Below are positions 1-64,000 of a stretch of DNA of 64,000 bases, one piece after another. Position numbers and translations under genes: made by a program. The first letter of the stretch is position 1; each line of letters starts with the position of its first letter. Origin of the DNA: Diatrype stigma (Eukaryota; Ascomycota; Sordariomycetes; Xylariales; Diatrypaceae); assembly GCA_022225965.2 (NCBI GenBank), contig JAKJXP020000041.1, positions 186,001 through 250,000 on the forward strand, given 5' to 3'. Below the pieces are notes generated by a model. It was not told the origin of the DNA, searched no databases, and worked only from the letters and a program-made list of their open reading frames with translations.

Positions 1-1013
1 TTCTGGTAGGCTTCGCGCCAGCGCCAGATTGTCGCCTGGCTGCTCGAGTATGTATTTCCATCCATGCCGACGACAGAATCCGCGGCGTTGCTGAATACTT
101 GGCCCCCCATGGTCACAGGGGTGTAGCGGCCGCCCCATCCACCGTACTCCGGGTGTTCGGGGACGTTCAGTCCGTTCTGCATGTTGAAGAGCATAGTTGG
201 CGTGTCCCCTTCCATCGTATAGACCACATCAGGATATTCTTCTCCCAGGGGTCCAATCTGAATCATCTCGGCAAGCCACTCGTTGGAAACCAGGGACGGA
301 TCGGGGCCACCCTCTGGCGACGTCGAGGCGATGCCTAGCCAGCTGGCTTGGTTGTACTGATTCCAGCCGTGAACAGAGACAATATACCGCAAATTCGGAA
401 ACTCGGTGCGGATCCATTGGCCCGAGTTGTCCTGATCAGAGATGGTGTAGACGCTAACTCGTGAGACAAATTCGGTGAGGTCCTGAGCATTTCTTGTCTT
501 CCGCACATGCCATAATGCTTCGGCTAGTGTGTTGACGCCGCCCCATGCCTGCACATAGAGACGACTTTGAGAAGAATCGACTGCGTCGATGAGTAGCTTT
601 GCTCCATCAGAAATCTGGCCACCGGCTTCAAGTGCATCGATGGCGAAGAGCCCGTACGTCTTAGGACCACTCTTAATGCGAGGTATCAGGTAGCTGGCCG
701 GGGGGAACTCGCCATCGGTATGGGTTTGTAGATTTGGACGGACTGTCTCGTATTTGTTCACGATAGTCTTTAGTGCTTCCGGTGCAGTCGTTGAATTGAG
801 CCACCAGGAAGTGACGGCGACAACGCCTTCAATGGAAAACATGTCTGAATGGGCGAGTAGACGGACGAAGGACATGCTGTCATCTGGTTCATTGGTAATA
901 TCGGAGAGTACGAATATACGGCTTTTGTCTTCCACTACCGAACATGGTTTCGTGGTAGCTGTTACCACTGATACCGCCAAGACAGCAGTCAATGGCCATA
1001 GTGTCAGCTTCAT
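1..1013 (-). CDS. Secreted DUF1593 / Sde182-type protein (3' part beyond window)
   Basis: The frame opens at an ATG at 1013 and stays open to base 1, giving at least 337 residues; the C-terminus lies outside. Residues 1-19 (MKLTLWPLTAVLAVSVVTA) form a signal peptide. The following RIFVLSDITNEPDDSMSFVR with the Asp-Asp pair, and the later WRWREAYQ, resemble the DUF1593 family (cellulose-binding Sde182-like, nucleoside-hydrolase-like fold). I infer an extracellular role in plant polysaccharide use. The next gene on the same strand is a tandem GH43 enzyme, which fits a small carbohydrate-degradation neighbourhood. No intron is needed in the visible part. Family assignment is by recognised motifs only; the substrate is unknown. 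Confidence 0.75.
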   Translation of the reverse strand, partial: MKLTLWPLTAVLAVSVVTATTKPCSVVEDKSRIFVLSDITNEPDDSMSFVRLLAHSDMFSIEGVVAVTSWWLNSTTAPEALKTIVNKYETVRPNLQTHTDGEFPPASYLIPRIKSGPKTYGLFAIDALEAGGQISDGAKLLIDAVDSSQSRLYVQAWGGVNTLAEALWHVRKTRNAQDLTEFVSRVSVYTISDQDNSGQWIRTEFPNLRYIVSVHGWNQYNQASWLGIASTSPEGGPDPSLVSNEWLAEMIQIGPLGEEYPDVVYTMEGDTPTMLFNMQNGLNVPEHPEYGGWGGRYTPVTMGGQVFSNAADSVVGMDGNTYSSSQATIWRWREAYQ

Positions 1014-1948
1014 GGTTGATGAAGTGAGGTTTCCATCCAAGCCAAAAACGACGTTGGATCTTGAAGTATTAGTAGCAACCTCGATATTATCGGGCTGAGA
1101 AGCCCCGAGGTTTAAATATCTCAGTCTCCCGCTACCAGTCTCCAACTCAGTTCGTCACTAACATATCGCTAGCTCACCATGGACCCGGATTTCGAATAGT
1201 TCTCCATTTCAACCCCACACCCAATGCTGCCCACTAGCCATAAACTAGGTAAATAGCAGTTGGGTAAAGATCTTGAACGGGTAATGAAGGACGTTTTGCG
1301 GGGATATGATCCAGCCTAGCACCCCGGTAGTTCACGACATCGCGACTACCAGGTGATCGAGCGCCAAGCCCGGTGTCCGAACGGCTGTATCTAATGATGG
1401 AATTTCGGGGCTTTATTAGTTTATGGGTAGCTAAGGTTTGACCTACGTAGAGGTTTCTGATGTGCAAAATTCGGGGAACTTCGTGCCCGGAGTGATAGAT
1501 CAGCTGGTAGATCAGCTGGTAGATAAAAGGAAGAAAGAAAGGAAGTAGAATAGCGATCGATCTATGGAAGCTATATGCGAGAAAACGGCTCCTTATGACT
1601 ATAGCCATAGACCCTTTCTCTAGTAGAAAATAGGGGCGAAAGTGGACCCCATAAACCCTGTGGAGGGTGTTGTTCACCCTGTCTCTACGGGTCAGATTTG
1701 CTGATGAGGTAGCTGACAGGCAGGCTTATGATGACGATCAGAGCTCATAGATTAGGTCAGCTGAAGACTAGATCATTATATTGTAGTCGGAAGAAGTGTG
1801 GTGTTCGAACTGTTATGTTCTGACCGCTTATTTGGTGGTATACTTCCACAACCATGTTAACGAAAATTTCCATTTGATTGCAGATTTAACTACATAAGCT
1901 GAATGAGCAATAAGCATAGCTTGAAGCTATGAGGTAAGCCCTCGCTTG
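1014..1948. other. Intergenic spacer
   Basis: This holds the upstream region of the DUF1593 gene and the 3' flank of the GH43 gene. A 12-bp unit (AGATCAGCTGGT) occurs twice in tandem near 1497-1524. A 147-codon reading frame on the minus strand (1234-1677) has no ATG start and no recognisable domain. I see no gene. Confidence 0.5.
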
Positions 1949-4263
1949 TTAACCTAGTCTCGTCGGAACCCGCTGTGGCAACACGCCCTCACGTGTCGGC
2001 AACACCACTTCCATCAACCCCGTTGTAGAGTCGAAGGACAGACGGTCAATGGCTGTCTCGCGCATGGTGCCATTTCCATCCGGAATCGCAAACCGATGGT
2101 ACGCGATGTACCAGTCGTCCGTGCCGGGGACGTTGATGACCGAGTCGTGACCTGTACCTAGAATCCCCTGCGAGGCATCTTTCTGCAGGATGACTCCCTG
2201 GTACGTGAACGGTCCGAGAGCGGTCTCCGAAGTCGCGTAGCCCACGCGATAGTTCTCTGACCTGGTGTCGTCGATGGAGTATGTCAGGTGGTAGAGTCCT
2301 TGGCGGTAGTTGATGAACAGGCCCTCCCGGAAATCGACCAAGCCCTCTAGCTGCCCAAGCGTCTCCCACTTGATGGAAACCATGTTATCGCCCAGCTCAG
2401 CAACAAGTGGTACGCCATTTCCCCAGTACAGATAATACGTTCCACTCGCCGGGTCTTGGAAGACGACAGGGTCAATCGCTTGGTTAGTGGTTATTGCCTC
2501 GTTGTTGAGGATCATCGCGGTCGGCTCTGCCGTAAACGGTCCCTCGGGTGAGTCGGCGTAAGCCACGCCGATTGTTTTGCGATCGTACTCTGGGTTGTTG
2601 CCGCTGAAGTAAAAGTAATACTTCCCCTCACGCTCGATGGCCGTTGGGGCCCATGCGTTGCCAGTAGCCCAGGGAACATTTCCGTTCTCGCCATCGAGTG
2701 TCAGGAACGGCTTATCCGCCCTTGTCCAATGTACTAGGTCATCCTGTGATTGAGAATTCGTATCAGCATCCTTGTAGCTAGAAGTAAATGTGAAGCGATG
2801 AAAAAGCTTACCGATTTCCAGACATAGAACTGGGTGCCGCCCCAGTCCGGAATCCCATCAGTGGTCGCGTAGATGTAATACGTCTCGCCGAACACTGCGA
2901 TGTTCGGATCGGCATAAAACCCCGGCAAGGCCGGACTGTCGCGTGGTGCGAGGCGGGTGCTCGCTCTTCGGGCTGTAGTAGCCGTGTTTTGTGTCAGGGA
3001 GGAAACCTCCGCGGCGGTAATCGGAATGACCGTGCCATGTCGAGGGCTCGTGGGCAAACTGAACGACGACGAGACTTTCCAGCTGGGGTTGGCGATGTCC
3101 GCTGTTTCCAGGGGGATGTATCCACGACTAGTGTACTCATCGACAAAGAGGTAGTACTTGTCACCGTTGGCATCTCCCGGGTTGGACTTGAAAGTGGTTG
3201 GACCCTCCACGGCGCTCGTCCCAGCATTCTTGCCAATGCATTTGGCGATCTGCTTCCACGAACCCAAAGAGGCTGTGAGGGATGACGAGCTTTCCTGGAT
3301 GATGTCTGTGCACCCGGTACTAGCCCCCCCTTCGTCCTTGGTGAAACGGTAATACACATCGCCGGCCTTGATGACTGTAGAGTCGATCCGTGACACTCCG
3401 GAGTCTTGCCAGATTTGCGCCTCGCTGAAGGTGACGAAATCTCTGGTCGTGGCGTACATCATGCGATGGTAAGTCGACCCCGTGTGGTTGGGGTCGTTGG
3501 TCGAATACAGAGACGATGCCCAGAACACTACGTATTCTCCAAGGTCCTCGTCGTAATAAGCCTCTGGCGCCCAGGTGTTTCCGGCGGTCGCGGGGGAGAC
3601 CAAGACGTGCCGCTGCGCTGACCAGGTATGCAAGTCCTCGCTCTCCCACACTTCGATGTAGCGACTACCAGACCTAACCGAGTCGCCCCAGGACGTGCCA
3701 CTGCCAATTGACAGGTCGGTTGCGATAAGAAAGAACCTATCGCCTTCATGGGACCTCATGATGAAGGGATCGCGGAGCCCTTTGGTACCCTGTGTCGATG
3801 TCAAAACTGGCTGTCCCCCATTCAGCTCCTGCCACTGCAATGCGTTGTTGCCGTTGCTAGAGGCGAAGTATATCTTCTCCCCAGCAATCGAGTCGCCTGT
3901 GAAGTATGCGAAGGCGTAACCCTCGAAAGGATCAAGTACAGCTGCTTTCCTAACTGTGGCAGTCAGGTTCCGGCTCAATGCTGTCCCGCCGCTGTCAACG
4001 GATGCAGTCAACGTTATCTCCTGGTCATTTGATGACGGGCGATGCACCACACCGTCGGATCCTATCGCGGACGGATCACTGCTGGTCCATGTGATGGACA
4101 ACCCATCCACCTCCTGTGGCAAGTGAAGGTTGCCTCGGACATTGTCGACGTTTGTCACGGTCACAGAAGATAGCGCTGCTGAGACCTGTTCTGCATCCCT
4201 AGGGATCGAGCGGCCGCAAACCAACGCAGCGCATATGGCAATCGACAAGAGAAACCGGGCCAT
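1949..4263 (-). CDS. Secreted glycoside hydrolase family 43 protein with two catalytic domains
   Basis: Two exons, 4263..2812 and 2743..1949, are joined by a 68-nt intron (GTAAGC...CACAG), giving 748 residues. Residues 1-17 are a signal peptide. Residues about 25-107 resemble an atrophied bacterial Ig-like domain (ITWTSSDPSAIG, then VHRPSSNDQEITLTA). A first GH43 five-blade propeller follows (FAYFTGD, GLRDPFIMR, NTWAPEAYYDEDLGEYVVFWAS). A second begins near PGFYADPNIAVFGETYYIYATTD and continues with GNAWAPTAIEREGKYYFYFSG and GTGHDSVINVPGTDDWYIAYHR. GH43 enzymes are inverting arabinanases, arabinofuranosidases or xylosidases; the exact specificity cannot be read here. The intron was chosen because it restores the WKSDDLVHWTR strand of the second propeller. 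Confidence 0.85.
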
Positions 4264-5822
4264 TATGAGCGACCTGTGCCGAACCCAAATCCAGAGATGG
4301 TTTAAGGGAAGTCATCGTCGTAGAACTCCAAACTCTCTTCGATATATAGGTGTATAGGTTGGGTATATGTGGATAATTTCGCCGTATAAGCGACAAGTTA
4401 ACTACGCGCCCGCGGGCCACTCGGTACAGAAGCATGCGAAAGCACTCCTATTATAGGCTCTTGTCCGTTTGGGCCGCGTCGTATTGAACCACATGACTTG
4501 TCCTTAGCAGTGCCGAGAGCGATCTGCATTCAGTAATGCGGTATGGTCAACCCGTTACCCGATCGAATGGCATCGATGGCCGTTCGCGGGAGTGGATCGT
4601 AAACCTGCTTTGCTCATCCCGCATTTGCATGGGCGACCCCGGATCTCTCCGGATTCTTCTACCCCATAAGTTCTAGGGTCGGAAACCCCACAGACTAAGT
4701 ATCTATAGAGTCTAGACCACTTGAATCTGTGGAGTTGTTGTCGTTGGAAACCAGGATTGCTAGGCTGAATGGACCTACAACGTCGCAGTATTATACGATG
4801 CCGCCTGTTATGGCAGAATCTTGATCTTTACCCGTAATTGTGAGAGCACCAAGCAGCCCGGGCACTGCTTCCAAGATCGTGACAACTTCATTCCGTCGAA
4901 TTCGGGTTGGGTCTCATACTAATGGTAGACTAGTCGAGGCAATTGGGCTCCCGGCCTGCTGCATAGCCATCTCAACTACCTAGTCTTTCAAGACATTGAA
5001 GACATCAGATTAGGTACTTATGTAAGTAGTACTATAGCCACTTTCCCGGATATGCTTAAGTGACTCTGCAACATTCGATGTGCCCTCAGGTTACCATGCG
5101 TTTTGTCTGTCTCCTATTTGAGCGGTTACCCTACATTAAGTTGACTTAAGACAACTAACTGGACCGACCATGGCTACCGATCCAACAACGAACACGGATG
5201 GGTGCCGCTTTCGATCGAGATTGACACTAAAGTGAAGTAAATCTGACGAATCTTCCGATAGGTCGCACACTTCACAGTATGCTCATCTGTTTGCATAGCT
5301 GCCACTCTTGGGCGTTTGAAACAGAGTGGGTAGAGAGAAAAATATGGAACTAAAACTTGGATAGGTCATTCGACAGCTTTGTGATTTACCTTGTTGAGTG
5401 GTTTTGGGGCATGACCGGCCCACTCATCGGGTTTACGCGGCCGTCAACACCGAACCTGGGATGTGATCTTGCCGGACAGGTCTTCGGGTGATCAGCGTGG
5501 TCCCGAGGTCCAATCATTTCAATTGTGTGTGAAGGTACACGTGAAGTTATTTATTTCATTTCCCACATTATCAACATAATTCCGTCATGAAGCCATCTTT
5601 TTATCAGTTAGACATTAGTTACTAGTATGCAAGCATTCGTCGCATGAACATGCGATCCCTTAAAATCGTCAACATCGTCAAGTCTTATAGTGGAAGCCAA
5701 TCACAGTAGATAGAAGCCAACCACCCAACTCCGATCCTGTCTCCGATGCTCTCTCTGCCTCTTCTGTGCCTGAACGGCCCGCTCCGACTCGGTTAAAATG
5801 CGAACTGATTGTCGCTTCGCAA
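4264..5822. other. Intergenic spacer
   Basis: About 1.6 kb between the GH43 start and the 3' end of the PAP2 gene. The sequence is comparatively AT-rich. A CACGTG hexamer lies at about 5538-5543, but no phosphate gene is adjacent. I see no credible reading frame or RNA gene. Confidence 0.45.
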
Positions 5823-7105
5823 TCAAACCATCTCATCGCCTCTCCTAGGAGCGCTACCAGCACCGGCACCACCGATAGGCTTACGCGGGTGCGTCACGCC
5901 GCCCCCAGTACCAGTGCCGACACCAGAGCCGCCGACGCCGTTATTCGCGGCCCCCGCGTGGTGGGGGCCAGCACCACCGCCGTAGTGCTCGGTGGGGTGG
6001 ATGCCCCAGCCGACGCGGCGGGTCCAGACGGCCTCCTCGAGCTCCATGCCGCCGAGGGCGTAGGTGGAGGCGTTGGTGCGGTTGAGGGGGATGTGGTTGA
6101 AGCGCCAGTCCCAGACGGCGGCGTAGACCATGCGGTAGGCCGAGAAGGCCATGACGGTGCCGATGACGGCGCCGGCGAGCACGTCCCACCAGTGGTGGTA
6201 CTCGTCGATGGTGAGGGCGCCGGCGATGAGCGTGGCGCCGAGGATGGGCGCGTAGATCAGCACCAGCTTCCACATGGCCGGGTGGTAGTTGGAGAAGACC
6301 TTGAGCTTCGCGTTCAGGTACAGGTACAGGTAGACGAAGCCGGCGAAGGCGGCGGTGGAGTGGCCCGAGGGGAACGACTCGAGCGAGTCGTTGATCTCGT
6401 TCTGGTCGCCCGTGCAGATCTCGCTCGTGTAGTACAGCTGCTTGAACCCGGCGGCGTTGTAGGGCGCGCCCACGTCGGTGGGCCCGTTGCTGGCCCGGCT
6501 GATGTCGGGCTTGCAGACGTCGAGGAAGTGCGGGCGCAGCCCGCCGATCAGGCACTTGAGGAACACCTGGAAGACGGCCGCCGTGATGAGCGAGTACAGC
6601 AGGCCCAGGATGCCGTTGTTGACGTCCCAGAATGACCGCACGCGGATCTGCATCAGCAGGATCACGCAGATCGGGACCATGGCCGCCAGGAACGCCGCCA
6701 GCCAGATCGGGATGATCTCCTTGCGCAGCGGGTAGCCGAACTCCGGGTACACGATCTCCCCGTCGGAGAAGGTGACGGGGAACGAGCGGGTCGGTGCTGG
6801 AGGTGCTTCGTAGACCTATATACCATTGACAAGATGTCCGTCAGCGAACTACTGCGAAACTAGGGATTGGATGATGGTGCAAGTTGAAGGCGGTCACTTA
6901 CTGCGAGGCCTAGCACTCCCATGAGAACCATGGTCAGTATGTCCCCCCAGGTATGCTTCAGCCATTGGCCGAAGGGCGGCTTGTGCATCATGGTATACGT
7001 CGCAGGCGTGTATTCGCGATTACGCCTCCGCGATGAGTGTCCATTGGATGCAGCCGCAGCAGGTGCTGCCTGGTTAGGATTCTTTTCGCGGTTGAAGAAA
7101 CGCAT
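5823..7105 (-). CDS. PAP2-family lipid phosphatase (DPP1/LPP-like)
   Basis: Exon 1 is 7105..6902 and exon 2 is 6815..5823, joined by an 86-nt intron with a consensus GTAAGT donor, giving 398 residues. The join yields GLAVYEAPPAPTRSF, typical of fungal members. Several hydrophobic segments are visible (LTMVLMGVLGLA, IWLAAFLAAMVPICVILLM and later ones). Phosphatase motif 1 is KCLIGGLRP (about residues 155-163), motif 2 is FPSGH (217-220 for PSGH), and motif 3 is EYHHWWD with its catalytic His and the Asp near 279. Motif 3 lacks the canonical Ser-Arg pair. The C-terminal tail is rich in Gly, Ala and His. The family dephosphorylates diacylglycerol pyrophosphate or phosphatidate in membranes. This is probably a housekeeping gene. 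Confidence 0.9.
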
Positions 7106-8973
7106 GTTGTCGGTGATAGGCCACGCTTATCAGATGGGATGGTACCTATTGTCGACCTTGGGCAGCGTCCGTGTCAGGTACGGTTACAGAGTACGGGGGG
7201 TGGTGACGGTGAAGACCAGACACCAGGCCTCGCTTGTCGGCTGCGAGAGGGATAGCGTGGTCGTAGGGGGTGAGTATGGAGGTAGGGAGCAGAGAACATG
7301 AGGTAGGTCAGTGAAGAGGGACGCAAGGGGGTTTATTTTAATATATCCTTCGAAGCACCTATGAACCTACAATACACAAAACAAGCAAACGATGATGGCA
7401 TTGCACCACGTCACCTAGAGCAAATACAAACCTACCCTGCCTACATACAAACCTACTTACCCAGGTACCATAGAAAGCGTTTCATGCAACGCCTGGACGG
7501 CTGGCTGAGCGCTGAACATCCTGCATCCCTCTCGATATTGGGTTGTGGAAGTGTTACCGGACCTCACGTTTGCGTCATACATATCGTTTTTTGCTGCACT
7601 AGAGCATCATCACTCGGAAGGACCCAGGTAGGGTCTTAACTGAATACGACAGCTGGACCAGTGAAAAGGGGTTTAGAACGGCATTTCCATTCCGATCATT
7701 CTGGCGTTTGGCGGTGCACTGCTACTACACAGGCTGAATACTGGTTAGTTGGTGTAAGTGTTTGTTCTGAAACTCCCGGGGTGTAATAGCTCAATAGGTG
7801 CTAATGTACGAAAGTCCCGACGTCATTCAGCCCTAGAAACTTGGCAGACTTGGCAACGGCTTGACGTGAGTGGATCGCCAACGGCCATACAGCGCGGTAG
7901 CAACCGACGGAAAACGGCAAGTAGTTACTGAAGCGGTTAAAGTGTTCAAGTAATGATAAGCCATGCGACGGCAGCAATTGGTTGCATGATCTCCATAGTC
8001 TAGCAGAACTGTCCGTCATGGACCTTCAGCTCTAAAAAAACAGCTTACCTATCGCCTATGTAGGTCGGTAGTTACGATCTTGCTAAGAAACCAAGATATG
8101 CAGTCCCTTTGCCAAATCCCAGTCTAAGCGTTTCAAAGAAGGTATTATCAGGTCACAATGTTCCAATAGCTTGATGCCTTCGTATATCGGCCATGCAATA
8201 CCTATAATTTCGGAGTATCACCTACCCAGCTTTTGCGCCTATCAAGTGGCCCGTTATGGTCTATCCAGCTCAGCTTCAAATGCTGTACAGTTCACCACAT
8301 ACAGGGCTCCCTCCTATGTTCCTCATACCCCTGGCGCAAGAGTGTTCGACCTGCCTTAGCAAATGAGGAGTTTCATATGTTTCCCGTTGTGAGTGGGCTT
8401 AGGTCACCATACAGTATAAGCCCAAGTATGGGACAGTTATGTAGGCTTGAGATATACGACAGTAGTGCGCGTTGGGGGCACTTGGGGACATACTTCAGTA
8501 CCTAGGCAGTTGGATAATCACGAAGTTCAACCTCCCGAAGGGCGATAATTTGCTAGTTGTCTGAGACATTGGTACTCTAGGGGAGGTTACTTATATAGCT
8601 CCCATAGAGAAACCCCAATGTTGATGGAGTCCCATCCACGTCGCTGCGTTTGAAAAACAGCATGTACGCTTTTACCTTGCTGAACGAACCCCCGAGACAC
8701 CTAACTCACAAAGCCACTGTCACCAGTCATATTGATAGCACCGCGCAATTCGAGGAATCCCAAGGGTGATCAACCCGGGCTGCACGCGTGAGCATTGCCA
8801 AGGTTTGCTGAAGCATGAAATGTAGAGATAGACGGGGAATAATATAACAACCTAGGAATCGATGTATTTCACCTCCTATAGTTACTAAACCCGTAAGCCG
8901 AACGCCACGCGATGCCATAAACCCGCCCTGCCATCTAGCCCTTTTGATACGCATCCAATCGTCATCCCATCAA
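7106..8973. other. Intergenic spacer
   Basis: About 1.9 kb between the PAP2 start and the SRP54 stop. The first part is the probable PAP2 promoter and 5' UTR. The rest contains only short frames without domains. No RNA gene or repeat was recognised. Confidence 0.45.
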
Positions 8974-10632
8974 TTACCTCCTCCCACCCCGGCCTCCACC
9001 CCCACCTCCGCCCATCATACCGCCCATGCCCATGCTCTCCATCATGCGCGCCATATCCGGCATGCCGCCGGGGAGGCCGCCGCCTCCGCCGCCGCCACCG
9101 AACATCTTGGCAAGACTCGCCATGTCGGGCATGCCGCCGGCCCCGCCGGCCCCGCCGCCGCCCATGCTCTGCAGGCGCTTCTGCATGGCGGCCAGCTGCT
9201 GGTTCTTGTTGGCGCCGCCCATGGCCTGCTGGGCGCGCTGCATGTTCTTCATGGAGCCGCCCATCTTCTTGGCCATGCCGGCCATCATGCGCTGCTGGGT
9301 GAGCAGGTCCTCGACCTCGCGGACGCTGACGCCGCTGCCGCGCGCCACGCGCGTCATGCGCGTCGGCTGGTCGACGAACAGCTTGCCGTCGCAGTCCAGC
9401 TCCTTCTCCGTCATGCTGTCCGTGATGTAGATCATGCGCTTCAGCCGCGCGCTGGACTCGTCGTCGTCCATGCCCGCCATCCCCGGGAGGTTGGCCATGC
9501 CCGGGATCATCCCCGCCATCTTGGACAGGGGCCCCATCTTCATGATGTTGCTGAGCTGGTCCCGCAGGTCCCGCACCGTGAAGATGCCCTCGGTGATGTG
9601 CTTGATCGTCTCCTTCTGGTCCAGCTTCAGCGACTGCACGTGCTCCACCAGCCCCGCCATGTCGCCCATTCCCAGCAGCTTGTTGACGAACTGCTGCGGC
9701 GCGAACCGCTCCAGGTCCAGCATGTGCTCGCCCGTGCCGATGAACACGATCGGTGTATGTGTCGCCGCGACGGCTGATATGGCGCCACCTCCGCTTGCGT
9801 GGCCATCGGTTTTCGTGATGATGATGGCTCCGAAGTCGGCCGCCTCCTTGAACGCCTTGGCCTGGGCTTCGGCTTGCTGGCCTATCGATGCATCGAGAAC
9901 CATGATGGTCTCATCCGGCTTGACCGCATCCTGGATGTCCATCATCTCTTGGAATAGAGCTGATTCTTGCCGGTGGCGACCAGAGGTATCGACGATGATG
10001 ACCTCGAACCTTTCTTTCTTGAACTTGTCCACGCCCTCCTTCGCTACTTTGGCTGGATCCGTCTCGGTCAGGGAGCCGTAGTACGGGATCTTGGCTTTGG
10101 TCGCATTCTGCTTCAGTTGGTCGAAGGCACCTGCTCGGAAGGTATCGGCGCAAACAAGACACGCCCTGAACCCTCTTGCCTGATAATGTCGCGCAAGCTT
10201 CGTACACGTCGTCGTTTTCCCGGCACCCTGCAGACCAACAAACATGATCACGTTCGCCTTGCCCTTCTTGGGCTTGAAAGGCTCGGCATGGGGGTCGACG
10301 AGCTTGACGAGTTCGTCGAAGACAGCCTTCTGGATTATGCGCTTCTTGTTGACGCTGGGCGGGAGGTCTTTGAAGTTGACGCTGCTACTGATCGAGTTCT
10401 TGAGCTTCCCCACTAATCGCACGTTGACGTCGGCTTCGAGTAGGGCACCGGAGATCTCGTTGAGCATTGCCTTGAAGGCCTGTGATACACATCTTGGTTA
10501 GTCGAAGGGGGGTGGATGCCGGGACCAGGCAGTGGTGGGGGAGGGATTGCCGACCTTCTCATCGAGGTTGGGTGCTCGCGTAACATCGTGCAAAGCGCCG
10601 CTGATGCGCCGCCCCAAATCTTGAAGAACCAT
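8974..10632 (-). CDS. SRP54: Signal recognition particle 54 kDa GTPase subunit
   Basis: Exon 1 is 10632..10555 and exon 2 is 10479..8974, with a 75-nt intron, giving 527 residues. Exon 1 supplies the conserved N-terminus [17 protein letters not shown]. The N domain is followed by the GTPase domain with P-loop [10 protein letters not shown] (about residue 108), the SRP-type motif [21 protein letters not shown] and [10 protein letters not shown]. The methionine-rich M domain follows and ends in a Gly/Met-rich tail ([14 protein letters not shown]) typical of fungi. The protein binds 7S RNA and signal peptides on ribosome-nascent chains and targets them to the ER. The donor GTCGGC is not ideal, but the frame and homology strongly support it. 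Confidence 0.96.
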
Positions 10633-11888
10633 AGTGCTGGAAAATGTAAATGGCTATCGAGCTGATGCAGGCCGAATATGAAACGGTGGGGATGTTGAGG
10701 ATGAGGTTAGATAGAGCTGGCTGTCTTCTCGACTTCGCAGTGGGATAGCTGGGATGCGGATAGACTGATAGCCTCGCCTGGGCTGATAGCGGAGATAATC
10801 CAAGGATGATTTAGGGTATAATCAGTGGGGTATGGGGTCGGTGCAGAGGAGCTACCTACATGTATGTATATAATACATGCTACCTGGTACGTACTATGGA
10901 CATAAACCGGGATAGTGCGTTCGTTACTCGCCCCGTAATATCTCGAGATCTCATGCTTACGATTTGATTGGTTGATTCTAAGAGAACCAACCATAACGGG
11001 CTGATTGGCCATTGCTCCTGACTTTCGATATCAATTCTTAAGGGTTTGGGACCCAGTCCTATGGAAGACCTGGAAAGCACTGAAGCATTAGCTATAGGGG
11101 TCTATAGTGCTGTACATAAAGTCGGGCAATTCATGCACTACGAAGTATAATCCTGGTTTACGTTGCAATCAATCAAACCAACTAGGGACTGATCCTGATG
11201 GAGTCAGGAGGTAACCTAGAATAGCTAGTTACAACTAGTTGTCGTTGCGGTTCTCCATGTTGCCTCCATGCAAACAACAAAATCCTGAGTTGCTAGGTGA
11301 AGACGCCTGTCAATTACGCTCGGATTGCTGTATCTCCTGAGGTCAGAGACAATTGCCTTATAACCGACTATCCTGGTTCTTCGGAGGAATGTCCCTGACC
11401 TCCGTTCGGCTTCGTTCGCCGTGACGGTCTCCATCACGATGGACTCAACATTGGAGCCCGGGGCCCCTATGGGAGCTAGCTCCCGTTCCTGTAACCTTGT
11501 CGATTAATACGTCGTACAGTATGGCAGGATCAGGATCCCCGTGAATCATGCGGTCTAGTAGAGTCTGAAGATTTTCCAGCAGAATGGTTGATGGCGGTAT
11601 GCACATACTGCTATGGTCCCTGCTGTAGGTCTGCGGCAAAGATCAATTGCAATCTTGATAGTCAATTCTCAGAAGGAGTGCTGTCATGCGACTTTTCAGA
11701 CTGAGGCTGCACAGCGTCTGTGGGTAAGGCAAGCCTGGCCAGGGTTGAACTATATAAGGCGCACCATGCCTCCTACAATACCCATTCTCTTGCGCTGTCT
11801 ACTCAAACAACAACTGCAACATTCCATCCTTGCATTGTCCTTTCTCGAATCCATACCCCACGGCAACGATCACCCTCCTACCGACACC
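10633..11888. other. Intergenic spacer with promoter of the small secreted gene
   Basis: This contains the SRP54 upstream region and, near its right end, a TATA element serving the small secreted protein gene. Short minus-strand frames at 10707-11437 have no recognisable domains. I see no other gene. Confidence 0.4.
11751..11758 (+). promoter_or_regulatory. Probable TATA box of small secreted protein gene
   Basis: TATATAAG lies about 130 bp upstream of the ATG at 11889. Its position argues for that ATG rather than the upstream in-frame ones. Confidence 0.5.
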
Positions 11889-12143
11889 ATGAAGCTCAGC
11901 GCCACTTTCAGTCTAATTGCTGCCCTCGCTGTTGGCTCTGCCTCAGCCAACTTTTGCCGTGATGGGGCATGCTGGAACGAGGGCGGCAGGATGTGGGGAT
12001 GTGCCAGCGGCGGCGTGTGCACTACCGGATGCGAAGTGTATATCGACAACGGCGGTGCCTCCGTAAGTAATTCATCTGATTACGTGTCTGACATAAGGCG
12101 TTTAAGGAAGTAGCTAATCGAGATGTAGGCGTCATGCTGGTAG
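11889..12143 (+). CDS. Small cysteine-rich secreted protein, 62 residues
   Basis: Exon 1 is 11889..12062 and exon 2 is 12129..12143, with a 66-nt intron (GTAAGT...GATGTAG), giving 62 residues. Residues 1-21 (MKLSATFSLIAALAVGSASAN) form a signal peptide. The mature part has six cysteines (NFC, GAC, WGC, GVC, TGC and a C-terminal SCW), enough for three disulfides. Exon 2 contributes only ASCW and the stop, and it completes the even cysteine count, which supports the join. Such proteins can be effectors, antimicrobial peptides or surface proteins. I do not recognise the family and assign no function. Confidence 0.6.
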
Positions 12144-12654
12144 ATCTCGTGATTCTCGTCCACCTCGGAAGATCGGCATTCAAGGGCACGGGCATAGAGC
12201 ATGGCCAAGATCGGGACAATAAGGGCACATTGCGTGGTGGTAGCTTAGCATGCTATGTTCGAGATCATTCATCTAAAACCTACAAGTAGCTCCAAATAGC
12301 TACAGCTGCCATTATAACTCGTCAACGACAGACTGATTTAATAATCATATTGTGCTAAGAACCCTTGGTATAATCGATAGCCTTTGGTCTTCACTCTGTG
12401 CCCCTGAGCTATCAGGATCTTGATTACTTTTCCGTGACGTCCATGACCGAGGGACACGAAGAGCCTCCTTGAAGTAAGAAGGTATCCGACCCATCTCATA
12501 CTCACTCGCTTTCCTCTTACCATGGTATTCTTCTATGTCAAGATATTTGCAAGCGTATACAAGTTATGACGATGCCTGAGTAGATGGTCTGCGCTCTATG
12601 TATATCACATCCGTGTTCATCGGTATCACGGCTTGGTCATTCTGTGTCATGTAT
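12144..12654. other. Intergenic spacer
   Basis: No credible gene is visible. A 61-codon minus-strand frame at 12338-12523 has an ATG but no recognisable feature. Confidence 0.4.
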
Positions 12655-13014
12655 TTAGTCCAACAAGAGCAGCTGTTGATGATACCGCCAGTTAACAGTA
12701 ATGACGGCGTCCTTCAAGATGATCCACTTCCAGGTACGCTGCTCCAAGTCTGTCTCGCTTGGATTAAAACTGTCCGCAGGAGGTAGGAAGCATTCGCGTG
12801 ACTCATCAAGGTACGGGGAAGTATTTCGCTCCTGGTTCCTTTTGTCAATCCACACGTGCGCCCCGGTGGTCATCGCTGCACTGCTGGGCCAAAGAGAAAA
12901 GACCGCAATGACCCATAGGTTATGGTAGCTGAATCCTTGTGGCACCACATACCATATGATCCCCGATGCAGCAATGGCGCTCAGTAAGACAGGGAAGACG
13001 CCTGTCAATACCAT
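12655..13014 (-). CDS. Hypothetical small membrane protein (weak)
   Basis: A 119-codon frame starts at an ATG at 13014. It has two hydrophobic stretches, about residues 2-24 (LTGVFPVLLSAIAASGIIWYV) and 32-48, followed by a polar region with TGAHVWIDKRNQERN. I do not recognise it. The C-terminal third could be intronic, since GTACCT within it could act as a donor. It may be a real short gene, a fragment or chance. Confidence 0.25.
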   Translation of the reverse strand: MVLTGVFPVLLSAIAASGIIWYVVPQGFSYHNLWVIAVFSLWPSSAAMTTGAHVWIDKRNQERNTSPYLDESRECFLPPADSFNPSETDLEQRTWKWIILKDAVITVNWRYHQQLLLLD

Positions 13015-13321
13015 GTTCTAGCCCACTAGAGGATTTTCACTTCTATTCTATTCTATCCCTGTAAAATCACAAGCGACCCTTGTTGCGAATGCTCCGAGTA
13101 AGAAAAGGCTTATATACGTATGTACTTGTCGCGCGATATAGGGGCTAGATAGGAGAGCTTGGATTACATGATACGTGCTTCGGCACCTAGTGGCTTGGCG
13201 TACATTATATATAAGAGCTCTTCTGCTTATTAGACAAAAAATCGACGTTCTCCTTTTGTGTGATGATAAACCTGCTCCCGAATCTTCGTTATCTTTGATC
13301 CCCTGGATGGGAAACTGCAGG

Positions 13322-14740
13322 TTATTCTAAGTTCTCAAACCCAGTATCAATGGATGCGCAGATGTCGTTGACAAGTGCGTCTTCCTCATCTTCCGGGACA
13401 CCCAAAGCCCCTGGTTGCCATGTAGCAGTATACACCAGGCTTCCCCCCTTGAGGCTCATCAGGTTGAATGCGATGGGGGTACTCAATACATGTCCAGGTT
13501 GCGCAAAGGCAACTCTGGTGATCCGAGCTCGCGCCTGGTCATTAGAAGAAAGGACTTGGCTACTATCGAATGTGCCAACATTGCTCACTTCGAATGAGCA
13601 CTCACGTCTTTGTCCCAGCTTCCAGAGAGTCCATTCCGTCATCCGCGAAACGTATCGTAGCAGTCCAATTGGCTGGTCCTGTAGCATTGCCGCGCTCTCT
13701 GCTAGTGACCGGGTTGCCGTGCTAGCAGCTTTCCAGTCTTCCTCCGTCAGTGAGCTTGAGACATCGACGCGTGGGGAGCTTATGTAACACCCTGATACAA
13801 AGTTCCCCATCACATCAGGCGTTACGCCAATCGCTTGTCGCATGTTCACCGACACCTGGGCCACGAAGTTCGTGACGTGGAGACTGGGGATGGATTTGCT
13901 GAGTGCTCGGAAGACAAGCTGCTGGAACATCCCAGTAAACTTCGAGTTGTGGGATCTACAAGCTCGTAAAGCCTGTTGCAGAAGTGGAGCTGCGATCTCC
14001 CTGAGCTTGATCTTGCTATGGGGAACTTTCGGAACACTCGGGACGGAGGATCCCGTCCAGGTACCGGTATCAATAGGGTATATAGCGAGCTGTAGACCCA
14101 AAAGCCTTGTGATGAAAGTTGGTAGGAGCGAGTCAATCAGTGGTGCAAGAAGAAATGACCATGATATTGGAAGCCGCTCTGGGGTATCGAATGGCGCTGG
14201 TAGTGGCGTTGGTGATGTTTCGACCACTTTGAGTGATGAATCAGCAGCCAGTAGTTCTTGAGACGCGGTGAGAAATGCGTAGTGAAAGGTGGTTCCCGTT
14301 GGTCCATCTCCAATCATATGAGAATAGGAGAAGGCAATGAAACATTTAGAGGGTCCTAAAGGGAGAACAACCATTCTCCAATGAGGAATATCATGGGGAA
14401 ACGGCCGGTCTAAATCTGATCCCAGAACCTTTTCTATTACGAGCGATTCATCTTCATCTGTAGCAAGACTCGGTCGATCGAGGATAGTGATGTGGTTCTC
14501 GAGATCGATGCTAGGGACGCGCTCATAAAATGCCTTGTCTGTGTGTCTGTCACGAATGACCACGCCCAACGATGGGTGCTGTTCGATACAGCGTCGGAGA
14601 GGTTGAAAGAACGATCTAGGCGAATCAACAGGGAATCCATTGGTAAACTCATAGGTAGCCCCTATGATCACTGCATTATAGAACCCTAGATGTTCCCGGC
14701 AGATCGTTCGCTGCTCAAAGGGACCTTTGCATATAAGCAT
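13322..14740 (-). CDS. Alcohol-acetyltransferase-like acyltransferase (HXXXD family)
   Basis: Starting at the ATG at 14740 gives 472 residues. The N-terminal CREHLGFYNAVIIGATYEF matches the start region of fungal alcohol acetyltransferases. The catalytic motif HMIGDG is at about residues 141-146. Other landmarks are WRMVVLPLG before it and NMRQAIGVTPDVMGNFVSGCY, the counterpart of the channel motif. The family transfers acyl groups from CoA to alcohols or amines; the substrate is unknown here. The frame continues upstream without an ATG to 14791. An alternative first exon starts at the ATG at 14810 and ends at a GTAAGT donor, but no acceptor at a normal distance fits, so I prefer 14740. It stands alone, next to a degraded protease gene. 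Confidence 0.8.
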   Translation of the reverse strand: MLICKGPFEQRTICREHLGFYNAVIIGATYEFTNGFPVDSPRSFFQPLRRCIEQHPSLGVVIRDRHTDKAFYERVPSIDLENHITILDRPSLATDEDESLVIEKVLGSDLDRPFPHDIPHWRMVVLPLGPSKCFIAFSYSHMIGDGPTGTTFHYAFLTASQELLAADSSLKVVETSPTPLPAPFDTPERLPISWSFLLAPLIDSLLPTFITRLLGLQLAIYPIDTGTWTGSSVPSVPKVPHSKIKLREIAAPLLQQALRACRSHNSKFTGMFQQLVFRALSKSIPSLHVTNFVAQVSVNMRQAIGVTPDVMGNFVSGCYISSPRVDVSSSLTEEDWKAASTATRSLAESAAMLQDQPIGLLRYVSRMTEWTLWKLGQRRECSFEVSNVGTFDSSQVLSSNDQARARITRVAFAQPGHVLSTPIAFNLMSLKGGSLVYTATWQPGALGVPEDEEDALVNDICASIDTGFENLE

Positions 14741-15689
14741 CAATCTACTATCTAATTGGCTGGAAAGATCACTTACTTGCGAATCGTTCAAAATATTGGC
14801 GGGAGGCCATAGCGACCTATAGTTGTGTTGTAGATAATCTGTAAGAAACAGATTCCGTCTTACAACCCTGGCGAAAACAAATGAATCCTGATCAAGTCAA
14901 GAAAGGATACTTAGTTTCCAAAGCGACAATGCTACACCATTGGCCCTAGAAAGCAACTGGATAGTGAGTGACGTGTATCGATCCAGGTTTAGTCAGCTTG
15001 CTCGTGAATATGTACGGTGTTTTCTCATTGAACGTGTGGTAGAAGTAGAAGAAGGGACGAAATAAGCTGTCTGGGGGTATCACAATCAAGCTCAGGCAGT
15101 AGAATACCTTAAGAACTGGGATAGTCTAGGAATGGATTAACTGGTTATTCCCGGCCGATGCTTACTACAAATGTCAGCCGCACTCACCGTCCTCATTCAC
15201 ATGCCACCCCCACTGAAAGTCCTAGATATGCTAGGAGTTGAGAGACCAGTGCTGGCAATAGCAGAACACGGAGAAATACAGGTGGTTTTCCATGGATTGT
15301 GAAACCGTGAAGGAGCATTGTAATGATTTGGATTGCAGTTAGGTTTCAATAGATCTTGTGGCTCCATGGAAGATAATATAGTTGTGAAGTCAACCTCTAG
15401 CTATTAAATCCATTGGACAACTAAAATCATCAACGGGCTATATGCAATATGAAACGTTGTCGGGAATTGAATACTCGGTATGTGATGTATATAAGTGGAC
15501 TAGCTCAGGGGCAATAACTGCTCGGGGGGAATAATACCCCTGAATAAAGCAAAATATGGGTCTCGTGGATCTCTGTCAATATGTCGGGAATCTGACTATC
15601 ATACAGTTCTTCAATCCACTCGATTATGAATCTAGGATATGGCTATCTTCACTTGAGCTATCAGTCCATCGGGGACAGACGTACTATGA
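14741..15689. other. AT-rich spacer, possibly with remains of the protease N-terminus
   Basis: In the frame of the downstream aspartic protease pseudogene there are stops at 15627, 15633, 15654 and 15687. I cannot confidently recognise the first catalytic Asp-Thr-Gly block. A TATA-like TATATAAG lies near 15487. Confidence 0.35.
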
Positions 15690-16583
15690 CCTGGGAGTTC
15701 CCCCTTTCCCCTGATTTTTGACATGGAAACCGCCTCCACCTCCCTGCCATCCGATCTAGCTGATGTGGGCGACGCGGGAGCTGAGTATAAAGGCGATATA
15801 TCACTTCCAGTCATCCCCTGTAATGTATGTAACAGTGCCAGATCATATCGCTTCGAATTGGGTGTCCCGCAAGGTCTACTCGTAAACGTCTCCTTGGAAG
15901 TTTTTATATGACCACCTTCACGTTCTGGCAAATCCTTTCAAGAGTTCAACATCCCTGTTTATGATATGATGTGCATCTTCATGATCTTGAACACAACCAA
16001 TGCTAGCTGATGGTGGATTGGTGAGGACTTTATGCGCGCCACATACCTGGTGGTGGACTTGTACAACCAAGAAGTCGCAATCGCATCGCAGGCGAAGTAC
16101 AACGTCACCAAGTCAAACAGTGTGCCGTTCCTTGCGCTTGGAGCATCAGTACCTAGCGCAACCAGCGCACCATCACAGCCAACAGAGACACTGACGAGTA
16201 TAACGACCACGACTTATGTGCAATTGATTACAAGTACATATGCGGCCGCCGCTGTGTTCGCCAGCCTCACAAACGCGGCGACTACTGAACCTACAGAGAC
16301 GGCCATCCCTCAAAGCGGAGGACTAAGCAAAAGCGCTAAGATTGGGATTGGCGTTGGAATGCCCCTAGGTGTGATACTTGGATTACCCGTGTCTGTGATC
16401 TGGAGATACGCACGAAGCCATCGACCACCTCCATATACACCGGAACAGCCATATACACCGGAACAGCCAGAGACACAGCTTATGCCAAAGCTGGCGCCAA
16501 AGGAGAACACAGCGAGACCCGGGTTGCCCGGTGCGGAGGTGTTAACAGTCAATAACTATCTCCGAGTACCAGTCCGGGCTTGA
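15690..16583 (+). pseudogene. Pepsin-type aspartic protease, degraded C-terminal half
   Basis: One frame runs through the C-terminal lobe of a fungal membrane-anchored aspartic protease: LIFDMETASTSLPSDLAD, VIPCNVCNSARSYRFELG, CIFMILNTTNAS, WWIGEDFMRATYLVVDLYN. It is interrupted by TGA at 15909 and 16008. The second catalytic Asp block reads Asp-Met-Glu where Asp-Thr-Gly is expected. The tail is intact: a Ser/Thr-rich linker, a membrane segment (KIGIGVGMPLGVILGLPVSVI) and a doubled YTPEQP repeat. The changes fit C:G to T:A transitions. A shorter product from the ATG at 16032 is possible but would lack any active site. Intron placement cannot rescue both stops in a simple way. Confidence 0.7.
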
Positions 16584-19500
16584 GCTCCATGCGCCTCGGT
16601 ATTACAAGCGAAGGTCATGCCAATACTTAGGCAACGAAATGAAAGCGCTGCATGTGTGAGGAGCATGTCCCAAAACCCTGATTATATCTCGGAGCTAGAA
16701 GGGGGAACGGGGGTAGACAGTCGGTCAGGGGTAAGGAGGTCTAGCAGAAACAGGGCGACAAGCAGATGCAGCTTCGAGTGGAGACAGAACTGATTGCTTC
16801 CAGTTTGGGTATCTTGTATCTTGCACCAACGTATCTCACCAGGTATTTCCACTTACTTGTTGATGCAAGCGACGTTGAACCCGGTGACTCAATGTAGCTC
16901 GTATTGACCTTCTTGTACAACCACATCATAAGGCTAACTACGACATAAATGGGGTGATTACAATTGATAAGGTCAAAGTAATGCAGGTGCCTGGCATCAG
17001 GAATGTGTCTGGAATGTGGTTGATGTCAGTGAGGGTGGATGGGGGTGACCGAAAAGTGGCGGAGACGGAGGGGGCGGAGGTTGAGAACAAAGAAAAGGAG
17101 ACCAGGATAAGTTTCGAATCCTGTCTGGTGCAAGAAAATAAGTGGGACTTACATTCCTCAGGAATGTTGTGCTGCTTGGCACTTTTCTGAGCGACCGATT
17201 TTCTTTGTTCTCCCCTGATGACTAATATGGAGCCCTCACCAAGACCACCAAAACGATATAGGGGCCGTGCAAACCCATACAGGGGCATACGCACACCACA
17301 ATCGAGGCCATAGAAGTCAATTGGTCAATCCAAACTTTCAGCTTTGGCATTGGAATGTTGGTATGCAGCTATGTCATGAGTAAGCTATCTTTACGACGTA
17401 GATCCAGCTAGATTGAACAATGCATTGTACTGTGATAGACCAAATTAAATTTCGAGGCTATGCTAGCTAACTGCACCTGCCATGGCCCTATACAACCTGA
17501 TTGTGTACCTCATGTACCTTTCCACTATTATCTATCTGTAAACAGATCGTGTTAGTGGCCATTGTGCAAATGATCATACTCAGAATAGAGACTACGTTGA
17601 AGCACACATTGAGAGAGTCCTATCACACGTCTGGCCGTTTTGTAGCTACTACACCATCTTCTGGTAACCACCATACTCGGGTAACACTGGGTCCCCTTAT
17701 ATCTTCCATGGACAGTAATAACTATGACCTACTTTCAGACTTTCGACACCATCTTATGGTCTACGTAGTATCCACCATCCCATTACCCAGGTTGTTGGCC
17801 ATCCTATCTCTTTGTATTGCAATGATGTTGCTGTTGGCAATGTGTAGGCTGAGTTATGGTTCCTCTAGTGAGGACTGGACTTAAAATCTTCGCCTGTCTA
17901 GTACCGTCCCTGATATATTGTATGGATGAACCATCATGAACTGGCTATCTGATCACCGTCTACTACTATATGCTTCACTCTAGATCCATCATTGCCCTAC
18001 CATTACCTCCATTGAAACTAGTATAGGGGCAACCTCTTGCTCTGCCTACACCCTGATACGATATCATTCATCCAAGTTAGATCCCCCGTCTCAACTATTA
18101 TCATGTTAGTATTTTCCAACTGGGGCCACCTTGGACATCGGGAAATCACTCAAGTATCGTCATGATCATCATAAGAGATCTAACGTTAGTCTACCCGGTA
18201 GTTGTCAAGCACTTATAGGAACCACTATACCTGAGGTCGATACGTCATAAGTATCAGCGAGAATCAATACACTGGTTCAATCCTAGGTATGGGTTCTCAT
18301 CGGGGTTATACTCTGTTCATCTCCCCGGCTATCCTGTCGAGTGCAAATCGATACGTGACAACGTTCTCGCATTCTTTATAGAGAAGGATGTCGACATTTC
18401 CAAGCTGTCGTCGTGTTATAAGCACTATGTATCTATGATCATGTTGCTAACGACACGTACAGTTCCTCGAACCCTGTTCAGGGGGGGAGATAAGGGTGAT
18501 ACCATTGACAAGAAAGAACAACCCATTCTACGGACGTTCCACTTCGCGTTGTTTCCGTCTTGAGACTGGGTGAGTAAAATCCCCTACCTAGATGAGACTA
18601 TGAATTGATTATGTGGTCTACGTTTATTCCAAGACCGGTATCACAATTGCAGCACTGTACAATATTGCCATATCAGATAGTCTCTCCTGCTTTGCATACG
18701 CCACCTATGCTGATCAGTCTTAGTGCACATAGATTAGTTCCGTGTGTGAGACTGAACTCTTGAGTGATATATAAACATGCCGTCATCACAAAAACAGCAA
18801 AGTTCACCCAGTCCAAGCAAACCTCAACAGTCGACTGCCTCTGCGGGCTGCACTACTGTTGACCCATACAAAAGAATCCTTAAGACTAACTACCTCGAAA
18901 ATGATCGAAAGAAGGATCGGAGTCAGCCATGTGTTGGTTAAAATAGAGTCAAGATTGTTCAATCAAGATGTATGCTACGACACTTCTGGATTCTTAGTCA
19001 TTCATCTTAGACGCATTATTGTTTAATTTAGACAAATGTTAGACGGGAAAAGGGGTGTAGGAAAAGGACAGGCAAGAGGATAGGAAATGTATAGGAAATA
19101 GGATACTAGGGCGTTCAATAGTTATGATAATGGAAGCCAATTTAGATATCTCTATAGACTACATTGGCCGCCAAAGTACTTACCGCGGCGTGTCCGTCGA
19201 TTAATCTATAAAGGGGCGAATGTGCGCTAGGTATGTTAGTGGTGGCCAGCCAATAGTAGGTGTTCTACCAATTATGTAATCCAGGCTCCCATATCCTTCC
19301 TTAATATTGCGACAATCATGGAAACTGAACTATATAAATTGGGTGGTATATTCAGTTTCCGATATAAGAAGACCGACAAGCATGGTCGTCCAGTCACGAT
19401 GCAAGATTATCATTGGCATGACGACAGGTATCTTGTGCGGTTTCACCCGTGGAGAGGCCTCCCCTCTAGGTATACAGACAAGAAATGAAGTAGGTGATAT

Positions 19501-19685
19501 ATCAAGCTCTATTAGTGTTCTGGGCCCGTCCAAGGTGCAAGGGTGGGGAGTCGGAGCCCAATATATAAAATGTAGCTTTCTACTAGGGTAGTATGTATCA
19601 GTTTAGGGGGCTATAAGGTCCTCAAAATTCCATCTACTCGCAAAGAAATTAAGACATCTATTGAAAGCCCTCCATCCCCGGATAT
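16584..19685. other. Gene-poor AT-rich spacer, 3.1 kb
   Basis: Rich in TA and AT runs, with only short frames. The 128-codon frame at 17501-17884 lacks domain features. One small ATG frame with a TATA-like element in front of it is listed separately at 18777. The character is that of an old, mutated repeat or spacer, but no transposon domain is recognisable. Confidence 0.45.
18777..18941 (+). CDS. Possible small polar protein, 54 residues (weak)
   Basis: The ATG at 18777 sits 4-12 bases after GATATATAAAC and opens a 54-codon frame ending in TAA. The product is hydrophilic: Ser/Pro/Gln-rich at the N-terminus, then basic (DPYKRILKTNYLENDRKKDR). The codon composition is unlike the AT-rich surroundings, which drew attention. 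The TATA-like element is too close to the ATG for normal spacing, so this may be a chance frame or a relic exon. I do not recognise it. Confidence 0.15.
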   Translation: MPSSQKQQSSPSPSKPQQSTASAGCTTVDPYKRILKTNYLENDRKKDRSQPCVG

Positions 19686-21539
19686 TCACCAGAGGACAAC
19701 TCGCTGCATGGCTTTGGTCGACCATATAGCTTCCAGCAATCCCATAGTGTGGTGGCCGTCAACCCATCTCTCAACGTCAACATCCTCCATATTGCAATCC
19801 AAACCTTTGATGGTTCGTTCTGATCGACCAATTAACCGATATCCCTGGTCACAAGGGCGCACAACGAATTCACCGCAGGCGCCTCTGAATGAACACACAA
19901 TATCCCCCTCGATAGCGATTACACGCGGTTGTGCCATGATTCCAATGGTACCATCTGCGCAACAAAATATTTGTTTGTCTTGCACCGAGTGAATGATACT
20001 CTCCCAAATATGTTCTGTGTAATACCTTTCAATTGGCGAGGATACCATGGATAAATGGGTAGACGATAGGTTCTCCTGAGTGGACCATTGGAGGAATTCA
20101 TCATGCCCAGGCAAGTAATATAAAGAGTTACGTGATGCAACCAAATAGGAGGTGGAATCTGGTGATTGCCGCTGGTGGACATCGAAGCGCCCAAGTAACT
20201 CGTAAAGTCTCCGTCTAAAATCCAGAAATGCTTTTGGATCGGCTTTTCCTGGCATGAAGGTGTCTTCTATTGTTCGAAAGCAGTTGGCCAAGTGAGGAAT
20301 GAGGTGGGAAGTTGTTGGTTTTCGCAGTATCGGACCAACTTTCTTTACTTCGGTGAATCTTAACATGTCCAATTCCAGCCCCTTGCCATTTCCCACGATT
20401 TGAATGTGTGCACCAGGGTAACGTTCCTCGTGCTCATCGATGGCATGAGGTGAGGAATGCTTCCAGTCCGGCACCCACGAGGGCAGTTCCTTGGAAAGCC
20501 CAGAACTGTATTGAATAATGTCGATAAGGCCCACACTCTCTAGTATGTAAGTTGCATACTCCGTAAGCACCTGAGCAGAAGACTTGAAGTAATCTGGGAC
20601 TAATATTGGTGGCAATGCAGCAGGCAATAGTCCCACTAAGGCATAAAAAATATCACGCGGGTCTGTCGCGCGGAATTCCCCCGCTACCATTGCTAAGTGC
20701 CATGACAATTGTGTTCCCAAAGGTGGATTGTCCGCCGGCGTCTTGAAGGATCTGTTGCATTTGTGCCAGATATTGATCAATCTGTCCACACTTGTCATAA
20801 CGTCAGGCAATCTGAGTTGTGTGGTAACTTCCGACCGAGACACCCACCACTGTAGGGCTTCCAGGAGATCTAGATAAGACAACTGAAGGCTACCACAGTG
20901 TATCATCGGCCCCTTATTAGGGGACCGCCATCGCGGTAGGGGGCGAACTGAAACTTCTTGAATAACCCACATTCTTTCAAACCAAACTCTGGTTCGCAGG
21001 AACTCGCCAAGGTCTTTCTGCCTGCTCCAGAGTGTGTCGTAACCAAGCTTACGAGCAAGAGCATCTTGCTCTTCCGGAAAATAAGCAGTCGCTATCTCTT
21101 CAACGAATTCGAAGACTGCTTTGACTTTTGCACGGGTAGAGGGTGCGTAGTCGCCCACCCATACCAACACTTCTCGGGCATGTTGGTATATGTCACGCAT
21201 CTTCTGGATTTCGTGGCTTCTCTCAGCCTTGTCCATCTGATTGATGCATAAACCATCAATCCAAAGTCGACGTGGGGAGTTTTTATATCTGAAAAACTGT
21301 AGGGCCGTATAGAGATTGGTTGTCACTGGGTACACACAACCATCCAACGTAATGGGTTTCGTGATAGTTGGGTCTCCCCAGGAATAGGATACGGCCTCAT
21401 AATCGCCGTCTAGGGCAGGAACATGTTCAAGTTCACAAGAAATAGGTTCGCCGAACTCTCCTAGGTGTAAGATAACGAGACGGATTTCAGATTTATTAAC
21501 AATCGGCCTGTGCGGGGAAATTCCCTTGAATGTCTCCAT
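19686..21539 (-). CDS. HET-domain protein (heterokaryon incompatibility type)
   Basis: A single uninterrupted frame of 617 residues. The N-terminal HET domain shows its three conserved blocks: YEAVSYSWGD (47-56), LWIDGLCINQ (92-101) and RSHEIQKMRDIYQHAREVLVWVGD just after. The C-terminal part contains DPRDIFYALVGLL and LPSWVPDW, common in large HET proteins, and ends with a region likely to be specific to its subfamily. HET proteins trigger programmed cell death after non-self recognition and are often polymorphic. No NACHT or STAND partner gene is adjacent. A run of 17 G residues (21621-21637) lies about 80 bp upstream of the start. Confidence 0.9.
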   Translation of the reverse strand: METFKGISPHRPIVNKSEIRLVILHLGEFGEPISCELEHVPALDGDYEAVSYSWGDPTITKPITLDGCVYPVTTNLYTALQFFRYKNSPRRLWIDGLCINQMDKAERSHEIQKMRDIYQHAREVLVWVGDYAPSTRAKVKAVFEFVEEIATAYFPEEQDALARKLGYDTLWSRQKDLGEFLRTRVWFERMWVIQEVSVRPLPRWRSPNKGPMIHCGSLQLSYLDLLEALQWWVSRSEVTTQLRLPDVMTSVDRLINIWHKCNRSFKTPADNPPLGTQLSWHLAMVAGEFRATDPRDIFYALVGLLPAALPPILVPDYFKSSAQVLTEYATYILESVGLIDIIQYSSGLSKELPSWVPDWKHSSPHAIDEHEERYPGAHIQIVGNGKGLELDMLRFTEVKKVGPILRKPTTSHLIPHLANCFRTIEDTFMPGKADPKAFLDFRRRLYELLGRFDVHQRQSPDSTSYLVASRNSLYYLPGHDEFLQWSTQENLSSTHLSMVSSPIERYYTEHIWESIIHSVQDKQIFCCADGTIGIMAQPRVIAIEGDIVCSFRGACGEFVVRPCDQGYRLIGRSERTIKGLDCNMEDVDVERWVDGHHTMGLLEAIWSTKAMQRVVLW

Positions 21540-22500
21540 GGCTCAACCACATAACTATGTTATATGAAGCTGCGGCAGGTGATAAATATGATTATTGACT
21601 TTCAAAGAATCGAGGGCGTAGGGGGGGGGGGGGGGGGTTAGGATAGATGAACACTCAATAAGGTCATTGTTAGAATATGTATAGTATTGATAGCCGCTCC
21701 CCGCGGTTTTTCCCGAACATCGTAGAATCATTCTAAAACCATGGCTTAGATAATGCAGGGTTGCCTAACACGCGAGTTATTAAGTGTTGGTTGCCTTTGC
21801 ATGGAGGCAGTGCTCGTAAGGCTGAGTGATTCGGCACCAGTTTCCAGTCAAATCGAATCATGCTATGCTCTCGACCCCACAACCATCAATGAGAGCTCCT
21901 GCCCTATCCATCCCCACTTAACAGGAAGAAAAGGGGGTGGGGAACCACATCACTTTGTCCTTCATATATACAGGTCCTGAACTCCTAAATTACCAGAAAT
22001 ATGGTAGGGGTGTCTCCACGCCACCTTTTTCGAAATACCATGGTTGTCGTGAGAGATTGGAGTTGTTTTCGAGCTGTTTCAGTACTCTGACAGAGGGACA
22101 CTGAGGCCCTATGGCCCCTATCGGCACTATAGGAAAATAGATAACCCCATTTATCCCAAATGCCCTCTCTGTTTCCTTTTAGGGGCTTGATCGAGGCGTA
22201 GCATAGCGTCACCAGAAGGCCTGTCAAGTTAAAATGCGACAATGATGATGCCTCAAAGGGCAGCGTGTTGGGTGTGGATAAGTGGAACTTTAGAGGAGCT
22301 TTACTGCCCAGCTTTCAAACATGGAACTCCAACATACTAGTGTATTCAATGGCATTAGATTAATCATCTAATATCTACCCCCGCGAAGCATTTGTTGGGA
22401 ACTGTATCCAAATATGGGTTCATCGGCTTTCTGCACGCGTAGACCTCTGTGCTGCAGCACCATGTCCATCAACGCCCGTAGTCGAAGAGCAGGAAGGGCC
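21540..22500. other. Intergenic spacer
   Basis: Between the HET start and the 3' end of the lactonase-like gene. It holds the poly-G tract and short frames without domains. I see no gene. Confidence 0.45.
21621..21637. repeat. Poly-G tract, 17 bases
   Basis: A homopolymer about 80 bp upstream of the HET gene start (poly-C on the coding strand). Its length is prone to change in vivo and to sequencing error. Confidence 0.9.
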
Positions 22501-23298
22501 TCAGAGGTACTTCCGAGTGGTACCCACGACATGCTTCGCCATAGCTTCTGGATGCGTGGTATATGGGAAGTGCATCCCTGGGATCGTTGCGATCGGGATT
22601 CCGACTTTGGTGGCAGTGATGATATTATCGATGAACGAGGAGGTGGCTGTGTCCGCGCCAACGGTCCAGTCCAGTGGACGCTTCAGCAAGTCCTCTTTTC
22701 CGGTAGGCGCCGAGGCTGGAAGAGTACGGGGGTAGCCGCGGGCCCAGCGCGGAAACCCCTTTCGCAGTCTGGCGTGGACCTCCTCGCCCAGTGCATGCCA
22801 CGCCGTCAGATCGGAGCTGACGAGGTTCTTGAGCATTCCGTCCATGGAATTCAAAATAGCCTCGTCTTCCATATCGGCTAAGGTGTTGAGGAACTCCTTG
22901 GGATTGGCAGCCGTCGGAACCTCGTGCGGCAGCCCGTTGCGCATACGTTTGGGATAGTCCGCTGCCAGTGCCAGCACCGTCGCTCCGCCCGAGCTGCAGC
23001 CCCAGAACGTTGCGTAATCGATATGCAGCTCGTCGAGGATACTGACCACATAGCTGGCGAGCTTCTGGGCCGTGACATCTTGGTACGTCTCCGGCGGGGC
23101 ATCGGAAGACCTCGAAAACCCGGGCATGTCGAATGTAGTACAGGTGAAACCCTCGGCGGCTATTAGGGACATTGGCTTGTCCATCAGCTGGCACTCCCCC
23201 CAACCATCGGGGATAAGAACCACGTGTGGTCCGGACCCCTCTTGTTCGTAGTACCAGTTGATGCCATTCTTGTCGGTAAGGGTTGACCTGGTTCTCAT
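22501..23298 (-). CDS. Zearalenone-lactonase-like alpha/beta hydrolase (ZHD101 family)
   Basis: An intronless frame of 265 residues, close to the 264 of ZHD101. The start MRTRST, the block GINWYYEQEGSGPHVVLIPDG, TTFDMPGFSRS and APPETYQDVTAQKLASYV closely resemble Clonostachys ZHD101 as I remember it. Putative triad: Ser102 in GCSSGG, Glu126 in LPHE and His243 in GMHFPY. The Trp corresponding to the substrate-contacting Trp183 is in RWARGYPRT (Trp185), and LDWTVGA is kept. Family members open the macrolactone of zearalenone or related resorcylic lactones, so a detoxifying intracellular role is inferred. It diverges from a Zn2Cys6 regulator across a short promoter. The true substrate may differ. 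Confidence 0.88.
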   Translation of the reverse strand: MRTRSTLTDKNGINWYYEQEGSGPHVVLIPDGWGECQLMDKPMSLIAAEGFTCTTFDMPGFSRSSDAPPETYQDVTAQKLASYVVSILDELHIDYATFWGCSSGGATVLALAADYPKRMRNGLPHEVPTAANPKEFLNTLADMEDEAILNSMDGMLKNLVSSDLTAWHALGEEVHARLRKGFPRWARGYPRTLPASAPTGKEDLLKRPLDWTVGADTATSSFIDNIITATKVGIPIATIPGMHFPYTTHPEAMAKHVVGTTRKYL

Positions 23299-23466
23299 GA
23301 CGGCGATATTGACGAATCAAAGAGCTTGAGTTGCAAGTGATGAGCTTGGGAATATTTGTAGAACCATATTCTTTTGCGAGACACCGTGAGAGGGGTTATA
23401 TATCTGTTGGCTGAAAAGAGAGGGGCTGGACGGGGGAGCATTGTAAGTCTTGGCACGATCTTTTCC

Positions 23467-23482
23467 TCCGCCGTACGGCGGA
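23467..23482. promoter_or_regulatory. Candidate Zn2Cys6 operator 1 (perfect 16-bp palindrome)
   Basis: TCCGCCGTACGGCGGA equals its own reverse complement and contains CCG-N8-CGG (also CCG-N2-CGG). Zn2Cys6 dimers bind paired CGG triplets. It lies between the two divergent genes. Confidence 0.5.
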
Positions 23483-23538
23483 AGCTCGGTCGCGTCGGTC
23501 GCAACAAAGCATGGATGAGATTTTAGGGTCATTTCTAC

Positions 23539-23554
23539 TCCGCCGCGTAACGGA
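23539..23554. promoter_or_regulatory. Candidate Zn2Cys6 operator 2
   Basis: TCCGCCGCGTAACGGA repeats the TCCG-N8-CGGA outline of the first palindrome 72 bp away, with an imperfect centre. The identical half-site spacing makes chance less likely. Confidence 0.45.
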
Positions 23555-23645
23555 AACACATCGAAACCTATCGAGGCCGCGAACTATCCCGGTTGGTTTA
23601 TCCCTTTCGAACTTTAGCATACTTCTTGCTAAGATAAAGCTTCTG

Positions 23646-26003
23646 ATGCCAATTACCAGCAGCATGGCAGATTCGAGCCCCCCGGCTCATGCGTCACCAT
23701 CGGCGGAAGGAAGACCTGCACCAAAAAGACGGAAGCTCCGAAAGGGCACAGCTAGCTGCTGGGAGTGCAAGCGGCGTAAAATCCGATGCGAATACGATGC
23801 TTCCACGGGCGCCGTCTGCAAAGGCTGCCGGCGTCGAGGTACTGACTGTATCAGCCAGGAGTTTGCCGAAGGTTCGGCCGAGTACGCGTCTGGAGGTGAT
23901 CATCACCAAATAGGGACAAGATTGCACCGAGTGGAGGCGTTGCTTCAGCATATGACAGCGCAGCTATCGACATACACCAGAGGCTCTAGAGGCCCAAGTG
24001 AAAACCAGGTTATATTACCCCTGAACGGCGAAGAGGTGCGCAGTAACGTCGCATGTTCTTCTGAACCTGAACGCCCTGCCTTCATAGACTGGTTCCATGG
24101 TGGGACAGTGGTCAGTGTTTCTTATACTCGGTAAATCCCGTATTTGGTAGTTCTGACCTTTGAACAGCATGGCCGCAGAGCGGACACCAGAGCGGGACTG
24201 GAACTTCCACTGGAGCCGTCCCTGTCGACCACGGCCACCAACCTAGGACGGTGCCTCAAAGAGGCAGGGGAATACCATGACTTGTCATTAGCCCTATTCA
24301 GGGCATGGCCATGTCAAAGTGATCTTGATTGTATTCGCAAGGCGTCGGCGGCTAGAGGCTCGGGATCTTCTAGGGAGGTTTATACTCATTACTCCTGCTT
24401 CTTAGGCCAAGAAGAGCCATCTCCAGATGATATGCTGCACTTTCCCCCAATGGGGTTGCACCCGGTGGTAATGGCACGGAGGCTTCTAATAGTAGCCACA
24501 TACCTACAAGGCGTGACCGGCCTGGATGCCCGGTATCGTGAAATTATGTCTGTCATGGTTAGGACAGCTACTAGGCTGGTTACCAGCAACGATGGGCTCG
24601 TCAACTCGCTGGAGGGTATAGAATGCATCATGATTGAGAGCTTATATCGTTACAACTCCGGGGATCTTCAACGCGCTTGGCTCGGTGTTCGCCGAGCAAT
24701 GACGATTGCGCAGATGATTGGCCTATACCGGCAGCCTGAAACGTCGTCCCTGGAGGCCCTTGACCCCGAGGCCCAGACACGCATCAGCCCGGGAAGCTTG
24801 TGGTTCCGGATTGTTCACACAGACCGCTACTTCTCGCTGGTCCTTGGCCTGCCGCAAGGCTCGCTAGAGAATAGCTTTGCGACTCCAAGCGCACTGGAGA
24901 GCTGCAACCCGATGGAGCGTCTGGAGCGCCTCGCTGCCGTCGCTGCCGGTCGCATTCTGCAGATCAAAGACACTACCAACTTACACAATCCCAAAACAAC
25001 ACACGACATCGACGAATTGCTGCTGGAGGCCTCAGAGTCCATGCCAACCCAGTGGTGGTTAACCCCCGACCTTGATGGCGACAACAGCATGATTGTCCGC
25101 AAATCGACTCGCATCATGGGTCAGCTCATGCACTACACCTTGCAGACGTATCTCCACCTACCGTACATCTTCCAGTTCTTGGATGACCCCAAGTATGACT
25201 ATAACAGAGTTACCGCTGCTAACGCAAGTCGCGAGTTGCTGCTTCGCTTCGTGTGCTGTGGCAGCAATGATCTTACCTCGTTCCACTGCAACGGCCTCAC
25301 CTTCGTCGCCTTCGTCGCCAGCACGACCTTGTGCCTAGCGCTCATTCATGCGCACCAACTCTTACTCCGTGCCAAGGATAGTACCAATAGCAGTAGCAGC
25401 ATGCTCAGCTTCCTCACGCGCCATCGTCGCAGTAACCGTGATCTGATAAAGCACGTCCTCAAGGGAGTGCAATCCCGAATCAGTACCGAGACTATCCCTA
25501 CTGCCATCAATATGGCCACCGTCCTGGAGCATTTACTCGCAATTGAGGCGGAATCCGAGAGTGGCATTAGCTATAGCACCACCTTCAACCCCGGAAAAGG
25601 ACAGAAGTCAGAATATGGTGGTGAGATGGATGATGATAGCAACATTCTCTGCATTTACCTTCCACACTTTGGAAGCATCGAGATCAAGCGGGGCAGCTTT
25701 CTCATGGCGGTCCCAGCAGGCGAATCATCGAAAGAAAATATTCCTTCAGCATCAGGTCCAGAACCAGCAGTGACTTTTCCGGACGATCCGTTCTCTCCTG
25801 GACAGGACCTTGCATCAGCGATGAGCAACACTGAACTTCCAGCATGTGGCAGTAGAGCCTTTAACAGTACCCCGCCCACCTCAGGGCCCACGACGGTCAT
25901 TGATCCCTTATCTCAACAAGGTGTGAACATAGCCGACTATGGCATCCTTGATTTTGAGAGTATACCGCCGGAGTTCAGCGAGGCGGGAAGCTGTATATGG
26001 TAA
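23646..26003 (+). CDS. Zn2Cys6 transcription factor with fungal middle homology region
   Basis: Exon 1 is 23646..24110 and exon 2 is 24168..26003, with a 57-nt intron (GTCAGT...AACAG), giving 766 residues. The binuclear cluster has cysteines at 38, 41, 48, 58, 61 and 68 (CWECKRRKIRCEY, then CKGCRRRGTDC), preceded by a basic stretch PKRRKLRKG. The middle region has the usual hallmarks: MVRTATRLV, RAWLGVRRAMTIAQMIGLYRQ and SLWFRIVHTDRYFSLVLGLPQG. An upstream in-frame ATG at 23511 would place the second operator inside the coding region, so I prefer 23646 (or 23664). Its divergence from the lactonase-like gene suggests pathway-specific control. Confidence 0.88.
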
Positions 26004-27469
26004 CAATGTTACAGAGCATTTTCTTTCGATGACTATAACACAGTCATCATAGCTACACTGTCGTCAATATCTCGAATCCGCCTTGTGAATCAGCCAAAAA
26101 AGTTTATATGCTAACCCCCTGTTATTTCCGTTGTCGGTACTACCGTACTGGGATCTCAGGGACCATCAAGTTGCGCAAGTTGTAACTCAAGTTCCACGAT
26201 ACCGCGTGACATTGCTGTCCATACAGATTCGTATAGATAAAGTGGAATGACTCGATCGAGCCGTTCGTCCGAGACACATATATGATGGCGACAGAGTGGG
26301 TCACCGATCTGATGAGTGACTGCCTCTCCAGGACGTCAGGGATTGGAAAACATGTAATTGCACAGAAGCAACGTTGTAGTACTACACCCACTCGTACGTC
26401 CCATTGCTATTCAGCTCAACTTGGCCAGGAGCTGAAATCATTCAATGCGATCACGTGGTCTAGTAAATATGCTCTGACATCGATATCGAGAGTCCTTCGC
26501 GTGACCATGTGTCGAGTAGGCTCTTGCTCATTGGTTGTTGGTATAAGCTTAAAAGCAGAAACTTCTAGTTCGACGGTGCCGAGCCCCTGGGTGCCTTACC
26601 ATTGCACACACCAAGGGACTAGACATGACATCGAATCGAAGTGTCACCCTAACATAAACTTCAGCTGAAACCGTGCATTCGGTGCGTCAGGGAAGTCCCC
26701 CATGCTAGTGGAGCTTCACAGAGTCAAGCGGTACGGGTGCCAAGTCTAGTTTGCTATACTTTGTTACAATAGCTTCAGGGCCGCCCACATGGTAATGCAG
26801 GACAAGCCGGCAGGGACCCCTTCTTTCAGTGGTTCTCCGCATGCTTCGGTCGAGGCGCACCATAGCGCAGCCAAGGGGTCGGCGTGGATGCGGCGCAAAG
26901 TCAAATCCACTAAAGCCGGTTCCTTAACACACGTGGGGTCTCCCTGAGATCTTATAGGGGGATCGGGAAGCTAGGGGAATCCGCAGCCAAGCCGCGCCAA
27001 GAGCCTCATTCCAACGTCAACGCCGCCAACCGCCGCCCAGAGATGCGATGAATTCTAAGACATGCCAAATCGCTTCGCGGAGCCTGCCTTTGGCGATGAT
27101 TTTCGAAGCCGCTACAGAAGGTCTAACTGGTCTGGAAGTGCTGGGCAAAGCCACTATGGCCCAATCTCGGTGATCTAGAATGGCAAACACAAGAAAAAGC
27201 TTGTCTCCAGTCCAGGTCGCTTGGAGGATGTGTACGTAGCATGGCCGCATGTGCCGCAGTTGGCTGGTAAATGTACAGCCTGGTGTAGGAAGGTGTCGGT
27301 GTCGGGGCGCGGGTAGGAGGACTCGCACGCGAGCACTAGCTATAACTTAAAACTGATAAAACTCTCTGGCCTTCTCAACCTTGGACCTGCTCTTCTTCTT
27401 CCTACATTCCAGGATCTCTTGATCAGTACCAGCTTCTGTCCGAGCTCTGTCAAGCCGAGCCTCGCCAAG
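26004..27469. other. Intergenic region, phosphate permease upstream
   Basis: About 1.5 kb. It holds a CACGTGGG element near 26930 and the pyrimidine-rich probable leader just before 27470. A minus-strand frame at 27017-27328 shows no domain. I see no gene. Confidence 0.45.
26930..26937 (+). promoter_or_regulatory. Candidate NUC-1/Pho4 box (CACGTGGG)
   Basis: CACGTGGG is the known high-affinity core of the bHLH phosphate regulators Pho4 and NUC-1. It lies 540 bp upstream of a PiT phosphate permease start, a family controlled by phosphate starvation in Neurospora and yeast. The assignment is inferred from motif and context. Confidence 0.5.
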
Positions 27470-29509
27470 ATGCCGCAGCTTCACGAGTACAACTACGTTT
27501 TTGCCATCGGCACGTTATTCGCCCTGCTCGATGCCTATAACAACGGAGCCAGTGAGTTACCCTTCAGATTTCTCTATCAGGCTTTTTCTGCAACTCATTG
27601 AGTGCTGTCACTACCTCTATCACCATGACCACAGCCATGTATAAGCCAGAAGCATTGGTAACATACTGACCATTTTCCCATTTTGACAGACGATGTGGCC
27701 AACGCATGGGCGACGAGCGTTTCGTCGCGGTCCATCACGTACCGGCAGGCCATGATCCTCGGCACCATCTTCGAGATGCTCGGGGCCATCCTAGTGGGCG
27801 CACGGACGGCCGAGACCATCAAGAACGGTATCATCCCCAACACGGCCTTCCAAGGCAACGCCGGCGTGCAGATGCTGGCATTCACATGCGCCCTCGCCGC
27901 CGCCTCGTCCTGGGTCATGTGGTGTACCCGGCACTCGGCGCACGTTTCGTCGACCTACTCGCTCATCTCAGCCGTCGCCGGTGTGGGCGTCGCGACCGTG
28001 GGCGCCTCCCAGGTCCAGTGGGGCTGGAACGATGGCAAGGGCCTCGGCGCCATCTTCGCCGGGCTGGGCATGGCCCCGGCCATCTCGGGCTGCTTCGCCG
28101 CCATCATCTTCCTGCTCATCAAGTTCGTCGTGCACGTCCGCAAGAACCCCGTCCCCTGGGCCGTCTGGACCGCGCCGTTCTTCTTTCTCATCGCCGGCAC
28201 CGTCTGCACGCTCTCGATTGTCTACAAGGGCTCGCCGAACCTCAACCTGAACAAGAAGCCCGGTTCGTATATTGCCGGCGTCACCATGGGCACGGGTGGT
28301 GCTGTCGCCTTGCTGTCCGCTCTCTTCTTCGTCCCGTTCCTCCACTCAAGGGTCATCAAGAAGGACTACACGGTGAAGTGGTATATGTTCCTGATGGGCC
28401 CTCTGCTCTTCAGTCGCCCGGCCCCTCCCGATGCCGACCATGCCCGGACCAAAGTCCCGAACTATGCCGTCGTCCAGGAGGACGACCTGCCGGAACCCAG
28501 CAGCGTGTCGTCAAGGTCTGTAGACGACAACGGCGTCGCGCACCCCTCCAACCAGGCCAGCCCGCTCGAGGAGAAGGAGAGGAAGCTCGTCGTGGCCGAG
28601 ACCGAGCAGCTGACCTACAAGCAGCTCATGGCGCAGGGCGAGGAGCGGTTCCACGCGAAGCTGCGGAAGAAGAGCGGCCCGCTCGGCTGGGCCATGCGCG
28701 TGCTGCACAACAACCCCCTGGGCGCCGGCCAGATTTATGAGCTGCACAACGTGCGGATCATGGCGAAGCGCGTTCCCGCGATGATCGTCGCCGGGGCGCT
28801 GTACGGACTGTACTATGACATCCACGCGGCGCAGACGGGCATCGCCGGCACTCCCGACGGCGAGCGCATGCTGCGCGTCTACGAGCACGCCAAGAAGTAC
28901 CCCAACGAAGTCGAGCACACGTACTCGTTCATCCAGATCCTGACGGCCTGCACGGCTTCCTTTGCGCACGGCGCCAACGACATCGGTAACTCAGTCGGCC
29001 CCTGGGCCGTCATCTACACGGCCTGGTCGACGGGCGAAACAGCGGCCTCTAAAGCTCCTGTCAACGTGTGGCAGCTGGCCGTGCTGGCTGCGACCATCTC
29101 GGTCGGCCTCTGCACCTACGGCTACAATATCATGAAGGGTGAGTCAACCCCCCTTTCCACTTGCCATTATGTTCCAATTGCGATTTTGACATTTTGCTGA
29201 CCTTGGGATCTCTGAATTATAGTTATGGGTAACAAGATCACGTACCACTCGCCCAGTAGGGGTTGCTCGATGGAGATGGGAGCTGCCATCACAGTGCTCG
29301 TGTTCTCGCAGTTCTCGCTGCCGGTGTCAACCTCAATGTGCATCACGGGCGCCACTGTCGGCGTCGGGCTCTGCAACGGCACGTTCAAGGCGGTCAATTT
29401 CCAGCGGGTCGGGCTCCTGGTGTTGGCCTGGATCATGACAATCCCCATTGCTGGTACCCTGGGCGGTGTCATAATGGGTGTGTTCCTCAATGCTCCTCAC
29501 TTCTTTTGA
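27470..29509 (+). CDS. PHO89: PiT-family phosphate permease (PHO89 / pho-4 like)
   Basis: Exons 27470..27551, 27690..29138 and 29223..29509 give 605 residues; donors are GTGAGT and GTGAGT, acceptors GACAG and ATTATAG. Both PiT signature repeats are present and correctly placed: GANDVANAWATSVSSRS (from residue 26, spanning the first splice) and GANDIGNSVGPW (from about 455, in HGANDIGN). There are about ten to twelve hydrophobic segments and a large hydrophilic central loop (DDLPEPSSVSSRS to SGPLGWAMRVL). The family is a plasma-membrane Na+ or H+/phosphate symporter induced in phosphate starvation. Exon 3 carries the last membrane segments. The motif upstream fits phosphate control. Confidence 0.95.
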
Positions 29510-31033
29510 TCGAGGAGGTTTTGCATAATACATGGAATTTGAATATAGAGGATGGGGTGTGATGAGATTAACGACTGATAGATCAAGGCGGAGATATGGC
29601 GAGACACGGTTACATATCAGTATTGTGTATAGGTAGAAATTTGTACCTATGAAATAAAAAAACACTATCAAAGTCAAGGTACACTCGTAAACTCCGCCAA
29701 GGGACACGTATCTATCACACCCTTTTTGCTTTTCGTCGGGTTACAAGGACCCATACCAAACTATAATAGATCCCTAGGACCGGTTCCTAGACAATTTCTC
29801 AATGGGATGCTTCCAGTTTCGCAAGGAACTAATATTTCCCCCGGGGTTCAACCTTACTCAATACTAGGCGGCCTGGCAATTTACGCTATAAGCGCGACGA
29901 TAGAGCGACCATGACTGCTTGCCGACGAGGAGGTACTGACCAGCGTGGCGGCGTCGGTGTCGGCTTCGGGTGACTCCTGCTAGAACATGTGTATGCCCCA
30001 AAATCAGCAGGTAAGATGCCAGCGGTACTTCAGTTGATGAAGATGACGACATGCAGCGTGCTCGAGCTGTGGTCGAGCGTCGAGGTCATGTCGTTAAGGG
30101 TTTAGGATGTTGGACGATTGGCGGACTGCAGTCAACTTCACTTGACTACTTGGGACAGAGAACTAGCGATGTAAACTGATGTAACCAGGCTAGGTCCACA
30201 AGATTATAGATGAAAGATCGAACTCTCTCCTATACAGGTAAGGAGATGACAGTATGGGTATCGAGTGCATTAGTATCTTCAACTGGAAGCTGCCGATTCA
30301 GCGCCGGAGAGCCCCGGCCAACCGCGCCCGAAGCTAGTTTCAGCTCCGGGCATCAGGGGCATCGAACAGCCGGAGCGACTCCACTCGATGACCGATTTGG
30401 GGGAGCGGGGCTGACGACGGTCCGGAAGGGCCGCCATCACTTCATCCTAAATCATCAATTACGTTCGTGGTGAGTGTGGTACTCTTTGTGATGGGGTTTG
30501 ATTTCTGTCTCCGTGCAAAGGACCAATCAGTATCGAGTAGCAATTAGTAGGCGGCATGGCACATCATGACTTAATAGTTTGGATGCCGAGCATGACGGCG
30601 ACGGGCAACCTTTTTTCGGTGGCTCTAACAGGCTACTGTCGTGCCGTTCCCCAATGTAGCGTCGGAGTTCGATGCCCGTTTGCTCAACTTTGTTCTTGCC
30701 AAGAGAGCTACAGTGACAGGGGCGCAACACCTGTTTGCAACGCCCCTCGACTGCGAATTGGAGCGGTAGTAAGCTTGACACATTGGCGGCGACGATATGT
30801 CGTGGAAACGATTACTCCGATGCGACGCCAAGTCCTCTAAGTTATGTTCTTGAAACGAAACGAAACACATCCCTTGCTGGTACATTTTACCGGGGCCCGA
30901 TGCGAATACATGAAGATCGCCAAGAAATGATATAAATAACCTCCTTCGCCGTTCCTCGACGGGCAATGGATGAGCACACCTCGCACACCACTTGATTTAT
31001 CGCCTTGACAAACGTGTAGGAGAAACGAAAATC
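29510..31033. other. Intergenic spacer
   Basis: 1.5 kb between the permease stop and the beta-helix gene. Only short frames are present. I see no gene or repeat of note. Confidence 0.45.
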
Positions 31034-32239
31034 ATGGCAAGATACTCCATCCTCACGGCCGTGCTCGCGCTCGCCTCGGCAGCCCACGCCCAGTGCGGCT
31101 CGGGCACGCCGGACGCGACAGTGACGGGCTCGGGCAGCTCCTTCACGGCGACCAAGGGGTCGAGCGAGGTGTACTCGGGGTCGGACTACCTCGCGGCGAT
31201 TCAGGCGGCGCTGGACTCCATCAGCAGCGGGCAGCGCGTGGCCGTCATGGCGTCGGGCTCGATTGGGGCCAACACCATCACGATCGACAGCGGTAAGATA
31301 TTCGAAGGGTGTGGCACCATCGACGTGAGCAACAAGTCTGGCCGCGGCGCCATCGAATCTCTCAATACGAACGACGTGCAAATTCCCTACCTCACCATGA
31401 CGGGCGACCCCTACTTCGGCCTGCACTTCTACGGCGTCACCGGCCTGTCGCTCGGCCAGATCACCATGAACCTCAGCGGTGGCCTTGGAATTCGTTTCGA
31501 CCGCGACGAGGCCGCCAACTCCGACGTCACGATGGACACCATCACTGTAACAGGTGCCGGTAGCCATGCCGTTGAGACCTGGTAGGCAATCCTGACCTGT
31601 ACTACCTGGCTTCAGGGGTCGAGCCAGATCATAGGGGCGTTTGGGACTAAAGCACGCCTCCTGCCTCGCAGAGTATCCGTGAATGAAGCAAAGTAGCGCT
31701 TGCTGACTCTAGATACCGTATGTAGGAACATCGACGGCCTTGAGATCGGCCAGGTGATCGCCAAAGACGTGGGCGAGTGCGGGCTGCTGCTGCAGACGAC
31801 GACGAACGCGCACGTGGGCCTGGTGGACGGCGACAACGTGGCGGCCGACACGGGGTACGCGACGTTCCGGATGGCGAACCAGAACGGCAAGGCCAACGGG
31901 AACTACGACACGAACGTGTTCGTCGACAAGGTGGTGTCGCGCGGCGGGGGGCGGGGCATCTTCTGCGTGTCCGAGTCGGGCGGCGTGACCATCGAGGAGG
32001 TCGACCTCTCCGACAACGGCAACAACGCCATCCTGATCGAGAACTGCTACAACCTCGCCATCAACGGCGGAACGGTGCAGGGCGGCGGCGAGGTCCGCAT
32101 CTCGGCCCGCGACGAGTTCGAGAACACCCGCGATATCTCGATCACGCTCGAGGTTAGCGGCACCACCGTGCGCGAGTCCCCCTGCGGCGAGAACATCAGC
32201 TGGACCATTACGGGCGACGCCAGCCAGAGCATCTGCTAA
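31034..32239 (+). CDS. Secreted right-handed beta-helix protein (pectate-lyase-like fold)
   Basis: Exon 1 is 31034..31581 and exon 2 is 31726..32239, with a 144-nt intron splitting a Trp codon (TG|G), giving 353 residues. Residues 1-19 (MARYSILTAVLALASAAHA) are a signal peptide. The mature part is built of beta-helix coils: GKIFEGCGTIDVSN, VQIPYLTMTGDPYFGLHFYGVTGLSLGQITMN, NIDGLEIGQVIAKDVGECG, NAILIENCYNLAINGGTV. A pair of cysteines near the C-terminus (SPCGEN and SQSIC) may form a disulfide. The fold is shared by pectate lyases, rhamnogalacturonases and related enzymes. I cannot identify a catalytic triad, so the substrate is open. The first exon is strongly GC-rich. Confidence 0.75.
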
Positions 32240-33271
32240 GGTGTGGAGTGGGAGAGTTGATACCAATCGGAGATGTAAAAGTGTGTGTGCCCAGTTGTTC
32301 CTGGCGGATTCTGAGTATATAGTCATCTGGAAATAACACCACATATTATTTTGGATTATATCTGAGAATTACCTATCTTGAACCTTTCTGTACTGGTACG
32401 ATATCCGTAAAATCACTGAACTAATAGTCTCGTGCTGCAAGATATATATTTCCAAGTTGCATTGTTAGCCTCAATAGGACGCACGCCCCTTTAAAATACT
32501 CTTCACATCCTCGACGTAGACAGATTTATCTGCCGCGCTTGTTTAGTATGCTCCTGGTAACGGATCGCGAAGAATAATCCTCTTATCGACATTCAAACTG
32601 CGATGTCTATCAAATCACGACCTTGTTCTTGTCAGTTTGACCCCTGATTGCCTCCGTGGTGAAGCTATAGGGGTATATCCATTACGTAATCAGATGGATC
32701 CGTCGAGTTTATTCCAAATACCATTTTGTTCCCACTCTGGATCAGGCCTATATAACGCACTTCTAAGGCCCCCAGAAGGAATCATACCTGGTCCGGGGTT
32801 AGTCATGGGCGACCAAAAATATACCGAAATACGCGTGGAAGTGGAGGGGAAAGGGGAAAGGGAGAACAAGATTACTAAGAAATTACACATATGAAGCCTC
32901 GATCGTTTTGATATATGATTATACCACAACCAAAGCATGGGGTTCCACGGTCATAATATCTGAAACCTTTTGAATTGCAATTCTCGACAAAGGTATCTAC
33001 CAAGATGAAGTACAGATATTCAATTCCCCCGGGCCCCGCGCCTTGCTCCTCGCATTGGTATAATCTTCATACGCAACCTCAGAATCACGCCCACACAGCG
33101 CCAGCACCGAGCAACTCCCATTTTCTCTTTCGCTTCTTTACATGTAAGATCATGAAAAACGCCTACCCAGAACTCCATACCTGAAATCAACCCGCCCCGG
33201 GTGGTCGCCCGCGCCTTATATCTCCGGGCACGGCCAAGTAAGTGAAGCAAGTATATAAGTATGTTGTCTAA
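32240..33271. other. Convergent intergenic spacer
   Basis: 1.0 kb between the 3' ends of the beta-helix and P450 genes. Frames here are short and without domains; I see no gene. Confidence 0.5.
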
Positions 33272-35045
33272 TCATTCCGCTTTCTCCTCGTTTCTCCTCT
33301 CGATATACACGTTCAGCCCTTCTTGGACGACGAAGAAGGTCGACTTGGCCTGGAGCTCCCGGGTCGGGTTCACCAGCTCGAAGCGGAAGTCTCGCAGTAG
33401 TCTGGGGATGACCTTGTTGATCTCCAGCAACGCCAGGTTCCGGCCGATGCAGACGTGGCTACCTCCACCAAACTGCAAACAAGTCAGACATATGCGTTGC
33501 ATCATTTCATATTTGTGCGGCACGTACCTGGAACATGTATCTCTCCATGACCTTGGCGTTTTCGGGGTCCTCGAGCCAGCGCTCCGGACGGTAGAAGTCG
33601 GCGTCCTGTCCAAAGATTGCCTGGTCTCGGTGCAGTACCCATCCGTTAATCGCAATACGGGTGCCGCCTTCGAAGTGGTGGCCCTCGATGTCGGCACCCT
33701 CGGGGGGCACATAGCGAGTGATGTTCAGGCCAACTGCCGGTCGCATTCGCATCGCCTCCTTCAGCGTCGCCTGGAAGTACTCCAGCTTCTGCACCTCGAG
33801 CCACTCGATGTTTCCTGATTCGGGGATGGTTCCTGCTTGGACGGCGGCATCGATCTCCGCTAGCAGCTTAGCGTACACCCGGGGAGCCGTGAGGAGATGC
33901 CAGAAGAAAGACTGCATGGTTGAGGCGGTGGAGTCCGAGCCAGCGAATCTGGAGAATTTGTTAGTATGCATTTTCGCCTCGAGTGTATACCCGTTCGCGC
34001 GACACGGGGTAGATCACGACTCGACTTACATAGCACCGTGGGAAACAGCAAATACGTCTCCTTCGTGAAACTTCTCCGGGTTCTTCAGGTGTCCCTTGAT
34101 CAGACTAGCAAGCAGGTCTTCTCTCCCATCGCTGCTTCCTCCTTTTCCTTCTTTCTCGACCTCGAACGGCCGCCGCTTGCTCATCTCCTCGATGGCGATA
34201 CGCGTGATGAGGGAGTTGTTCGGGTTGAAGTAGGGGATAAGCCGAGCCAGCGGGTTCCGACGGAGCAGGTGGTCGAACTCGGGCATTTGGCCCACGATGC
34301 CGTTGTACCGTTGCATGTCGTCGATGGTCTTGATGGCGCCCTCGACATCGGCGCCGGCAGCCAGGAACCCGAAAGAGCGGCCGAAGGCGACTTCACCTAG
34401 GACGTCGAAAGCGAAGTAGTGCAGCCAGGCCCCGAGGTCTACGACGTGGCGGCCGCTCAGCGTCTCGTATCCCTTGCCGCCGTTGTTTTCGCCCTTGGGG
34501 CCGGGGCAGAACTCGCCGATGCGCTGGGCCAGGACCTCGATGGTGTCGTCGATGAAGGGGCCCAGCTGCCGCATGGCGGCCATGCTGTAGGGCACGTTGG
34601 CGACCTTCTTCTTCATGGCGTGGACGTCCTCGCGGATCTCGGTGAAGATGTCCGGGTTCTGGGGCGGCGGGAAGACGGTGTAGAAGTCGGTCTTGTAGAA
34701 CCGCTTTCCCGCGGAAAGCACCGCGCGCGCCGCCGCCGGCGAGTTGATTGAGACTTCGTTCGGTGCAATGCGGACGATCGGGCCATACTTCTTGTGCAGT
34801 TCGATGTGGTCGTGGTTCGTCTGCCCCTTCACGGTGGAGTAGACCTTCCAGAGGCGGGAAAACGAGGCGAGGAAGGGGCCCGGGTATTGACGGACGGGCG
34901 AGGCATAGCGTTTGTAGAGCACGCGGATCGTGATGAAGATTGGAACCAGTACCGGCCAATATTGCCTGAATATGGCTAGGATTGCGGTAAGAAGTGCTTT
35001 CGTCGGCGAGATGTGGCCCTCGTCGGTCTCCAGGAGGGCGGCCAT
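33272..35045 (-). CDS. Cytochrome P450 monooxygenase (pisatin-demethylase-like group)
   Basis: Exons 35045..34030, 33948..33528 and 33472..33272 give 545 residues, with donors GTAAGT and GTACGT. An N-terminal membrane anchor (LLTAILAIFRQYWPVLVPIFITI) is followed by the proline-rich RQYPGPFLASFSRLW. The first splice creates the I-helix oxygen site AIFAGSDSTAS (about 337-347). The ExxR motif is KEAMR (E403, R406). The haem loop is FGGGSHVCIGR with Cys487. The KYGPIVRIAPNEVSI segment is typical of the large fungal group that includes pisatin demethylase. It probably sits on the ER membrane. There is no obvious partner gene beside it, so the substrate is unknown. Confidence 0.93.
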
Positions 35046-38000
35046 GGTCTAGTTTTCAGTCAATTGGAGGTCCCTGTGAGGCTGAAGGTGCTCAGTGCAG
35101 CATGCAGGGTCGCATGCAATGTAGGCAGGTATCCAGGAGATGAGTTCAGATAGGCTTCAGGCTATTATATTACACTTGGGTCTAAGGGACTGGAGACCTA
35201 TGACAGAATGTCCTCGAGGATCAAGGTGCTGACATTCCTGGCAACTGGGTCGCTTCATCTATCCTTAATATACTATTGCTGACCCGTGACCATCCCAACA
35301 CGAAAGGGGGGATACAGCATCCCAACTCATGACATACGTATTGGGCATTCCATTAATAGACTCCAATGATACGAGGTAGTCTCCTATTTCCGCAAGGCTA
35401 GTGACAGGCAACTACACGCGGAGCCGCGGCAAGGAAACTCCCAGCACCTAGGCTGCCCAGGCCGTCGCGGGCTGATCGCCATCTATGACGGCTCTCCTTA
35501 TGTTTGCATGTCCAGCCTATGAACTAACTGCCGACGAATGCTTGACGTCGCCAAAGCGGTGGGCCGGCGCCATGAGTGGAGCGCCACGGGTTTGTGGAGG
35601 AAGCTTCTTGACACTTGAGGCGCACGAGATTGGAGGATGCGGGGAGATGGTGTATTGCGTGGATATCACCCTGGGCCGTCAGCCAAAGGGTGCGGCGAGA
35701 ACAGTCTCGGTCGTAGATATAATCCCTTGTTATCCGTGCCGAGATCTCCGGAGTAGATGTACAGGACCACAAAAAGGTGATGCGGCTGTCAGGAAACCCC
35801 CGACCAAAACTTGGCCTTCACTTGGCATTTTCATCTATCGTTATCTCAGTTATGAAAATCCAATCTACTTCATATCTCGAAGCCATTCACCAGCATTCAC
35901 CGGCGTCATCGATGCCACGACCCGATCACAACGACAACAGGCGATTCACCGTTCTATGTAGGCAGAATATATCAAGCAGCTCGCCACCCGGACTCTGACG
36001 GTACTGAACCTTCTAGAGCCTCTCAACGTTTTAAGCGAGTAGAATTTTAATTATTTCACATGTTGCACTGCTTATTTTCTCCCGGTGGCTTCGACGCTGG
36101 TCGCCGTGCTCTCCCGTTTCTTGGCAGCGATGGCTATTATATGCAGCCACCCATTCCGTCATTGGGTGGGCGTGCTGATTATTGAACAGCCGAGATTTGT
36201 CGGGCGTTGTTCATACATCTACCGTCAACAGGATCGGATCAGTGGCGGCGAACGGGCTGATCGACAAACCATACGCTCATCGTCCTGCATCGTATTGGAG
36301 GTTAACCCTCGCCATGTCACTCTAGTCTTGTGACTTATGATCCTGTAGCGTGTGGGAGCTGAGTGTGAGCGCTTCCTTCGCAAGGAACACATCATGGCCC
36401 AAACCCGAGACGCCCAAAACGCACCGTCAGGAGACGTAACCTGAGCGGAGATATATACTACTACGTACTACTACGTATTACGTAGCACTAGACGGGCAGA
36501 CTAATCGTTAGTATGGTGGATATGCATCATATGCTAAGCCGCTATCCAAGGTTGGGGCTGCTTTGCGGCTTAAACCCACATTATTCGAAACCTGCCGATC
36601 CCATAAGAGGGAGGATTGTTGCTCCAAACCTCCAAGGTAAGACGACTGGAGAAGGGAGGTATATCCGTCCGTCCCTCCCGAGGCGAGTCCATGCCACGGA
36701 GGGAATATCACTGCAATGCGGCAGAATCGGAAAACCAGTGCTTGGCTCACTTGTAAGATCGTATAGTTAACTAACCAATGGCTATACTTGTCGCATGATA
36801 CCAAAACTACGGTTGGAGGTCTTGCATGAGCCCTATTGGAGTAGTGCGAGCCGGCCATCGCCGCCCTAGTACGAAGTATTACACGTTTCATTGGAAGCAT
36901 ACGGTCCCCTGTCACCATGCCTCGGGACCGGGGACATCTACTGTAAGGCTTATGGCAGCAACTTGACCTCATTCCCGTGCGTTTATTGGCACGATAGCCA
37001 TGCCTGGGGAGCAAGAAGGTGTTTGGCTATACTATGAATGCAGTTCTTTAATGTGGTGATCAAGGTTCCCTTTTCGTACAAGATGGTCTATAATTGGTGA
37101 ACGAACCCGATTGGACTGCTGCGTAGTTGGATCTATGAACGAGAGAACGTATAGTGGACCATGCAGGGAGCAAGCTGCTTCTATGCGCCAAGCTAACATT
37201 GTACATTATGGAGGTATCGAGTGCAGCATGCGAGGTCCCCATGTAGCAGGGGGAAAACGTGCATGCGAAATCCCTACAGGCCTATATTACCCCAGATATA
37301 GTACACGTTCCATTTCGCGCTATGGGTTAAAACTCGCGTGCAGTCCAGAATGCCAACGTTCAGACCGGTATCATTATATGCGACTGTTTCTTCGAGATCA
37401 GAGCGCAGACTAGCCGAGACCTCTGGTTGCTCTGGTATTCATACATGTGAGCCAATCTGCCGAGAACCATCCGAAGCAACGGCGGTGTAGGTAATTCCTG
37501 TAATTCCGTAAATCCGGTGTTCCGTATGAAAGTGGTACCGTATGCTGTGGCACTATATATCCGATCACATATCGAAAGATCCCGCCAACTGACATAAAAG
37601 CTGTGTAACCTATGCGGCCTATGCTTCCAATGTTGCACCGGTTAGTCCAGGATTGCAATTTCCGGCTTCTAGATTGTGCGACCATGCATTTTCGGCGCAA
37701 CGACAATGAAGACTGGCTTTCGATTACAGTGGGACGAAGCTGAGCAGATGCGATGCCGGATTGCAACTGCGTCGCAACGGAGAGTTGTCGACGGTTATTA
37801 TTAGATCAAGGTGCGGCAGTTCGTATATTAAAGATATATTACCGTTACAGTACCAGATTCGGACTTTTCCATCGCATTTCCAATTTCTGTACCTATATGC
37901 CGGAAATCATGCAGCTGCAGATTTCCCTCCTATCGTATGGGGTTATATGGTTCTAGGCATGGATAAGCCTCAGATACGAAAAGGGGGGGCCTTTCACATC

Positions 38001-40651
38001 GTGTCGCAGTCAGACAACAGCCGTAATTGACCCTCAACACGGCAGTCTTGTCGCTACGTTCGAGATGGGAGAGGAATAACAACCGAGATGCCATATATAC
38101 CAAATGCAGAAACTGATAACATCTCTCGATGCATCTTGAGAAGAGCTTTCGCCTACGAAGTATATCCCATCCCCTCCATTGGTACATAGGGCTGCTAATG
38201 TGCATCTGACGAAAGCTTTAGCTTATTAGTTGTCATCTGGTGACCAAGATGATCCGTAACTAGATTCGCATATGGTAAGGTCCATCCATCAAGATCCATG
38301 CACCACGGAATTTGCCTTGCAAGTTGAAACTGATTCTCTGGCAACTACGAACCAACGCGTGTCGTATTCGATCATCTTCTGTGGCCCCGGGAGCGGGGGA
38401 GGCGTAGTCAACCAACTAACTAGCATAGCTAACCTTTTTTCCCAGCGCTAGTAAAAGGGTCTGTGAGCAATAGGAGAACTTCCGGTACGCTTACCAACGT
38501 ATTATGTGGCTTGCTATCGAGTCCCGTGAACTAGCAAATGCCTTAAATTGTGGCTCGCTGATCAACAAATCCGGGAATAACGATTAACTGACGCTAGTTT
38601 CGGTGCCCATTCCCTGATCGGGTCTCATCTCAAAAAGAACTGCCGACAAGATACAAGTGAACGAGCAAGATCTCTCCTTTTTAACTCAGATATGGTTAGC
38701 ACTCCGGAACTAGTAGTCTTTCGAGCATATTATATGCCATTCTACTCCGTGAATAGGTCACTCATTCCGCCCCATATCGGCCCCGTAAGTGAGCGGCCGA
38801 TGTTAGGCGAATCACGGAGTGAACAGCGGAACTTCCTTGCCTACCTTTTCTTGCTTATGCTACTTTGATAGGAAATCCCGGGGTTTATGTGGACCTGGGG
38901 CAATATGAGATGACTTAACTTGAAATGCAAGTAAGCATAGAAACCCAAATAAACATGATTCCGTGGCACAGATTTAACAACGTAATCATGACGTAATGGG
39001 AAGGGGAAACAAGTCATGTCAGGCACAGAAGGCAAGAGGAGGTATGAAGGTAGAAACTTGGTTCCTATAACTATAGCCGGACGGAATATTAAGAAGCAAG
39101 AAGCCTAGACTGCCCAGGTACCTAGAGTCTTGCAAGAAACGATGCTTCAGCTGCTTCACAGGAGCATACAAACTAGCGAGTGATGTTTTACACTACCCTG
39201 ATAACTCCTGAACTGTCAAATTGTGGACTCCTTAGCATGGTTGGTACGAATCACTGGGACCATCGTTACCATGTCTCTTCATGAAATTCGCCGGTTGCGT
39301 GGTTATGAAGTCACACATCTCTCTCTACCTTACGGTCGGGTTCCTAAACCCACTGCTATACAAACAATAATGACTTGCACCTGTCATGATATTAATTTTG
39401 GCCCGTAAGAAGTATGCTAGGTTGCTGGTCTAAACATTCTAATTTCTATTGCTAGATACGGCAAATGACCCCCCGCCCCTTGTCTGATTCAAGTCGTGAG
39501 GCAAGGGTTGTATCAAGCTGAGGGTCTAGACAACCTTGCTCTTTCCGGAGTGTACCATAATGGAAATATCTATGACCTTTCGGCTCTCCGAAGCCAGATC
39601 ACCCCCTATTTCATCCCGCCAACAATGATTCCCTGCTTTGACTATAGTACAACAAACTATTCATCGGGGCCGTTTCATCAGGCACCGAGATGGTTCCAGG
39701 TGGGTTTGTCCACCGAACTCGGAGCCCCTTGGCAGCTAGTCAGGAATGCTTCACTATACAAAACATAGGAATGTCGATTGAAAGCCTTTGTGAGTTATAG
39801 ATTGAAACCAATACGGACCAGCTGGATGGTGATTAATCAGGCGTCGAGAAAATATCAGAGGTCAAATGCATACGCAGCACAGCCATATATCTAGCGCATC
39901 CTCGCCCATAGCTTGCAAGATATCAGGATAGTCTTCATAGTACGGGGATTATAGGGGTCCACTTTGACCCATAATGTATTAATAGGGGGTATAAACATGA
40001 CAACCTCTTCACGTAACCTATTTGAATCCCATTAACTGGTAACTCCCAACTCCCTGCAGTACGTAAAGCTTCGTTCCCCGTGCTACATATTAGCTTAGCC
40101 AATTGAACATCACTACTTGATTTTTCATGCCCACTGAAATCCAAGTACTGCTCTGTAGGGCCTTTCACTACAAAGTAGGTACCGTAGGGATCAGAGTATA
40201 GGGTTGAAGTGTAAGAAATTCAAGTCCTCAAAAGGACTGCTAGGGAGTCCTTATACGACTCCTGGATAGTCCGGGGAGTGCCTACATAATGCACCAAGGT
40301 ATGTAGTATTCCTGGGCAATACGTAGCAGGTGATGCTCATTGGGAGTTATTTTCTTATTTGAAATAGGTCTTTACTTTATTTTAATCAGAAAGCTTTCGA
40401 TACAGTAGCCCTTCGTTTCATTACGGTATTAAGCAGCTTATAGAACTACGTTAACACTCGGGCATAGCATCTCGCCCTTAAGGCGGTAATACGTGCCAAC
40501 AAGCGGGATGTACCCGCGAGGCCTAAAAGTATCAGAGATTATTGTGGGCATAAAACCGTGTAACAAGACAAGAGCAGACCTGAGGGCTTGACTTCCACGA
40601 GGAAGTCTAGAGATAAACAGTACGTTCACTCTAACAGAGTCTAGAATACCT
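35046..40651. other. Gene-poor island, 5.6 kb
   Basis: The longest stretch without a supportable gene. Most of it is AT-rich with TATA and TAAT runs and dense stops in all frames, as expected of a RIP-mutated region. A 158-codon ATG frame at 35485-35961 and a 90-codon GTG frame at 39496-39768 have no recognisable domain. There is a small ACTACTACGT tandem near 36457-36490. No transposase, reverse transcriptase, terminal repeat or RNA gene was recognised. Confidence 0.5.
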
Positions 40652-42166
40652 TCACCCCAAACCTGGTCCAGAGCAGATGGCGCGCATCGTCTCAAGGGCA
40701 TCTTGTTTGTGCGCTGCTAAGTCAAGACCCCATATAAAACTCCACCTACCAGGCAAGGACTCTCTCAACTTAACCGGGTCGAGACCGATGGAGGGATCCT
40801 GCCCGCACAGAATCTTGCCGGTTCCGCGACTCGAGTCCACCACGCGCTGACCCCGTGGTCTTCTGACGGCATCATACGCTTTGAAAGCGGCGTCGAGCTC
40901 GCCTATGTTGCTGACGTTCGCTAGTAGATGACTGAGGACCGCGGCGTCTTCGATGGCGAGACCAGCCCCTGAGCCTTGCCATGGTGTTGCTGCGTGTGCG
41001 GCATCGCCCAGGATGCAGACGCGACCGTTGGCGTAAGTGGGAGTTTCCTTGTGCTCCCATTCAGAGTAAGCCTTGAGGCCTGTCCGTTCGGATAGCAGCT
41101 GTTGATCGATAAGTCCATGCCCTGAAATAGAGTTTCGGGGGGGGGTTTACATCGATCACCCCTTTCGCAATAGGACCCTCGGGCCAATCTTCCAATGTCT
41201 TGGTAAGTAGCTCTTTAGTCAACGGTCGTTCTCTGCCTATGGACCAGTCCCTGTCCACTGCCGACAAGACGAATTGGACCAACGTCCTGTTCTCGAGAAC
41301 ATCATGCATGATGAACGAGCTGTTCCCGACCCATCCAAATTCACGGTCTAGCTCGAAATACCGATCTCCAAACACAGCACACGCCCTCTCGTGTGGAACG
41401 AGAAGCCGGCAGTCCCAGAAGCCACTAGGTGACGCCTGATATTGGACGGCTTCGCCCACTACATGCTTCCGGACCTTGCTGAATATACCGTCTGCGCCAA
41501 TAACTGCGTCAAAGTGTTTCACGGAGCGATCCTTGAATATGACGTCCAGTCTATCATCGTGGGCCTTGATTTCAGCGAGCTCATGATTCGCATGCAAAAT
41601 CTTCTTGGGTAGGGGCGCCAAGAGCTCGCGTAGCAACGAGGAGCGATGGATTACGACCGCGGGCTCCCCGGGACCTGCAATGTCGAATAGGAGAGTGCCC
41701 GCATCTGGTCCTGATCCCTAGAACCAATTAGCACGCGTCCTATAGCTCTTTTATCTGTAAACACGATTCTGAGGTTAACTTGGAAGAAAGACAGCGAAGA
41801 CAAGCCCGCGATGGAAGCTGGAAGCATCACAAATAGGATGGAGTGCGTTGTTAGTGGACGTGGTGCATATATTAAACAAGCGACCCCCAGGAGCCTCATA
41901 CAAGGCGAGCTTACCAACATAAGACGAGAATGAGGCTTCGGGACAGCGGCAGCTCTATTGAGGGTCTCCTTCGCGGAAGGAAGAACCTGCTGCAGAGCCT
42001 TCTGGGCATATGGACCGAGCGTAACAGCTGCACCACGCTCAGAGAATTCGGCCGCCGATTCATAGAGATCAATCTCTAGATGAGGCACATTTATGAGCGC
42101 ATTGGCAAGGGTAGCTCCAGCGAGACCACCGCCGATGATTGCCACACGGATAGGAGGCTGAGGCAT
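40652..42166 (-). CDS. FAD-dependent monooxygenase (salicylate-hydroxylase-like)
   Basis: Exons 42166..41915, 41717..41151 and 41098..40652 give 421 residues (426 from the ATG at 42181). The Rossmann motif is IIGGGLAGATLANAL (GGGLAG about 12-17). The middle has DAVIGADGIFSKVRK, the family's DG motif, and the second FAD motif is GDAAHAATPWQGSGAGLAIEDA (from 304). Intron 1 is 197 nt. Intron 2 is 52 nt, carries a run of nine C and ends at CAACAG; removing it restores the expected VIDLL...AYSEWEHKETPTYANGRV. The family hydroxylates or oxidatively decarboxylates aromatic substrates with NAD(P)H. It is 4 kb from the UstYa genes and could be a tailoring enzyme there, but that is only inference. Confidence 0.88.
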
Positions 42167-43810
42167 TGTCCGCGCTTCCAACCAGTCAAGTAAACGGCCT
42201 AGGTAGGTTCAGGTCGTTACCACAGGTAAAGCTAAAGCCAAGGTAAACCCCTATTCATATTCTTATGGTCGAAGCTAAGGAATGACCCGTCTGGTTTAAT
42301 GTAAGCAAATTAAAGGGCAAATTAAAACAAAGTACCTCTGAATGGTTAAAAGCACCAGATTTTATTACTTGTCTGGAGATCGGTAAGATGCTATTGTGCG
42401 GTATTGTCACATGAAGTCTGGGGTAAGGCTTCATGGAATTCGATCAGTGCAACACGGGTCATATCCGGTGCAAGCGGTAGGTATTCCATAATAGCATACC
42501 AACGATGCCCGCGTGGCGAACCAGTTCACTTCACCGAACAGCATGGTAGGTCGATGTTCTTTTTGGTCTCATCTTCGATATCTTCTGGATCCTGTCAGAG
42601 TTGCAATTATGCCATCAAGTTACAGCCGTTCCAATTGGAATGAACTCCCATGAAGCCTTCAGCGATTCTCACCCAATAAACTCGGCCAAAAAACTCCACC
42701 TGAGGATCAACTCGCATTCAGGATTCATATCCATGGAAGCTTACTGAGCTCTGGGTAGACATACGACCGTGTTCTGTGCTACACTGCTACGGGCTGCATG
42801 TCAGCACCTCAACGGGACCTACAGCCGCAGGTGCTATCGAATCACTGTCTGGTATAGTCATGTTGCAGGCATATTGGGGGGTTGATCTGGGCCATAGATA
42901 TAACTACCCCCTCCAGTGGCTAAAGATATCTCTGACGGGGAGGCGATCATTCGCTGTGCAAGCCAGTGCCAGTCATGTTGTATTCACAACCTTATCCATT
43001 TAAGGATCAATAAAGCTCCCGATGCAGATCCGACCGGCAAGGCTACCTATCAGTAAAGCAAGATGATGCATACCTCCTACGCACCTCAGTAATCAAGTAC
43101 CCATACACCCGCATACCGTAGTAGTTCTCAATGTAACATCGGGACGCGACCCCGTGTCTGAGGTAAGCAACTAGGATCCAAAGATGGCGTACAAAGAGTC
43201 CCGCTTTCTATGTGTATAATGCTACCACATGCTGCAGCTGAGATAATCTTTTGTATAGTGAAGCCATGGCGATATGCAGCTGAATCGATAGGCATCCTTG
43301 GCATCTTACCCCGCTCAACAACCTTCTGCCTGCTCTGTATATTCTATCCCCTTCTGGCAAGGCTTGCGAGGTTGTCCATTCGGCCGCCTTCACCTTACTA
43401 CACTCTACTTATACCCGTACTCTGGGAAAGAGTCATGCCCATATTCGTCAAAGATTAGCCAGCTACGTTGAGACTACGCTTGAGCACTCTTGGAACATGC
43501 ATTCCGCATCAGTTATTATCAGTAAAGAAGGATGAATACCCGACAGATAGCATATCAAGTGATTACTGGTCAGGCTGAGGGACTACGTGAAGGATATTTC
43601 ACCCTTATTCTGAATATAAGACGTCTATTTGTTTATGGATATCGTAACTCATGTAGGATACGTATCGAATATATATCTATCAATCGGTAATCGCTTTCAA
43701 GCCGGAAGCAAGGTGATTCATACATCTGTACCATTGGCACTAAAAAGGGGGCGGGATGCAGTTGTCGACGGCGGCCGAGATCGATGACGGATAATACCTA
43801 GGCAGTATCC
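42167..43810. other. Intergenic spacer containing one degraded reading frame
   Basis: 1.6 kb between the monooxygenase start and the 3' end of the receptor-like gene. A stop-interrupted protein-like frame at 42388-42770 is listed separately. The rest shows only short frames. Confidence 0.45.
42388..42770 (-). pseudogene. Possible degraded or spliced gene of unknown family
   Basis: One minus-strand frame reads as protein-like segments separated by stops: VDPQVEFFGRVYWVRIAEGF, MGVHSNWNGCNLMA, DPEDIEDETKKNIDLPCC and GHRWYAIMEYLPLAPDMTRV, continuing ALIEFHEALPQTS. The composition and hydrophobic pattern look like real protein. A short intron (acceptor CTGACAG before DPEDIED) could remove two stops, but TGA after SVK remains, and another follows GYES. 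I do not recognise the family. Confidence 0.3.
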
Positions 43811-45328
43811 TCAAACTCGGTTCGATACCGAGACAAGTTCCAACTCGTCCTCGGAACGGTAACTGGTAGATGATTTGGGCGGGGCACTCAATGTCTCGCC
43901 TCTCTGTGATCTATCCGCGTCCCTATCCTCAGTTCGAGACCCACGGCTCCACCTTGGCAAAGAAATAGCCGAAGTAAATAGTCGAATTCTCGAGAGGAGA
44001 GGGCCGAATGAGAGTGCGTCTAAATATCGGGCACAAGTAGGCAGACACGCCACCGAGAATCCCACCCCTATCTCGAGGTAAGTCCAGAAGAGCACGGCCG
44101 AGACGACGCCTGCCAAGCTTTGATTAGTGACTATAGTAAGTAAACTTGGTATCTGTCTTATACTTAGTTACCTTTCGCATCGTAAGTTGCAAAGTCTGTC
44201 AACAAGACCCTTAATGTTGGACCTGTCAAACTTTGCTTGGCCAACTGTATTGTTATTATCATTCTCAAAAGGCCTGCTATGACAGCGCTGCACACACCAG
44301 TCAGCTTCATGGAAGAGAATGATGACGGGTCAGTTGGGGTTCACCATACAGGCCACTGCAAAGGAAGACCATTGAAGCCTGGATCTTCTGGCGAAGCCCC
44401 ATATTGAGAGTTCCAATCTACGAGGAGTTAGGAATCCATGTAATCAGTTAACGACCCTCTCGGCCAGATGAGTCAAGGAAGTAGGCAGTACATACCATGC
44501 AAAGGGGCTCGACCAGTATCGTGAGGTCCATGATCCAACTGCAGATCGCACTTCCGGCCATCATTGCCCAGGTATCAAAGGGTCTCTGCCGCACCGACTC
44601 TACAGTTGTCCACCCCAATGTCGGGTGCACGCCGGATTCGAAAACAGTCAACAAGAGAAAGATGACGGTCCACAGCAGGACACAGCCGATCATGATCCAA
44701 TTCGTATAGTCAAAGACAGTCCAATAGGAGCGGCCTACGCCACCACAAAATGTTAGACTGCTGGACAGCTCGCGAGAATGTCAGGGGAAAACTCTTACCT
44801 CGAAATAGTTGGCGTAACAGGAATAGGATGCCCAACTTTATGATGCCCATGGTCACTACATGTACGATCCAGAAAGAGTACTCGAACTGTTTGACTTTAG
44901 CTTGCCGCCGCATTTGTGAAGCCTGGAATAACGGGGATATTGACCTTTGCCAATCGTAGGATATCTGCTGGATTCGTTACTGGCGACGGTTCGCCGCTCA
45001 CGATCCCCAATTGCGATCCTGTCCATCCATCAGATCAGCACAACCCCACCAACCTGTCACGACGATTCGTGATAACGACTGACCAACTGCGAGCACGACA
45101 CCAGTGCCTACGGTAAGCGGCTGCCGAAGTTAGTTAATTAGCGGTTGGCCAACCCCTAGTGGAATTCTTGTTGGTGCGCACAGCTGCTATGATGATGAGG
45201 GCGTCATCGATTCCGAACTCGCGGGTATGCCGTAGCAGTTGGTAAACCCGAAGCGCTAGGAACCCCACGGTAAAGACTGGGAAGATGACCCCAATGGCGG
45301 TTAGGCCGCTTGCGTCGCTATATGCCAT
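43811..45328 (-). CDS. PTH11-type rhodopsin-fold integral membrane protein
   Basis: Eight exons are proposed: 45328..45182, 45120..45084, 45018..45002, 44922..44799, 44734..44496, 44417..44350, 44287..44172 and 44109..43811, giving 348 residues in one frame. Exon 3 is only 17 nt and is the least certain. Landmarks of the fungal rhodopsin domain are FGIDDALIIIAA, VKQFEYSFWIVHVVTMGIIK, LGILFLLRQLFRG, VFDYTNWIMIGCVLLWTV and LFWTYLEIGVGFSVACLPTC, making about seven membrane helices. A Ser/Arg/Asp-rich cytoplasmic tail (SRTEDRDADRSQRGE) follows. The group includes Pth11, which senses surfaces in Magnaporthe; related proteins occur in metabolite clusters, where their role is unclear. It lies 1 kb upstream of the first UstYa gene. 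Confidence 0.82.
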
Positions 45329-46332
45329 GGTGCCAATCTCGCGTCGCGGGCGGTACGGAGGTCGCGTCGCGGGCGGTACGGAGGTCGCGTATCCTCGAGG
45401 TTTTGGGTATTCTGGGTGTGGAGCTCTTAGATGTTTATAATCGAACCTGGTGAGGCTCTTCGTGTCAGTTGAAGGTAGTTATTCCCGAGAAAGTTGAAGA
45501 CTGCGTATCCGCGGAGAAGCACACTTTTTGCGGGAAATGCAATAGGTGCGGTTGACAGATGATTGCACTCAGCCCTTTTACCCCCTGCTCTCTTTACTTC
45601 CAATACTCATACTCAAAGCATGCTTTGATAGACTTACGTAAGATAGGTTGACGGGTTGGCCTGTGATTTGGCCTGGTTTGATGGTCAACATCCCTATTCA
45701 GAGGATTAGACTCCCTGTCCGTAAGTCAATCCTAGGCTATGAACTATTACAATATTGACTGCAGCTGATTAAGCGGGGGCTGCAATAGAGGAGGGTAGCA
45801 GTGATATAATCCTGAGGAGGGGTCGGCATATGCAGCTTACGGAGTACCTATGTCGTATTGTAGGAGTACATATTCCGGTTGCTCAGCTCAAGTCGGCACG
45901 GCACTCATGTAACGCTTGCGATGAACGTCGTGCGTAGTCTCCAAACATAGTCCTGCATGTGAGACACTGCCTTGCTGCTCGATATCGATCACCCCTAAAA
46001 CCTCTTGTTGATTGGGTGCCGGGAGGGGGAGTGTGGGGGCGTGTGGATGGAAAGAAAGAAAGAAGGCGAATGGCAACTTGCCTCGCTTTTATTCCCGCTT
46101 TCGTAAAAGGACAGTCGCATGATTGCACATGAAGCATCCTTATCAAGGCAAAGCTGGTATACCAAAATGAATTCTTGCCCATCGGCTCACGTAAAGCCTT
46201 GCGGAAGGTTTGATCAGTCATTTAGCCATCGATTGCGTTGCCCCTTCAAAGTCCATGTCAACTTGAGTACTGCTTCCACCCCTTATTCTTAAAGCAAGCT
46301 CGCAGCTACGAAATGGATGCATCCTTGTAGAA
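45329..46332. other. Divergent intergenic region between receptor-like gene and UstYa gene 1
   Basis: 1.0 kb. It starts with a doubled 23-bp unit directly upstream of the receptor-like start. A minus-strand frame at 45888-46221 lacks any domain. I see no other gene. Confidence 0.45.
45338..45383. repeat. 23-bp direct tandem repeat
   Basis: TCGCGTCGCGGGCGGTACGGAG with one flanking base occurs twice in tandem and begins a third time. It lies 10-55 bp upstream of the receptor-like ATG and is very GC-rich compared with the flanks. Confidence 0.8.
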
Positions 46333-47382
46333 ATGGGTCGACAGGAAGATAGCATTGAAATACCATTTTTGGCTGATGACGATGGCCTTGGCGATGAATC
46401 GATGGTCAGAAATCCGACACGCAGCTTGCGGTCGGGGCTGTCGAAGAAGCATAGGTTCTTGTTCGCGCTTCAGATTATCTTTGGCATTGCAAACTTGGCC
46501 TTTCTCATTTGGAACATGGTCAATAGAAGCATCCAATACACCCATGTCGTCAACTGTGATAGACCCGAAGAGATATTATGTTAGTAGTCTGACAGAGCCT
46601 GCGTTAACTGTATATGCACTAACATCAAATTCCTCAGCTCCCGCGGAATCGGCTATCCGATACACTGTCGAGATTCACTCAACATCAGGTCCAAGCCCAT
46701 TCACTGGGCCGCCCAGTCCTGAAGTAGATCAAGCCTGGTCGCATTTGCTCAGATGCAAGTAGCCTGGATTTCAACCTCATATAGCCACTATGTACGACAC
46801 TAACCAGTTCTTTTCTAGCGACAATGATCAAGCTGTCTGCAGATGAAATGAGAATGATGAATAAGACATCTATCGCACTACGAGATGGTACTGGGTATAT
46901 AGGCTACCTCGAGTCTCTTCATATGCTACACTGTGTGGTATGTCGTTCTCGTTAACGGTCCGGGTTAAAGCTAACGAATAGAAGAAACGGATATATCAAT
47001 CGCAATATACCGAATACTATGCCGGGCCACGATACGACAAGGGCTTTTCTGTCGGTCATATTGGTGGGTACTTTGCCCCCCTTTCTTCTTCTTTAGATAC
47101 AGTATTAGGATATAGAGCTAATGCTTAACAGATCACTGTCTCGAGGTACTTCGCCAGGGAATCATGTGTAACGCTGATGTAGCCATCAATACTTTCTTCT
47201 GGGATACCTCGGGCGAAATCCAAGCTAACAGGACGGGACCCCGAAAATGCACGAACTGGGATCAAATATCGAAATGGGCGGATAGAAGGATGCTTAGGCT
47301 TGAAAGCCGTGAACAGTTTAGTCCATCACTGGTGCCAAGTGACGAGCCGGGAAGCATTGGGCCAATGGACCTGGTGGGATAG
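46333..47382 (+). CDS. UstYa/DUF3328 family oxidase-like protein 1
   Basis: Five exons (46333..46579, 46638..46754, 46819..46937, 46982..47063, 47132..47382) give 271 residues. A single membrane helix lies at about 42-63 (FLFALQIIFGIANLAFLIW). The lumenal domain has SPAESAIRY, IALRDGTGYIGYLESL, then the two diagnostic HXXHC motifs: HMLHC (156-160) and HIDHC (187-191), followed by LEVLRQGIMCNADV. The last splice creates the second motif. Intron 2 (46755-46818) uses a GC donor (AGAT|GCAAGT); no GT donor fits the phase. UstYa proteins are thought to catalyse oxidative cyclisation or related oxidation of ribosomal peptides. It converges on a second family member and lies 2 kb from the precursor. 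Confidence 0.88.
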
Positions 47383-47705
47383 ATCTGGGCATTTAAGGTC
47401 GTTTACTCTCTCATCTGCGTCAAGGTGTATATCCGTCTCCAGGATTTAGTTTGTTAACATCATAAAAAAAATTTGGACTTCATATTATGATCACTGACAC
47501 TGGTCACTATAAACCTGCACACGGAATGTATACCTATCCATGTGTCTGATACTGGGTGTTATAAAAAGGTACTTTCGGGCCGGTGACATATATACAGCAT
47601 ATGTGTGGGGCGTAATACCCCTATTCCAACACACACTGAATTGCTCCTATCTAATGCACTACCTGCCATATGGCAGTATGTGTACTCAACATAAAACTGT
47701 AAGAT
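47383..47705. other. Convergent spacer between the two UstYa genes
   Basis: 323 bp, AT-rich, with no gene. It should contain both polyadenylation regions. Confidence 0.6.
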
Positions 47706-48735
47706 TCACGATGCGACCAAATTGTCTACGTTTGCCGAGCGTCCTATCATCCAAGCGTGTAACTTATCCCAATTCACACATCTTTGTACATCTGGCGTGC
47801 GATGGTATAGATGCCCTGATACGCCTCGCTCGCCATCGCCCCATACTAATGTGTACATGGAGAAATCCAAACGGCACATGAGACTCTGACGTATGAAGTC
47901 AAGACAGTGATCTGGAGGAGCCATAGTGCCTAATTAGTGATGCGCAGGAGTCATGGACGTGGCGAGAAATGTCAAGTACTGACCCGCATGGAACAGCAGA
48001 GTTTCGAAGTCCTCCCCACCTGGTTCCAAGTTGGAGTAGAAATGCTCGCGATATAGCCACTGCTTTATTTTCTTCTATTCATGTGATTGCAATCAGTGAT
48101 ACTGCGTCTGGGACGTTGAATCGGGCGGACAAGGAACAACATACAACGCAGTGAAGGTCATGCCCGACCCCGAGCCCTGCCGCGTATCCGCCATCTTTCA
48201 ACGCGATTGACTTGGAACCATGCAGCTTCAATTCGGTATCTGATACTCGTATTAGAGTTCCTATATATACGATCAAGAACATTAATACTGAGGTACTGTA
48301 TAGCATCTTAGAAGGAGACTTGCCTGCTAGGATGTCATGCATCGATTGTTCCCACTTGGCCCCTGGGTAGCCAGTGAACCGGGTATCGTTGGCGACCATC
48401 GCCCGGTGCTCATACTCAATGATGGAATTGGCAGGTGCTGAATAGATTAGCGACCTGGGAAGAATCGAAAGGGTCGTCGTGCTCTCACAGTAAGGTTCTG
48501 AAACCTGATTATCGCTGTTGTTCCGCCCACCCGCTGGACTTAAGTCGAAAGCTGGTATTCGTAGAAATATCCCACTTAGGAGAAGTATACAGAGCACTGA
48601 GAGCACTGCATTTAGGGCTAACGAGAGCCTCAGAATTTGGCGTCGACTCTTGTCCAGAACCCACCAATGGGAATCTTCCAGGGTCTCGTTTCTGCCAACT
48701 CTCTCCAAGAAGGGGGCGTTCTCTTCGATCGACAT
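47706..48735 (-). CDS. UstYa/DUF3328 family oxidase-like protein 2
   Basis: Four exons (48735..48324, 48239..48145, 48074..47984, 47911..47706) give 267 residues. One membrane helix lies at about 35-57 (ILRLSLALNAVLSVLCILLLSGIFL). The lumenal domain shows PRSLIYSAPANSIIEYEHR, WEQSMHDILADTELKLHGSK, SIALKDGGYAAGLG and both HXXHC motifs: HDLHC (164-168) and HADHC (198-202), then LDFIRQSLMCRLD. The second motif appears only if exon 3 runs to the GTCAGT donor, which decides that boundary. Intron 1 (48240-48323) has a GC donor (GCAG|GCAAGT); its length is a multiple of three, so the unspliced frame also stays open. The start at 48735 was chosen because the upstream extension lacks family resemblance. 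Confidence 0.87.
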
Positions 48736-48969
48736 AGCTGAGCAGTTTGGTGGTGTTTCGGGCTCAGAACCTGCACAGGAGGCCTTTTTCCGAGGGTGGA
48801 TATAGTTGCAGATATATCCCCCCTGTGAAGGATCCCAAGCCGCCAATGTCGTGCGAATGTGATGCATGAGAATCAAGCTTTCCTATTTGTCTAAGTTCGA
48901 CGCCGTCGACGCAATGGCGACCTGTCTGAAACCCACCTCCGATGCGTCAATAATCATGAAGTAATGCCT

Positions 48970-48984
48970 GGGGGGGGGGGGGGG
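48970..48984. repeat. Poly-G tract, 15 bases
   Basis: A homopolymer about 235 bp upstream of the UstYa gene 2 start (poly-C on its coding strand). Confidence 0.9.
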
Positions 48985-49258
48985 CGAAATCCATAGGTGG
49001 AACCCTCCATCATCGCTGGACAAGGCTCCGGCTTTGGTCATGCATACCGGCACTTACACCATTACATTCGAGGTGGAGACTTTTATAGCTACACCACATG
49101 TGCCTTAAAACAATACAACATGTACTTGATTAATTTAACGAGGAAGGACTCCAGTATGCCTCTACTACGCCCCTGTTTTAAGCACGCCTACATTTACGAT
49201 GCGACCATAGTAGCCTGACATAGCATCCGGGGAGTTGGTGGTGGTCGTGCATGATTTC

Positions 49259-49264
49259 TATAAA
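49259..49264 (+). promoter_or_regulatory. Probable TATA box of the RiPP precursor gene
   Basis: TATAAA in CTATAAAGA, 103 bp upstream of the ATG at 49367. Confidence 0.5.
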
Positions 49265-49366
49265 GATTGCCCCTCTCCAGCCAGTATCCTCTCACCCAAA
49301 GCTTTGCTCACTCATCCACAAGTGAAAACAAGTCCCACACTCGACACGACAGCCCATCAACCGAAA

Positions 49367-49688
49367 ATGAAGCAAAAGATCTTCCCCTTCTTTCTCCTAG
49401 CCCTCGCCACTGCTCTACCAAGACCTTCAGGTAAGCCGCCGCTCCGGTCCCTTGCCTTGGCCTTTGCGCTAGAGTTGCACATTGACGAAACCAACAGATC
49501 AAGAGGAGTCTTTGGCTAAAGTTGAGCGTCGAGAGGCATCAACTGACCTCACCGTTCCCTTCGGAGCTGCATACAAGCGCGATGGAGCAACTGAATTCGA
49601 TCCTGATCTTCTCTTGAAACGGGATGGAGCAACCGAATTTGATCCCGATGTTTTCTTAAAGCGAGATGACGCATCTCAAGATAATTAG
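49367..49688 (+). CDS. Putative RiPP precursor: secreted, tandem Kex2-bounded repeats
   Basis: Exon 1 is 49367..49430 and exon 2 is 49498..49688 (intron GTAAGC...CAACAG), giving 84 residues. Residues 1-17 are a signal peptide (MKQKIFPFFLLALATAL). After an acidic leader (DQEESLAKVE) come basic pairs RR (32-33), KR (48-49), KR (62-63) and KR (76-77). They bound one divergent segment EASTDLTVPFGAAY and two near-identical ones, DGATEFDPDLLL and DGATEFDPDVFL; a short tail DDASQDN follows. This is the architecture of dikaritin-type precursors, whose repeats are cut by Kex2 and cyclised by UstYa proteins. Two UstYa genes sit immediately to the left. By analogy the core would begin at or after Phe (FDPDLLL, FDPDVFL), following an acidic linker. 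The product is unknown. Confidence 0.8.
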
Positions 49689-50204
49689 GGGGGTAAATTT
49701 ATGTCAGGTTTATCTTAATTACATATGTCGCTTTTACTTCCTAGCGTTTGGGGTGTGTCGAATAGAAGTTGGTTGTTTTAAACAGTCAACCCTCTGGCGC
49801 CCCCTATTCTCCGCGCGGTCCATTTCCAAGAAAGGAGGATATAGTGTTATAGTCTGCAAATCAAGAAAGAATTTAAGATGCACCCGTTTGGCAGTACAAA
49901 GAGGAACTATCTGCATATCCATAAGAGCACGCAAATGGAATAACACCTAACATGATCTAACTACCAAAGCATTGAGATCAGGTGACCATCATGGGCTTTG
50001 ACTATAAAGCAAACCTGGGTTTTCCATTTATAATAGATAAGTCTACAGGTCCGCAATGCTCCACTTCGAACCTAGTATCTACAACAACAACGAATAACAC
50101 CTTCGGGGCCCGTATCAGCCAACTTCGTTGCACCCGCCGGCCATCCCCACCACATGCATACACCCTAGGCGGCAGATTGGAGCAGTGTAGGAAATAACTT
50201 CGTT

Positions 50205-50225
50205 GGCAGCAGCGAGGCTGTTGCC
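50205..50225. repeat. Hairpin repeat, copy 1
   Basis: GGCAGCAGC-GAG-GCTGTTGCC, a 9-bp inverted repeat with a 3-base loop; one pair is G-T. Confidence 0.7.
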
Positions 50226-50368
50226 GGCGTTCTGGGGTATCACTAAAAGGATATCACTAGGAGGGGTTATCTAAAGGTTTTGCATTTCTGCTCAGAGAGA
50301 ACTACCGGTGGCTAGCCTTCATCATACGCAAGCCGGTAACCTGGGCACGTCGGCACAAGCCGGTCGGT

Positions 50369-50389
50369 GGCAGCAGCGAGGCTGCTGCC
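50369..50389. repeat. Hairpin repeat, copy 2
   Basis: GGCAGCAGC-GAG-GCTGCTGCC, the same element with perfect pairing, 164 bp from copy 1. The neighbouring GTGGCTAGC also occurs on both sides (about 50309 and 50395). Confidence 0.75.
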
Positions 50390-51134
50390 GGACCAGTGGC
50401 TAGCTATATGAGGGGCCTCACTCACAATACCAGTTGTTCACTATACCGTTGTTTTGATCCCTAGCGATGTAGGTGGTTGCGCACGATAAGTAAAGTTTGT
50501 ACACGTACAAGATCAAACGAGTCCTCCAGGCTGCAACCATATTAATAGATTCGTTGAGTCATATTGTAGGTCTGTCACTGTATACTATCTTTCTCTGGCT
50601 CTACCCTAATATGTATTAGACAAGACATATCATCCTCCCATGTCTGATGATGCTCATGAAAGTAGTATTATCACTTCAACCCGGCATTTTTGGACAAAAA
50701 CTTAATGCGCATGGGGTGGCACGTTTACAACGCGGCGTCAAGATCATAAATTGGTTGCCGATAGCCAACCATGCTTCTCTGCACGGGGCAATGCTACGTG
50801 GAACAAGTCTCGTCCCTCCGACTGCGAAGATTAAAACTCCCGAACTCCCAGCGGCAAGTTTAGGCTCCTATGTACATGCTAGTTCTGCCACTCATGCTAG
50901 TTCGTTCCACTCTCCCCATGTCGTGATAATCGTCGTCATCGCCCCCACCAAATCATCATATATCATGGTATCCAATAGTCGTAGTATGTTGCTGATTCTT
51001 AGCCGCGAGGGCAGCATTACCACCCCCGGCTGTTACCCGAGAAAGTCGTTGCTTCCTCCCGTTTCTTTGTTATGTACCCATTCATGGCCGCATCATATAT
51101 ATACTTTTGCTCGAATCGCCCATCCCGATAATCA

Positions 51135-52819
51135 TCACGCCCCGGCATCGGAGACGGAGCCGGTTTCGAGGTGGTGGGGCTTGGCGTCGCCCTTCTGCTC
51201 GTCGTGCACGAACTCCTGCGGCAGGCCGACGGGTCGGTTCTTGGCGAACCGGACGGTGCCCCAGATGGACGGCGAATCCCTGAACATCAGGTCGATCTCC
51301 TCGAGGTTGCGGCCCATGGTCTCAGGGAACAGGAAGTACACCGACACCGGCACGCAGGCCGCGATGACGGCGAACACGATGTAGTACTGCCATCCGATGG
51401 TGTTGATCGCCACCGGGGTCACCATGGCCACGACAAAGTTCCTGTTTCGATCACCCCGCGTTAGTTTGTGTTGCTTTTCTTACAGGCGGAGGGAGAGAGA
51501 AAAAACCGAAGGGAAGCAAGACAGAAAAGATAAACTTACCATAGCCAGTGGTTGGCCGTGGAGATAGAGGACATGGCCATGCGCAGGCGCAGGGGCGCGA
51601 TTTCGGTGCAGTACAGGAAGTTGGCGCCCAGGAAGCCGATGGGCACGAAGGTGTTGTAGAGGTAGATGAAGCAGCCGGCGGCGATCTGGGCGCTCGTGTT
51701 GTCGGCGGGGAAGGAGGTGGCGACGGCGAGGGCGATCATGCAGGCGGACATGCCGGCGCCGCTGACGATGAAGACGAAGCGGCGGCCGAAGCGCTCGATG
51801 CAGAGGAAGGCCAGGAACGACGACAGGAACTTCCAGGTCAGGGCGCCGCCGGAGAGGGTGCGCGCCAGCAGCGGGCTCATGCCGAGGTTCTGCTGGAACA
51901 GGATCGTCGCGTACACGCTGATCAGGTTGCTGCCGGACATCTGCTGGAAGAACTGCAGCAGGATGCAGAGGCCGAACCGGTAGGCGAGCTTGTCCTCGCC
52001 CATCTTGAGGATGTCGCTCAGCTTGGTCACGTGCCGGCTCGTCTCCTCGAGCGAGAGCTCGATGCCGGACACCTCGGCCTGGACCTCGAAGGAGTCGGCG
52101 GCGAGGCCGCGGTAGGCGGCCAGGGCGACGGCGGCCTCCTCCTTGCGGTTCTTCAGGACGAGCCAGCGTGGCGACTCGGGGAAGAGGTAGGTCGAGGCCA
52201 TGAGGATGAGGGAGAAGAGGCAGGCGATGGCGATCGGGGCCCGCCACGTGACCGGGCCCTCGGGCAGCGTGTAGAAGCCGAGGTCGATCCAGGACTCCAG
52301 CACGTAGCCGAGGCAGATGAACAGGCCGGTGAGGACGACGTGCTGGCCGCGGTTCTTGGCGCCCGACGTTTCACTCTGCCAGACGGGGACGATGGAGCTC
52401 AGCATGCCGACGCCGGCGCCGAGGATGATGCGGCCGACGAGGAACTGGGCGAGGTTATAGGAGGCGCACTCGAGGATCTCTCCGATCAGGGTCAGGATGG
52501 CGGCGCCGAAGACGACGTTACGCCGGCCGAATTTGTCGCCTGTCCAGGAGCAGGTGAGCGCGCCGAACAGCGCGCCGATGACGAAGATGGCCACGGTGAA
52601 GCCCTGCAGCGTCGAGTTCTTCGACTTCTCCTCCCCCTCCGTGTTCACGGTGTCGATGGCCGGGAAGGTCCGCACCCAGTCCTCCTCGGTGATCAGGCCA
52701 CCGACGCCCGCCTGGTTGTAGCCAAACAGGATGAACGCGGGCGCGACGACGAGCGCGATCTGCAGGTTGCTCAGGAGAGCTCCCTGGAGGCCAAAGCGGT
52801 GTTCTCCGGATTGACCCAT
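51135..52819 (-). CDS. MFS sugar/polyol transporter
   Basis: Exon 1 is 52819..51540 and exon 2 is 51441..51135, with a 98-nt intron splitting a Trp codon, giving 528 residues. Sugar-porter signatures are GDKFGRRNVVFGA, GRIILGAGVGMLSSIVPVWQSE, PESPRWLVLKNR, LLQFFQQMSGSNLI, IERFGRRFVFIVSG and PETMGRNLEEIDLMF. Twelve membrane helices are expected. The ATG at 52819 (MGQSGEHRFGLQG) was preferred; the 62 in-frame codons before it do not resemble a transporter N-terminus. The family imports hexoses, pentoses, polyols or quinate with protons. It borders the RiPP locus, but it is a sugar-type rather than drug-type MFS, so cluster membership is doubtful. Confidence 0.93.
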
Positions 52820-55800
52820 TTTCGCCGACTTTTTTGTCTTTTTCTGACCCAAAAACTTGACTTGACACACGACACACCCACCAAAAGAGGATGAAGGAAG
52901 GGGGAGAGTTCGGTGGGATGGGTAGGTGAAATCGAGAAAAAAAGACGAATAGGCCAAAATGTCGAGAGAGCAATCGCCTTTATTTTTATCCCCCAGTCCC
53001 AACAAGCAAGTCCGACCAGTCCGACCCAGTCAGTCAGCCAGTCCGTCCGTCTTCGCAGGGCGACAGGACAGGCCCCTCCGCATCGCGCCTGTTAGCCAGC
53101 CAGCCATCCTCCACCTTATCTGGCACCAACCCAGGGTCCTCGTCTCCCCAATCGCGTCGCGGACCCATGACCGCCATGACGCACTTTTTGAGGAGCCCCA
53201 TGGGAGTATGGGGCATGCGACGCCCTGCCCAGAAGCTAGACCCCGGAAACTCCATGATTTTCCTTCGAACCCCGGGACGGGGGTTTTAACCCCCTTGCCC
53301 CAGACCGGCAAATAACGTAGAGACGGGCTTGCCCTTGCAGCCGAAAACAGCCAACGCTGTTGGAGGCGTTCGTTGAAGCCCGAGAAATCATCTTCGTGGT
53401 CTCCCGTTCACGATAATGAGGCCTCGCTAGACCTTGCCTACCGTCGCACTACTCACGTAACGACCCGGCCCTTTTTCGGCGGTGGGTATCATATAATGGG
53501 TCAGGCGTCTCCGCATCTCGAGACCCTGGGTGGGCGCTAGGACGGACTTGACAGGCTTACTGGGATTTGCTTGCGCCGTTCGACTGCTGCAAAATGGCCC
53601 GGTAGTCTTGCGGTTTGCGGCGTCTGCTCCGACGAAACCAGAATAGCATCCGCACGAACATTCGCAGCGATGTCGATCGTATGGGGAATCCTGTCAGTGA
53701 CAGCAGCAAATGGCCGAAACATCATCCATTTACACTGCAACTCGGCTGCAAGCAACGATACAAGCTTTGCTAGAGTAGATAACAAGCTCACCAAGACATG
53801 CAACTAGAACGGTAGAACGGCAATCTTGCTGCCGTTGAGGCTCTAGTCCATCGCTAGATTTACTAGAGGCAGTAAGAAGGCCGGTAGGTGGTGATAGTGC
53901 CAGTGGAGTTTCGTCAAAGTGCGCAATCAGCCGCGTATGATAGGCCAGCCGTCATGGCGCGATGAGCCGATGGCCCACCTCAAGATACGCTTATGATCCT
54001 AATTCCCACATCCAGGTCCCAGGACGCGATCCCAGGGTCTTAAAAACCCCTAACTCCGTCCATCCGTGGGATCTGACCTCCCGAGTCATGATCTGATTCC
54101 AAACATCGGTGGGTAATAAACAATTCCATCAGAGTCTTCACTCCTCCAAAGCCAGTTGCAATGGCAGGTGTGATCGGTCCCGGAATGGGTCAAATAGATT
54201 CTCCCGTGGCCGCAACTTGTTGAGGCACAAATATCTCCCATAGGGCCCATCAACACCGCCGCACCTAGAACGCCTCACTGGAGCCGGCTCCTTCGGAGGG
54301 GAGAAGTTTGCGAGGGCCATGGCAGCTCAGAATGAATATCAACCCCTCTATATCATGTTCCATAACCGTATACGTAATCATGGTCGTAATTATCCGCCGA
54401 AGCCGCCTCGCGGGAGATATCATTTTTCAGTATTATCAAAGAGACGACGCCACCAACAGGGCACACCTTCAATTCCTTCACAGAAAAAGATCAGCAATAA
54501 TAACTAGAATTCGGTATTAAGAGAAAAACATCATAGAAACGCCAATAAGCTTCACTATTGTCCGTCGTTGGCATCAATTGGCGTTTGCTCTGTTTTTGTC
54601 TTTTGTTTTTTTCCGTTTCACTTTAGCCCTGAACGAAACAAGAGCCCCGATACCACCATATGCATATCAATTCCAGATCTCCGAGAAAGCCTTGGCAGGA
54701 TCGACATCGGACATATGTATAGTGAATGCACCTTATCACGAAAGCGTTATACCAGGCTATTACCTACATATTTCAATGGTTCGCACGTTAGGTCATCTCA
54801 CAACAGGAGCTCCCACCTTTATCGGACTTGCGAGCGCATGTTCGCTTATGGATGAGTAACGATCCTGATCAGGTGAGTTATGACCCACGAGACCAGGGAT
54901 TCCGCCACGGGCGATCGGGTGAGAGACCCTTTCGTGCATAGTGATTGTGCTGGAAAGAAAGATACGAGAATTGGACCGAGAACCCGTTTTTGTGACTCGT
55001 TGGGGGTTGTTACCTACCGATTTGAGGACCTGAAGGCCACCTAGGCCAGATCGCAGCCGACATCTTATGCGGTTGGTAAATGATGACTTAGGTGCACCAT
55101 CGCGAAAGATGTTGGCCAGAACCTGCTAGGCCAAGAGAAAGCCGGCATCGCAAAATCGACATCGCTAGTTCTATGGAAGCAACCGCGTGATGTAAATATA
55201 CTCATTATATCTTCTAGCTATCCCTGCCTTGCTGCATCTATGTAGGTAGTTCGTCGAGATCTAGTTACTATAAAAAGGAGCCTGGAGACCCGAACGATTG
55301 TTCCCGGGTCTCCACAGTCCAGCGTTACATCGATTCCAATACTAGGTGGTACCAACCATCTTGGGAGGCGGAACTTTCCTGCGAATAGCAAAGCATGGAT
55401 TTAATATTCGGGAAGTCGTTAGCAATTCAAGTTACATGCTTGTTTAATTAGCCGGTAGAGTCCAATAGTCCGGAAATTTATAATAACAAGCGACGGGCAG
55501 AAAAAAACAAGCAAAGTAACATAACATGCTCGGAACAGAACACCGTATTTCTGCTTTTCATTGCGGCCGTCCATGCGATACCATTCCCTCTTTGCGCCAT
55601 ACACTGTTAAACCCATTCGCTGAACCCGAACCTACTAGATCGGATCCGCGCCAGCCTGCCGCCTCCAACGGCGGGCGGTCCGATCCCTCCCGCATTCCGC
55701 AGTAAACCCCTTCCCAAGCCCGCGCTAGACTCCGATTCGATGCCAACGGGACGCAGTACCTAGACAAACTACCTAAGTAGGCTAGTTATGGTCTTCTCGC

Positions 55801-55877
55801 GTTACTTCATTCATTCATTTCTACACCCCACGAGCACGTTTTCCGTCCTGGGCGGTCAATCGTAATACTATAATAGA
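52820..55877. other. Intergenic spacer, 3.1 kb
   Basis: The left part is the transporter promoter and leader. Frames at 53537-53803 and 54578-54859 begin with TTG rather than ATG and show no domain. I see no gene, RNA or mobile element. Confidence 0.45.
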
Positions 55878-57614
55878 CTACCACTTCTTGGCCTCGCTCC
55901 CGTCCGGGGGCTGCGTCTCGTACGTCTTGGCTTGGGCCTCGGACCACGACGTCGAGAGCGACGTGCCGTTGCTCTCGACGTAGCTCTTCATCATGGCGCG
56001 CCGCGTGTCGTCATCGGCATTCTTGTACAAGGTCTGGAAGAACGAGTTGACGTCCCCTTCCTTCTCGCCGCCATCGTTCTCATCGTCGTCGATATCAATC
56101 TTGTCCCAGTTCGTGGGTCCTTTCTTGGACGATGTTGGGTAAGCGGGTCCACTGCTGCCTTTATCTGTAGCAGCAGCGGGTGGTTTGGATATGTTGGCTT
56201 GGTCGCTCAAGGGAGCGTTCGTTCTCTTCGGTTCGGTCGTGGCTTGTGTGCTTGAAGCAACAATTGTCGCAGGTTTTGCAGATTCGACTTCTACATCCCC
56301 CCCAGCTGTTGATGTAGATTCAAGTCCAGCTTGTAGTCTCTCTAATAGGCCATCGTACGACTCTGGCTGCTCGCCGATATGAAGATCCTCGGGATATTGG
56401 TATCTGCTCCCTGTTAGTACGCAATTACATGATAATCAAGTCGTATGGACATACCCTAAGCTAGTAACAAAGTTGAAGAACTGGTTGAAGGTGGGTGCGG
56501 GGAAAGAGGCAAGGGCGAGGTTATCCACGAGTTCAGAGTTCTCCTTTCGTAGTGCCGGCCATTTCCCTGGCGTGTCCTTCTTCAAGACGAGCTCGATCTT
56601 CATCGACTTGACCGTGTACTTCGTCTCCTCGGGCTTTATCTTGCCGTAAAGGAAGAGCTGAATTTGGCCGGCGTGGGCATTCGGGATAGAGCTCAGAACC
56701 ACCTTGTCGGCCCGAGCATCGACCTTCAATTCGTCCTTTGGCACATTCTTCACGAAGAAGTCGATGTTAAGCGTGCTATCGGTCTGATAATAGCTTGAAC
56801 GGATATCGCTCTTAGCCTGGGCGGCACGGTATTGATTCCACAACTCCTCCCAAGCTGCTTTTCGTGCCGCTTCATCTCCCTCCCCTGTTTTTTTATTGTC
56901 TGTCATTTTATTACCACCAACATTTCCCCCTGTCATCTCGGCATTGTTTGGTGAAGTCGTCCCAGTCTTCTTGGTCGGGAGTTCCTTCGGGGGATTCGGG
57001 TACTTCTCCGTCACGCCAACCTTCCGGCCCGGATCTCCCACCGGCAGCTTGTCCAGCTGCGTCAGCGCTTGCAGGCGCCACGAGAAAGCCTGATTCTTCA
57101 TCTGGGTCTCCTTCGAGCGCCCCGCAGCGCCCCCGCCCCCCATGGCCGCAGCCAGACCGTCCTGCTTGTTAGAGCCGGTTTTGCTGCTGGCCGCGTTCGC
57201 CTCGGTGACCTCCTTCGCCGTGACGGCGTAGTCGCCGGTGGCGGGGTCCAGGCGCCCCAGCTGGCCGTCGTCCTCGGAGGCGCGGGCGCCCTCGCACAAG
57301 CGGATGGCCCAGAAGGCGCAGATGTCGGCGTCGGCGTAGCGCTTGAGGCGGAAGTAGGTGACGGCGCGGCGGATCTGGGCCTCGACCATCATGTCGCGGT
57401 TGGCGCGGTCGAAGGCGACGCGCAGGGCGCGCTCGGCGTCGTGCAGGGCGTGCTCGAAGTCGCCCGTGCGCAAGTGCGCCTTGGACCGCTCGAGCAGCCA
57501 GAGCGGGGCCGGCCGCTCCTTCAGGGCCTCCGTCAGCTTCGAGATCCCCTCCTCGTACTTTCCGGCCTTGACCGCCTTGACGCCTTCATCGGCGAGCACG
57601 GCCGGTGACGGCAT
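55878..57614 (-). CDS. SGT1: SGT1 co-chaperone (TPR-CS-SGS)
   Basis: Exon 1 is 57614..56455 and exon 2 is 56403..55878, with a 51-nt intron, giving 561 residues. The N-terminal TPR domain covers about residues 1-115 (GKYEEGISKLTEALKERPAPLWLLERSKAHL). A long polar linker follows, then the CS domain (SDIRSSYYQTDSTLNIDFFV to KKDTPGKWPAL). The C-terminal SGS domain has GPTNWDKIDIDDDENDGG and DVNSFFQTLYKNADDDTRRAMMKSYVESNG. SGT1 links HSP90 to SCF ubiquitin ligases and kinetochore assembly and is essential in yeast. The ATG at 57614 lies 26 bp from a long GT microsatellite in the 5' region. Confidence 0.95.
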
Positions 57615-57640
57615 GGTCAAATACGTCTGTTTGTGATGTG

Positions 57641-57676
<36 letters not shown>

Positions 57677-58603
57677 AAAATGTGAGGTGAGGTTTTGTAA
57701 AGTTCCGAGAAGATGAAGGGGAATTCTAGCCACGTGAAGTGAGGAATGATATATATTATCTACGACTGTCGTCAACAAGTCCGGGGGTGTGGTGTATGTG
57801 TGTAATATGGAGAACGTAAGTTGGCCCAGTCAAGCTATTGAATGGTGCAACAGTAGGTAGTCAGTCTATAGTCTAATAGGCAGCAGGAGCTCTGCTTCGT
57901 AGTTACCAGACATACAGGAGCTGCTGGCCGTTGGTGGGGTAAAGAGGCAGCTCCAGAAGCTGCCATGACATTCTTCCGGCTTTATTTCTCCACGCGGGGG
58001 GGCGGTGAGTGCTCTGGGATGGTGACCGCCTTCCCGAAAGGGTAGAATAGTGTGTTTGCAGGTCGAGGGTCTGCTTTAGCTCTAACTAGCAGTCCAACAG
58101 CTTCATCAGCTTGGCCTATTGTTACAGGTAGGGCTGATGTAGGTATTTTGGCGATCTTAGAACTGAACAATGCGAACAGAAGAGGCAAATAAACAATAAT
58201 TAAGCTGGGCAAGGGTTATGTCTTCATTCCTATTATCTACACGTTTCATGATATCTGATGGTTTCACGCGTCTATTCATTCCTATTCCTACCGTCCTGGG
58301 CTTCACGCCTCTCATTCTCATATTTGATATTCAATCTTTGATTGGTACCTACTTAGATTAGGTATATTATAGGATTAAGATATATGTCGAACGGCGTGTC
58401 CGATGGTTCAATCAAGGGCTAGCAGCTCCCTGCTGCCCCTGGCTTCTTGCCCCCCTGCTTAAGTATTCGTACTTGCTTTCCGCTCTTTTTTCCCCTGCCC
58501 GAGTTAGGGTCGTTAAAAAACACCACTAAAAACAAACAATACGATCATCATCTCTACCCGAGTACGTACCTAGCATTCCATCATCAAATCAAATCAAATC
58601 AAA
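57615..58603. other. Intergenic spacer
   Basis: SGT1 promoter with the GT microsatellite, then the 3' flank of the cyclase. No gene is seen. Confidence 0.5.
57643..57673. repeat. (GT)n microsatellite
   Basis: About fifteen GT units directly upstream of the SGT1 start, probably in the 5' UTR or core promoter. Confidence 0.9.
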
Positions 58604-58607
58604 TCAA
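58583..58607. repeat. (AAATC)n pentanucleotide repeat over the cyclase stop codon
   Basis: Five AAATC/ATCAA units. The TGA of the cyclase (58604-58606, minus strand) is formed by the last unit, and downstream units supply further stops. Confidence 0.85.
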
Positions 58608-61091
58608 ACCACCGTCTCGTCCGGATACTTCGTAGCAAACATGCCGAGCGCCTTAAGGGTGAAGGTGAACTTGTAGTTGGGGTACGAGATCATGCAGCTC
58701 TTGTTGAAGACGCCCTCGATGGCCTCCTGCTTCCACTCGCCGTTGGGCTGCTGTCGGTCCATGATCAGCTTGATGCCCCTGCGGATCGGCTCGATGTCCG
58801 GGTAGTCCGCCTTGATCAGACCGATCACGGCCCACGCCGTCATCACCACCTGCGAGCCCGTCGCATGCTCCACGTAGACTCCGGTTTCGCAGGACTGCAT
58901 ATCACGCCGTAGTTAGTCATGTGAGATAGATAGATACCGCGAAGTCCAATCTGGCGCGGATTTTATCGAGCAGTAAGCTAGAACCTGGACGAGGATCAAA
59001 GACACTCAAACTTACCTTGTAGCTTTCCGACCATCCTCCGTCTGCCCTCTGCTTTGCGAGCAGGAAATCGCAGGCTTTCTTAGAGTGCAAGCTGTTCTCA
59101 TAGTGCTCCCCTATGCTGTGCATGCTCTCTAGAGCAAACATCGTCGCGTACGTGAAGCAGATAGCCCAGTTGCCGTAGAACGAGCCGTCCGGCCGCTGGT
59201 ACGACTTGATCCACTTGAGGGAGCGTCCGATGAAGGCGTCGATCTCCTTGGGCCGATACTGGGGCCAGTGCTTCCCAAAGACCTTCAGCGCCGTGATCAC
59301 CGCCGTTGTGCACTCCACGTAGTCGTACTCAACCATGATGTTCCCGAACACCTCGGCGGCGTTGAGTAGCTCTAGCAGCCGGCTGCCGCGCGTCGGCTCG
59401 TACGACGAGCAGGCGCCCGTCTGGTTCTGGTAGGTGAGAAGCGTGTCCACGGCATCGAATATCCGCTGGTCCTCCAGCGGCTCTGGGAACCCGGGCGTCT
59501 TCTGGAGGAGGATGACGGACTTGAGCGCTTCGGAAATGCAATCACAGACAGCATAGCCCTGGTCTCTGGTGCTGAAAGCCCATGCTCCTTTGCGCTGCTG
59601 TCGGTAGCACACACCCTGGTCGTTGCAATCCTCGCGGATCTGTTGATCATCGAGGAACCCTAGCGCTTTTGTAAGCATCGGCCGCCAGCGAGGGTCCTGT
59701 TCGAGTCCTGCGTCCACGACGGCTTGTATCAAGAATGCAGTGTCCCAACATTGTACGCCATTCGTTCCATTGCAGAGAAGACCCTCCTTATTGACCCATA
59801 GAGCATCATCGAGACGCTCAATGTGTCGTCGCACCGTGTATGCGCCGGGTCCATCGCGGATGTAGCATACTATAGTATTCATGGGCGCATTCACCGGTGC
59901 GAGATCGGCGAAGTCCGTGTTCGCATCCTCCATATCGACCAGTTTGCTGACCCAGTCGCAGGCCTTGTCCGAGAGGCCTTTGGTACGGCAATAAGGGTTC
60001 CATAGCTTGACAAGGAACCAGTTCAGGGTGTTGAGCAGCCAAGACTTGGGGTGATAGTTATCTCTTGGACAGATTGTATTCCGGTTGCCGGCCCAATCGA
60101 TCTCCTCCCAGGGCTCGACAAACAGCTCCTGTCTGAGGGCGCGGATCACATCCGTCTCCTCGCAGGTCCACTTCTTATCCCATATGTAGGACATTGGCAA
60201 AAACACCTGTCGCATGTGTATCCACCATCTCCAGGGGGCAATGGGCACCCAGTCCGGCAACAACCATATCTCAGGAGGGACGGGGTTGACAATATCCCAC
60301 TTGCAGATGCCCAGCAAGCTGAGCCAGAATTTGGCCCAATGCGGGCCGTGCACAGCACCACCGAGCTTGTGGAGCGTCCCTCGTGCCTTGACCATGGCGG
60401 GATGCTCAGCATCAACGCCGACGAGACGCAGAACGGTGTAATTCAGCGCGGTGCCAAAAACGGTGCTGTCGCCCTCGATGTGTAAACCCCAGCCTCCATC
60501 TTCGGGGTTGGCCCGCGCAAGTAGGTAATTCTTGATCTCGGTCGCGACGTACCACGGAATCGGAGTCTTGGTGGCATACCATGTGAAGACGACGCCGGGC
60601 AATAGGAACATGGGACCGCCGTATTCGCAGCCCCATTGACCCGAGGGAAGCTGGAGCTTCTCGAAGAAAGTAAGACCGTTTTGGACAGCTTCGAGGGGTT
60701 TCGTCGGTTTCGGCAAGTCGGGTTGTTCCTTCAGACCACCGGCGCATTAGCAAAGCGTGTCCTCCTTGGCGGTAGTCTGAGGTATGTGAAAAGGGGGCAC
60801 GGTGCAGCATACCGTGTCGAGGCCTAGGAAGTACTTGTCGGCAATGCTCTGTGGCCACTTATCCACGGCTGCGTCATCTTCGAGATAATGCCAAGTATGT
60901 CTTCCTTTCTCGTCAAGCATACGCCATCGTGTTCGATCAGTTCTGTCCTCCAGTCTTTGCCGTTTCGTTTCGCCGCTCAAACCATCCGCGCCCAGCCGTT
61001 TCTTCGGCTGTTTTCCGCCATTGGCAATGCTACTGCTCAGTTGTCGGTACCCATTTGCTTTAGCCAAGCCATTGGACCGTGTCGTTACCAT
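58604..61091 (-). CDS. ERG7: Oxidosqualene cyclase (lanosterol synthase type)
   Basis: Exons 61091..60813, 60728..59016 and 58894..58604 give 760 residues. The N-terminus MVTTRSNGLAKANG is followed by TRWRMLDEKGRHTWHYL and, after the first splice, EQPDLPKPTKPLEAVQNGL. QW repeats include PSGQWGCEYGG, DGSFYGNWAICFTY, ADGGWSES and PNGEWKQE. The catalytic acid block reads DCISE in QGYAVCDCISEALK, where DCTAE or DCTSE is usual; the Asp is kept. YVECTTAVITAL and NKSCMISYPNYKFTFTLKALG are typical of OSCs. The enzyme cyclises 2,3-oxidosqualene in the ergosterol route at ER or lipid droplets. A specialised triterpene cyclase remains possible. No sterol-tailoring genes are adjacent. Confidence 0.92.
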
Positions 61092-61874
61092 TGTCGATAA
61101 TTGTTGGCGATCGAAGGCAGGCGAGTCGCAAGTTTGGTAGGAGAGAATTGGAAAAAAGGGAAGGGCCAAGCCAAGGGAAGCTGAAGCTTCAGTCGATTAT
61201 TGAATGACACGGCATTGGTAGCGGTGCTCCACTGAGCCGCTGGTACGCTGGGCGGTCAGGCACCCGTGTAACTACTGTCGGTAGGTCACTCTGCGGGGTT
61301 AGCGCTTCCGAGCTAGGTAGCACTTGCGGGTGAGCTGATGCAGAAAAGCCCCTGAAAGCAAATGTTTGGCTACCTTCTACCAGGTAAGGTCCATAGGGGT
61401 CCATAGTTGTCGCAACCCGAGACATCCGGCTAGGCGGGCACTATCGGGTTCAATCAATCGCCGTGAGGTTCACTACTACGGTACAATACACATCAAGTTG
61501 TAGCCCTTCATCTAAGCAGAGTGGACTGTAGTCTATCAGCCATCTGGTGTAGTTATACCTAACGGGGTGATGAAAGACACAGGCCAGCTTTCCTGCGAGA
61601 TAGCCGCTTAGTTAGAGACGAGCATTATCGAGTAGAGAATGAAAGCATACGCTGAATTCAGTTTATAGCAAACCAATAGTTAGTTAGTAGCTCACCATCG
61701 ATATCACGACGACTCAGTTTATATAGTTTCACTTACTACCCTATCCCTTCTCCTCACTCCTGCATATTACATTATCAACCGTACACTTCTTACTCCTCGA
61801 TATCTAATACCCAGCCGGCCCCACCCAATTATTACCACGATACACATGTGCATTCCATTTCCATTCCCATCCCA
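61092..61874. other. Intergenic spacer
   Basis: Cyclase upstream region and 3' flank of the RING gene. A 78-codon minus frame at 61189-61425 begins with ATG but has no domain. I see no gene. Confidence 0.45.
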
Positions 61875-62922
61875 TCATATATACGACACCACCACCGGCT
61901 CATCGCAATGATACGGCTCCCGGCACACGGGGCAATCGTAGCGCCACCGCAGGCACCACGACGCCAGACACCGCTTGTGGAAGGTGTGGCGGCAGGACCG
62001 CAGCGTCAGGACCGCGTCCGCGCCCTCGACTCCCGGGTCGCCGCCCACCACCACCACCATCACGCGGGCCGCCCCTTCCGCCGCATCGAGCGTGGCGGCC
62101 GCCGCGGCCGCCGCTCCGGAGGGCAGGGTCTCTGCCGTCGACGATGTGGACGTCGCCGTCGCCGCCGTGGCAGTCGCCCCCCGCAGCACGGCATGGGGTG
62201 GACGCGCGGGCAAGGCGATGCCGGCCTCCAGGTCGGCCTCCGGGGAGGAGGGCGCGAACGATGATGCCGATGAGGACTCCTGCTTCTCGCCGCCTGTGTC
62301 CGCCCCCGTGGCCCCGCTGTCGTGGGGGTCGAAGAACAGAGGCGTTAGGCATATCGGGCTGCAATCAGTTAACAGGGGTCATACAGAGGGGTAAGTAAGC
62401 AAGTAAGCACAAGCAGGTAAGCGCATGCGGTTCATTCAAGGCATGATCAGAGCAACTTCAACGGTGCGATTTCACCTGTGTGCGTGCATGCGTGCATATT
62501 ACGTACCACGGAGCCGCTTCCGTACCAGCAGGCAAGCTGCGGCTGTCGGTGCGCGTCGACGCCCTCTCGACGAGCCGGAAGGCGGCCTGCATCGGCGTCT
62601 TCGCCGCCGAATGCCCGTATAGCGTTGTCGACGACGATCTGGACGGCGACGCCGACGAGGATGACGATTGTGGGAACGCGAACGCCCACGCGATGCCGAA
62701 CGTCCAGTACGTCATGATCGCCAGGATCCGGAACCAGCGCGCGATCTCACGCCTCTTGAAGTACAGCGTGAAACTATACCATGGTTAGTTAGTACACAGG
62801 CGTCAAGATATTCAGTATGGGAGAAAGGGCAAGGGGGGATGGAGGAGCGCGCACATCATGGCTGATGCCAGGATACCGAAGGCCACCGCGCAGAAGATCG
62901 TTATCCAAGGGTTCACAGCCAT
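61875..62922 (-). CDS. Membrane RING-H2 finger protein (probable E3 ubiquitin ligase)
   Basis: Exons 62922..62855, 62773..62507 and 62358..61875 give 272 residues. An N-terminal membrane helix is visible (VNPWITIFCAVAFGILASAM, split by intron 1), and a second hydrophobic stretch follows (RILAIMTYWTFGIAWAFAF). The second splice creates CPIC at 112-115, the first zinc pair. The rest of the RING is at the C-terminus: CRHTFHKRC (234-242) and CPVC (254-257). The gap between the second and third zinc ligands is 118 residues of Ala/Ser/Thr/Gly-rich sequence, far above the usual 9-39. RING-H2 proteins recruit E2 enzymes; membrane forms act in ER or endosomal quality control. Function here is inferred from the fold only. 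Confidence 0.75.
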
Positions 62923-63694
62923 GATGAGATGCTGGTACGTATATCTAGACGTATACGTGTTCTAAAATAATGTAGTGACTATGCTTGTTCTGCTCTGATA
63001 GTTCTTGATGAGACCTTGGAGGACCTGGTAGTCGGCTAGCGAGCTATGCGGGTTCAATAGAAGCAAGACTCCTAAAATAACAGTTCACTGCTCTGTGCCT
63101 GTTGTGATTCAAGAAAAACAGGTATCTTGTAAGAACTGGCTTTGCGGGAGAAGGAGATGTTGGGCTCGATTTCTTTTACATGCCATCACGATACAGTCTT
63201 CAATCCGGAATACGAGAACCGCATCCACAATACGTTGGGACGTCGGGGGTTTGAAGTTCATGGCTGCCCCTTGCAGAGAAAACTCTGGCCTTTAGTTGAA
63301 GGTTAAATCGGTATTGTCTCTGTGTGCGCTTTATTGAGATGGCCGTCCCTGAGAACTAGGTTCGTAGAAGCAGTAGCTTGCTGCAGTCATCGGTGTTCAA
63401 TGCATTCTACATAGGGACATTGTTGCCGCATAGGCCGACATAACTGAGATACATATATTGGACGATGGAGTTGGCAGTACCTGCGTAGGAGCTCGAATCA
63501 TGATCTATTAGGTATCGGTGAGCGGCATAGCATCGTCCATTGCTATGCACGATATGCGCGAACCCCCATATGCGTCTATTTATAGTACACATACTTACAT
63601 TGGCTCTTCCATCATAAAGTTAACTCCTGAACTTAAACACTCTGCAGGGTGGTACCGATTTATAAACGAAGTATTATGTCATCCAATCCTCCTG
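62923..63694. other. Intergenic spacer
   Basis: RING gene upstream region and 3' flank of the next gene. Short frames only; nothing else is recognised. Confidence 0.5.
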
Positions 63695-64000
63695 TCACTT
63701 GGTCCTCTGCTTCTTGGCTGCTCGCTGCTCAGGTTGTTCCACGTTCGAGTCTATCTCATCCAGCTTCGCTTGCGCAAAATCAATCGCCTCCTTAAGTAGG
63801 ACCTTCTCGCCCCAGCGAACGGCGACCGCCATCTTCTGACGACCTGTGACTTTCTCATGTGAAAGTAGGTTGAAGTCTTGTACGTAACTCGTGGGATACT
63901 GGGACGCCCTGAGCTCGAAGGCGCGCTTCATGACCAACAGCACCATCTGGTTCCGTCTCTGCTTATCCGGCACCGTCTCGGGGCTGACTTTCCGGACGGC
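63695..64000 (-). CDS. Probable SET-domain lysine methyltransferase, C-terminus (5' part beyond window)
   Basis: A minus-strand frame open from the right edge to a stop at 63695, about 101 residues. The segment RRNQMVLLVMKRAFELRASQYPTS, then DFNLLSHEK, RQKMAVAVRWGEKVLLKEAI and a Lys/Arg-rich end (AAKKQRTK) recall the C-terminal helical substrate-binding domain of SETD3/SETD6/Rubisco-LSMT-like methyltransferases. In those, Tyr-Pro-Thr-(Ser/Thr) is followed by an Asp/Leu-rich helix and an Arg-x-Gly-Glu-Lys motif. The basic tail may be a nuclear signal. The SET core is outside the window, so the call is tentative. Confidence 0.5.
   Translation of the reverse strand, partial: AVRKVSPETVPDKQRRNQMVLLVMKRAFELRASQYPTSYVQDFNLLSHEKVTGRQKMAVAVRWGEKVLLKEAIDFAQAKLDEIDSNVEQPEQRAAKKQRTK

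What the first reader, a model, noticed from the sequence alone, without database searches (positions are those of the whole stretch)
46333..49688. Candidate new dikaritin-type RiPP locus: two UstYa genes and a Kex2-repeat precursor
Seen: two DUF3328 proteins, each with one membrane helix and two HXXHC motifs, arranged convergently; and, divergent from the second, a secreted 84-residue protein with repeats bounded by Lys-Arg. Known: ustiloxin, phomopsin, asperipin and victorin clusters pair UstYa proteins with such precursors. Inference: this is a small RiPP pathway. There is no tyrosinase (UstQ-type), S41 peptidase or methyltransferase within 4 kb, so it would be an unusually compact cluster that relies on general Kex2 processing.
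Basis: partly seen in the sequence, partly recalled or inferred. Interest (0 to 1): 0.9.

Follow-up and report, generated by a model that had tools for sequence, protein, structure and literature searches.

The report
Compact fungal peptide-making gene trio
Three neighbouring genes in an ascomycete fungus look like a minimal production line for a small modified peptide, a secreted precursor with two repeated peptides plus two copper-oxidase-like enzymes, and relatives of all three are kept together in two other species; it is a new example of a known kind of pathway, and its product has not been seen.

Summary
UstYa-1 (+, 46333-47382, 271 aa) and UstYa-2 (-, 48735-47706, 274 aa) are convergent PF11807 proteins, each with one membrane helix and two HxxHC motifs. 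An 84-aa precursor (+, 49367-49688, one intron) carries two 14-aa repeats, DGATEFDPD-xxL-KR. They differ at 8 of 14 codons, 6 silently, so selection acts on the peptide. DGATEFDPD is identical in 6 of 6 repeats; the next three residues vary. The two UstYa proteins are old, separate subfamilies, often linked in further ascomycetes. Best reading: a minimal Kex2-processed RiPP pathway whose two copper oxidases act on a Phe-centred core. This is a new member of a known kind (a 2020 survey counted 1,758 Kex2-repeat precursors with UstYa-type neighbours). Its two repeats fall below the three-repeat cut-off of both genome-wide surveys I read. Transcription, product and chemistry are untested.

The parts
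46333..47382 (+). UstYa-1: PF11807 (UstYa/DUF3328) oxidase, 271 aa, 5 exons (46333-46579, 46638-46754, 46819-46937, 46982-47063, 47132-47382); second intron GC-AG
   Evidence: Splice model; PF11807 138.9 bits; homologues P0034 74% identical, P0035 65%
47706..48735 (-). UstYa-2: PF11807 oxidase, 274 aa, 4 exons (48324-48735, 48145-48260, 47984-48074, 47706-47911); first intron GC-AG
   Evidence: Splice model corrected from the homologue consensus; PF11807 105.4 bits; homologues P0003 69%, P0004 67% (first model)
49367..49688 (+). Kex2-repeat precursor, 84 aa: signal-like N-terminus, phase-1 intron 49431-49497, spacer, two repeats, short tail
   Evidence: homologues P0001 (66%) and P0002 (65%)
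49581..49622 (+). Repeat 1, DGATEFDPDLLLKR
49623..49664 (+). Repeat 2, DGATEFDPDVFLKR; against repeat 1: 6 synonymous and 2 non-synonymous codon changes of 14
48736..49366 (.). 631-bp divergent intergenic region shared by UstYa-2 and the precursor; a TATAAA at 49259-49264, about 100 bp before the precursor's ATG, read by eye
   Evidence: promoter function not tested
47383..47705 (.). 323-bp convergent intergenic region between the two UstYa genes

Best explanation
A minimal RiPP (ribosomally made, modified peptide) pathway. The precursor enters the ER and Golgi, the general Kex2 cuts after KR, and each molecule yields two short peptides, D-G-A-T-E-F-D-P-D-x-x-(L/F), trimmed by general carboxypeptidase. 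UstYa-1 and UstYa-2, membrane-anchored oxidases with their domain in the lumen and two HxxHC motifs that hold copper, act on the constant F-D-P-D part. The most likely chemistry is an oxidative cross-link from the invariant Phe to an aliphatic residue of the variable tripeptide, with hydroxylation as second choice. Shown here: genes, motifs, repeats, constraint on the repeats, linkage of the three in two other species. From literature on a related enzyme: the copper centre. Inferred: processing, pairing of the two enzymes, cross-link, secretion of the product.
For: Both UstYa proteins are far over the PF11807 cut-off and have both HxxHC motifs. The precursor behaves as a gene under selection for its peptide: 6 of 8 codon differences between repeats are silent, and both homologues found keep the N-terminus, ALP(R/K)PS, a spacer and two repeats, with DGATEFDPD identical in 6 of 6 repeats and KR after each. 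Linkage: precursor, UstYa-2 and UstYa-1 homologues share one contig length in H. submonticulosa (1,627,656) and one in A. moriforme (274,600). The three species form one clade in both enzyme families (100/99 and 100/100). 12 of 31 UstYa-2 hits share an exact contig length with one of 49 UstYa-1 hits, three of these contigs being only 12-17 kb long. In a survey, DUF3328 genes near KEP genes peak at the adjacent position, 1.7 per KEP that has any (PMC7329392, passages). DUF3328 enzyme CctR is a binuclear copper dimer that needs HxxHC (PMC12435403, parts 1-2 of 3). Victorin is cyclised between a Phe and a Leu (PMC9233826, passages), a Tyr-free precedent.
Against: No transcript, peptide or product is known. 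Contig length is a proxy for linkage, and the H. submonticulosa contig is 1.6 Mb, so adjacency there is not shown; I could not read the other species' loci. Only two relatives hold a detectable precursor; 10 further species with the enzyme pair on one contig length gave no precursor hit, though this word-based search would miss a diverged 80-aa protein. 19 of 31 UstYa-2 hits have no UstYa-1 hit of equal contig length. Two repeats are few for a KEP. Nothing here shows that the UstYa proteins act on this precursor, and DUF3328 enzymes also hydroxylate or halogenate non-ribosomal peptides (PMC12435403).
Confidence: 0.8

Rival explanations
1. The precursor gives unmodified linear signal peptides (pheromone-like or hormone-like), and the two UstYa genes beside it serve something else.
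For: 78% of surveyed Kex2-repeat proteins have no DUF3328 gene among the 15 nearest (PMC7329392, passages). Processing by Kex2 alone would suffice.
Against: The linkage to the same two enzymes is kept in both species that have the precursor. In the survey none of 227 putative yeast alpha-factors and 3 of 216 putative fungal pheromones had DUF3328 neighbours (PMC7329392). The repeats lack Cys and Trp and the X-Ala/X-Pro dipeptide runs of alpha-pheromone precursors (those features recalled).
Confidence: 0.1
2. The UstYa pair is the conserved unit and modifies a product of other genes; the small repeat protein is a recent, loosely associated passenger.
For: The pair shares a contig length in 10 species where no precursor homologue was detected. 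DUF3328 enzymes also serve non-ribosomal pathways (PMC12435403).
Against: No NRPS, PKS or other core gene was seen beside the pair: the recognisable flanks are a fungal-rhodopsin-domain protein and a sugar transporter, with an FAD monooxygenase 4-6 kb away; the smaller frames scanned gave no domain over its cut-off. Precursors of this kind diverge fast, so absence in a word-based search means little.
Confidence: 0.08
3. The locus is part of a larger cluster that includes the FAD monooxygenase (40652-42208) or the sugar transporter (51135-53029).
For: Ustiloxin biosynthesis uses flavin monooxygenases (PMC12048977, passages); the monooxygenase has FAD_binding_3 at 52.4 bits.
Against: A fungal-rhodopsin gene lies between. 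FAD_binding_3 is not, as far as I recall, the domain of the ustiloxin flavin monooxygenases. Conservation of these flanks could not be tested.
Confidence: 0.1

Closest known systems
Dikaritins: ustiloxin, phomopsin (UstA/PhomA precursors, UstYa/UstYb, tyrosinase UstQ)
   Same: Secreted precursor with Kex2-bounded repeats beside DUF3328 genes; two DUF3328 genes as in ustiloxin (PMC7329392)
   Different: Two repeats only; no Tyr in the constant part of the repeat; no tyrosinase or S41 peptidase on the contig and no methyltransferase domain in the flanking frames scanned
Asperipin-2a
   Same: Small cluster with a DUF3328 oxidase; no cluster peptidase (PMC12048977); no tyrosinase (recalled)
   Different: One DUF3328 gene (PMC7329392); cross-links made by Tyr side chains (PMC9233826)
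Victorin
   Same: Kex2-type precursor; ring between a Phe and an internal Leu (PMC9233826)
   Different: Phe at the C-terminus of its core, extensive further modification and chlorination; here the invariant Phe lies before Asp-Pro-Asp
Kex2-processed repeat proteins (KEPs) with DUF3328 neighbours
   Same: Signal-like N-terminus, repeats bounded by KR, DUF3328 gene adjacent
   Different: Two published surveys ask for at least 3 repeats (PMC7329392 methods section; PMC6339444 passages); this family has 2 in all 3 species seen
Cyclochlorotine hydroxylase CctR (DUF3328)
   Same: One membrane helix, two HxxHC motifs; two further conserved Cys after the second motif in both subfamilies, CctR using Cys for its dimer disulfides (PMC12435403)
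   Different: CctR is a homodimer acting on a non-ribosomal cyclic peptide (PMC12435403); here two separate subfamilies occur as a linked pair. Residue-by-residue mapping to CctR was not done

Membership tests
UstYa/DUF3328 (PF11807) | Match to the Pfam model over its cut-off | tested here: met
   138.9 bits and 105.4 bits, cut-off 25
UstYa/DUF3328 (PF11807) | HxxHC(x)nHxxHC and one N-terminal membrane helix | tested here: met
   (helix by hydropathy only); two motifs also in 39 of 49 UstYa-1 hits and 23 of 31 UstYa-2 hits, the rest mostly short
UstYa/DUF3328 (PF11807) | Binuclear copper dimer, O2-dependent | not testable with these tools
Dikaritin, later definition (DUF3328 as class-defining enzyme) | DUF3328 gene with two HxxHC beside a repeat precursor | tested here: met
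   definition as reported in PMC12048977 (passages)
Dikaritin, original five-gene definition | Tyrosinase in the cluster | tested here: not met
   22 tyrosinase matches in the genome (a lower bound), none on contig C41
Dikaritin, original five-gene definition | Methyltransferase in the cluster | tested here: not met
   No methyltransferase domain among the flanking frames scanned between 40.6 and 53.7 kb; frames were picked by hand, and some short ones were not scanned
Dikaritin, original five-gene definition | Transporter or peptidase in the cluster | tested here: inconclusive
   No S41 peptidase on the contig; a sugar-type MFS transporter lies 1.4 kb beyond the precursor but its link is untested
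Kex2-processed repeat protein (KEP) | Signal peptide | tested here: inconclusive
   Hydrophobic N-terminus kept in three species; its 19-residue hydropathy is modest (0.83) and no signal-peptide predictor was at hand
Kex2-processed repeat protein (KEP) | Repeats bounded by dibasic sites | tested here: met
Kex2-processed repeat protein (KEP) | At least three repeats of 8 or more residues (survey criterion) | tested here: not met
   Two repeats; criterion in PMC7329392 methods; at least three also in PMC6339444
RiPP | A modified peptide derived from the precursor | not testable with these tools
   No mass-spectrometric data
Ascomycete alpha-pheromone precursor | MF_alpha domains or pheromone-like repeats | tested here: not met
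   No Pfam match for the precursor at E up to 0.001; repeats have no Cys or Trp (that these mark alpha-pheromones is recalled)

The most novel reading that the evidence does not exclude
UstYa-1 and UstYa-2 are two old, obligately paired subfamilies that work as a heterodimeric copper oxidase, a portable two-enzyme module that reads a constant recognition stretch (here DGATEFDPD) and cross-links or oxidises the invariant Phe with a freely varying tripeptide. It would be found across Pezizomycotina with precursors of one to three repeats that repeat-counting surveys have missed.
Probability: 0.25. Interest if true: 0.6.

Novelty: new member of a known kind. Interest (0 to 1): 0.4.

Why it matters
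It adds a small, three-gene, evolutionarily kept system in which UstYa chemistry on a core without an invariant Tyr could be studied without tyrosinase or other tailoring enzymes. It also shows a blind spot: precursors with two repeats fall below the cut-offs of two published surveys, and a 2021 study of Hypoxylaceae clusters said that it could not judge the true diversity of RiPPs because it searched by similarity to known precursors (PMC8403587, passages). A constant recognition stretch followed by a varying tripeptide is also what one would want for making peptide variants.

Tried and rejected
Precursor paralogues elsewhere in the genome: none found, only the window's own two exons matched. 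PDB relatives of UstYa-1 by sequence: none up to E = 1. Structure prediction: switched off, so no fold comparison. Shared promoter motifs: the longest exact words common to the region before UstYa-1 and the divergent region are 9 bases, with no control run; not pursued. Literature search for the repeat strings: 0 papers. Search for a heterodimer precedent (UstYa, UstYb, heterodimer, at least two of the three): 25 papers, 15 listed, none of the listed rows holding all three (listing only). A pheromone reading was rejected (see rivals). A larger cluster with the FAD monooxygenase was left open. Mirror-tree test: distances of the two enzymes correlate at r = 0.77 over 13 species, 0 of 5000 permutations reach it, but any two vertically inherited genes would do this, so it carries little weight. 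My reversed-sequence control was ill-chosen (tandem repeats stay repeats when reversed): it gave 3 hits, one of them (L029) in a locus with no forward hit at that setting, another (L024) in the locus whose repeats have no forward dibasic sites.
Full report
WHAT IS THERE. The window lies in an unnamed 49-Mb genome in 224 contigs (window = C41:186001-250000). The closest relatives found for all three proteins are in Hypomontagnella and Annulohypoxylon, so the fungus is probably one of the Hypoxylaceae (inference). Two convergent genes encode UstYa/DUF3328 proteins. UstYa-1 has 271 aa and five exons. UstYa-2 has 274 aa and four exons. Each has one hydrophobic stretch and two HxxHC motifs, and both exceed the Pfam cut-off of 25 bits by far (138.9; 105.4). 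Both have a GC-AG intron, phase 1, at the equivalent site before the 'NKTSI/GSKSI' block, and a phase-1 intron inside the second HxxHC motif, which speaks for common descent and for sound models. Divergent from UstYa-2, 631 bp away, is the 84-aa precursor MKQKIFPFFLLALATALPRPSDQEESLAKVERREASTDLTVPFGAAYKR-DGATEFDPDLLLKR-DGATEFDPDVFLKR-DDASQDN.

IS IT REAL. The two repeats differ at 8 of 14 codons, and 6 of the 8 differences are silent: the DNA has drifted while the peptide was held. The best 12-residue match within the mature part (11 of 12) was reached by 0 of 2000 shuffles. Searching 5.8 billion proteins with the precursor gave 2 hits at E up to 1 among 19 candidates: 73 aa in H. submonticulosa and 79 aa in A. 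moriforme, both deposited as hypothetical proteins. Both keep the N-terminus, the ALP(R/K)PS joint, a spacer with SLAKV, and two repeats. Over the three species DGATEFDPD is identical in 6 of 6 repeats and a KR follows each; the three residues between are LLL, VFL (window), VFL, LYL (H. submonticulosa), AVF, LVF (A. moriforme). A constant recognition part followed by a varying part is the expected layout of a RiPP precursor (inference).

IS IT A UNIT. The table of each protein search gives the length of the contig that holds the hit. The best UstYa-1, UstYa-2 and precursor hits of H. submonticulosa are all on a contig of 1,627,656 bases, those of A. moriforme on one of 274,600 bases; the A. 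moriforme precursor and UstYa-2 have consecutive model numbers. Equal lengths to the base make one contig very likely; the distance on it was not readable here. The pair UstYa-1/UstYa-2 shares a contig length in ten more species for which no precursor hit came up: in all, 12 of 31 UstYa-2 hits have a partner among 49 UstYa-1 hits, and three of these contigs are just 12-17 kb long; 19 of 31 have none. A tree of 51 rows (30 of 49 UstYa-1 hits, 19 of 31 UstYa-2 hits and the window's two; the rest, mostly partial, short or unnamed, left out) puts the two enzymes into two separate groups (100/100), and the three trio species form one clade in each (100/100 and 100/99). Inside it, both place A. moriforme outside window + H. 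submonticulosa, but that fork is weakly supported (95/75 and 88/51). So the two enzymes are old, separate subfamilies that often stay together, in Xylariales, Sordariales and Eurotiales alike (orders recalled from the genus names).

CONTEXT IN THE GENOME. PF11807 gave 23 exon matches on 15 contigs, a lower bound. I fetched regions around the 14 loci outside the window (L027 was cut at 5.2 kb by the contig end). A scan for dibasic-bounded repeats found precursor-like frames in 4 of these 14 (C19, C85, C42, C154). A loose-setting hit in another frame led me to a fifth, C119, read by eye. With the window, 6 of 15 loci have one; in 9 I saw none. The stricter scan on 92 kb of other sequence (57 kb of window flanks, 35 kb of other loci) gave 0. 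C42 is a second compact trio: a precursor of about 66 aa with units ending IDVADAFKR, IDVADAFKR and TDISEGFKN between two UstYa matches, again without Tyr and with a phase-1 intron, placed by eye, after ALPxP. No tyrosinase match is on the window's contig (22 in all). One S41 match and one Kex2 P-domain match were found in the genome, on other contigs, which fits processing by the general Kex2. The recognisable flanking genes are a fungal-rhodopsin-domain protein and a sugar transporter; other flanking frames that I scanned gave no domain over its cut-off, apart from the FAD monooxygenase 4-6 kb to the left.

HOW IT PROBABLY WORKS. CctR, a DUF3328 hydroxylase, is a membrane-anchored dimer with its domain in the organelle lumen; two coppers bind per monomer, HxxHC(x)nHxxHC is needed, and the enzyme uses O2 (PMC12435403, abstract and parts 1-2 of 3). 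UstYa-1 and UstYa-2 have the same layout, and their families have two further conserved Cys after the second motif. The precursor would meet them in the secretory pathway, where Kex2 also acts. Each released peptide has one invariant aromatic residue, the Phe of FDPD. In repeat 1 it is the only aromatic residue, so if every repeat is processed alike, the reaction is centred there. Victorin gives a precedent for a Phe-Leu ring (PMC9233826, passages). I therefore commit to an oxidative Phe-to-aliphatic cross-link as the likeliest chemistry (perhaps 0.45 on its own), hydroxylation next. Whether the two proteins form a heterodimer is a guess from their pairing.

WHAT IS KNOWN AND WHAT IS NOT. The 2020 survey of 1461 strains found 7878 KEPs, 1758 of them with DUF3328 genes among the 15 nearest, with a maximum directly beside the KEP gene; 65.6% of the repeats of those contain Tyr, so about a third do not (PMC7329392, passages, methods and part 1 of section 6). 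A Tyr-free, adjacent DUF3328-KEP pair is therefore not new in kind. That survey asked for at least 3 repeats, as did the 2019 one (PMC6339444, passages), so this two-repeat family lies outside both. The 2021 Hypoxylaceae study found a ustiloxin-like RiPP cluster in all its Hypomontagnella species by precursor similarity and said that the wider diversity of RiPPs could not be judged (PMC8403587, passages). A full-text search of the held library (5.39 million openly licensed papers) for TEFDPD, FDPDLLL, FDPDVFL, FDPDLYL and DGATEF found none; supplements and most subscription papers were not searched, so an earlier listing is not excluded.

VERDICT. A real, conserved, compact UstYa/Kex2-repeat locus; new member of a known kind; interest 0.4. 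The boldest reading not excluded is a portable heterodimeric UstYa pair with fast-changing small precursors (0.25).

Noticed in passing
L026 (G000:C42:305000-314900), precursor on minus strand about locus 4519-4772: A second compact trio: a small precursor (about 66 aa, units ending IDVADAFKR, IDVADAFKR, TDISEGFKN; no Tyr) between two UstYa matches at C42:308337-308876 and 311412-311684.
   Followed up: partly
L024 (G000:C119:28200-38100), + strand about 6853-7320: A frame with 16 copies of YAIR (ustiloxin-like YAI core) about 1.5 kb from UstYa exons, but with no dibasic KR/RR site and no tyrosinase match on the contig; how it would be cut is unclear.
   Followed up: partly
L032 (G000:C154:56300-66200), minus strand 1715-2566: A repeat protein with a signal-like start and units of about 35 residues, each with two Cys (GDLDVGQCGTVDEAGKILARCVGFDASNAATVARR), about 2-3 kb from a UstYa match.
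   Followed up: no
L020 (C19) minus 3259-3657; L021 (C85) plus 6964-7464: Two further UstYa loci with clear Kex2-repeat precursors: SEAIPFYPKR in 8 units, and GDDAVAYNP(A/L)VYV in 4. The second (Y-N-P-x-V-Y-V) resembles the window's F-D-P-D-x-x-L with Tyr in place of Phe.
   Followed up: partly
window 46755-46818 and 48261-48323: Both UstYa genes have a GC-AG intron at the equivalent position.
   Followed up: partly
window 45340-45385: Two tandem 23-bp copies of cgcgtcgcgggcggtacggaggt just upstream of the fungal-rhodopsin gene's likely start (minus strand), read by eye.
   Followed up: no
window 48970-48984: A run of 15 G in the divergent region of UstYa-2 and the precursor, read by eye.
   Followed up: no
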